Origin: a virus
Virus record (IMG/VR): IMGVR_UViG_3300028840_002651
Location: 1 to 33,893 of that record
Reading direction: 5' to 3' (one strand)
Length of the DNA: 33,893 bases
The notes below the pieces were generated by a model. It saw only the letters and a list, made by a program, of their open reading frames with translations, had not been told where the DNA came from and did no database searches. The stretch's first letter is position 1; every line of letters starts with the position of its first letter. Both the position numbers and the translations under genes were made by a program. Positions 1 through 33,893 of the stretch are shown in pieces.

Positions 1-144
1 CGACCGGGCGAGCAATGGGCTCCAGCGACAGAAACCTGTCGCTACTGCCCGTCACGGATGGATTGCCCGGCGAGAGCTGGACACGCGCGCAATGTCGCGG
101 AGCTAATCACCGATATCGTCGACCTCGGACCGACGCGCGATAGC
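1..144. repeat. terminal direct repeat, left copy
   Basis: Bases 1-144 are identical to 33750-33893, compared base by base. The reading frame of the nuclease gene continues unbroken through the join, so this is the overlap left when a circular or circularly permuted genome is written linearly. The sequence alone cannot exclude a true short terminal redundancy. Confidence 0.97.
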
Positions 145-510
145 CTCGCAGTCGCGTATGACCGGGCTGAATTCCTACGGGGCGTGCTCTTCGACTTCGA
201 CGCGGCGTTGCGCGACGCTCTACACGACGGACCGCTCCCTCTTCCAGACGGACGCACTGTCGAGCTGCGCGAGACGACGCGCGAGTCAATCCAAGTTGCG
301 AAAGCATGGCCCGTCTTGCATGAGCGTCTCGGGTGGTCGCCAGAGACATTGCTCGGGCTGCTCACGGCCCCGAAAGGAGCGTTGACGAAGCGAATTCAGA
401 CCGACGCCCCCAAAGGTCATAAGACGAAGGTAAGCGCGGAAATACTCGACGCAATCCGTGCAGCGGGAGCCGTCGAGGTATCGACGTCGATGCGAAAGGA
501 CGTGCGCTAA
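1..510 (+). CDS. Cas4/DUF2800-like PD-(D/E)XK nuclease, C-terminal part
   Basis: This is the 3' part of the gene that starts at 33189. Joined at the repeat (33189-33749 then 1-510) it encodes 356 residues. This half holds the cysteine cluster C200, C203 and C209 (C-R-Y-C-P then D-C-P). Together with C14 in the N-terminal half it matches the four Fe-S ligands of Cas4/AddB-type nucleases. After the cluster comes a helical tail of about 145 residues that I do not recognise. The stop TAA shares its last base with the ATG of the next gene, so the two are translationally coupled. The likely role is a 5'-3' exonuclease that prepares ends for the annealing protein encoded next. The fold is well supported by motifs; the polarity and role are inferred. 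Confidence 0.85.
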   Translation, partial: RPGEQWAPATETCRYCPSRMDCPARAGHARNVAELITDIVDLGPTRDSLAVAYDRAEFLRGVLFDFDAALRDALHDGPLPLPDGRTVELRETTRESIQVAKAWPVLHERLGWSPETLLGLLTAPKGALTKRIQTDAPKGHKTKVSAEILDAIRAAGAVEVSTSMRKDVR

Positions 511-1352
511 TGAACGAGCAACGAAGCATCGTGAAGCCCGTGGAGCCCGGCGCCGTGCAACGTTATGCGCAAGCGGAAATAGATATGCAGGTTGCCACGG
601 CGAAACAGTACCCTCGCGATGTCGTCCGCGCGCAGCAACACGTCACGCTACTAGCTACTACTGACGCTGCGACGGCCGCAAAATGCTACTACGTGCTGCA
701 ACGTCGGGGGGCGGATGGACGCCCGAACACGATCTATGGCCCGAGCGTCCACCTCGCGCGAATCGTAGTCACGAGCTGGGGCAACATGCGCGCGGGCTCA
801 CGGATCCTCGCAGTCGAGGACCGTCAGGTCATAGCGCAAGGTCTCGCATGGGATCTCGAGAGCAACACCGCGGTGCAGAGCGAGGTGACGCGCCGGATAA
901 CTACCCGAGCCGGCAAGCGGTTCGGCGACGATATGATCCAAGTAACGAGCCGAGCAGCATGTGCAATCGCTTACCGCAACGCGATTTGGGATGTCGTACC
1001 GCGCTCGGTCTACGATCCGGCCTACGAGGCGTGCCTCTCGCTCCAACGCGGGGAAGCGGGGCGCGACATTGCTGCGAGCATCGACGCCGCGCTCAAATGG
1101 TTTATGGATACCGGAGGTATCGAGCGCGACGAAGTCATTGCCGCACTAGGGGTCGACAGTCCTGCCGACGTAACGGCCGATCATATTGTGCAGCTTCGCG
1201 GGATCTCGCAAGCGTACGCCCAAGGCGAGGTTACCGACCTTCGAGACGCGCTCGGGCTGCAATCCGAGCGCCTTGGCAACGGGTGGCGCAACGGGACAAA
1301 AGACGCGGAAACTCCCCCATTGCTTGCGAGTGTAGAGCAGGCTAAAACGTAG
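510..1352 (+). CDS. putative single-strand annealing recombination protein
   Basis: A 280-residue protein with ATG overlapping the previous TAA by one base. Residues about 60-180 form a conserved-looking core: a Y-G-P-S-V-H-L-A-R motif, then V-T-S-W-G-N-M-R-A-G, then a D-L-E-S-N-T-A-V strand, then D-D-M-I-Q-V-T-S-R-A followed by A-Y-R-N-A. Proteins with this core are common in phages, usually unnamed, beside Cas4- or RecB-type exonucleases. The pairing suggests a RecT/Erf-type annealing protein that works with the nuclease. The C-terminal third (about 185-250) looks helical, with an Ala-rich D-S-P-A-D-V-T segment that may be a small DNA-binding domain. The annealing role is inferred mainly from context; no Walker motif was seen, which argues against a RecA-type ATPase. 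Confidence 0.5.
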   Translation: MNEQRSIVKPVEPGAVQRYAQAEIDMQVATAKQYPRDVVRAQQHVTLLATTDAATAAKCYYVLQRRGADGRPNTIYGPSVHLARIVVTSWGNMRAGSRILAVEDRQVIAQGLAWDLESNTAVQSEVTRRITTRAGKRFGDDMIQVTSRAACAIAYRNAIWDVVPRSVYDPAYEACLSLQRGEAGRDIAASIDAALKWFMDTGGIERDEVIAALGVDSPADVTADHIVQLRGISQAYAQGEVTDLRDALGLQSERLGNGWRNGTKDAETPPLLASVEQAKT

Positions 1353-1392
1353 AGACGGGAATAAGCCCGGCGCCGGCAGCGAATCTCTTTTT
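1351..1392 (+). terminator. probable intrinsic terminator after the recombination pair
   Basis: Directly at the stop codon, AGAGA (1351-1355) pairs with TCTCT (1384-1388) and CG (1356-1357) with CG (1380-1381). Inside lies the palindrome CCGGCGCCGG. A run of five T follows at 1388-1392. The stem has a two-base bulge, so strength is uncertain. Confidence 0.5.
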
Positions 1393-1414
1393 GTGTGTGT
1401 TCGAGATCATCTGC

Positions 1415-1452
1415 TGGGTTGCGAAAACTACGGACGCTGCCGGCGCAACCCA
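1415..1452. repeat. 9-bp inverted repeat upstream of small membrane gene
   Basis: TGGGTTGCG (1415-1423) and CGCAACCCA (1444-1452) form a perfect inverted repeat with a 20-base loop. It ends 15 bases before the ATG at 1468, close to the AAGGA ribosome site at 1459-1463. It could be an operator or a leader hairpin that affects translation. Confidence 0.5.
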
Positions 1453-1467
1453 ACCCACAAGGACAAA

Positions 1468-1776
1468 ATGAAGATAGACAAAGCGAAGTTCGCGGCTAGG
1501 TTCGGCGCTATTCTGATCGCCGGAAACTATATGATGAGGGGATATAGCAGTCCCTATGAGGCGATTTCAAACGGACGGTTCGAAGACTACATAATCAGTG
1601 TGGTCGGCATATTGTGCGGCCTATGGGTTGCACTCGGAGGATTTATCGATATCGAGATGCGACGGCAACGGTGCGTGACGGTCTACTCCCCGCAATTAGC
1701 CGACTTGCTTCGCAACGGAGAGTCGGTCATACGTCAGAAAGAGTGTACGACCGACCGCATTGTCCGCGATGCCTGA
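1468..1776 (+). CDS. small membrane protein of unknown function
   Basis: A 102-residue protein. The ATG at 1468 was chosen over an in-frame ATG at 1393 because AAGGA lies four bases before it and because the extra residues would read through the inverted repeat. One clear membrane segment lies at about residues 41-60 (I-I-S-V-V-G-I-L-C-G-L-W-V-A-L-G-G-F), with a weaker hydrophobic stretch near residues 10-20. A polar tail of about 40 residues follows. It sits between the recombination genes and a zinc-ribbon ORF that overlaps its end. I do not recognise a family. A role in superinfection exclusion or lysis control is possible, but nothing in the sequence proves it. Confidence 0.6.
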   Translation: MKIDKAKFAARFGAILIAGNYMMRGYSSPYEAISNGRFEDYIISVVGILCGLWVALGGFIDIEMRRQRCVTVYSPQLADLLRNGESVIRQKECTTDRIVRDA

Positions 1777-1934
1777 AGGAGCCCGACGAGCTATGGTGCG
1801 TTCAGCGCCTATTACTCGACGGTGATCGGCAAGCGGTCACATGCAAGCATTGCGGCTGTCGCTTCGTCATTATCGCCCACGTTCGACGCAGGTTCACGAT
1901 GGCGTCGTTCGCCGTCGATAGCGATGAATGCTAG
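1743..1934 (+). CDS. small zinc-ribbon protein
   Basis: A 63-residue reading frame from GTG 1743, overlapping the previous gene by 34 bases in another frame. It contains C-P-R-C near residues 7-10 and C-K-H-C-G-C near residues 33-38, separated by a beta-rich stretch, which is the layout of a two-knuckle zinc ribbon. The open frame extends further upstream inside the membrane gene, so the start is uncertain; GTG 1743 sits just before the first cysteine pair. The TAG stop lies within CTAG at 1931-1934, and the same CTAG carries the stop of the convergent amidase gene. Function unknown; such ribbons in phages often bind nucleic acid. Confidence 0.5.
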   Translation: MYDRPHCPRCLKEPDELWCVQRLLLDGDRQAVTCKHCGCRFVIIAHVRRRFTMASFAVDSDEC

Positions 1935-2473
1935 ACACGAATACCCCAATCGACCGTCGAAACAGACGGGATAGCGTCTCGAACGTCGGCACGTAGTTGC
2001 CGCATCGGTAGATACTCACCCGGGCACCGTTTACCGACCCACGACGTCGCGCCGTCAAGCTCGTCGTGTCCCTTCACCCTAGTCACACCGCCAACGAGTA
2101 GAGCAAGCCGCGCGCACAACCAAACCAAGGCGTCGTATTGCGAGACCTGCGGGCCCGCCGCGCGGAAGTCGCCGACGACCCCGACGCCGATCGCAACAGG
2201 GTTCCATGACCGCACGTGAGGCGTAACGTCAGTTAGTAGAGCGGATTGCTCTATTGTCCCGTCGGCCCCGACGACGAGCGCGTATGGCATTCGTCCGCCC
2301 GTGGCTCGCGCCGCGTCCGGCACGGTTCTATAGCCATCCGCGATTGCTGCCGCATTCGCGCCCATGCCGCAGCGGTGCACGGCAACCAACCTCCTATTGG
2401 CGATAACGACAGACCGTTTCCGGCCACGAGGATCCGCACACACCGCAATGCGTTGCTCGACTTTCCGGCTCAT
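1931..2473 (-). CDS. N-acetylmuramoyl-L-alanine amidase endolysin (amidase_2 type)
   Basis: A 180-residue enzyme predicted to cut the bond between N-acetylmuramic acid and L-alanine in peptidoglycan for host lysis. The zinc ligands expected for T7-lysozyme/AmpD-type amidases are visible: H33 (V-A-V-H), H136 in G-H-D-E, and C150 in R-C-P-G. The V-A-I-G-V-G-V-V-G-D-F strand at 93-103 is also typical. The protein is a bare catalytic domain with no signal peptide or wall-binding domain, so it needs a holin to reach the wall. ATG 2473 overlaps the preceding holin-like gene stop as ATGA. It is the last gene of the leftward late run. Confidence 0.9.
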   Translation of the reverse strand: MSRKVEQRIAVCADPRGRKRSVVIANRRLVAVHRCGMGANAAAIADGYRTVPDAARATGGRMPYALVVGADGTIEQSALLTDVTPHVRSWNPVAIGVGVVGDFRAAGPQVSQYDALVWLCARLALLVGGVTRVKGHDELDGATSWVGKRCPGEYLPMRQLRADVRDAIPSVSTVDWGIRV

Positions 2474-2949
2474 GCGTTGCGTTTCGCCCGCGCCCTTGTC
2501 GCCGCGAGTCCGCGTTCGAGCTCGATGGCACGCCGGTCAATCGGGAACACGGGTTCGAGCGCCGTCCTGATACTCCCGGGCTTGTAGAGCGGGCCGGACT
2601 TGCGTAGAGCGACAGACGTTTGGGCGTGGCCCGCTGCCTTGCTCACTTTGTGCGCCCCGACCGCAGCAATGCCTACGGAAACAGCGGTGAGCACGACGGC
2701 GCCGATTGTCTGCCCGCCGAGGATCCCGGTCACGAGAGACGAACCCGCCGCCGCACCGAACACGAGTAGCAACCGCCACGGGAACGCAATGCGGTTCCAG
2801 CGCAATGACGCGGGTACAAGCGCTTGGACGTCAGGACGACGGTATAGACGGACGACGACAACGACGATAGCTACCGCTAGCGCATGCCACCGTTTGCCGG
2901 CGCACGCTTCTCCGATCACTTCGAGGATATCCGCGACGTCGTTTTCCAT
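2470..2949 (-). CDS. putative holin / multi-pass membrane lysis protein
   Basis: A 159-residue protein. ATG 2949 was chosen because AGGGGTGG lies just upstream; an in-frame start at 3000 would overlap the previous gene. Three hydrophobic segments are visible: about 20-35 (A-L-A-V-A-I-V-V-V-V-V-R), about 55-75 (L-L-L-V-F-G-A-A-A-G-S-S-L-V-T-G-I), and about 80-98 (I-G-A-V-V-L-T-A-V-S-V-G-I). The tail is basic (R-A-R-A-K-R). Position directly before the amidase, with an ATGA overlap, and several membrane segments point to a holin. No family signature was recognised, so the call rests on topology and context. Confidence 0.6.
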   Translation of the reverse strand: MENDVADILEVIGEACAGKRWHALAVAIVVVVVRLYRRPDVQALVPASLRWNRIAFPWRLLLVFGAAAGSSLVTGILGGQTIGAVVLTAVSVGIAAVGAHKVSKAAGHAQTSVALRKSGPLYKPGSIRTALEPVFPIDRRAIELERGLAATRARAKRNA

Positions 2950-2957
2950 TGCCACCC

Positions 2958-3227
2958 CTATCCGGCTCGTGACGATTGCACGGGCGTGCATTCTGAGCAC
3001 GGGAGAGTATCGACCTTACGTTCGATCCGGTCAATGGTGTCGGCAATCCGCTCTACACTCGTGTCGATATGTTCCAACCGCGATTGCAGCACGGCTATCG
3101 CTGCCGTGTGAGCCGTCGTCTCGTCGCGGTGCGTGCCTGCTCGACGCAAGCCTAGCAGAACAGCACCAACGACGACAGACGAAACCCCAGCCAGCAACGC
3201 TGTTGTCATCGCATCGGCACCCATCAT
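2958..3227 (-). CDS. small membrane-anchored coiled-coil protein (lysis cassette)
   Basis: An 89-residue protein read from ATG 3227, which overlaps the fibre stop codon as ATGA; ATG codons at 3224 and 3209 are alternatives. It has one N-terminal membrane segment (A-L-L-A-G-V-S-S-V-V-V-G-A-V-L-L-G-L) and then an acidic-basic helical region with heptad-like spacing (L-Q-S-R-L-E-H-I-D-T-S-V-E-R-I). The tail is short and has two cysteines. This layout matches hemolysin XhlA-like and i-spanin-like proteins often found in phage lysis cassettes. It lies between the fibre and the holin-like gene. The exact role, holin partner or spanin, cannot be decided from sequence. Confidence 0.6.
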   Translation of the reverse strand: MMGADAMTTALLAGVSSVVVGAVLLGLRRAGTHRDETTAHTAAIAVLQSRLEHIDTSVERIADTIDRIERKVDTLPCSECTPVQSSRAG

Positions 3228-6200
3228 TGGTGGTCGCACGTCGGGGTCGTAGACTGAAAACAAATCTCAGCACGATACTGCAAAGCATCATGCGCATAAT
3301 CGTCATCCGCATCGTCGTGGTCGCGGAATAGGGACCCATACATGGTGTCGCCAGCGTCCAATACGGTCCCGCTAGCATCGTAGTCTATCGTCAACTCTTC
3401 AACGAATGTCGTCCCGTCCGCATCGCCGGCGGATGAGGTGTAGTTCTCGGTGACCGTTTGCGCTGTACGGCTGTTGAGCGCGTCGGTCCCGTCCACCATC
3501 TCGCGGTACGTCACGGCCCACGTAACGCCTTCACCGGCGTCCATTGCGTTACCATCGCTCGTAGTATAGTACACCTTGACGGCCATGTCGCTTGCTCCAT
3601 CCCAGCAATCGGGTATCTCCCAATTGTAGTAGACGATATCGGTAGACGAGCTATCGAAACACAACCCGCCAATGGCACCAGTATCGTCACCCGCGCCGTC
3701 TCCTAGGTCGTTGACACAAGGCGACGGAGCAGCGGCTGGGCCAGTGAGAATTCCGGATGGAGGGACGATGCATAGCTCGTACGTTGGGACTGTGATGTCT
3801 GTACTGAATTCCCACGAGTCGCTCGCGTTTAGGACAATGCTCTCATCCCCGTCGTTACCCGCATTGCGTGCGTACAAACCCTCTGTGTTTGCAACGCGCA
3901 AAGCGCCTGTACTAGCGGGATTTGCCGTTGTGCTTGAATACGCCGTTGCCTGTAGATAGCCAGCTCCGGTGCCCGCGAGGTCTTTGACAACTACCGTATC
4001 GGCTACGTCGTTTGTATCGAGAGTCGCTCCGGTGGTGCCAGCGCTATCCGCAAACGCCACTTGACCATCGGCCGGAGAAGTCATTGCGGATCTGCTACTG
4101 TCCCAATTGATTTTTCCTTTGGCTTGCAAATCTCCAGTTACAGCGTGGATTGAACCGCCTTGAAGCGTTCTCCAATCAGTATTAAGTTGGTTTCGAAATT
4201 TCACGATTTGGGGATTATTTAGTACGATGCTCCAATATGCTGTCCCAGCTGAATTTGCTAGCAACAACACGTCACTGGTTGTTGCTTGGAGTGTGGCTGT
4301 ATTTACTGTTGTGGCCAGTGCAGTGCCCGTGATAGTAGTGTCACTGCTTATCTGCCATATGTCAGATGCGTCCAACGTGATTGATTCATCCCCATCATTG
4401 GCTGCGTTGCGTGCGTAAAGTCCTTCGGTATTTGCAACACGCAAAGCACCGGTACTTGCGGGGTTTGCTGTCGCGCTTGAAAACGCGGTTGCTGTTGCTG
4501 TACTAGCACTCCCGTCCAACCGCAAAGCTTCCACGCTAGCTCCGGAAGCTGGTGTTGTGTAGTAGAACACAAGGTCGGCTGCTTCTGAACCTGATGTGGC
4601 GTCTGTGACGTCCATTTCGATTCGCGCCATAGTATGGAGGTTCGATGCTGAATCATCCGCTCGGAAATAAATATTTGCCGTTCCATTAGCGTCACCTGTC
4701 GGTGTAGTATCATCCAAATTCAATGATCCACCGGCCGCGGTCTGCAGATATACCGTCGATCCACTAATCGTCGTAAGCGTCGAACAGTCGCCTTGGTACA
4801 CATAAAAATTGTCTCCGCTAGTCGCCAAGCAAACGTTATCTGCCGCTACGCCTGTTTCTTGTAAGATTATCGACGCTACGCTAGAGCCGGCCTTCCATTG
4901 AGCGCCAGTATCGACTGTTATTGGTGCGGTAACAACGAATGAGTCACTTGCATCCAACGTAATGGATTCATCCGCGCTATTCGCTGCGTTGCGAACGTAG
5001 AGACCTTCCGTGTTTGCGCCGCGGAGAAAGCCAGTTGAGGCTGGGTTGGCTGTTTGCGTTGTAAGAGATGTAACAAGCGCATTGCCGTTTACGTCTAATG
5101 TATCATCTGGCGTATCGTCATTTATACCAACCTTACCGGTAGCGTCTATTGTCATACGACGATTATTTCCCGCGTAAAACATCATGTCATCGCCGTCTGC
5201 ACCGATCGTTACATAACCATAGCCAGTTGTCGAATTATCTGCGAAGCCAATAATGGCGTATTGATCTCCGCTTTCAAAAACACTGAGTTGGTTTTTTATC
5301 GACTCGTAAACGTGCAGTGCATAAGATGGACTTTTGTTAATTCCAACACCTCCATTTACTGCTAATGCCGTTCCAGTCCAGGTGAAATTTGCATCACCCT
5401 CAACCGTTGTCGCAGCGGTCCACACAGCAACCTGATTATCGACCGGGGTCCCTGTTGCTAGCGTAACCTCATCGCCGCCATAGGTTAGGTTATCGGACCC
5501 GTCGGCACACAGACTTAGGTCTGCATCATTTGCGGCGTTGCGCCATGCGTGACATTCAGTATTTGCCGCGCGTGTAAAACCGGTGCTTGCAGCGTTTGCC
5601 GTCCCGCTCGTGACCGACCCAACGTCAGTCACATCGTCGTCGCTCATACTGATAGAACCGCCGGCCGACACGATATTGACGTTGCCGGCTTGCGACGTTA
5701 TCACGCCGTCAGTCCCGTCATGAGAGAACGTCATCGTGTCCGCGCCAGACGCATCAACCGCGGTGTACACTCCAGCGTTGAGCAACGTCGACACGAACAC
5801 GATGCCTTCTGACGCGTTCGAAAAAACGACATATCCAATACGTATCGAATGAGCCGGGATGCTTGGTCTTACGTTCGTCATTGTACCAGCGGTGGACGAC
5901 AGGTAGAGCACGTCGCCGGCGGACCACGAACTAGTGTCGATGTCCCGCACTAGGCCGTACGTAGTAACGTATCCGGTGCCGTTGTTGGCAATGTCGTGCG
6001 TCGTCAACCCTATCGTCTTACATGCTTCTGCCGACAAGTCAGCGTCGGCTTTGGCGACAGTCGGACGAGAGCCTTGCGCACTGTCGATATATACGACCGT
6101 GCCGTTGTCGAGCTGCGCTCCCGTCTTGTTCGTCGCGCGCAGGTAGATTTCTTGGCCAATCTGAAGCGCCGTGCCGGTTACCTCGGTGTCGAGGTGTAGA

Positions 6201-6967
6201 GTCTTGTCATCGGGGTCCCAAGCCATCGCGCCTTCGACATGCGTATGGTCGGGGTCCGTATTGAAATAGATCGTCCCGACGTTTGACAGGTCGTGGTCGC
6301 AAACGATAGTCCCGTCGTCGCCCTCGGTCGCCGTGCCGAACGCGCCGTCAACCCCGCCGTCGGCAATCGTGATATCGACCGTGCGGACGTACGACCCAGC
6401 AACTTTGTCGAGGTAGACCACGGCGCTCGAAGCAGTCGCGTCGACCCCCACGGCAGCGGTGTCAATCGCCGTCGCTAGGGCCGTGGCGCACGCGTCATTG
6501 CTCGTTGGCGTGCAGTCCCAATCGGTACCCTCAGTTAGTGTCGTATCGGCGCCGTTGACCGTCAGGGTGACCGTGTCGGTCGACCCTAGCGTGTAGTCGG
6601 CCACGGTAATGAGTCGACGCCCCAAACCGGCCGCGAGGACCAGGTCGCCGCCGCTCGTGTTGACCGTCGCCTGACTCCACGCGTCCTCAGAGCTGAGCAC
6701 GATGTTCGTCGGGTCCTCGTCGGCACCGCGTTGGAGCCCGTAGCATCCGTCAGCGCAACAGACAAAGCCATCGTTGGTTCCCGAATCCTGAAACGACGCG
6801 CATGCTCCAGAAAAAATGATGTCGCCCGTGACGGTGCCACCGCCGTGGAGAGATTTGTCTGAGAGGTCATAATGGGCACCGCGGGAATGCGTGCCAGCGC
6901 TCACCGGGAAAACGACGAACATGGCGAGCGCAAACGCCACGAGGCCGCGTAGTAGAGCGCGCGTCAT
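3224..6967 (-). CDS. large tail fibre / receptor-binding protein with signal peptide
   Basis: A 1247-residue fibre. ATG 6967 overlaps the previous stop as ATGA. The N-terminus looks like a secretion signal: short basic part, hydrophobic core L-V-A-F-A-L-A-M-F-V-V-F-P-V, then V-S-A before residue G. Next comes a beta-rich region with N-G-A-D-T-T-L-T, then a DUF2190-like all-beta domain with K-T-I-G-L-T-T-H-D and R-I-G-Y-V-V-F. The long shaft carries four copies of an A-N-T-E-G-L-Y-x-R-N-A-A-N type repeat and a V-G-I-N-D-D-T-P...L-D-V-N-G motif typical of trimeric fibres. The last 170 residues form a Cys-containing beta domain (V-Y-Y-N-W-E-I-P-D-C-W-D-G), probably the tip. The middle of the gene (about 4100-5400) is richer in A and T than its neighbours, as expected for an exchangeable host-range region. 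The receptor is unknown. Confidence 0.8.
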   Translation of the reverse strand: MTRALLRGLVAFALAMFVVFPVSAGTHSRGAHYDLSDKSLHGGGTVTGDIIFSGACASFQDSGTNDGFVCCADGCYGLQRGADEDPTNIVLSSEDAWSQATVNTSGGDLVLAAGLGRRLITVADYTLGSTDTVTLTVNGADTTLTEGTDWDCTPTSNDACATALATAIDTAAVGVDATASSAVVYLDKVAGSYVRTVDITIADGGVDGAFGTATEGDDGTIVCDHDLSNVGTIYFNTDPDHTHVEGAMAWDPDDKTLHLDTEVTGTALQIGQEIYLRATNKTGAQLDNGTVVYIDSAQGSRPTVAKADADLSAEACKTIGLTTHDIANNGTGYVTTYGLVRDIDTSSWSAGDVLYLSSTAGTMTNVRPSIPAHSIRIGYVVFSNASEGIVFVSTLLNAGVYTAVDASGADTMTFSHDGTDGVITSQAGNVNIVSAGGSISMSDDDVTDVGSVTSGTANAASTGFTRAANTECHAWRNAANDADLSLCADGSDNLTYGGDEVTLATGTPVDNQVAVWTAATTVEGDANFTWTGTALAVNGGVGINKSPSYALHVYESIKNQLSVFESGDQYAIIGFADNSTTGYGYVTIGADGDDMMFYAGNNRRMTIDATGKVGINDDTPDDTLDVNGNALVTSLTTQTANPASTGFLRGANTEGLYVRNAANSADESITLDASDSFVVTAPITVDTGAQWKAGSSVASIILQETGVAADNVCLATSGDNFYVYQGDCSTLTTISGSTVYLQTAAGGSLNLDDTTPTGDANGTANIYFRADDSASNLHTMARIEMDVTDATSGSEAADLVFYYTTPASGASVEALRLDGSASTATATAFSSATANPASTGALRVANTEGLYARNAANDGDESITLDASDIWQISSDTTITGTALATTVNTATLQATTSDVLLLANSAGTAYWSIVLNNPQIVKFRNQLNTDWRTLQGGSIHAVTGDLQAKGKINWDSSRSAMTSPADGQVAFADSAGTTGATLDTNDVADTVVVKDLAGTGAGYLQATAYSSTTANPASTGALRVANTEGLYARNAGNDGDESIVLNASDSWEFSTDITVPTYELCIVPPSGILTGPAAAPSPCVNDLGDGAGDDTGAIGGLCFDSSSTDIVYYNWEIPDCWDGASDMAVKVYYTTSDGNAMDAGEGVTWAVTYREMVDGTDALNSRTAQTVTENYTSSAGDADGTTFVEELTIDYDASGTVLDAGDTMYGSLFRDHDDADDDYAHDALQYRAEICFQSTTPTCDHQ
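3812..5603 (-). repeat. four diverged copies of a ~39-residue fibre repeat
   Basis: Copies lie at about 3812-3928, 4355-4471, 4937-5053 and 5488-5603. The consensus is P-A-S-T-G-x-x-R-x-A-N-T-E-G-L-Y then R-N-A-A-N-x-x-D-E-S-I-T-L-D-A-S. Three copies are close; the fourth, at the right, is degenerate (N-T-E-C-H-A-W-R-N-A-A-N). They are spaced about 540-580 bases apart with unrelated sequence between, so they look like shaft modules rather than a simple tandem array. Confidence 0.85.
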
Positions 6968-7446
6968 TTCGTCACCAACCATCCCTTGACCGTTATCGTG
7001 TCGCTCGCTCCGGCACCGGACGCGGCGAACACGCAGTCAATCTGCCCAGGAAAGCCCGAAATATCGACCCTCCACGGCCATACGGTGTCCGTAGTGACCG
7101 ATTTCTCCCACGATGCGTCATCGGACGTACAAACGCCGCTCGCAATCGTGCAGTCCTGTAGAGTCGCGTCGCTGTCGGTCGCGCTGGGGAGGTTCGTGCA
7201 ACTCATCGTGACCGTGAGCGCGCCGGAGCTGTTCGAATGCTCTATGTAGAGCGCAGCGAGGTCATATCCTGACCGGTCCCCATCGACCGAGAACGTGGCC
7301 GTCCGAGACGCGGCCGCGGCGTTCAACGCTACCGCGTTGACAAGCGTCCCAAGCGGGTACCGCGCTGCACGGTCCTCGACGCCGCGGGCAGAAACAGAAC
7401 TCGACGTTGCGACAAGCAAAAGTCCGACCAAGAACAACCGTTTCAT
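6964..7446 (-). CDS. small signal-peptide protein between fibre genes
   Basis: A 160-residue protein with a textbook secretion signal: M-K-R, then L-F-L-V-G-L-L-L-V-A, then S-V-S-A before R. The mature part is about 140 residues, beta-rich, with cysteines that could pair (T-M-S-C-T-N, L-Q-D-C-T, G-V-C-T-S-D, Q-I-D-C-V-F). GGGGGAA lies just before ATG 7446. The stop overlaps the ATG of the large fibre as ATGA. Its place among fibre genes suggests a virion or fibre-tip component, but the signal peptide suggests export through the Sec system. I do not recognise a family. Confidence 0.7.
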   Translation of the reverse strand: MKRLFLVGLLLVATSSSVSARGVEDRAARYPLGTLVNAVALNAAAASRTATFSVDGDRSGYDLAALYIEHSNSSGALTVTMSCTNLPSATDSDATLQDCTIASGVCTSDDASWEKSVTTDTVWPWRVDISGFPGQIDCVFAASGAGASDTITVKGWLVTK

Positions 7447-7461
7447 GCTTCCCCCATACTG

Positions 7462-8385
7462 CTAGTGCAGCATCGACACGTGGAAACTACTCCAATCAGA
7501 GGACGACGGGTTCGCAGCACAAACCACGTTGCGGTTGCCACCCGTCTGTTGCCTGACCTGGATCCTGATCGCGTTTCCGCTCTCAATCGGTATTGTGGCA
7601 GAAACGATTTGGCGTATTGGACCGCCGCTTGCTGGGACAGCAGATACCGGCGTTGCGTTTCCGTACACATGTAGCAAAGAACTCGTGTACCAATTAAGCC
7701 ACTCGATACGCATCTCGTAATAGTCGCCGATTGCTGCCGTCGCATTATCCCAGCATATCGTCGCGTTCACACACGCGACCCCTGAATACATAGCGGTAAT
7801 ATCACCCGCAGAATACGAGAACCCTAGGCCACCATTTCTTAAAGCCCCCCAGTTCGTGATCGTATTCCATGCTGCCCCGGACGGTATGACCTGCGACCAT
7901 GCTCCAGAAGGCGCGGTGTGATCATGCCCAGGCACGGGCGTAGGCCACATTCTGTCGATGTAGTAGCCTACATTCACGGCATCCTTTCGGATATACGGGC
8001 GCATAAACGTCTCGCCGGCTAAGACGCTCACATTATTTCCGATGTTCGTCCACACACCAGCCGCTGCGATCGTAAAAAAATTCGATGAGTTGCGAGTGAA
8101 AATTCTGTTTTGATCGTACATCTTTGCGCCGATGTATAGCCCGCCGCCAGTCCCTCCATATTGCTGTATTAGCGCCGCGACTTGAAACGAGCGTTCTCTA
8201 TCGACCGGTACTGGCGTATATTCCTGCGCAACCAACGACGTAAGTGTCGTCCCTTGTATAAACTCAATGGAGCTGTCTCCACTGAGAAATGTGGTCTGGT
8301 TTCTCTGCGCGTCCGTATTCCACGTGCCCGTGCTGAGAAAATATCCGTCTGGCGCGAAGTTGCTCACGGCGAACCTTCTCTCCAT
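7462..8385 (-). CDS. tail fibre-like protein, possible C1q/jelly-roll head
   Basis: A 307-residue protein, rich in aromatic residues, Ser, Thr and Gly, with little charge, as usual for fibre proteins. The first half has motifs such as G-G-G-L-Y-I-G-A-K-M-Y-D and M-R-P-Y-I-R-K. The second half (about 155-307) reads like alternating strands (G-L-G-F-S-Y-S-A-G-D-I-T, Y-Y-E-M-R-I-E-W-L, A-I-R-I-Q-V-R-Q-Q-T-G) ending in W-S-S-F-H-V-S-M-L-H. That is reminiscent of a C1q/TNF-like trimeric head, but this is a weak structural guess. It overlaps the hub gene by 22 bases. No signal peptide is seen, unlike the next two genes. Confidence 0.6.
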   Translation of the reverse strand: MERRFAVSNFAPDGYFLSTGTWNTDAQRNQTTFLSGDSSIEFIQGTTLTSLVAQEYTPVPVDRERSFQVAALIQQYGGTGGGLYIGAKMYDQNRIFTRNSSNFFTIAAAGVWTNIGNNVSVLAGETFMRPYIRKDAVNVGYYIDRMWPTPVPGHDHTAPSGAWSQVIPSGAAWNTITNWGALRNGGLGFSYSAGDITAMYSGVACVNATICWDNATAAIGDYYEMRIEWLNWYTSSLLHVYGNATPVSAVPASGGPIRQIVSATIPIESGNAIRIQVRQQTGGNRNVVCAANPSSSDWSSFHVSMLH

Positions 8386-10535
8386 CCCATAAATGTCGTA
8401 TTCACAGACGCAGCGTCTGGAGTCCCTGCATATGTCGAGGCCGACATCGTGTAAGGTTGGATGAATGTATGGCCACGGTTATCGAACACGGATGCAACAC
8501 CAGACCCATCTGTTGTCACTATCCATAGCAGTATTTCGTTTTCGCCTACATCCGTCGGGTACGCTCCGCCTAGCGACTGTTCTCGAACGATAATTGAACC
8601 GCGCGAGCAATCCCAATACAGGTAGGTATCCTTAGACGCGGTCATGGTCAAACCGAAGCTATCCGGTAGTTCGCTACGCGACTCGCCCGCTGACGCAATC
8701 CCCTTACCTAACGTCACGGCAAACGATACTGCCGAATATGATAGTTCGAAACCACTAACCACGCCTTTCGAGAATACATCATTATTGCGCATAGAGTTAC
8801 CAGCGCGGAACGAAAACACACGGGGTTCAGCGCGCCACGGTATATGAGATAGACTTTCAGCGGGCGGGCTCGTTTCGGTTGCGTAAACAAGCGTCCATAG
8901 GATGCTCGGAGTATCGCTGTCCAGTTCGACCGTTTTCCCCGTGACTTCCCACTTAACGCTCGTGTCTGAACCGGCGTGTCCCTTCCACGAGAGCTGCTCT
9001 TCATCTAGCGTAAGCGTCACAAAGTCGCCGAGCTGCACCGCGTATTGCTCAAGTGACGTGCGAAGCTCTACCACGGGAGCGCCATTGCCGAACCTGCGAA
9101 GCTGCGTGCTAGCGACGTCGGTCGCTATCGTAACGTCGAACAAATGATGTACTCGCGTCCCTGGACGCAACGTGCTGTGGTTTGTCGTCGTGGCAGTCCC
9201 GAACACGTCTCTCGCTGCAACACGCGCGGTGCATTCGATTGGCATCACATAGCTGTTATCGAGCCACGCGGCTAAATTAGTCCACGGCGAACCGCTTTCG
9301 CCATCGTCTATCGTCAGAAAGCGATGCGTTCGCGTCGTGTCGAATGTCAGTTGGTCGAACGAGATAACTTCGTCCTCGATAAGCATGTACAGCAAACGCG
9401 TTGCCGAAACCTTAGAATTAGCCGGTTGCGCTACACCCGGGAAACTCGGCCATCGTGTTCCGCAAATAGCGTACCCTGCACCCGACGCGAGAGTGAGCTT
9501 GACCGTGGTCCCTACGCCGGGGTTTCCAAACGCGCCAGGGACCTTAGCACACGACCCGGATACCCATTCCATCCGTTGCATCCGCGTATGACGCTTCGAC
9601 GACGATCCGCCCGACCAACAGTACGGAAACGCGTTCTGCGCATTGATGTCTTCGCGGCGATACTGATAAGTGAAGTCCTCGCCGTCATCGCCGCCAGCAA
9701 ACGGCACGGCATGCGACGTGGCGATTATTTGATTCGCGCGATGGCAATAGAGCGAGCGAACATTGACGTCAAATACATCGTCGTTTGTCCAATCAGCCAC
9801 GGTAGAACGCGTCAAGTCGAGATACTGGAACGTAAACTTCCCGTCCTCGTCGACGAACAGTGTCCCTTGCACCATTGCTGACAATTCATCAATGAGCTTG
9901 TCTATTTGCGTGGGCGTTTTGATCGCCCGGTCTAGATGGAGGTCATTGTCTGACCTATCGACGACCCAATGCGAACGCGTCGTGTCGACGTCATAGGCAA
10001 GTGACGTGGAATCGATTAGGTCGGAATTTATTCCAGCCGCGTCGAGCAGCTCAGAAATACATTCAAGCGGATGCATATTCACAAACGATCCGGTATATTT
10101 CGCATCGCGAAGCTTGCTCACGCACGTTTTCAACTGCAACGTAATACCTTCTGGCGACCACACGATATCGTCCAAGATACCGACGAAATAGCTCTCGAAG
10201 TCCGCTTCGGCGAGGGAACGTTCGCCAATCAATACCTCGACGCGCGTCCCTGCTAGACCATAGGTCTGGACCAGGTTACGAACGAACGCATCATTGGTGA
10301 GATTCACGTCAACGCTATCCGCCGTAATTTTTCGCGTAAACACGTCGAGCGAGCGCTGAAGTTGCGTGATATCGCTGACGACTATCTGCCACGCTCGTTC
10401 GGCCGCGCCGTCCATCACGCCGTTGGTTACCTCGACAGACGCCGCGCTCGCGTACCAAATACGCACGAGCCACCGCGGTTCAACACGATGCTGACGGAAC
10501 GCGAACAGAAAATTTGCGTTTAGCGAGAGACTCAT
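8364..10535 (-). CDS. tail hub / central minor tail protein
   Basis: A 723-residue protein. The N-terminal third has a pattern found in siphophage tail-hub proteins: D-V-F-T-R-K-I-T-A-D-S-V-D-V near 65-78, then F-V-G-I-L-D-D-I-V-W-S-P-E-G-I-T-L-Q-L near 117-135, then L-R-D-A-K-Y-T-G. Such hubs form the ring between the tail tube and the fibres. The middle is beta-rich with a few Cys. The C-terminal 200 residues (R-V-F-S-F-R-A-G-N onward) look like a fibre-attachment or upper-fibre region. ATG 10535 overlaps the preceding gene by four bases. Position after the tape measure and two accessory tail genes supports the call; the exact family is uncertain. Confidence 0.65.
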   Translation of the reverse strand: MSLSLNANFLFAFRQHRVEPRWLVRIWYASAASVEVTNGVMDGAAERAWQIVVSDITQLQRSLDVFTRKITADSVDVNLTNDAFVRNLVQTYGLAGTRVEVLIGERSLAEADFESYFVGILDDIVWSPEGITLQLKTCVSKLRDAKYTGSFVNMHPLECISELLDAAGINSDLIDSTSLAYDVDTTRSHWVVDRSDNDLHLDRAIKTPTQIDKLIDELSAMVQGTLFVDEDGKFTFQYLDLTRSTVADWTNDDVFDVNVRSLYCHRANQIIATSHAVPFAGGDDGEDFTYQYRREDINAQNAFPYCWSGGSSSKRHTRMQRMEWVSGSCAKVPGAFGNPGVGTTVKLTLASGAGYAICGTRWPSFPGVAQPANSKVSATRLLYMLIEDEVISFDQLTFDTTRTHRFLTIDDGESGSPWTNLAAWLDNSYVMPIECTARVAARDVFGTATTTNHSTLRPGTRVHHLFDVTIATDVASTQLRRFGNGAPVVELRTSLEQYAVQLGDFVTLTLDEEQLSWKGHAGSDTSVKWEVTGKTVELDSDTPSILWTLVYATETSPPAESLSHIPWRAEPRVFSFRAGNSMRNNDVFSKGVVSGFELSYSAVSFAVTLGKGIASAGESRSELPDSFGLTMTASKDTYLYWDCSRGSIIVREQSLGGAYPTDVGENEILLWIVTTDGSGVASVFDNRGHTFIQPYTMSASTYAGTPDAASVNTTFMGWREGSP

Positions 10536-11443
10536 TCAAGCGCCTGATAGTGCGGGCCCTGCTCTACGAGCGAAAATTGAAACGTGCGCGCCTCGTGACC
10601 GTCGTATGGACCTATCAACTCGGCGCGTTCCCAATGCATCCAAGCGGCCTTTTCCGGCTCCGTATACGGCGCGTCAATCCACACAAGCGGATGCTGACCA
10701 TAGTCGCAATCGTCGCGGAAAAAGTCTGCCACCGCATACCAACCCGACGACTCGACCTCAGTGATTCGGGCGGATATGTGTCGCCTACCCTTGCTCCACA
10801 CATAGCGCGTTTGAACGCCGCTATTCGACGATACGAGAACCGACTCGCCGCGTAGGTTGCGCACGTCGTACGGGTCCGCAGGCTCCCGGCTGAGCTGCAA
10901 GCGCTGCGAAAGGATGACTTCGCCGAGCTGCGGCGTATCGGTCCCTGCGTAGGTGATTTTAAGTCGCGCGTATTCAACGCCGGAATACAGCCTAGCCACG
11001 CTCCCGGTGTGGAATAGCTCTAACTCTACGATGCGCGAGTCGTCGCTCGGCGTGACGGTGCAGAGCTGCACTAGGTTCGTCGTGAACGCGCTGTCGTCGG
11101 CGATTTCCAGGACAACCGTCGCGCTCGTCGAGCCAAGGTTGTGGTTTATGATCACGAGCGAATCAAACGACTGCCCGGTAGCAAAGCCCATTAGGTAGTA
11201 CCATGCGGCTTGGGCGCTATCTGGCTTTGTGAGCACGTGCGACCCATCATCGCCACCATAGGCCGCTCCGTACATAGACGCGGAGCTATCCGCCGTCGCA
11301 AACGACCCGGTCTGATTCCACCGGTGCGTCGTCGTTCCGTCTGCAAACGCAGGACGCATGGCGTTAGTGCCGAGCAATATCGGCCGGTCGGCCTCGTATA
11401 GGGCGATATCCGCTGCGCTTATTTCGGCGCTTAGATATGCCAC
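10532..11443 (-). CDS. tail tip protein, paralogue of the next gene upstream
   Basis: A 303-residue protein starting at GTG 11443, with AGGAG (complement of 11449-11453) six bases upstream. It is clearly related to the product of 11431-12357: both have N-A-x-R-P-A-(F/Y)-A-D near residue 30, H-R-W-N-x-T-G-S-F-A-T-A-D, an L-G-E-V or V-G-E-V strand followed by R-x-Q-L, and end with F-S-(L/R)-V-E-Q-G-P-x-Y or similar. The N-terminal 170 residues look like a beta-sandwich carbohydrate-binding or discoidin-like fold. Its place between tape measure and hub suggests a distal-tail component. It overlaps the upstream paralogue by 13 bases. Confidence 0.65.
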   Translation of the reverse strand: MAYLSAEISAADIALYEADRPILLGTNAMRPAFADGTTTHRWNQTGSFATADSSASMYGAAYGGDDGSHVLTKPDSAQAAWYYLMGFATGQSFDSLVIINHNLGSTSATVVLEIADDSAFTTNLVQLCTVTPSDDSRIVELELFHTGSVARLYSGVEYARLKITYAGTDTPQLGEVILSQRLQLSREPADPYDVRNLRGESVLVSSNSGVQTRYVWSKGRRHISARITEVESSGWYAVADFFRDDCDYGQHPLVWIDAPYTEPEKAAWMHWERAELIGPYDGHEARTFQFSLVEQGPHYQALE

Positions 11444-12357
11444 GTTTGCTCCTGCGCTATGTAGTCGGGGCCCTGCTCGACTAACCGAAAGCTGAACTGA
11501 CGCTCTGAAGGGCCGGAGTATTGACCGACAAGCTCGGGTGGATCGAAATGCATCATAGAGAAGTCTTGGCGAAACGATGACGTTGGAGAGTCAAGCCACA
11601 ATACCGGGTCGCTGCCGAACGACGTATCGGTCTCGTATAGACCTTCGATGTCGTCTACATCGTCGTCACGATGACACGGCAAGGAAACGTCCATAACGCG
11701 TTGCCCTTGCCGTAGGGAATATGGCGTGAGCACGCCAGACGGCGTTCTGCCAAGCTTGCGCGTCGACACCAAGTTTTGATGATCGAAACCAAGACGCGGA
11801 TGCTGTTGCAACTGTCGACGACGCCCGATGAAAACCTCACCCACTTCTGGGGTCATCGACGGAACTACAATCCGCAAGCGCAAAAATTCGACGCCGCTAT
11901 ACCGGTTCGTGTCGAGAAACATCAGCCGCTTCCATCCCGAACCGTACGTCAGATTGTAGCTCGCCTGAGTCGGGGACGGGAACGTGTAGGAATTATCGAG
12001 CTGAACCTCGATAATCGCAGGGAATCCGATGTTCTCGTCGAGATTCGTATTCAAAAGAGCGATCGTATCAAATTCGATACCGGGCGACTCGAACGCAAAT
12101 AGCGCGTACCATAGCGTGCTCACCAATGACGGATAGGACAGTACATGTGTCGCACCGTCCCCGGCACATACCGATAGCTCATGTCCTGCGGCCGAACCGT
12201 CCGCTGTCGCAAACGAGCCCGTCAGATTCCACCGGTGCGAATAAACAGAGTCAGCATACGCCGGACGGCACGCATTATGGGCGAGCACAATAGGGTAACC
12301 AGCCGCATACCCGGCAGCGTCCCTAGCACTCAGAGGAGAGCTAGACCACGCCATCAA
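11431..12357 (-). CDS. tail tip protein, paralogue of the next gene downstream
   Basis: A 308-residue protein directly after the tape measure gene, whose stop overlaps its start. It shares the domain plan and short motifs of the 10532-11443 product over most of its length: H-N-A-C-R-P-A-Y-A-D, S-H-R-W-N-L-T-G-S-F-A-T-A-D-G, P-E-V-G-E-V-F-I-G-R-R-R-Q-L, and F-S-F-R-L-V-E-Q-G-P-D-Y. The two are therefore an old tandem duplication. The central part differs (L-N-T-N-L-D-E-N versus I-N-H-N-L-G-S). A distal tail adaptor role is likely from position, with one copy possibly specialised for host binding. Confidence 0.65.
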   Translation of the reverse strand: MMAWSSSPLSARDAAGYAAGYPIVLAHNACRPAYADSVYSHRWNLTGSFATADGSAAGHELSVCAGDGATHVLSYPSLVSTLWYALFAFESPGIEFDTIALLNTNLDENIGFPAIIEVQLDNSYTFPSPTQASYNLTYGSGWKRLMFLDTNRYSGVEFLRLRIVVPSMTPEVGEVFIGRRRQLQQHPRLGFDHQNLVSTRKLGRTPSGVLTPYSLRQGQRVMDVSLPCHRDDDVDDIEGLYETDTSFGSDPVLWLDSPTSSFRQDFSMMHFDPPELVGQYSGPSERQFSFRLVEQGPDYIAQEQTWHI

Positions 12358-14033
12358 ACGGCCCCTGCGATGCGTATACGCCCGTCACGGATAGCTTCCT
12401 CAATCGATAGGGCAAGGTTGTTCGTTAGGCGACGTCGTTGCACGCGCTGCGGTAGGTCCGTCGTGACGACGGTCGTCTGAAGATTGATGTTTTGCGTCAT
12501 CCCGCCACTAGCGGCGCGCTCGTAGGCTCTCGCTTGCTGCGGGTTCAGGACACGTTCGCCGCGTTGCAGCAATGCGGGTACGCTGTCGGCGCGCTCGTAG
12601 GCTCTCGCTTGCTGCGGGTTCAGGACACGTTCGCCGCGTTGCAGCAATGCGGGTACGCTGTCTTGGCCGGGTATCCCTCCCGTCACGAGTCCGCCCATCG
12701 CGAACCGGGACTTGAAAGCCGATACCGCCGCGAACACGATGCCAGCGGTTGCAGCGCCAATGAGCGGGCCAACGATAGGGATACCAGCTTGAGACTTGAA
12801 CGCTTCTGCGGCAGCCGTCGCGGCCGCAGCGCTAATCTGCTTGATCGCAACTTGAATGATGATGTTCGCAGCGCTCGAAGCAAAATCTTGAAACGCTTCA
12901 CCGGCGCTTTTAGCGCCAGATATCGCAGCACCGAACGAGCTTGCCATAGCTTGCGTTATTTGCTGGGCAGTCTGCTCCGTCATTTGTATCTTTTGCTGCT
13001 CCATTTTCGCGTGCTCTTCGGTCGCCATCCGGGACAATTCAAGCTGCAATTCCCGCTGTTGCTCTTCCATCTCGATAGCGCGCAAACGTTGCGCGAGAAT
13101 ATGGTCTATGTGCGATATTACCGCTGCCTTGCGCGCCGCTAGCTCGTCGATCTGCGTTTGAGTCAACGCGCGTTCTGACGCTCTCGCTTCTTCGACCACC
13201 TTGCGCGTAGTCGCTGCGCCTTCCTTCACGAGCGCGCGAATGCCGTTTATGCGTTGTTCGATGCTCTTTTCCGACGCGGCTTGTTCCTTTTCGATTGCTG
13301 TCCGAAGCGCGTTCGCTTCGTCGCCGGCGTCCTTCATTTCGTCGACGGTCTCACGTATCGAGTCTCGCAGAGACTCTCCTGCGCTCACGAGCATGTCGCT
13401 CGAAAACACTTTGCCGACGGCAATGACTTGGTTGGCTACGACAAGCAAGCTGTCGCTCATCTCAGTAAACACGTACGCGAACGCCGCGCGCACGTCCATC
13501 GCCGTCACTTTCATGAAATTCCACGCCGCGGTGACTTGCTGCAATGCCCATCCGACCCCATCGACCAGCGTCATAGCCGTACGCTCTAGGAACTCGACAA
13601 TCCCTAGCGACAGCATCTTACGGTTCGTCACAAGGTATCGCTCTAGCGTGGTATCGTTCCATTCAACCGCCTTCCCTAGGCCGACAATGACCGGAGTCAA
13701 CACGTCACCGATACGAGCCGAAAGCATTTCGCTATTCAAACGAGCCGTATCGAAAAACTCGACTAGCGGGTCGCCAGCCTTACGAAGGGCTAGGGATGAA
13801 TCTATGACGTCGTCGATAGTGCGTTGAAAGGCGGACGCCGCTTGCTCGGCAAGTTCGAGCGAGTAGTATAGCAACGACACGGCTTGTTCAGCTACCGATA
13901 GAGAACTTTCGGCCGTTTGCCCGAACGATTGCACATTGACTTCGGTCCGTTGCACAGATCCGGACACCTTGTCGAACACCTTGCTAGCGGTGTCCTTGGC
14001 GTTTATGACTATGCCAACTTCCCGCAATGCCAT
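12354..14033 (-). CDS. tail tape measure protein
   Basis: A 559-residue protein that would set tail length and help eject DNA. The central part, about 210-380, is long, highly charged and helical, with coiled-coil character (E-E-Q-Q-R-E-L-Q-L-E-L-S-R). Hydrophobic segments lie near 400-450 (A-S-S-F-G-A-A-I-S-G-A, G-I-P-I-V-G-P-L-I-G-A-A). Near 450 is the common tape-measure motif G-G-L-V-T-G-G-I-P-G-Q-D-S-V-P followed by G-E-R-V-L. The segment D-S-V-P-A-L-L-Q-R-G-E to Y-E-R-A occurs twice in tandem. It follows the G/GT chaperone genes, the usual order. At 559 residues it is short, so a tail of under about 100 nm would be expected. Confidence 0.9.
   Translation of the reverse strand: MALREVGIVINAKDTASKVFDKVSGSVQRTEVNVQSFGQTAESSLSVAEQAVSLLYYSLELAEQAASAFQRTIDDVIDSSLALRKAGDPLVEFFDTARLNSEMLSARIGDVLTPVIVGLGKAVEWNDTTLERYLVTNRKMLSLGIVEFLERTAMTLVDGVGWALQQVTAAWNFMKVTAMDVRAAFAYVFTEMSDSLLVVANQVIAVGKVFSSDMLVSAGESLRDSIRETVDEMKDAGDEANALRTAIEKEQAASEKSIEQRINGIRALVKEGAATTRKVVEEARASERALTQTQIDELAARKAAVISHIDHILAQRLRAIEMEEQQRELQLELSRMATEEHAKMEQQKIQMTEQTAQQITQAMASSFGAAISGAKSAGEAFQDFASSAANIIIQVAIKQISAAAATAAAEAFKSQAGIPIVGPLIGAATAGIVFAAVSAFKSRFAMGGLVTGGIPGQDSVPALLQRGERVLNPQQARAYERADSVPALLQRGERVLNPQQARAYERAASGGMTQNINLQTTVVTTDLPQRVQRRRLTNNLALSIEEAIRDGRIRIAGAV
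12513..12662. repeat. perfect 75-bp tandem duplication in the tape measure gene
   Basis: 12513-12587 and 12588-12662 are identical over all 75 bases when aligned by eye. The unit encodes 25 residues (D-S-V-P-A-L-L-Q-R-G-E-R-V-L to Y-E-R-A) and keeps frame. Perfect identity points to a very recent duplication or a population variant. Confidence 0.97.
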
Positions 14034-14385
14034 CGCTCAACCCCTGACTCGCACGTTCGGCTTCACAACGTCTAGCTTCCGACTCACACACACGTATGGC
14101 TTCTGCCGCCCATTGCGGCGCGCGCATAACCGAGCCCCACGGGGTCTCACCGAATAGCCTCCATTCAACCCATAAGTCGAGCAAAGCAGCAATATGCCCT
14201 CCATACTGGGCCACGGGGCATCGACGAAGCTTCGGATCGAACGACCAGGCCGCGGAGGGGTTCGTTTCTCCCTCGCAGTTTCTCGCCCGTCGCAATTGAT
14301 TAGATACTTCATCGTTGCAACATGCCTCACAAGTCCACTTTGTTGACTCGTCGCCGCTCGTTACCCAACGAACGGCGCCTCTCAG
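13984..14385 (-). CDS. tail assembly chaperone, frameshift extension (GT part)
   Basis: This frame has no good start of its own but is open from the slippery site to TAG 13984. Read by -1 frameshift after A-A-C at 14387-14385 it adds 133 residues (beginning L-R-G-A-V-R-W-V-T) to the 132-residue G-type protein, giving about 265 residues. The extension has a zinc-site-like set, W-T-C-E-A-C-C, then N-C-E-G-E, then R-R-C-P-V. A helical part follows (L-L-D-L-W-V-E-W-R). It overlaps the tape measure start by 50 bases. In lambda and relatives the long GT form recruits tail tube subunits to the tape measure. Confidence 0.8.
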   Translation of the reverse strand: MRGAVRWVTSGDESTKWTCEACCNDEVSNQLRRARNCEGETNPSAAWSFDPKLRRCPVAQYGGHIAALLDLWVEWRLFGETPWGSVMRAPQWAAEAIRVCESEARRCEAERASQGLSDGIAGSWHSHKRQGHR

Positions 14386-14780
14386 TTTCCCCGTATGCCC
14401 TCGACCCCACCATCAAGCTTGGTCGGGTTGGTTAACGCTTCATAGAGCTCTAATTTGAGTTTTTCTGGCGCCTGTTCGAGAAACTCAGCGACGCTCGTTA
14501 GGTCGGTATCGACGACAGTCCCGTCGGTACCGATAGTGCGTAGCGTGACACCGGACAAACTCAGGACACCGTTTGACAGCACGGAATTGACTTCGTCCTG
14601 CGCGTCAGAACTACGCTTGCGGTCTACGGCGCGAGTCAACCGTAGTCTATGCGCCCGCAGCTCACCGGCGTTCAATGGCTCGAGCCGAAACGTAGCTGGG
14701 CACGGTTCATCCCTATTCCCGCCGTATTCCGGCGTGTACTCTACGGTGCTCTCCGCTGTCGTGAATCTCATTTCGTCCAT
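14382..14780 (-). CDS. tail assembly chaperone, short form (G-like)
   Basis: A 132-residue acidic protein lying directly before the tape measure, where tail assembly chaperones sit. It has a beta-rich start (M-R-F-T-T-A-E-S-T-V) and a helical C-terminus (L-E-Q-A-P-E-K-L-K-L-E-L-Y-E-A-L). It ends G-I-R-G-N with TGA placed immediately after the slippery heptamer GGGAAAC. Most ribosomes should stop here, while a minority slip to make the GT fusion. Its start overlaps the HK97-gp10-like gene by 13 bases. Chaperone identity is inferred from position plus the frameshift signal. Confidence 0.8.
   Translation of the reverse strand: MDEMRFTTAESTVEYTPEYGGNRDEPCPATFRLEPLNAGELRAHRLRLTRAVDRKRSSDAQDEVNSVLSNGVLSLSGVTLRTIGTDGTVVDTDLTSVAEFLEQAPEKLKLELYEALTNPTKLDGGVEGIRGN
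14385..14391 (-). promoter_or_regulatory. -1 programmed frameshift slippery site GGGAAAC
   Basis: On the minus strand the zero frame reads CGG GGA AAC TGA. The heptamer G-GGA-AAC fits the X-XXY-YYZ rule, so both tRNAs can re-pair one base back as GGG AAA. The TGA follows at once, and the -1 frame then stays open for 133 codons. A downstream stimulatory structure was not assessed. Confidence 0.85.
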
Positions 14781-15379
14781 TCTCTCTTGATCATTGTGTT
14801 GAGGCTATCGCCGAGGATACGTTCAATCCCGGGACGCGCTTCGGCTTCTGCCTTGGCTAAGTATTGCCGACCACGTAGGCGTACGCTGTCTTTCAGTACG
14901 AAATAGGCCTTGATATCGCGTACACCTCCACGTCCGCGCGACACCTTCGCTAGGATGCTGTTACCCGACTTGCTCTTGATCAGCGTCAGCCCGGGCACGT
15001 CACGTGCGTACGTCCCGACAGGGAGGTGCGCGCCGGCGCCTATCGGGACAGCAAGCTTCTTGGCACGGCGTGGATAAATCGTTCCGCCTTCGTCTTGGAT
15101 CCCAGCGTAGACCAACCGAGACGCGACACGGGCGGTCACGGTGCCGTCAGGGAGCTGCACAAACTCCGTTTTGAAGGACCGTGCGAGCTGGCCGGTACGG
15201 CCTTGGAACGTCCGCATGATGACTTCGCGAATCGTGCCTTCAAGGTGCTGCGCTGCGGCGATAATCCCGCCGCCGCCAGACGCACCGCGGGCGCCAGAAA
15301 CCGTTGGACGGATTGACTCGCCTAACGTTTTCAGCGACTCCCGCGCATTTTTGAGCGCTAGTACTCTCCCTAATCCCAT
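14768..15379 (-). CDS. HK97-gp10-like neck / tail completion protein
   Basis: A 203-residue protein. The typical elements of the HK97-gp10 family are visible: a helical N-terminus, an R-T-G-Q-L-A-R-S-F region near 60-70, beta strands with V-Y-A-G-I-Q-D-E-G-G-T-I near 90-102, and a C-terminal R-P-G-I-E-R-I-L-G-D-S-L helix. A long insert with G-R-G-G-V-R-D-I-K and V-R-L-R-G-R-Q-Y-L is seen. These proteins join head and tail or cap the tail. It lies between the connector and the tail chaperone genes. Confidence 0.75.
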   Translation of the reverse strand: MGLGRVLALKNARESLKTLGESIRPTVSGARGASGGGGIIAAAQHLEGTIREVIMRTFQGRTGQLARSFKTEFVQLPDGTVTARVASRLVYAGIQDEGGTIYPRRAKKLAVPIGAGAHLPVGTYARDVPGLTLIKSKSGNSILAKVSRGRGGVRDIKAYFVLKDSVRLRGRQYLAKAEAEARPGIERILGDSLNTMIKREWTK

Positions 15380-15382
15380 CCG

Positions 15383-15787
15383 TCAGCCCTGGTTGTTCGT
15401 CCATTGATCGCGCTTGAATTTGGACGCTTCGCGGTCCGTATCGTCGCGCGCGGTATCCTTGTCGTCGATACTACTCGGGCCGACGAGCACGGGGCCCGAC
15501 GCCGACGCGAACAGCTTGCGCTTCAAACGCGTTTGCAGCTCTACGAGCTGGTTGAACTGATTCCCCCTACTCGCAGACAGACCGGCCGCAGACCGGCTAT
15601 CGGCTTGTCTCGAAACCTTCGCCAGCGCGAGGTCGATGCAATGGATTGCTGCTTCCGTCACATTGCTGTAGTCGCCCGTAACTACGGCGATTTCTTCGTC
15701 GGACAGCATGGCTTGGTTCTCGTACACGTCGCCTATCTGCAGGCGGATTTTGCCGTTGTCCGTGCTGAGGTCGTAAGTGAACGTCAT
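15383..15787 (-). CDS. head-tail connector / adaptor (gp6-like)
   Basis: A 134-residue protein with the hallmark opening of gp6-type connectors: Y-D-L-S-T-D-N-G-K-I-R-L-Q-I-G-D, then L-S-D-E-E-I near residue 30, then an alpha-helical body (A-A-I-H-C-I-D-L-A-L-A-K-V). These form the ring under the portal that closes the head for tail joining. The C-terminal 35 residues are polar and look disordered. It lies after the tail tube gene rather than directly after the capsid gene, which is an unusual order. Confidence 0.8.
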   Translation of the reverse strand: MTFTYDLSTDNGKIRLQIGDVYENQAMLSDEEIAVVTGDYSNVTEAAIHCIDLALAKVSRQADSRSAAGLSASRGNQFNQLVELQTRLKRKLFASASGPVLVGPSSIDDKDTARDDTDREASKFKRDQWTNNQG

Positions 15788-15794
15788 GCGCGCC

Positions 15795-16946
15795 TCAAGT
15801 AAACGTGAGCGTTAGTTCGTCCTCGCCACTAGACCCGAGCGCGGTGAACGGCAGGCTCATGACAACGTCGCCATCGCCTTCGGGCACGTCGAGCGCGGCG
15901 AACCCGATTTCGATGTCGTCGAGCGCCACAGTAAGAATCGACCCCGCGGTGTCGCCGATGACGAGCGACAGCGCCGGCAGCGCGTACCCGCGGCGATTAT
16001 AGAGATGCTGGATCCAATCGTACCGTGCCCGCACTGTCATCGTCCCCGTGACGGACCGATACCCAGGGACGATATCGCTCACGTATTGACTCTGGACTTC
16101 GTCATCGACAGGTCGGAAACCGTTGGCCATGGTGAGGTCTAGCGCCGTGACTTTGATGGACGAGTCGCCGTCATGTGAAAGAGTGCCGATGATTCCGCAC
16201 AGCGCGCTCCCTGCCGTCGTTTCTGTCGGTCCGAAAGGCACTACCGCGGCCTCGTCCGCTTGCGACGTCACAGACGCCCCCAGCGTGAACGTGGGCCGAC
16301 TCGCGGCGCTCGTAACCTCGAACCCGGCACCGCTGTTGTCTTCCGTGCCGACTTGGACGATCGAATGCGTATCGAGGGCGTGTTGATCGTCGACGTCGAT
16401 TGATGCGCTCCCCGAAACAGCGCCGTCTAGCGTCGTCGGACCGCACATCGAAAACCCCATCGCGCCGCCCTCGAACTTGTATTTCGGCTTGTCCGTGCCC
16501 GTCAAGTTGAGGGAAAACGTCTCGCACCAAGCGCCCCAGATGCATTCTCCGACAACGCCGTCCATCACACGATGCATGCTGCACGTCGTATGGTCTTGCG
16601 TATTCGCGAGCGTGTAGGCGTCGCTCGTCGCCGGAGTGTTCGTGTATCCTCCAAACGCCGCGTAGAGTAGCGGATGGATATCGGGCGGCGTGCCCGCAGT
16701 ACCGGATGGGCGTATCTCGGACTCCACGCTCCACGACACCGTCGCTCTACGCGTGCAGCGTTCCATGAGAGACCGCGTTTGACGCGACACGAGGATATCG
16801 AGACGTTCTTGGTCGAGACTGAAGTCGGTTTTCAGGACCTTCGCCGCGTCCGTTCCTGCAGGCTTGAGGAACGTCCCTTGGGCACTCTCGACCTTCGAAT
16901 AGAACTTGAGCAGCCGGGACAGTGCGTGGTTCTGTGATACTCCCAT
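15795..16946 (-). CDS. major tail protein (tail tube)
   Basis: A 383-residue protein. ATG 16946 was chosen because GAGGGGGAAACC lies just before it; an in-frame start at 17030 would overlap the previous gene and lacks a site. The N-terminus (K-V-E-S-A-Q-G-T-F-L-K-P-A-G-T) and the R-A-T-V-S-W-S-V-E-S-E-I-R-P-S strand are typical of siphophage tube proteins. In such proteins a two-sheet core forms hexameric rings. A central region, about 170-290, may be an extra surface domain (S-G-S-A-S-I-D-V-D-D). It ends D-E-L-T-L-T-F-T. Position next to the tail terminator supports the call. Confidence 0.75.
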   Translation of the reverse strand: MGVSQNHALSRLLKFYSKVESAQGTFLKPAGTDAAKVLKTDFSLDQERLDILVSRQTRSLMERCTRRATVSWSVESEIRPSGTAGTPPDIHPLLYAAFGGYTNTPATSDAYTLANTQDHTTCSMHRVMDGVVGECIWGAWCETFSLNLTGTDKPKYKFEGGAMGFSMCGPTTLDGAVSGSASIDVDDQHALDTHSIVQVGTEDNSGAGFEVTSAASRPTFTLGASVTSQADEAAVVPFGPTETTAGSALCGIIGTLSHDGDSSIKVTALDLTMANGFRPVDDEVQSQYVSDIVPGYRSVTGTMTVRARYDWIQHLYNRRGYALPALSLVIGDTAGSILTVALDDIEIGFAALDVPEGDGDVVMSLPFTALGSSGEDELTLTFT

Positions 16947-16971
16947 GGTTTCCCCCTCGGGCCGTGCCCGG

Positions 16972-18213
16972 CTACGAAATTTCCCGGTCGTATTCGACGA
17001 AAAATTGTAGAGCGAGCGTACCTGAGCCACCCGTCACGTCCAGCGTGTCCGGGTCGCCCATATCGCTCGCGTCTCGTTCGAGCGTAGTGCAGATTGCGTT
17101 ACCGCCGCGCGTGACGTCCGACAGCAACGCGGTTATGAGATCATCCTTCAAGTCTTCAATCGCATCATAGCGAGCGCTAGCGGACGTGGCTTGAATGTGA
17201 CACGTCAGCAACACGCTCATGCGTACGCGGTAGAGGCCAGTATTGTAGACCTCATAGGTAGATTCCATCGGCACAATGCCGACGACCACGTCGCCGACCT
17301 CACCGGCGCTTACCCACGTTCTGTAGGCGAGCTCGACGGTGTCGATTGTCGTACGATAGCCGTTGTCTTCCGTAATTCCTTCGAGCGTCGTTTGGATGTT
17401 CGTCAGTATCGAACGCTCGGTCGGCTCTTCGGCTTCTTCTTCTTCTTCTTCTTCTTCTTCTTCTTCTTCTTCTTCTTCTTCTGCCGGAGTATCGAAAACA
17501 GCCAAGATACCCGTCAGTGCACCAGCATCGGTATCTGGTTGGTTGATCGTAATAGTTTCGGGGTCTGTTATCGACGCGCCTATTTTCGAAAAGCAGTAAA
17601 ACGCGTCGCGCAGGGACGTGCTCGGAACTGGATCATACTCATTCACTTTTTTGTACACCGACCACGGTGAATCGACGGTGAAAACCGGAGTCGAATCCCT
17701 ACCGAGATCCGAGATACCTCGTGCACCTATTAGGCATAGCGCTAGGTTGTCTGCGGTCGTCGCCGCTAGTTGTGTCTGTGGATTGCGATCATGGTATGAC
17801 AGCGTATAGGACGTTTCCGTACCGTACCCTATGACGTCCAAGAATTGACCGCTCGTGCCGTCAATACCGGATATTTCGATGACGTGAATTAAGCTGTCTT
17901 GCACTGTTACGTCGTACCAATACGTAAGGTCTAGCGCCGAAACGTCTGCCGGTATCGAGTCGCATATCATGATCTCGGTCGTGAAGATATACACGTTGCC
18001 GTAGTAGTACGGGCGATGCTTATGCGCTAAACGCCAACTTCCGCCCTGCCCATCGCTGATAGCTTGGAGCCTAGAACGCGAATATTCGCGGTAGCTGATA
18101 CACATTAGCAGGACGTTGCCTGCAGTGGGCGTAAAATTCAGATTGCAGGTGAACGAGGTCGTGCGATCGTTATCACAAAAGCTATGCACGTTAACTAGTT
18201 CAGGCGCCGCCAT
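16972..18213 (-). CDS. tail terminator fused to an N-terminal beta-sandwich domain
   Basis: A 413-residue two-part protein. Residues 1 to about 240 form a beta-rich domain (N-V-L-L-M-C-I-S-Y-R, S-D-G-Q-G-G-S-W-R, I-E-I-S-G-I-D-G) of a type seen as accessory or binding modules on phage proteins. Residues 245-260 are sixteen consecutive Glu encoded by a GAA microsatellite. Residues about 265-413 match tail terminators: R-S-I-L-T-N-I-Q-T-T-L-E-G, then Y-R-T-T-I-D-T-V, then R-Y-D-A-I-E-D-L-K-D-D-L-I-T-A-L, ending F-V-E-Y-D-R. A tail terminator normally has only about 140-150 residues. It stops the tail tube and binds the neck. It lies just before the tube gene. Confidence 0.75.
   Translation of the reverse strand: MAAPELVNVHSFCDNDRTTSFTCNLNFTPTAGNVLLMCISYREYSRSRLQAISDGQGGSWRLAHKHRPYYYGNVYIFTTEIMICDSIPADVSALDLTYWYDVTVQDSLIHVIEISGIDGTSGQFLDVIGYGTETSYTLSYHDRNPQTQLAATTADNLALCLIGARGISDLGRDSTPVFTVDSPWSVYKKVNEYDPVPSTSLRDAFYCFSKIGASITDPETITINQPDTDAGALTGILAVFDTPAEEEEEEEEEEEEEEEEAEEPTERSILTNIQTTLEGITEDNGYRTTIDTVELAYRTWVSAGEVGDVVVGIVPMESTYEVYNTGLYRVRMSVLLTCHIQATSASARYDAIEDLKDDLITALLSDVTRGGNAICTTLERDASDMGDPDTLDVTGGSGTLALQFFVEYDREIS
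17434..17481 (-). repeat. (GAA)16 microsatellite
   Basis: Sixteen uninterrupted TTC units on the plus strand read as GAA on the coding strand and encode sixteen Glu. A change in unit number keeps the frame, so slippage would alter only the length of the acidic linker between the two domains. Confidence 0.98.
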
Positions 18214-18236
18214 CGTTCACGCAACCTATCCCGTTC

Positions 18237-18266
18237 GGCGGCGGGCCTACGAGCCGACCCGCCGCC
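18237..18266 (-). terminator. strong hairpin after the capsid gene
   Basis: A perfect 9-bp stem GGCGGCGGG / CCCGCCGCC encloses a 12-base loop, lying 31 bases after the capsid stop in the direction of transcription. No T run follows, so it may be a partial terminator or an mRNA 3'-end stabiliser that sets capsid expression apart from the tail genes. Confidence 0.5.
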
Positions 18267-18297
18267 TCACGGAGAGCAACAACAACAGGAGGATTCG

Positions 18298-19293
18298 TTA
18301 CGCAACGGCGTTGAGCAGGAACACACCCGCATCGTTCGCCGTAATTTTCGCATCGAACGCTATTTCGCCCTCATATTTCCACGCCTTGCGGTCTTGATCC
18401 CACCACGAGTCGATTGCCACCGCCTCCGCGGTAACCTTGTCAAACGGGCTCCACGAGAACGTGGTGACCGCTGTCGGGGTGTCGGTGTTCGGGGTCGGGT
18501 CAATCCATGCGAGCAAGATATGCTTCCCGAACACGTCAGCCATTGATACGGTGGCTTCTTCGATGGCGCTATTTTCCATCGTCGCGCCGACGATAATCTC
18601 GGGGTCGGGCCCACCGAGACCGATGAGACGGGCGATTTCTTCGTTTTCAACCGCCCCCCCAGACGTGTACTTAAAGCGGTCCGTGATTTGGCTGTTGTGC
18701 CGCAAATAGCGCATAACCGCTTCGGACGTGATCATTTTGTTCGGCTTCATACCGATTGACTGTCGGACGACTTCAATTTGTCCGGCTAGCACGTCAATCG
18801 GAACGGACGATGAATCATCGAATTGCAGAAACTGGTTGGTCGTCGGTCCGGACGCGACTCCGGTTTGTTCTGTGTTGCTAGTCCAAAGCCCCGTGCCGAA
18901 GCAGTTCGCAGCCCAAACCTTGTCGCGTTTGAGCATGCCTTGCCAGCTCAGATATCGCACCTTCGGTGCTTCGAGGTCGATATCGGCATTCTCTTTCGTT
19001 TGCATCGGCAGGTATGTCGATAGGGCGTACGTGTTGCAGAAATAGGTTGTGTGGCTCAACCGTTGCCCTGCGCTTTTACTCACCGCACCTGGCGAACGTA
19101 GGTCCATTTCCGACCGGAAATAGTCCCCCTTGTCCCAGACGGGATAGTAGTCGCTTTGCTTTCCGACCCTTTTCACTGTTGAGCCGCGCATCGCAACATG
19201 CTGCGCTTGCATCTCTTGGCCGTAGCCAATGGAGAAGTCGGTCAACGCCGCATTGATATGAGCGTCTCGCGAACTTGGTAGGTAACCTGGCAT
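18298..19293 (-). CDS. major capsid protein (HK97 fold)
   Basis: A 331-residue protein. ATG 19293 was chosen for AAGGGA eight bases upstream; a TTG at 19320 is the alternative. It reads as a HK97-fold capsid protein: an N-terminal helix with A-A-L-T-D-F-S-I-G-Y, then W-D-K-G-D-Y-F-R-S-E, which resembles an E-loop region, then a spine helix near P-I-D-V-L-A-G-Q-I-E-V-V-R-Q and P-N-K-M-I-T-S-E-A-V. The end is beta-rich (G-E-I-A-F-D-A-K-I). It lies after a protease/scaffold gene and a decoration gene. No long N-terminal delta domain is present, so the scaffold is probably supplied by the protease gene product. Confidence 0.9.
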   Translation of the reverse strand: MPGYLPSSRDAHINAALTDFSIGYGQEMQAQHVAMRGSTVKRVGKQSDYYPVWDKGDYFRSEMDLRSPGAVSKSAGQRLSHTTYFCNTYALSTYLPMQTKENADIDLEAPKVRYLSWQGMLKRDKVWAANCFGTGLWTSNTEQTGVASGPTTNQFLQFDDSSSVPIDVLAGQIEVVRQSIGMKPNKMITSEAVMRYLRHNSQITDRFKYTSGGAVENEEIARLIGLGGPDPEIIVGATMENSAIEEATVSMADVFGKHILLAWIDPTPNTDTPTAVTTFSWSPFDKVTAEAVAIDSWWDQDRKAWKYEGEIAFDAKITANDAGVFLLNAVA

Positions 19294-19363
19294 TGCCGTT
19301 CCCTTCAATGTAGCGGGCAATCAATGCCCGGCAAACGTTGTATCCTAGCTAGCGCGCGAGCGC

Positions 19364-20260
19364 TTACTGTCGCGTGTACTCTAGCCACGCTGCATAGCAA
19401 TAGATTGCGTCGTTCGCGTGGGCCCCGGGGACAACGCCAACGTTCAGGAACCCCGGCGCTGCCGCAACGTTCGCGTTTGCGATCGTCACGGAATACTCGG
19501 CGAGGGTTGCCACCGACAACGCCCCCGTATTCCCCCCCATTTCGGTGTCGCCGACACCATCCCAAACCTGAACGTCGACAACCGCGGCGGTGTCCGTGTT
19601 CGCGTCCTTTGCCAGCATCATATGCACGGACAAGTCCGTCCCGCTCGCGAGGTCTGGGGGTTTCGGAACCGGAGCAAATTGGATTTCGTCTTGTTCTCCT
19701 GCCGCCCACGTGAGCCGCAACGCCTTGTCCGTCGCGCCGTTGACGCGCGCGAGGTCTGGAACGGAATCTGAACACAGGATCCCGCCGTGGGCCGCGAGGT
19801 TTTGGATATCATTCGAAGCGATTTCCCGCGCGCTCGTGAGCGGCAACGGGATAAACCCGTCCGCGGCCACGACGCCAGTACCCTTGCCGATACCGCCAAT
19901 CGTCACGAGAGCTGCGATAACCTCGCCCGCGTTGCTCGCTGCGGTGAGTGCGCGGCCCCATACGTAGTCGCTATCGAGCGACGCCTTGATGGCCCGGCCG
20001 GACGCGTCGACGGTTAGTTCGTCGTCAATCGTGACGGCTGCGCCGACAATGACTTTCGCCACGCCGTAGACGCGCACGCTGCCAGAACGGCCTGCGGCGT
20101 CCGGGTCGTCTTGAAGGACACCGAGCACCTTTTCACCGCGCGTCGACGCCACTGTCGCGCGCCCCGTGCTCGTGTTCTGTTTCACCAAGTAAAACTGGTA
20201 GCTCGAATAATCGGCCGCAGCCGCCATCGAAAGGTCGAGCACCGGAATTGAGTGAGCCAT
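19364..20260 (-). CDS. capsid decoration protein (DUF2190-like N-domain)
   Basis: A 298-residue protein. Residues about 15-118 match the DUF2190 pattern of small capsid-decorating trimers: Y-L-V-K-Q-N-T-S-T-G, then G-V-L-Q-D-D-P, then G-S-V-R-V-Y-G-V-A-K-V, then G-R-A-L-T-A-A-S-N-A-G-E-V-I-A-A-L. The second half (about 150-298) is a separate beta-rich domain with few charges (V-D-V-Q-V-W-D-G-V-G, Y-C-Y-A-A-W-L-E-Y) that I do not recognise. It may extend outward from the head. The gene sits between the protease/scaffold and capsid genes, the common place for decoration proteins. Confidence 0.75.
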   Translation of the reverse strand: MAHSIPVLDLSMAAAADYSSYQFYLVKQNTSTGRATVASTRGEKVLGVLQDDPDAAGRSGSVRVYGVAKVIVGAAVTIDDELTVDASGRAIKASLDSDYVWGRALTAASNAGEVIAALVTIGGIGKGTGVVAADGFIPLPLTSAREIASNDIQNLAAHGGILCSDSVPDLARVNGATDKALRLTWAAGEQDEIQFAPVPKPPDLASGTDLSVHMMLAKDANTDTAAVVDVQVWDGVGDTEMGGNTGALSVATLAEYSVTIANANVAAAPGFLNVGVVPGAHANDAIYCYAAWLEYTRQ

Positions 20261-20319
20261 GTCTATCCCTCCCTACTACGCGTCAGAGACGCTAGGCATC
20301 GTCAGCGTTAGCGCTAGCG

Positions 20320-21525
20320 TCAGCGCGCCTGACGGTAAAGGTCTGGGTTCTCGCGTGCCACGGCTTGATAGGCATTCCCGTACGAAATGCCTTGTTCTGC
20401 CGCTCGTCGCTTCGCAAGCTCGGAAAGCTTGCCGTATCCACCCGTGTCGACGGAACCGCCGGACCCGCTCGAACGGAGCAACTCCGATTGCTCTACCGCG
20501 TCCGATGACGCTTTGAGAATTTTGCATAGCTCGACGTACGTGTCGGGCTCCAACGCCTCTTGGCTCCGTTGCATGATACGCGCAACGGTCGCATGCTCGG
20601 CGCCGGGGACATGCGCGTATTCCTGACGTACTTTGTCGAGCGCTTCGCGTTCCTTCACCTCGCGTTGAACGGTCACGAGGCGCTTTGATAGCTCGACGTT
20701 TTGCGCCTCGACGCGCGCGAACGCATCGGCAAACTCGGGGCTCTTCTTCAGCCGCTTTTTCAATTCGTCGTCGGCCTTGTCGTCGGCCTTGGCCATTTCG
20801 TCCGGCTTCTTTTCGGGGTCGGCCTTATCCATTGGTTCGGCGGGCTCCGAAGCGGCTGCCGGTGTCGCCGCAAGTTCGATCATCGCCAACATGTCGGCAT
20901 AGAGCTCGTCGCCGAGCTTCGCACGGAGCTGTTCGAGCTTCGCAGCCCTTTCTTCTGGGGTCATGTCGCTAGCCTTCTTTTGTGCGCGCTCGGCGCGTTT
21001 GATCAAAACGACGCGCGGCGATACGCGGTCATTCCCGCTTGCGCCGGCGTCGACGACGGATACTAACTCAGCGGTATTGAGTCTCAAGTCGCTGATACGG
21101 AACTTCCCGTTGCCGATAGGGTTCGCGCGGCCCCAACCGCGGAATGATAGCTCCGGTTTTTCGCCGGAGAGAACGTCAGCAAGAACATCGGGGTCCGTGA
21201 CATGAGCAGTGATCACCCACCCATGGGGCCCATCCCCGAACCCGAGCGCAGCGCGCTTGTGACCGTCGATAACGAACGACTCTACAACGTCACCGACCCC
21301 AACGCGCTCATGCATATCCCCGAGCCCGTCGACACCGAGCCCTTTTTTGAACGCCTCGTGACACGCCTTTTCAAGCTCGTCGACAGGGACCCAATGGTCC
21401 TCATGATCGAAAACCGGAGCGCCATTGTCGTCCGTGGAGAGGGCTGCCCAACCGGTGATATTCCCTTGGACGCGGTCGGACGCGACAACGGGGATACGTA
21501 GAGCAATCTTCGTTTGCTGTGGCAT
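20320..21525 (-). CDS. XkdF-like head maturation protease with scaffold domain
   Basis: A 401-residue protein. ATG 21525 has GGGTGG upstream; a longer in-frame start at 21615 overlaps the Com-like gene and adds no recognisable domain. Residues about 1-170 match the XkdF-type (S78_2) serine protease: G-W-A-A-L-S, F-D-H-E-D-H-W-V-P, G-D-M-H-E near 70-73 and E-L-S-F-R-G-W near 125-131, giving H72 and S127 as likely catalytic residues. From about 185 onward it is charged and helical (K-A-D-P-E-K-K-P-D, L-K-K-R-L-K-K-S-P-E), as expected of an internal scaffold. It probably guides head assembly and then cleaves itself. Confidence 0.85.
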   Translation of the reverse strand: MPQQTKIALRIPVVASDRVQGNITGWAALSTDDNGAPVFDHEDHWVPVDELEKACHEAFKKGLGVDGLGDMHERVGVGDVVESFVIDGHKRAALGFGDGPHGWVITAHVTDPDVLADVLSGEKPELSFRGWGRANPIGNGKFRISDLRLNTAELVSVVDAGASGNDRVSPRVVLIKRAERAQKKASDMTPEERAAKLEQLRAKLGDELYADMLAMIELAATPAAASEPAEPMDKADPEKKPDEMAKADDKADDELKKRLKKSPEFADAFARVEAQNVELSKRLVTVQREVKEREALDKVRQEYAHVPGAEHATVARIMQRSQEALEPDTYVELCKILKASSDAVEQSELLRSSGSGGSVDTGGYGKLSELAKRRAAEQGISYGNAYQAVARENPDLYRQAR

Positions 21526-21577
21526 CGGCCACCCGTCCGGTTCGTGGGCACGTCCGGGTGGCCACACACAAAGGATG

Positions 21578-21757
21578 CTATCGCCTATCCGATTGTCCAA
21601 CACGTATCGGCGCACGAGTCAAGTGCGTTGGTTCGGGGACGCGATTAACGTGCCCGCAACGGGAGCACGTAATACGCCATGGGGCGGTAATTATCTCGGC
21701 CAATAGGCGGTTGCAGCGAACACACCTAACGCGCGCTCGCGTCTCAATATTGGGCAT
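21578..21757 (-). CDS. Com-like zinc-finger protein
   Basis: A 59-residue gene that is easily missed. ATG 21757 overlaps the end of the portal gene by 14 bases and the gene ends at TAG 21578, 52 bases before the protease start. The protein has C-V-R-C-N-R-L-L-A at 12-20 and I-T-C-S-R-C-G-H-V-N at 29-38. These two CxxC knuckles, with R-L-L after the first and G-x-x-N after the second, are the signature of the Mu Com family. In Mu, Com binds the mom mRNA and allows translation of the DNA modification gene. No mom-like gene was recognised here, so the target is unknown. No strong ribosome site is seen; translational coupling to the portal is likely. Confidence 0.8.
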   Translation of the reverse strand: MPNIETRARVRCVRCNRLLAEIITAPWRITCSRCGHVNRVPEPTHLTRAPIRVGQSDRR

Positions 21758-23111
21758 CGAATAGGCCCATTTGAGTGCCCGGCTGCGCCATTTGTCTGCG
21801 AGCTTGGAGCCCGAGAGTCGGCCCTGACGGCTCCGGCAAGTCGATGAGCTTGCGCGCCTGTTTCTCAGTCGCGGTATCTGGGGTCAGCAGTCCAGCGCCC
21901 GAAATTGCTCCGATGTACGCCGCCAAGTCGCCGAGGTTAGGCGCCTTGACGACGCCGTGTTCAAGCGTCGGAGCGCACTCTTGCGCGTGGCCGTTCAAAC
22001 GCACGAGCGGCGGGATTAGGCGCTCGTTCACTTCCTGTAGGATGCATTCCAAGATGGCTGACAGACCGACGGTGAACAGCTCCGTTTTGTCTTTCGACAA
22101 AGCGTAGGATCCCATGCCGTCTTGACCGAGCAGCATGACTTCCGTCAACACGCTCATTGCCATGCGCGATTCATACCGACGGATGATTCTATCGACGTCG
22201 ATGTTCGTTGTAGAGCCGGCGCTGAGAAGTCTGAACCGGTATCCGGTGGGCTGTCCCTTGTCGTCAAGCTCGGACGGAAGTAGAGCACCAAGCTGTTCGT
22301 CCTGTCGGATATCGCGCAGGAAGTCCTTGATTTCGTTCTTGATCGTCGTCTCGTCGTCGCCACCCGAAAAGAAGACGTCGAGCGGTACCTCCATCGTGGG
22401 CATACCAGCGACCGTCCGTTCGATACCGACCGCTTCGGTGAAGCGAAGTTGCTTCGCGTAGAAGTATGAGCTGTATGCGGGCCGTATTAGTGCATAGCCT
22501 TCAGGGTTGTCTTTCTGCGGCCGTAGCCGGAAATGGAGAAGCTTGTCCATCGGCAAGTATCGCAACTTGTAGTCGCTTGTGGAGCGTTGCCAAACGCCGC
22601 GGACGTCGTCGCTGTCGCCGTCGAAGTCCCATTGTTCGACGCTGTTTTGCGATCGCGGTGCAAGCTTCGACCATCCCCATTTTCCGTCGACGTACTTCGA
22701 CTTGAAAGGGCCAGGAGCGTCAGGACCATGACGAAGTTTGTATACCACTTCAACGAGGCTATAGCCGTACGTAAGCATGCTAAGGGCATTCGACAACAGC
22801 GCATCCCAACCGCCTTTCACGTCGTCGAGCGCCGTCTGGACTTCCCACGCTGCGATATGTGACTCCGCGTCGTCCCCGGCGCGCTGGACCCATACGTCGG
22901 TCTGGCGCAATAGTAGCTCGAACACGAGCAAAGTTGCCGCGAGGACGGGCTCGGTGTCGACCATCTCGCGGAATCGCTTCGCGCCTTCGGTGCCTTGCAG
23001 CTCTGAGAGCCATTCTTCGTGAACGTATCCGCCATAACGGCGCATGCCCGCGCGGCCGACTTCCATCGTGCGCGGCGGCATTTTCTGACGGTCTGTCGGC
23101 GTGAAGTCCAT
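21744..23111 (-). CDS. portal protein (DUF935 / Mu gp29-like)
   Basis: A 455-residue protein. ATG 23111 has TAGGAGAGAC directly upstream; a longer start at 23165 would overlap the MuF-like gene. It has the features of DUF935-type portals: F-E-L-L-L-R-Q-T-D-V-W-V near 65-75, G-W-D-A-L-L-S-N-A-L near 100-110, Y-G-Y-S-L-V-E-V-V-Y near 115-124, an L-R-Y-L-P-M-D-K strand, and a helical part with L-T-E-V-M-L-L-G-Q-D-G. Portals form the twelve-unit ring through which TerL packs DNA. Neighbours TerL, MuF-like protein and protease fit this. Confidence 0.9.
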   Translation of the reverse strand: MDFTPTDRQKMPPRTMEVGRAGMRRYGGYVHEEWLSELQGTEGAKRFREMVDTEPVLAATLLVFELLLRQTDVWVQRAGDDAESHIAAWEVQTALDDVKGGWDALLSNALSMLTYGYSLVEVVYKLRHGPDAPGPFKSKYVDGKWGWSKLAPRSQNSVEQWDFDGDSDDVRGVWQRSTSDYKLRYLPMDKLLHFRLRPQKDNPEGYALIRPAYSSYFYAKQLRFTEAVGIERTVAGMPTMEVPLDVFFSGGDDETTIKNEIKDFLRDIRQDEQLGALLPSELDDKGQPTGYRFRLLSAGSTTNIDVDRIIRRYESRMAMSVLTEVMLLGQDGMGSYALSKDKTELFTVGLSAILECILQEVNERLIPPLVRLNGHAQECAPTLEHGVVKAPNLGDLAAYIGAISGAGLLTPDTATEKQARKLIDLPEPSGPTLGLQARRQMAQPGTQMGLFDAQY

Positions 23112-23119
23112 CGTCTCTC

Positions 23120-24232
23120 CTATCGACGTCGCGGCAACGGCCTGCGCAACGGCTTGATCGTGCAACGACAGTTCGCGATCTCAATTATCGGCGCATTGGG
23201 GTCGCCCGGATATCGAAGTCGATTCCCTAGCGGCGTCGTAAACATTTCGCCGACGCGGACCATTTTGTGCCGGTTCATCCGCTCGTGGTGACGTTTCCCG
23301 GACCGTCCATCTTGATACGCCAACCACTTCAAATGCGTGACACCGGTAGCTTCGTAGCCGAGGTATATCCCGCTGTTCTCCGCAATCGCCAGCTCGGTGC
23401 GGGCGATCAACGCCGCGCGAGATTGACTAAACTCATAGAGCACGCCCTTATCGGTTTCGAGCCGTTGGGTCGGGAGTATCCCGCGGCCATGCTCGTCGAT
23501 GCGCGCTTGCACACGGCCCGAGCCGGTGCCGTGCCATTTTTGGCGAATGCGCCGCGCTAGCTCACCGGCCGACGGTTGGGGAACTTCCGTGAGCCCGCTC
23601 GTGATGATGCCTCGCACGCTATCCTTCACCGAAGCATCGACGCTCGCGAGTATCTGTTGGATTTGAGGCTCGCGCGACGCCGCGAAGTCGGACACGCTAT
23701 GCGCCGGCACGACAACGTCGCCAAGAGCTTCACGCGCGAGACGTACCTTGATTTGTCGGAGAGCTTCCTTTGTCGACGGACGCGGTTTCTGCGCGACTAC
23801 GGAGCGGACGACGTCGCGTTCGAGTTGCGTAAACTCAGGCGGTAGCGACGCGGCCACGGTGTTCGGGGCAACGCTTGCATCGCCCAGCATGCGCTGGTTG
23901 CTCGGCGGCAGCGAGAACGACCGAGCGACCCGAGACATACTCGCTTGCCGCGCGTCTCGAAGCTGCGACAAACCGAACCGGTGGATTATGTCGCGTAGCT
24001 CGTTTTCAAGCTCGCCGCGCGATGACTTCGCGAGCTCGCCGCCAAGCAACGTCCTGATTTCCCGGCGACCGAGCGACGCCGCAAAGCGCTGCAACCAAAC
24101 TAGTAGAGCGCGCTCAAACGCAATCGCGCGCGACTCTACACGGTTTACCGACTCCCCCAATATTTGACTATCAGTCGGCATTGTCCACGCGTAGCACGTA
24201 TCGACGTCAGCGCCAACGCGATCGCGCGCCAT
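23120..24232 (-). CDS. Mu gpF-like head morphogenesis protein
   Basis: A 370-residue protein. ATG 24232 overlaps TerL by 26 bases; ATG 24181 is a possible later start. Residues about 280-365 hold the MuF signature: A-L-I-A-R-T-E-L-A-I-A-E-N-S-G, then K-W-L-A-Y-Q-D-G-R, then H-x-x-M near K-R-H-H-E-R-M-N, then the final I-I-E-I-A-N-C-R-C-T-I-K. The N-terminal 270 residues are helical and charged. MuF proteins are minor head components that attach to the portal and may be ejected with DNA. The stop is followed by the portal gene after 8 bases. The basic tail (R-R-P-L-P-R-R-R) could bind DNA. Confidence 0.85.
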   Translation of the reverse strand: MARDRVGADVDTCYAWTMPTDSQILGESVNRVESRAIAFERALLVWLQRFAASLGRREIRTLLGGELAKSSRGELENELRDIIHRFGLSQLRDARQASMSRVARSFSLPPSNQRMLGDASVAPNTVAASLPPEFTQLERDVVRSVVAQKPRPSTKEALRQIKVRLAREALGDVVVPAHSVSDFAASREPQIQQILASVDASVKDSVRGIITSGLTEVPQPSAGELARRIRQKWHGTGSGRVQARIDEHGRGILPTQRLETDKGVLYEFSQSRAALIARTELAIAENSGIYLGYEATGVTHLKWLAYQDGRSGKRHHERMNRHKMVRVGEMFTTPLGNRLRYPGDPNAPIIEIANCRCTIKPLRRPLPRRR

Positions 24233-25592
24233 GTCCTTTCTCGAACCCGACCGAACGGTCGCCGGTTCGATGCCCTGTTAGTTCAGAAATAGCCCATACG
24301 AGCGCATCGACACGGTCGGGAGAATCATCCGAAACGCCGGGTTCCCAAGCACACATTTGGTCCTCGAGGTCGGGGAAAACGCCCACGTGATGGACGCGAC
24401 CTTGCTCGTAGAGCATGCTCACGGGCTCGGCACGAGTCGCTTTGCCACGCGATGCGTGCACCAACCTCACGGGTATCCCGGCTCGTTCTTGCCTTACGTT
24501 TTGCTCTACTAGGTCGCCGCCCTGGTTGCTTTCGCCGACCACGCAATCCGCGCCGTGTGTATCGTACTCAGCAATCGCCCGCCTCGCCCACGACGCGGGC
24601 TTTTGGATCCCGCTCGCGTCCCCAAGCACGTAGCAATGCCCCGTGCGCGCGATTCCTGCGGTCACAATGCCCGTTTCGTTGCTCCCGGGCTTGGCAGTCA
24701 CGGCGGGGTCGATAGCGACGACCACGCGGACAAGGTCGGGAGCCTCACGCACGCGGTGAGCGTCCAGCATCGGCGCGCGCTGCCATAGCGCCCCGGGAGC
24801 TTCGTCAAGTATCTTGGCATGCAGTTCTTGCTGTCCTAGGGTCGTTCCCTCGTATCGCTCTACAATGTAGTCCCGAAATGCCGGCGAAAGATTCTCGACG
24901 TTCTCGTACGTCGAGCCCGTCGTAACGTGCGTCCGTGGTGACGATATCAGGTCTCGGATGGCCCGCACCGGACGCGGCGTCGTCGTGACGACAACCTGCG
25001 GGTGTCGGCCAAGACGCATGCCAAGCTGCAACATGTCGAACGCTTCGAAGTACCGCCATGCTGCCAGCTCGTCGTACCAACCGGCGTAGTATTGCGGCCC
25101 ACGAGCTTGGTCGGGGCGGTCAGCGGAGAACGTCGTCGCAATCGCACCGTTCGGCCACGTGAGACGTCGTTTCGACGGTTCATAGATCGGCTTGAACCAC
25201 GGTGGGCTCGAAGCTAGCACCCCGCTTTCGCCTTCGACACAAACGTCGCGCACGTCCCCCGCAGTCCGCGCGGCAATCGCAAGTCGAGGATATCGTTGCG
25301 CCGCGTCAACGATGAATTGAGCCCCAACGCGCGACTTGCCCCAACCGCGGCCGGCGAGTATCAACCATACCGACCACGTCCCGGGAGGGACGCGTTGCGA
25401 CGGCCTCGCCCAATGGTCAGCCCACCCGTAGCGTAGTTCTAGCGCTTGCAGCGGTGTCAAACGAGCCAACGCATCGCGTCGTTCATTCGTATCCAAACGT
25501 CGCAATCGTTCGATAGTAGTCAAACAAGTTCTATCGGCGGTATCGGGATTTCCGCCCCTATCGGTCGCCATAGGTGCAGACAATATCGGCAT
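24207..25592 (-). CDS. terL: terminase large subunit
   Basis: The packaging motor: ATPase plus nuclease, up to 461 residues. Walker A is G-R-G-W-G-K-S at 81-87 and Walker B is W-Y-D-E at 172-175. The nuclease domain has V-V-A-I-D-P at 291-296 with D295, V-V-G-E-S-N with E354, and D-R-V-D-A-L with D429, fitting the RNase H-like acid triad. The start is uncertain. ATG 25592 and ATG 25571 lie inside the DUF7694 gene. A TTG at 25523 overlaps that gene's stop as TTGA, and the first 23 residues look unlike other terminases, so TTG 25523 may be the true start. It follows TerS and precedes the head genes. Confidence 0.95.
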   Translation of the reverse strand: MPILSAPMATDRGGNPDTADRTCLTTIERLRRLDTNERRDALARLTPLQALELRYGWADHWARPSQRVPPGTWSVWLILAGRGWGKSRVGAQFIVDAAQRYPRLAIAARTAGDVRDVCVEGESGVLASSPPWFKPIYEPSKRRLTWPNGAIATTFSADRPDQARGPQYYAGWYDELAAWRYFEAFDMLQLGMRLGRHPQVVVTTTPRPVRAIRDLISSPRTHVTTGSTYENVENLSPAFRDYIVERYEGTTLGQQELHAKILDEAPGALWQRAPMLDAHRVREAPDLVRVVVAIDPAVTAKPGSNETGIVTAGIARTGHCYVLGDASGIQKPASWARRAIAEYDTHGADCVVGESNQGGDLVEQNVRQERAGIPVRLVHASRGKATRAEPVSMLYEQGRVHHVGVFPDLEDQMCAWEPGVSDDSPDRVDALVWAISELTGHRTGDRSVGFEKGHGARSRWR

Positions 25593-25864
25593 TCGTTCAC
25601 ATACCGATCTTCTGACGGATGTAGTTGCATGACTGTTTCATCGTCATCCCAAAAGCGTTGCTTCACCCAATGCATATCTTCCCAGTTCGGTATTCGTCCG
25701 CGCCGAGAAACAGAGACGTGTTCCCAACCCATACCGCAGCCAACGACAACACGAAGACCGTTCGAAAACTCAAAGTACCCGTATGGCGCACCGCGTGGAG
25801 AAGGCCCCTTCGTAGGATGTATTTTTCTCGCACGCTCGACAATATGATCGAAGCTACTCTTCAT
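25520..25864 (-). CDS. DUF7694 domain protein
   Basis: A 114-residue protein with GAGG seven bases before ATG 25864. It shows a pattern common in phages and, as I recall, assigned to DUF7694: W-E-H-V-S-V-S-R, then P-N-W-E-D-M-H-W-V-K, then F-W-D-D-D-E-T-V-M-Q-L-H-P, then Y-V-N, then C-L-H-L-W-R-P, then I-P-I-P-P. Function is unknown. The gene lies between the two terminase subunits. Its 3' end overlaps the terminase reading frame by up to 73 bases if TerL starts at ATG 25592, or by four if it starts at TTG 25523. Confidence 0.75.
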   Translation of the reverse strand: MKSSFDHIVERARKIHPTKGPSPRGAPYGYFEFSNGLRVVVGCGMGWEHVSVSRRGRIPNWEDMHWVKQRFWDDDETVMQLHPSEDRYVNECRYCLHLWRPIGAEIPIPPIELV

Positions 25865-25888
25865 CTTGAACCTCAGAGATGGCCGGTA

Positions 25889-26350
25889 TCATGATGACGT
25901 CGTGTCGTCATCAGCATAGAGCCCGAGGGCAGCTTCTATTTCATGCTTCGCCGCCGCGGCCGCGTCGCGATACTCTATCGGCCCGCCGCCCTTGCCCGTC
26001 ACTTCGCGGCGTTCGCGGCGACCCCATTTGTCCGGCCATTTCCGTTCCAGGAACCATGCTTCGGCTTGCCAATGTTCGCCGCCAGCGCGACGTATTCGCG
26101 CCAATGCTTGGCCCTGCGCCCGTCCTTCAGCCTTTTTGTACGCCGTCCAAAATTCGTGCTTCTGGCCGGTCTTTTGTCTCTTTCCATCGCGTAGCCACCT
26201 GCGAACAGTCGTATGACCGACACCGCAACAGAGGGCAGCCGTCTCGAGATAGTTACCGACTTCTACGAGCCTGCATATTTCGTCCGCAATCGCCTCGCTG
26301 AACTTTGGCGGGCGTCCACGTTTACGCCGAGTGCCGTTTACGCTACCCAT
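25889..26350 (-). CDS. terS: terminase small subunit
   Basis: A 153-residue DNA-binding protein. The N-terminus is basic (R-R-K-R-G-R-P-P-K-F). A helix-turn-helix lies at about 30-55 (A-A-L-C-C-G-V-G-H-T-T-V-R-R-W-L). Then comes a helical part with F-W-T-A-Y-K-K-A-E-G-R-A and the frequent TerS motif W-F-L-E-R-K-W-P-D-K-W-G near 98-109. It probably recognises the packaging site and recruits TerL. ATG 26350 overlaps the stop of the glycosyltransferase gene as TAATG. The tail is acidic (D-D-D-T). Confidence 0.85.
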   Translation of the reverse strand: MGSVNGTRRKRGRPPKFSEAIADEICRLVEVGNYLETAALCCGVGHTTVRRWLRDGKRQKTGQKHEFWTAYKKAEGRAQGQALARIRRAGGEHWQAEAWFLERKWPDKWGRRERREVTGKGGGPIEYRDAAAAAKHEIEAALGLYADDDTTSS

Positions 26351-27210
26351 TACGCTGTCACCCTAACATACTCACGGACTATCTTTGGAACGGTTTTTGA
26401 CCAATTGACTTGATGATGAAGCCTGCGATTTTTTGAATTAAGCATCTTAATGATAACTGATGATGGCTGCCAAAGCAAAGTGTAGAACGACTTCACGTAC
26501 GTGCCGTGCTTCGCGTACATTTCTGTAAGCCCGCCGCTATTTGTCTGCGTCTGTTTCTGTACCAGCGATATCTGAGTTGTGGTTACAAACAATTTTCCGA
26601 CACTTCCAAGGCTGACGTATGTATTCACGTCGTCATTCATGCGCCCAACGAAACTAAACGGCCTTGCTGTGCTACATATGAATGAATTCATGCATTTTCT
26701 TAACAGCCTTATCTTCAGTGCATTAGAGCCATTGCCTCCGCCGATAAAGTCGCCGCCCTGAGCTATCGCCAACGAATCAACGCCAGACGCATCACAGAAA
26801 TCGAGCAGTGCTGAAAACACGGCATCTAAGTTTTTTAGACGCAATGGGTCATAGTCAAGGGTGCTATCAAACCTGTATTCAAAACCACTGTAATCGTCAT
26901 CAAGCTGAATAAAGTGCGTAAACCCATGTTCTTTCGCAATGCAAAACGTCGCGTTACGCGCATAGACAACTGTATTCAAATCCCTAAAGTTGTCTCCGAT
27001 ATCAAAAATAGGCGATATGTCATGCTTCCTGAAGACAACCACTTCATCGCCATATCTGCTTATGTACTCGTGCTTTTTTTCGTCATCATCGCCGACAATC
27101 AGCCTAATAGCGCCAGTATATCCGCGCCTGCGAAGCAGTGAATACGTTAGGACTTTGCTAGGTCTTCCTGCCGTGAGAATGAATGCGCAGAAACGTCTGT
27201 TTCTATTCAT
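26350..27210 (-). CDS. TAGT-like glycosyltransferase, candidate DNA base modifier
   Basis: A 286-residue protein read from ATG 27210, which overlaps the ParB gene stop by eight bases; an in-frame start at 27294 lies deep inside that gene. It matches the TET-associated glycosyltransferase pattern: A-F-I-L-T-A-G-R-P at 9-17, T-Y-S-L-L-R-R-R-G-Y-T-G at 22-33, G-D-D-D at 40-43, V-V-F-R-K at 58-62, V-Y-A-R-N at 82-86 and L-D-D-D-Y at 103-107, the last being the metal-binding motif of GT-A enzymes. Known members are predicted to add sugar to oxidised or hydroxymethylated bases in phage DNA. No TET/JBP or C5-methyltransferase gene was recognised in the genome, so the acceptor is unclear. The gene is visibly richer in A and T than its neighbours. 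Confidence 0.75.
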   Translation of the reverse strand: MNRNRRFCAFILTAGRPSKVLTYSLLRRRGYTGAIRLIVGDDDEKKHEYISRYGDEVVVFRKHDISPIFDIGDNFRDLNTVVYARNATFCIAKEHGFTHFIQLDDDYSGFEYRFDSTLDYDPLRLKNLDAVFSALLDFCDASGVDSLAIAQGGDFIGGGNGSNALKIRLLRKCMNSFICSTARPFSFVGRMNDDVNTYVSLGSVGKLFVTTTQISLVQKQTQTNSGGLTEMYAKHGTYVKSFYTLLWQPSSVIIKMLNSKNRRLHHQVNWSKTVPKIVREYVRVTA

Positions 27211-27994
27211 CGTATTCGCTCGACTTGCGTGCATCAGACAACGACTCACATAGCTGCACAAACCCGAGCTCGATCGCTTTGTTATAGTCGACAATCACAA
27301 GCGCAGCTAGTTCCATCAGCTCTTGCACTTCTCTCGGAGAATGAGCGTAATAATCAGCGATAAGACCATAGTTGAACGATGTATATCGTTGCGCTGCGCG
27401 CACCAAGAAATCGCGCACGTCGTCTTGCACATCGCTTTCTTCTATTCTCCGGAGAAGCGAATCGGTCCTGCTTGTGTCGTACAAATCGCCTATTTCTGGA
27501 CAGCGATCGCTAGGCTCATAAATTGGAGACTCGACCTTGTCTGTATACGGATTGTCGCTTTCTTGTTCGTCGTCTGTGACACTCAACAGAGCGTCTAACC
27601 TTAGCGTTGAGAAATCGTTATCCCCAATCGACCCGCGTATTTCCGCAAGCAACGAGTCAACATCATCATTAAACGACCCAGTGATATGCGGATTATTCGC
27701 CGAGACGTTCGCCGCCTTCTCCTCGGCCTCACTCCAATCCACGACACGGACTGGGAAACGGTCGCCGCTGGCTACTTGGAGGGCTCCATCTACAAGCTGA
27801 GCCCCGAGCTTACGGAGCTGCGCCACGCGTTGATGCCCACATACTATACGCCCGGTTCGAGCATTCCACGTGATGCCGCTAATATCTCCGAACCTATCGA
27901 TAGACGACGCGAGGCCATCTGCCGACGCATCGTCAATGCATCGCGGATTATACTCCGCCGCAATAAGATCGTCCATCGTCCTGAGTTTATACAT
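27203..27994 (-). CDS. ParB-domain protein linked to the glycosyltransferase
   Basis: A 263-residue protein. Residues about 1-110 form a ParB/Srx-type domain: E-Y-N-P-R near 14-18, then G-D-I-S-G-I-T-W-N, G-R-I-V-C-G-H-Q-R-V, and N-N-P-H-I-T-G-S-F-N. In many phage proteins this domain precedes a DNA methylase, but here no D-P-P-Y motif is found. Instead the C-terminal half (about 165-250) is a helical domain with E-P-S-D-R-C-P-E-I, F-L-V-R-A-A-Q-R-Y, F-N-Y-G-L-I-A-D-Y-Y-A and S-P-R-E-V-Q-E-L-M-E. ATG 27994 overlaps the previous stop as TAATG and the end overlaps the glycosyltransferase start, so the two are coupled. Role: probably guides or assists modification; inferred. Confidence 0.7.
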   Translation of the reverse strand: MYKLRTMDDLIAAEYNPRCIDDASADGLASSIDRFGDISGITWNARTGRIVCGHQRVAQLRKLGAQLVDGALQVASGDRFPVRVVDWSEAEEKAANVSANNPHITGSFNDDVDSLLAEIRGSIGDNDFSTLRLDALLSVTDDEQESDNPYTDKVESPIYEPSDRCPEIGDLYDTSRTDSLLRRIEESDVQDDVRDFLVRAAQRYTSFNYGLIADYYAHSPREVQELMELAALVIVDYNKAIELGFVQLCESLSDARKSSEYDE

Positions 27995-28332
27995 TACATA
28001 TCCTTCGGAGACGGCGCAAATTCGAACAAGTCTACCGTAGAGCCGTCACTAAACTCAACAGTGACCGGGTTCAATCGTAGCAATCCGTCGCCAGCGTAAT
28101 TGCACGGGCCCTTCTCCGTGCCTATCCCAACGCGCGCGCCTAACGCGCGCCCAATGCACGAAAAGGCTACTTCGCCGTCCGTAGCTCCGGCACGATGCCA
28201 GTCGGATATGCGCGCGACGTACCCGCAGCTCGGACACACGAACTGCCAGTCCATTGGGTCCGCCCCAAACCGAGCTATGGCTTCATCCCGCCACGCTTCA
28301 TACGTCGTCCGTCGTTTCGTCGTCGTTTTCAT
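27994..28332 (-). CDS. VVA0879-like zinc-binding protein
   Basis: A 112-residue protein. It has F-V-C-P-S-C-G-Y near 31-38, then S-C-I-G-R near 58-62, then P-C-N-Y-A-G-D-G-L near 76-84. Four cysteines in this arrangement, with C-I-G-R, fit my memory of the VVA0879 family of phage proteins, which has no known function. The last part is beta-rich (V-T-V-E-F-S-D-G-S-T). The stop overlaps the ParB gene start as TAATG, placing it in the same coupled group as the ParB and glycosyltransferase genes. It overlaps the upstream gene by 35 bases. Confidence 0.65.
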   Translation of the reverse strand: MKTTTKRRTTYEAWRDEAIARFGADPMDWQFVCPSCGYVARISDWHRAGATDGEVAFSCIGRALGARVGIGTEKGPCNYAGDGLLRLNPVTVEFSDGSTVDLFEFAPSPKDM

Positions 28333-28654
28333 TCGCGTCCACCCATGCGTCGAATATCGCGCGTATCATTTCGTCGGCCGTCCAGTTTCGCGCCAGTATC
28401 GAGCTTAACAGAATAGAGTCGACGAGAATGAACCGACGAAGCGAACCGTAGCATTGTTCTCTCGCGATCGCGATATGGCGCAATTGCGTGTCACTGCTTA
28501 CTGATAGCGCGCGTGTATAGGCCTCTTCGTATTCGAGCGCGCATTTATTGCGCGTCGCAATCGCCTGCAAAACGAATTTCTCGGCCATGCGTTTGTCGTC
28601 ATTGGTCAACCGCTCATGATTCGGTTGCTTCTCCGTCGACCGTTCCTCTTTCAT
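28298..28654 (-). CDS. small helical protein of unknown function
   Basis: A 118-residue, charged, mainly helical protein. GGGGAG lies five bases before ATG 28654. The end is very acidic (A-N-E-N-D-D-E-T-T-D-D). No motif I recognise. It overlaps both neighbours by 35 to 41 bases, so it belongs to the same transcript as the regulator upstream and the zinc protein downstream. Confidence 0.55.
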   Translation of the reverse strand: MKEERSTEKQPNHERLTNDDKRMAEKFVLQAIATRNKCALEYEEAYTRALSVSSDTQLRHIAIAREQCYGSLRRFILVDSILLSSILARNWTADEMIRAIFDAWVDANENDDETTDDV

Positions 28655-28973
28655 TTGCTCCCCCGTTTGAAAATTCTGCAGCGGCCACGTCTATCGGGCC
28701 AGAGTCTTGCAATCGTTGATGTTTGGCCGCTGCAGAATACTTGAGATCATCGTCGATGAATGCGATCAATTGCGGCGCGTGCAAGCCGATTGCAGCGCAC
28801 AATGGGTTGATCAATGCTTTGCTGATGAACGTCTGTCCATGCTCCCATTGCGAGACGAGAGTCCAATGCACGCCGAGCTTTGAAGCCAGCGCTCGCATCG
28901 TCAACCGCTGATGTTTACGGTTCGCGCGAACATACGCGCCAGCGGACGTCCTACGCTTCTTTCGCGTCGACAT
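28614..28973 (-). CDS. XRE-family transcriptional regulator
   Basis: A 119-residue protein. ATG 28973 has GAGGGGGAG just upstream. A helix-turn-helix of the XRE/Cro type is clear at about residues 15-70: L-T-M-R-A-L-A-S-K-L-G-V-H, then L-V-S-Q-W-E-H-G-Q, then I-N-P-L-C-A-A-I-G. The basic N-terminus (R-K-K-R-R-T) may hold DNA. The remainder is polar with no known partner domain. Being early in the leftward run it may regulate the divergent promoters near 30 kb, whose palindromes would be candidate sites. That link is inferred. Confidence 0.8.
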   Translation of the reverse strand: MSTRKKRRTSAGAYVRANRKHQRLTMRALASKLGVHWTLVSQWEHGQTFISKALINPLCAAIGLHAPQLIAFIDDDLKYSAAAKHQRLQDSGPIDVAAAEFSNGGANERGTVDGEATES

Positions 28974-29163
28974 GCTCCCCCTCACATATGATCACCGGAA
29001 CGCATCGCAAAGCATCCGAGACCGCATGCCTCGCATGCATGATCGCAGTCGACCGTTCCGCGCAATCGGGTAGCTCGTCGATGAGCACACGAACAAAACG
29101 ATCGGCGGCCTGCAAAACACGTCTATCGCTTGGGAACAACCGTTGCTGCTTTCTATTCACCAT
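28951..29163 (-). CDS. Acb2/Tad1-hairpin-like small protein, possible anti-CBASS sponge
   Basis: A 70-residue protein with a helical-hairpin pattern: D-R-F-V-R-V-L-I-D-E-L-P-D-C-A-E-R-S-T-A, then M-H-A-R-H-A-V-S-D-A-L. The L-P-D-x-x-E-R-S-x-A turn followed by a second helix resembles Acb2-type proteins, which bind cyclic nucleotide signals and block CBASS or Thoeris defence. The match is short and by eye. The usual Tyr and Lys binding residues were not verified. It overlaps the VRR-NUC gene stop by 11 bases and the regulator start by 23. Confidence 0.45.
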   Translation of the reverse strand: MVNRKQQRLFPSDRRVLQAADRFVRVLIDELPDCAERSTAIMHARHAVSDALRCVPVIICEGEHVDAKEA

Positions 29164-29545
29164 AGCCCAGCTTCCTCAACCAGTCGATTGCCTCACGCGC
29201 TCCGTAACAAACGCTAACAAGCCATCCTATCGATCCAAGATGCTCCAACCAAAGTTGCTGATTTTGGCTCACACGTCCGCCGTCAGCGCGCTTCAATTCG
29301 ATTGCGACGCCCGCGCAAGTTGGATTGCGCGGAGGTCTATCAAAAATAAGCACGTCGGGAACGCCCGCCTGTACGCCGAGCCGTCGCCGTTTTGCCATAT
29401 AGCTCGGCATTGCATTCGTTTCGTTCGGAACGTGACACCACCAAAGCCGCCACCCATTGAGCCACGCCGCGAGCGCTTCTTGCTCCTGCTCTTCGTAGAC
29501 GCGCGGCTTTACGATGCGCGACTTGCGTTTTGCTCGTACGGCCAC
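29153..29545 (-). CDS. VRR-NUC domain nuclease
   Basis: A 130-residue PD-(D/E)XK enzyme read from GTG 29545. The VRR-NUC pattern is present: E-E-Q-E-Q near 18-22, a basic part with R-R-R-L-G-V-Q-A-G-V-P-D-V-L near 53-66 (D64), then G-V-A-I-E-L-K-R near 79-86 (E83, K85), then S-Q-N-Q-Q near 93-97. The spacing between D and E-x-K fits a working nuclease. Phage members act as Holliday-junction or structure-specific nucleases in recombination and packaging. It is the first confident gene of the leftward run. Confidence 0.9.
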   Translation of the reverse strand: MAVRAKRKSRIVKPRVYEEQEQEALAAWLNGWRLWWCHVPNETNAMPSYMAKRRRLGVQAGVPDVLIFDRPPRNPTCAGVAIELKRADGGRVSQNQQLWLEHLGSIGWLVSVCYGAREAIDWLRKLGYGE

Positions 29546-29823
29546 GACTCCCCCGGAAAGTTAGTTGATCGAAGTCCGCCGGTAACTCGTTTGGTTATCT
29601 CCGGGAGAGCCGTGTCACGTACGTTCGAGCCGAGCCACACATGGGCGGATATAGGCCGGCTCGACGAGACGCAGGGAATACCGCCGACGCCCGCACCGTA
29701 CGCATCGATATTCTGACCGCTGACGGTCGGAATCGCCGATGACAGTGCGTCTCCACACGCACGAGTACGCAACTTCATACCAAAGCGCATGGAGCCACAT
29801 CCGCATAGATAGGCGATGCTCAT
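29509..29823 (-). CDS. uncertain ORF at the head of the leftward run
   Basis: A possible 104-residue protein from ATG 29823. It overlaps the VRR-NUC gene by 37 bases. The N-terminal 30 residues are Cys- and Arg-rich (C-G-C-G-S-M-R) and look non-coding-like, while the later part (T-V-S-G-Q-N-I-D-A-Y-G-A-G) is plausible. The start codon lies inside a perfect inverted repeat (29822-29843), which could hide or regulate it. I recognise no family. If not a gene, 29546-29823 is leader sequence. Confidence 0.35.
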   Translation of the reverse strand: MSIAYLCGCGSMRFGMKLRTRACGDALSSAIPTVSGQNIDAYGAGVGGIPCVSSSRPISAHVWLGSNVRDTALPEITKRVTGGLRSTNFPGESWPYEQNASRAS

Positions 29824-29843
29824 GGCGACAGAGATGTCGCCAT
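29822..29843. repeat. perfect 9-bp inverted repeat, ATGGCGACA / TGTCGCCAT
   Basis: The arms 29822-29830 and 29835-29843 match perfectly around a four-base loop (GAGA). It covers the possible start codon at 29823 and lies in the leader of the leftward transcript. It could be an operator or a translation-control hairpin. Confidence 0.85.
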
Positions 29844-29894
29844 ATTCTAGCTATCCCCGAAATCCCCATATGTGCGAGTAGAGCACACACTGTA

Positions 29895-29940
29895 GGTCGA
29901 CGCAAGCGGCTGTCGGTTGGCTGCACCGCTTGCGTCGACC
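29895..29940. repeat. perfect 15-bp inverted repeat with 16-base loop
   Basis: GGTCGACGCAAGCGG (29895-29909) and CCGCTTGCGTCGACC (29926-29940) are exact reverse complements. It lies between the leftward promoter and the first leftward gene. No T run follows on either strand, so a simple terminator is unlikely. It may be an antitermination or attenuation element or a protein binding site. Confidence 0.9.
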
Positions 29941-29988
29941 ATGACTGTGCAAGAACCGGGTCGCTGACCTCGGTCCAATGGCGGCCCC

Positions 29989-30017
29989 ATTATGCCCGCC
30001 TTACGGGGCCGCGTCAA
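29989..30017 (-). promoter_or_regulatory. leftward sigma70-type promoter
   Basis: On the minus strand TTGACG (30017-30012) and CATAAT (29994-29989) are 17 bases apart, a near-consensus pair. Transcription would start near 29982 and drive the leftward run. The leader carries the 15-bp and 9-bp hairpins. Confidence 0.65.
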
Positions 30018-30024
30018 AAATACG

Positions 30025-30042
30025 CGGTGTCTATAGACACCG
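30025..30042. promoter_or_regulatory. 18-bp perfect palindrome, candidate operator
   Basis: CGGTGTCTATAGACACCG is fully self-complementary. It covers the likely -35 box of the rightward promoter and lies 7 bases from the -35 box of the leftward one, so a bound repressor could control both. Confidence 0.75.
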
Positions 30043-30062
30043 GTCGACTTATGCTCTACTAT
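30034..30062 (+). promoter_or_regulatory. rightward promoter for the 30.1-31.4 kb operon
   Basis: TAGACA (30034-30039) and TACTAT (30057-30062) are 17 bases apart. The first overlaps the 18-bp palindrome and the second lies within the next inverted repeat. A start near 30069 would leave a short leader before ATG 30096. Confidence 0.55.
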
Positions 30063-30074
30063 ATATGTAGAGCA
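30052..30074. promoter_or_regulatory. inverted repeat TGCTCTAC-N7-GTAGAGCA over the -10 region
   Basis: Perfect 8-bp arms with an all A/T loop (TATATAT). It contains both orientations of the heptamer GTAGAGC, which recurs through the genome. It overlaps the rightward -10 box, so an operator role is plausible. Confidence 0.7.
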
Positions 30075-30095
30075 GCACGAACGGAGAAATGACAA

Positions 30096-30305
30096 ATGGC
30101 ACCCGACGAGCTAGCGCAGTCATGGGGACAACACGAGGCTGACTGCATTCGCGCGCGACTGCAAACGGAGACACTTTTCGCCATTGCATCTAGCATCATC
30201 GATAATGCTGGTGCGGATGTCGTATGCGATGTCTTCGATATGATGGGCTATATCCCGCAATTCCTAGCGAAATATCCTGCGATACCAGACACGGAGAGCA
30301 TGTGA
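30096..30305 (+). CDS. small acidic protein, first gene of rightward operon
   Basis: A 69-residue protein with GGAG nine bases before ATG 30096. It is acidic and helical (A-D-V-V-C-D-V-F-D-M-M-G-Y) with no motif I recognise. Its stop TGA shares a base with the next ATG, so the two are coupled. Position right after the palindromic promoter suggests early expression and possibly a role against host functions, but this is inference only. Confidence 0.6.
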   Translation: MAPDELAQSWGQHEADCIRARLQTETLFAIASSIIDNAGADVVCDVFDMMGYIPQFLAKYPAIPDTESM

Positions 30306-30511
30306 TGAACGCAACAGCAATGCCGATATCGATACCCTCTACCCTCGGTCCCGTCGAGACGCGACACGAGCTAGAGCTGTCAGTAGGGACGCGAGACGGC
30401 CACGTCGTCGTCGAATTCGGGACGCCGATATCGTGGCTAGCCCTACCGCCAGACGTCGCAACTGACCTCGCGATAGCGCTGCACGAAGGGGCAGAAATGA
30501 TGGAGACGTAA
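30305..30511 (+). CDS. small conserved-type phage protein
   Basis: A 68-residue protein from ATG 30305, overlapping the previous stop by one base; in-frame upstream ATGs lie inside the previous gene. Pattern: H-E-L-E-L-S-V-G-T, then G-H-V-V-V-E-F-G-T-P-I-S-W-L-A-L-P-P-D-V-A, then an amphipathic helix A-L-H-E-G-A-E-M-M. Two or three strands then a helix. Similar small proteins occur in phage early regions without known function. Confidence 0.65.
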   Translation: MNATAMPISIPSTLGPVETRHELELSVGTRDGHVVVEFGTPISWLALPPDVATDLAIALHEGAEMMET

Positions 30512-30532
30512 CACACACACGGAGACGGAATC

Positions 30533-31045
30533 ATGGCCAAGAAAACGCAACCCAACACAACCGGAGAGACCAAAGCAACGAAGCCGCTCGTCGGCAAGCT
30601 CGATAAAAAAGACCCGATTCAGGCCATCGCAGAAATGGTCGCTGATGGGTACAAGGACAGCGCTATCGCAAAAGCGCTCACGGCTCGCGGGATCCCGCCA
30701 ATGGAAGGAAATCGGGCATGGTACGCTACCAAGATCGGAAAGCTCCGCAAACGCGGCCTCATCCCTGCAACCCGCGACAAGGCGCTCCCCGTGCGTCCTA
30801 ACGCAATCATGTGGGCGTGCGTATGCCGCCAGCCAGGGATCTGGGAGTGCCGGATGCATGCCGCGGACGAAGGACGCGCATTCGACTCCGCGCTGAACGC
30901 GGTCCGCGAGGCGACCGCAGCAGGGGCACTCAAGGCAGTCGTCGTCCCCGACGCGCAACTTGCGCGTTTCATGCATATCCATGCATCTGATATCTTCGAG
31001 GTGTGCGGGGGGACACCCGCCGTCCCCGCTGCGAAACAAGCATAG
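30533..31045 (+). CDS. putative DNA-binding protein with basic helical domain
   Basis: A 170-residue protein with GGAGA before ATG 30533. The Lys-rich N-terminal 30 residues look disordered. Residues about 30-80 (A-E-M-V-A-D-G-Y-K-D-S-A-I-A-K-A-L, then W-Y-A-T-K-I-G-K-L-R-K-R-G-L-I-P) have the size and spacing of a helix-turn-helix of the recombinase or resolvase kind. The second half (about 88-170) has C-V-C-R and W-E-C and then an alpha/beta stretch. No family recognised; DNA binding is inferred. Confidence 0.6.
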   Translation: MAKKTQPNTTGETKATKPLVGKLDKKDPIQAIAEMVADGYKDSAIAKALTARGIPPMEGNRAWYATKIGKLRKRGLIPATRDKALPVRPNAIMWACVCRQPGIWECRMHAADEGRAFDSALNAVREATAAGALKAVVVPDAQLARFMHIHASDIFEVCGGTPAVPAAKQA

Positions 31046-31053
31046 GAATCGCC

Positions 31054-31359
31054 ATGCTCGTCGCGCAACTGTCGGTCCGAGGGCTAGCCCTATTGCGGAC
31101 ATTGGCGCGCGCCCGAACACCCCTATCTACTAGCACCCTCCGACAAAACTTCGCCGAACTTGGCGCCGCCCTGAGCGCGCAAGAACTGTCGTCAGCGCTC
31201 CGGCGCCTTGAACGCCGCGGCTACGTGACGTCAACAATCGGTCGAGCCCCGACCCGCACCGGGGTCGATTCCGCTGCGCGACTATGGGCGCCCACTCCGC
31301 TCGGCGAACGGCAAGCGGATACCGCTGTCGCGTCGTTGCGCCGGCTATCTGTTCTCTAG
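31054..31359 (+). CDS. winged-helix protein, last gene of rightward operon
   Basis: A 101-residue protein. ATG 31054 has AGGAA seven bases upstream; an in-frame start at 31003 lies in the previous gene. The layout fits a winged helix: L-S-V-R-G-L-A-L-L-R-T-L-A, then T-L-R-Q-N-F-A-E-L-G-A-A-L, then S-A-L-R-R-L-E-R-R-G-Y-V near 65-76, then a wing (R-L-W-A-P-T-P-L-G-E). This is like MarR/PadR or replication-initiator winged helices. It may regulate phage or host genes. A terminator follows five bases after the stop. Confidence 0.65.
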   Translation: MLVAQLSVRGLALLRTLARARTPLSTSTLRQNFAELGAALSAQELSSALRRLERRGYVTSTIGRAPTRTGVDSAARLWAPTPLGERQADTAVASLRRLSVL

Positions 31360-31363
31360 GCCA

Positions 31364-31387
31364 GGGCCGCTAGAACGGCGCCTTTTT
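31364..31387 (+). terminator. intrinsic terminator of rightward operon
   Basis: GGGCCG (31364-31369) pairs with CGGCGCC (31376-31382) with one bulged base and a six-base loop, followed by TTTTT (31383-31387). It ends the four-gene rightward operon. Confidence 0.75.
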
Positions 31388-31693
31388 CGTCGATAGGCAC
31401 CCAACCCTAGGGGAAGGACGTTGCGAGCAACACGGGGCCATTCTGTGGGCGAGGGATGCCCTCTCCGTAGCCCGGTCGGGATGGCGCTGCGTGAGGCCAA
31501 CACGCTCCCGCAACGCGGACTCCCTCGCAGCGACTTCTGGCGGCGGTTGCTCCCCGCCGGGTGGGTAGCGTTCCCAAAGATACGACAGCTGGATCCACGG
31601 GCGGTCAGAATGGCGCAGCCGATGCTCCCACAGTTCCGTCGGCCACCCCCTCGGCGCGATTGCCGGCTGCGGCAAGCTTGCGTCGGTACTCAT
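31370..31693 (-). CDS. uncertain ORF downstream of the replication gene
   Basis: A possible 107-residue, Arg- and Pro-rich protein that overlaps the end of the replication gene by 89 bases and the terminator of the opposite operon. Composition (P-P-G-G-E-Q-P-P-P-E, R-H-P-D-R-A-T-E-R-A) and the lack of a ribosome site make it doubtful. Without it, 31388-31604 holds no gene that I can support. Confidence 0.25.
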   Translation of the reverse strand: MSTDASLPQPAIAPRGWPTELWEHRLRHSDRPWIQLSYLWERYPPGGEQPPPEVAARESALRERVGLTQRHPDRATERASLAHRMAPCCSQRPSPRVGCLSTKKAPF

Positions 31694-32747
31694 CGCTGAA
31701 TCGCGCTTTCTCGAGCCGGAACGCGTGGTCGTCCATCGCCCCCAGGCGCTTGCGCCCTCCGCGCTGGACGATGACGGCTTGCGCTATCGGGTCGCTATGG
31801 GGCTCACGTTGCCCCCCCGACGCGATACGTTCCAGCTCTACGAGCACGTTGTCCAGCGACACGGGTGCGTCCTTCGCTTGGGGTGGCGGTGGCGCAGCGC
31901 CTTCGGCGCGGATCCCCGATAGCACCTTGCAAACGTAGGCCCAGCTTTTGGCTGTCCCATTATTGCGTGCGGCATCCCACTCCCATCGACGGATGGGGGA
32001 ATACTGGCGTAGCTTCGCGACGTACGACCCACCTAGCGGTCCGAGCTGCGCGAAACCTTCCTGCTCTAGCTCCCAAAGCTCAAGCTCGTCGTTTTCAGAT
32101 GTTTTGACTTTCCGCTTTGTCTCTCTTTCATCGCGGTCGGGCTCGCTCCGTCCGTCGCCGGAACCTCCATCGTGCGTATGCGCACGGAGAGGGATTGGTA
32201 GTGGAACTGGGGTTGGAACTGGGGCAGTGCGGTCGCAATGCGAACGCACTGCGGTTTGCATGCTTCCGCATTGCGGGTCGCATGCGACCGCAATGCGACT
32301 CGCATCGTGCACCGCGTCATTATTCGCTCTCTGACAAAGGGGACAATCGTCTACAGGGGCAGAATGCCTACCGTTTTTATGCCAACGAATCAATGCCGCA
32401 ATGCGCGACGACTGTCTGCGCTTCGGAGCCGTCGCAGCATACGGATTATGCTCGGCCCAATCATGAATCCTGAATTTTTTTGACGCACCTGCTAAAAGGC
32501 CTATGCGTCGCATATGCGTCGCATATGCGACCGCATGCGACGCACCGTCAGGCCCATACGCCGGGCGATAATTTGAGGCCAAAGCAATATCGAGATCCGA
32601 CATGCCGGAGAGGTCTCCGTCCGGCCTCGACGTCGCGCAGAATTCCCACAGACCGATAAGCCCGAGGACCGCGTCAGCCCCCAACTCGGCGTAGAGTCTC
32701 GACACTTTCGGGTGATGCGAGAACCCGACCTTGATCCGAAAGTCCAT
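31605..32747 (-). CDS. replication initiator / O-like protein with intragenic origin
   Basis: A 380-residue protein. ATG 32747 was chosen because the 33 codons upstream, back to an in-frame start at 32846, look unlike coding sequence and GGGA lies before it. Residues about 1-105 match the N-terminal domain of phage replisome organisers (K-V-G-F-S-H-H-P-K-V-S-R-L, G-L-I-G-L-W-E-F-C, R-I-H-D-W-A-E-H-N). A C-P-L-C follows near 135. The middle (about 145-210) is a low-complexity linker (P-V-P-T-P-V-P-L-P-I-P-L) whose DNA carries inverted repeats. The C-terminal part (F-A-Q-L-G-P-L-G, W-E-W-D-A-A-R-N-N-G) is helical and may recruit host helicase. Iterons inside the gene suggest a lambda O-like self-contained origin. 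Confidence 0.7.
   Translation of the reverse strand: MDFRIKVGFSHHPKVSRLYAELGADAVLGLIGLWEFCATSRPDGDLSGMSDLDIALASNYRPAYGPDGASHAVAYATHMRRIGLLAGASKKFRIHDWAEHNPYAATAPKRRQSSRIAALIRWHKNGRHSAPVDDCPLCQRANNDAVHDASRIAVACDPQCGSMQTAVRSHCDRTAPVPTPVPLPIPLRAHTHDGGSGDGRSEPDRDERETKRKVKTSENDELELWELEQEGFAQLGPLGGSYVAKLRQYSPIRRWEWDAARNNGTAKSWAYVCKVLSGIRAEGAAPPPPQAKDAPVSLDNVLVELERIASGGQREPHSDPIAQAVIVQRGGRKRLGAMDDHAFRLEKARFSDEYRRKLAAAGNRAEGVADGTVGASAAPF
32267..32297. repeat. iteron cluster A, 31-bp near palindrome
   Basis: Arms CGCATTGCGG (32267-32276) and CCGCAATGCG (32288-32297) are exact complements around GTCGCATGCGA. Related GGTCGCAATGCG (32231-32242) lies just upstream, with GCATGCTTCC between. Candidate initiator binding sites inside the gene. 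Confidence 0.8.
32503..32543. repeat. iteron cluster B, four ATGCG(T/A)CGCAT-type repeats
   Basis: Two exact ATGCGTCGCAT units (32503-32513 and 32514-32524) are followed by ATGCGACCGCAT and ATGCGACGCAC. These share the core of cluster A (GTCGCATGCGAC) and lie about 210 bp away. They look like origin iterons. Confidence 0.8.
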
Positions 32748-32775
32748 TTTTTGTCCCGTCGCTGCGCGATTGATG

Positions 32776-32885
32776 CGGGACTCGCTTGCGCACTGGATAT
32801 CCGCAGGATACTCTATTGCGCTGATTAGCGGCGTCGCAGCTCCCACCGCTGCGCGAGTCCCGGAGCGGGCCGTGCATGGCCCGCT
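32776..32885 (-). promoter_or_regulatory. structured leader between repressor and replication gene
   Basis: CGGGACTCGC (32776-32785) pairs with GCGAGTCCCG (32853-32862). Inside lies CGCAGC-N7-GCTGCG (32835-32853). AGCGGGCC-GTGCAT-GGCCCGCT (32864-32885) forms a separate 8-bp hairpin 6 bases after the regulator stop. The second could end the regulator message; the first could hide or expose the initiator start. Confidence 0.6.
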
Positions 32886-32891
32886 TCTCCC

Positions 32892-33104
32892 CTAGATTCG
32901 GAAGTCTGAACCAAATACGAGCCAATCTGCCCGCACTTCTAGCGCCGACGCAAGGGCCCTTATCGTCCTCGGGCGCGGTCTCGATACGCGCCCGGTCTCG
33001 ATACCGTTGAGGGTAGTCACTGTTAGCCCTGCTCGTTGCGCCAGCTCCGGCTGCGAAAGCACGCGCTTGCGCCGCGTTTCTCGTACTCGTTCTCCCAATC
33101 GCAC
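32892..33104 (-). CDS. XRE/Cro-type repressor
   Basis: A 70-residue protein from GTG 33104, with AGGAG (complement of 33112-33116) seven bases upstream. It is a bare XRE domain: R-K-R-V-L-S-Q-P-E-L-A-Q-R-A-G-L-T-V-T-T-L-N-in the first two helices and I-E-T-G-R then R-T-I-R-A-L-A-S-A-L in the rest. Cro-like proteins of this size bind operators as dimers. It is divergent from the nuclease gene and ahead of the replication gene, the classic position of a repressor controlling early genes. No CI-like protease domain is present. Confidence 0.85.
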   Translation of the reverse strand: MRLGERVRETRRKRVLSQPELAQRAGLTVTTLNGIETGRVSRPRPRTIRALASALEVRADWLVFGSDFRI

Positions 33105-33122
33105 AGCGCCGCTCCTTTCGTG

Positions 33123-33168
33123 TTTACAAGCATTACCTATCTACCTTATATAGGCCGCATCGGTAAAC
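33123..33168. promoter_or_regulatory. divergent promoter/operator region
   Basis: Rightward: TTTACA (33123-33128) and TATATA (33147-33152) are 18 bases apart, giving a start near 33159 for the nuclease gene. The half-sites GTTTAC (33122-33127) and GTAAAC (33163-33168) are inverted and could be repressor sites. A leftward promoter for the repressor must lie here too but is weaker. Confidence 0.5.
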
Positions 33169-33188
33169 GAAAAACTGGGGATACGAAA

Positions 33189-33893
33189 ATGAAAGTACAC
33201 TGCTCATTCTGCGACACGGTAATGGCATGCTCGGGGGCGCTGTTGCGCGTCGAACACCCGTACAACCCGCCGTCCGAGGCATCTATGGAGGGGACTGCCG
33301 CGCACGCGGCCATCGAAAAGATACTGAGTTGTAGAGCGAATCACGTGGACGTATGTGAAGAAATCGCCGATACACACGGCGTAGGACTCGACTCATTGAC
33401 ATTTTTGGTCGGAGAGGCTCGACGAGCTTGGTCGGCCCTGCGCGACAACTTCCCGAATCCCCAGTTTGAGAAGGACCTTAGATCAGCGTTGGTACGTGGC
33501 AGGGCCGACCTTATCTCCTACGGGCCCGACCACGCGAGCATCCTCGACTGGAAGTTCGGGCAATCAACTCGCCCTCACCCGCACCAGCTCACGGCGTACG
33601 CATCGGCGCTCCGCGCGGATATCGGGATCCCGACGAGCGGTCATATCGACGTTTTCGAGGTCCACGTGCGGGCCGGCACGTGGCAACACGATATGGTCAC
33701 GGCAGACTACCTCGACCAATGGGAGTCAGCGCTCGCGCGCAGGATCCAACGACCGGGCGAGCAATGGGCTCCAGCGACAGAAACCTGTCGCTACTGCCCG
33801 TCACGGATGGATTGCCCGGCGAGAGCTGGACACGCGCGCAATGTCGCGGAGCTAATCACCGATATCGTCGACCTCGGACCGACGCGCGATAGC
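33189..33893 (+). CDS. Cas4/DUF2800-like PD-(D/E)XK nuclease, N-terminal part
   Basis: Start of the gene that continues at position 1; the window end cuts it after 235 codons. ATG 33189 has GGGG about nine bases upstream. The active site is complete: H39, D107 in G-R-A-D, D120 and K122 in L-D-W-K, Q133 and Y137 in H-Q-L-T-A-Y. One Fe-S cysteine, C14 in V-M-A-C-S-G, lies here; C200, C203 and C209 follow near the end. The order H, D, E/D-x-K, Q-x-x-x-Y and the flanking cysteines is that of Cas4-type nucleases. It is the first gene of the rightward recombination operon. Confidence 0.9.
   Translation, partial: MKVHCSFCDTVMACSGALLRVEHPYNPPSEASMEGTAAHAAIEKILSCRANHVDVCEEIADTHGVGLDSLTFLVGEARRAWSALRDNFPNPQFEKDLRSALVRGRADLISYGPDHASILDWKFGQSTRPHPHQLTAYASALRADIGIPTSGHIDVFEVHVRAGTWQHDMVTADYLDQWESALARRIQRPGEQWAPATETCRYCPSRMDCPARAGHARNVAELITDIVDLGPTRDS
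33750..33893. repeat. terminal direct repeat, right copy
   Basis: Identical to bases 1-144. See the left copy: it marks the closing point of a 33,749-bp genome. Confidence 0.97.

Follow-up and report, generated by a model that had tools for sequence, protein, structure and literature searches.

A gene for a ParB-like protein followed by a gene for a glycosyltransferase of the TET-associated (TAGT) family forms a widespread two-gene cassette, carried by hundreds of bacterial viruses and one archaeal virus. By analogy with related gene systems, we propose with moderate confidence that the two proteins add sugar to phage DNA close to packaging, and that they do so without a conserved phage enzyme that premodifies the base. 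If this proposal is right, a very common phage cassette sugar-modifies DNA in a manner unexplained by current pathways, the solitary TAGTs gain a defined partner, the terminase-proximal slot becomes recognizable as a site where phages exchange DNA-modification enzymes, and a two-gene system is open to laboratory assay; sugar-marked DNA would also be relevant to restriction, CRISPR resistance and tool enzymes. The cassette was studied starting from one viral genome, the whole 33,893-nucleotide stretch of IMG/VR record IMGVR_UViG_3300028840_002651, here termed the window, whose relevant features are the following:

1 to 144, no strand: direct terminal repeat, same as 33750 to 33893
24207 to 25592, minus strand: terminase large subunit (TerL; PF03237 E=2e-22, PF17289 E=5e-15)
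25889 to 26350, minus strand: terminase small subunit (TerS; phrog_4102 E=1e-28)
26350 to 27210, minus strand: TAGT-family GT-A glycosyltransferase (286 aa; ATG at 27210; PF20691)
27203 to 27994, minus strand: ParB-like protein (263 aa; phrog_620 E=2e-29)
27515 to 27547, minus strand: linker motif YTDKVESPIYE of the ParB-like protein, residues 150 to 160 (low model confidence; Tyr 150 and Tyr 159 invariant)
27994 to 28332, minus strand: VVA0879-family CxxC protein (NCBIfam NF041591 E=6e-27)

A preliminary description of this DNA had taken the genome to be complete and had placed three overlapping genes ahead of the terminase genes, and both points are borne out. The direct terminal repeat is exact over its 144 bp, and an exonuclease-like ORF runs through the joined genome ends and closes there, so that the assembly can be considered circularly closed. 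Transcription on the minus strand proceeds from the VVA0879-family gene through the ParB-like, TAGT and TerS genes to a gene for a DUF7694 protein and then TerL. As read from the sequence, the VVA0879-like and ParB-like genes overlap by 1 nt (TAATG), the ParB-like and glycosyltransferase genes by 8 nt (ATGAATAG), and the glycosyltransferase stop and TerS start by 1 nt (TAATG); these overlaps fit translational coupling. The GC content is 58-62% in the VVA0879-like, TerS and TerL genes (58% for the genome), against 52% for the ParB-like gene and 45% for the TAGT gene. The low values of the latter two genes suggest a recent acquisition of the cassette; the pair probably has an outside origin, and VVA0879 was probably not gained together with it. 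We tried the VVA0879-like gene as a cassette member, as the preliminary description had it, and rejected it: no copy stands beside approximately 160 other loci, and the gene is incidental to the cassette. Elsewhere in the window, the tape measure protein (12354-14033) contains an exact 25-residue tandem duplication at residues 458 and 483. The protein encoded at 20320-21615 was considered as a DNA methyltransferase on the basis of its PHROGs label (phrog_1530) and rejected, the label being misleading: Pfam identifies an XkdF-type head protease in the matching region. About 2 kb at 29545-31605 carry no confident gene assignment, and a plus-strand ORF at 30533-31045 has a weak recombinase-domain match (PF07508 E=2e-4) barely over the cut-off.

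The TAGT identity that had been proposed for the transferase stands. The protein matches PF20691 with E=7e-31 (108 bits; cut-off 27.5) and phrog_842 with E=2e-63, and carries the A-G-R-P, Y-A-R-N and D-D-D-Y motifs on which the proposal was built. Across 84 aligned relatives, R86, D106, D107, N193, D195, K241, R264, H266 and H267 are invariant and position D105 is Asp in 80 and Glu in 4 (numbering follows the aligned sequence, which is the ATG-based number plus 1). The best Foldseek matches of the AlphaFold2 model (pLDDT 93.1, pTM 0.91) are GT-A enzymes (E=1e-5), including chondroitin polymerase and N-acetylglucosaminyltransferase I. As judged from this model, the protein confidently adopts a GT-A fold, with a DxD-type metal motif, a C-terminal His and intact catalytic residues; it would thus be expected to move a sugar from a nucleotide-sugar donor in a metal-dependent manner. 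The fold is silent on the acceptor. Protein and polysaccharide transferases, e.g. polypeptide GalNAc transferases, are also among the matches; GT-A enzymes act on proteins, sugars and small molecules, and also on DNA. At one locus (L177:641-2331) the transferase occurs in two tandem copies, the first of which lacks the C-terminal His-His and looks degenerate.

The ParB-like partner joins a ParB-CTPase fold (approximately residues 1-135) to a helical C-terminal domain (approximately residues 150-260). The protein has no Pfam match of its own; its family profile matches the solved ParB folds of Noc and Spo0J over residues 1-130 (E=1e-12 to 3e-11). In the predicted structure (pLDDT 86.7, pTM 0.57) the C-terminal domain is all-helical; no Pfam family was found for it, and a fold search with the whole model returned matches to the N-domain only, leaving the C-terminal domain without a PDB match. 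These results agree with the earlier view that a ParB-type domain is here followed by a C-terminal domain unlike that of the methylase fusions. Canonical partition ParBs possess a central HTH and a C-terminal dimerisation domain, whereas the protein described here has the helical domain instead, and no parA-like family recurs among the neighbours of 95 cassette loci. Within the nucleotide-binding box, G53 is present in 79 of 79 aligned sequences and the box-II arginine, R56, in 73 of the 79 and in the window copy. A recent survey of ParB-CTPase folds (PNAS 2025, PMC12704722) reports that this arginine is required for nucleotide binding in such folds, and the cassette family has mostly kept it. 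The same survey also covers phage ParB folds that are joined to methylases and enriched in prophages; its main text names no glycosyltransferase partner, the sole match to 'glycosyl' being a reference title. The N-domain of the cassette family is acidic (median pI 4.65) and, for that reason, may fail to bind DNA unaided; the transferase is basic (9.0).

In the C-terminal part, Y150, Y159, R203, Y216, Q224 and D236 are invariant among the 79 aligned sequences. The YTDKVESPIYE linker motif also begins a set of shorter partners of approximately 130-150 residues, which consist of the C-terminal domain only and precede the transferase at loci L007 (Vibrio phage pv27), L020, L059, L082, L163 and L164. 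These loci occupy about four separate positions on the transferase tree, in which the placements of T6 and of L190, both on very long branches, were disregarded. Because some loci retain this domain alone, and do so in several parts of the tree, we regard the C-terminal domain as the constant element of the partner and the ParB N-domain as optional.

The association of the two genes is very tight. A tblastn search found the transferase in 34 annotated phage records, and IMG/VR holds at least 545 stretches with the transferase and at least 566 with the ParB-like protein. The transferases were reduced to 96 representatives with less than 80% identity, among which the 92 with enough upstream sequence were evaluable. 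Mapping of the neighbourhoods in related phages, as suggested in the preliminary description, showed the pair to be constant: the ParB-like protein or its C-domain lies directly upstream on the same strand in all 92 non-redundant loci, and in 87 of these the two genes overlap or stand no more than 20 nt apart. Conversely, a reverse search with motifs of the ParB C-terminal domain found 72 further loci, every one of which has the transferase (72/72). The ORFs surrounding 95 loci, 2,066 in all, were clustered, and the only families present in 10 or more loci were TerS, TerL and the portal protein. Known hosts of the cassette viruses include Escherichia, Lactobacillus, Nocardia, Vibrio, Bacteroidota, relatives of Desulfovibrio and the archaeon Haloarcula. 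In E. coli, the cassette resides in a Rac-like prophage and is present, with at least 80% coverage, in 887 of the 5,426 complete genomes, and this occurrence in about 1 of 6 genomes makes it easily tested in the laboratory. The ynaK gene of K-12 is a 254-nt remnant of the cassette. Its counterpart in E. coli LCP30S3_I3 (L280:4001-4795) is annotated as 'partial', yet its ORF of 263 aa is intact; the annotation seems to have been shaped by the truncated K-12 form.

Several loci depart from the simple two-gene order. At L035:1428-2216, L043:4701-5468 and L055:8068-8835, a C-domain-only partner is separated from the transferase by a gene for a Methyltransf_23-type methyltransferase, and L190:1282-3510 presents a methyltransferase, a ParB protein with a different C-terminal region and a distant TAGT, in that order. 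In one clade (L111:10704-11660, L114, L120, L135, L146, L157 and L158), a histidine-phosphatase/cytidylyltransferase (TagD-like) fusion is inserted between the ParB and transferase genes and, judging from its domains, may make the activated donor.

The position of the cassette bears on its substrate. Of 79 transferase loci, 64 have the TerL start no more than 2 kb downstream, with a median gap of 436 nt, and loci encoding ParB-methylase fusions behave alike (57 of 65; median gap 396 nt). Proximity to TerL was found in none of the 5 evaluable C-domain-only loci and in 64 of 74 with a full ParB (Fisher p=1.3e-4, computed on related and therefore not independent loci); with the former away from TerL and most of the latter near it, the N-domain is likely the connection to packaging. 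A further occupant of the slot is found in Mycobacterium phage Zemanar (L287:1-5206), where genes for a ParB protein, a TET/JBP-like oxygenase, an amino acid:DNA transferase and a P-loop nucleotide kinase precede the terminase; the ParB N-domain is homologous to that of the cassette (E=4e-12), and the ParB and TET genes overlap by 14 nt. PHROGs labels the Zemanar TET protein a queuine tRNA-ribosyltransferase. This operon of the Coopervirus phages Zemanar and Nigel is a DNA-hypermodification gene set, and no TAGT was found in either genome. Because the slot elsewhere holds the ParB-methylase fusions and the Zemanar TET operon, DNA would be the common substrate of the slot and hence the likeliest target of the cassette. 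The case for DNA is built on the company of the ParB domain and on the T6 enzyme discussed below, not on chemistry, and against it, proximity to the terminase could in part reflect shared ancestry of the slot instead of function.

The main rival, to which we assign a minor but real share of the probability, is that the pair glycosylates a protein: for example a capsid or terminase protein, its own ParB-like partner, or a protein of the host. Such a target would suit the polypeptide GalNAc transferases among the fold matches, the two invariant tyrosines in the poorly ordered linker of the partner, the packaging and head genes that adjoin the cassette, and the name 'GREB1-related' that PGAP gives to the E. 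coli copy, GREB1 being reported to glycosylate a protein. It accords less well with the ParB N-domain, which otherwise leads DNA-modification enzymes in this slot (the methylase fusions and the TET operon), or with the T6 TAGT, a PF20691 member that acts on DNA (PMC13216743). A role at the cell surface, in which the transferase would alter the host envelope for superinfection exclusion and lie near the terminase by chance, is very improbable. Phages are known to carry envelope-modifying glycosyltransferases; a ParB or C-domain partner nevertheless accompanies the transferase in 92 of 92 loci from viruses whose hosts have very different envelopes, an archaeal one included, and the place beside the packaging genes is conserved.

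If DNA is the target, the source of the acceptor has to be considered. The preliminary description recognized no TET or C5-methylase, and searches of the window with PF12851 (TET), PF00145 (C5-methylase), PF01555 (N6/N4 methylase) and PF00303 (thymidylate-synthase family) were likewise empty. Among 49 cassette records, several of which are fragments so that each single absence is weak, none yielded a TET, and a C5-methylase, a thymidylate-synthase-family enzyme and an N6/N4 methylase above cut-off occur in 1, 1 and 3, respectively. Complete genomes in the set include c5, jlb1 and HHTV-2; c5 (31.8 kb), jlb1 and the window phage, all complete, lack every premodifier family tested, and no such family appears in more than 6 of the 95 neighbourhoods. 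As a positive control, the PF12851 search recovered the TETs of Zemanar and Nigel (E=4e-8 to 5e-8, under Pfam's own cut-off); mycobacteriophages served for this purpose after 399 Pseudomonadota genomes gave no match at all and were uninformative. That the window encodes a premodifier (TET, methylase or other) too divergent for recognition is accordingly a slim prospect: there is room for one in the approximately 2 kb without confident genes (29.5-31.6 kb), yet a search that reached the divergent mycobacteriophage TETs found nothing in 49 cassette records, and no unknown family recurs in the 95 neighbourhoods.

An acceptor that varies by phage, premodified by the host or by a phage-specific enzyme (a 5-hydroxymethyl pyrimidine, 7-deazaguanine or another base), is unlikely, although single examples exist. 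Vibrio phage pv27 encodes, together with the pair, an enzyme of the thymidylate-synthase family, L118 has a C5-methylase gene 1.1 kb ahead of ParB, and L059 (11681-12780) a DpdA-like transglycosylase and QueD downstream of its C-domain-only cassette, whose presence suggests that the DNA of this phage contains 7-deazaguanine. Each is the only one of its kind among the 49 records or 95 neighbourhoods, however, and the complete c5, jlb1 and window genomes have none of the tested families. A general link to 7-deazaguanine was considered and rejected, QueD with DpdA being confined to one locus. The earlier suggestion of a base made by the host is improbable as a general solution: viruses that carry the pair infect Escherichia, Lactobacillus, Nocardia, Haloarcula and Bacteroidota, and for hosts so diverse we know of no DNA modification in common. 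Its description of the genes as a reduced or new modification system holds in part; a new system is possible, whereas 'reduced' is a poor term for a pair that is regularly without TET across a very large number of viruses.

We therefore return to glycosylation of phage DNA by the ParB-TAGT pair as the preferred reading, and envisage the following mechanism. The TAGT would work with the helical C-terminal domain as its constant partner, and the optional ParB nucleotide-binding fold would probably bring both proteins to the phage DNA close to where packaging starts. There they would mark the DNA just ahead of packaging, most likely as protection against host nucleases. With TET and C5-methylase dispensable, the acceptor would be a canonical base or a base of other origin. 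The more specific version, in which the pair places its mark at packaging on a canonical, not prehydroxylated base (e.g. on an exocyclic amine), is conceivable and we hold it only tentatively. Known DNA glycosyltransferases use an existing hydroxyl or sugar as acceptor, and we know of no case in which a canonical base is glycosylated directly; such a reaction, if real, would be of a categorically new type, employed by many phages and by one or more archaeal viruses.

A 2013 study by Iyer et al. may describe ParB-TAGT neighbours, and the literature on HHTV-2 and the cassette-bearing Lactobacillus phages (restriction resistance, base analysis) offered nothing decisive. PF20691 is treated as the family to which the T6 enzyme belongs, the enzyme that puts a second glucose onto glucosylated hydroxymethylcytosine, and 288 of 753 phage genomes encode a TAGT without an alpha- or beta-glucosyltransferase, its substrate being given as unknown (PMC13216743); a search of that text found no mention of ParB. 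The T6 beta-glucosyl-HMC-alpha-glucosyltransferase scores above the PF20691 cut-off and shares the GT-A fold and DDD motif with the window TAGT. When the small family alignment was compared as a profile with just the T6 sequence, no match resulted, although both match PF20691, and the two enzymes are only distantly similar.

The T6 pathway differs in that no dCMP hydroxymethylase, alpha- or beta-glucosyltransferase or TET was recognized in the window, and the cassette TAGT, in contrast to the T6 enzyme, is always accompanied by a ParB-like partner. The T-even glucosylation of hydroxymethylcytosine depends on a thymidylate-synthase-family dCMP hydroxymethylase, which is absent from the window, and TET-dependent base glycosylation needs both a TET/JBP enzyme and a C5-methylase, neither of which the window encodes. 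The ParB-N6/N4-methylase fusions of phages have an N-domain homologous to the cassette ParB (up to 53% identity) and a like position ahead of the terminase; their effector is the fused methylase, whereas the cassette has a separate glycosyltransferase and a helical partner domain. The Coopervirus operon likewise has ParB first, an overlapping effector gene and the terminase last, with a TET, an amino acid:DNA transferase and a nucleotide kinase where the cassette has its TAGT.
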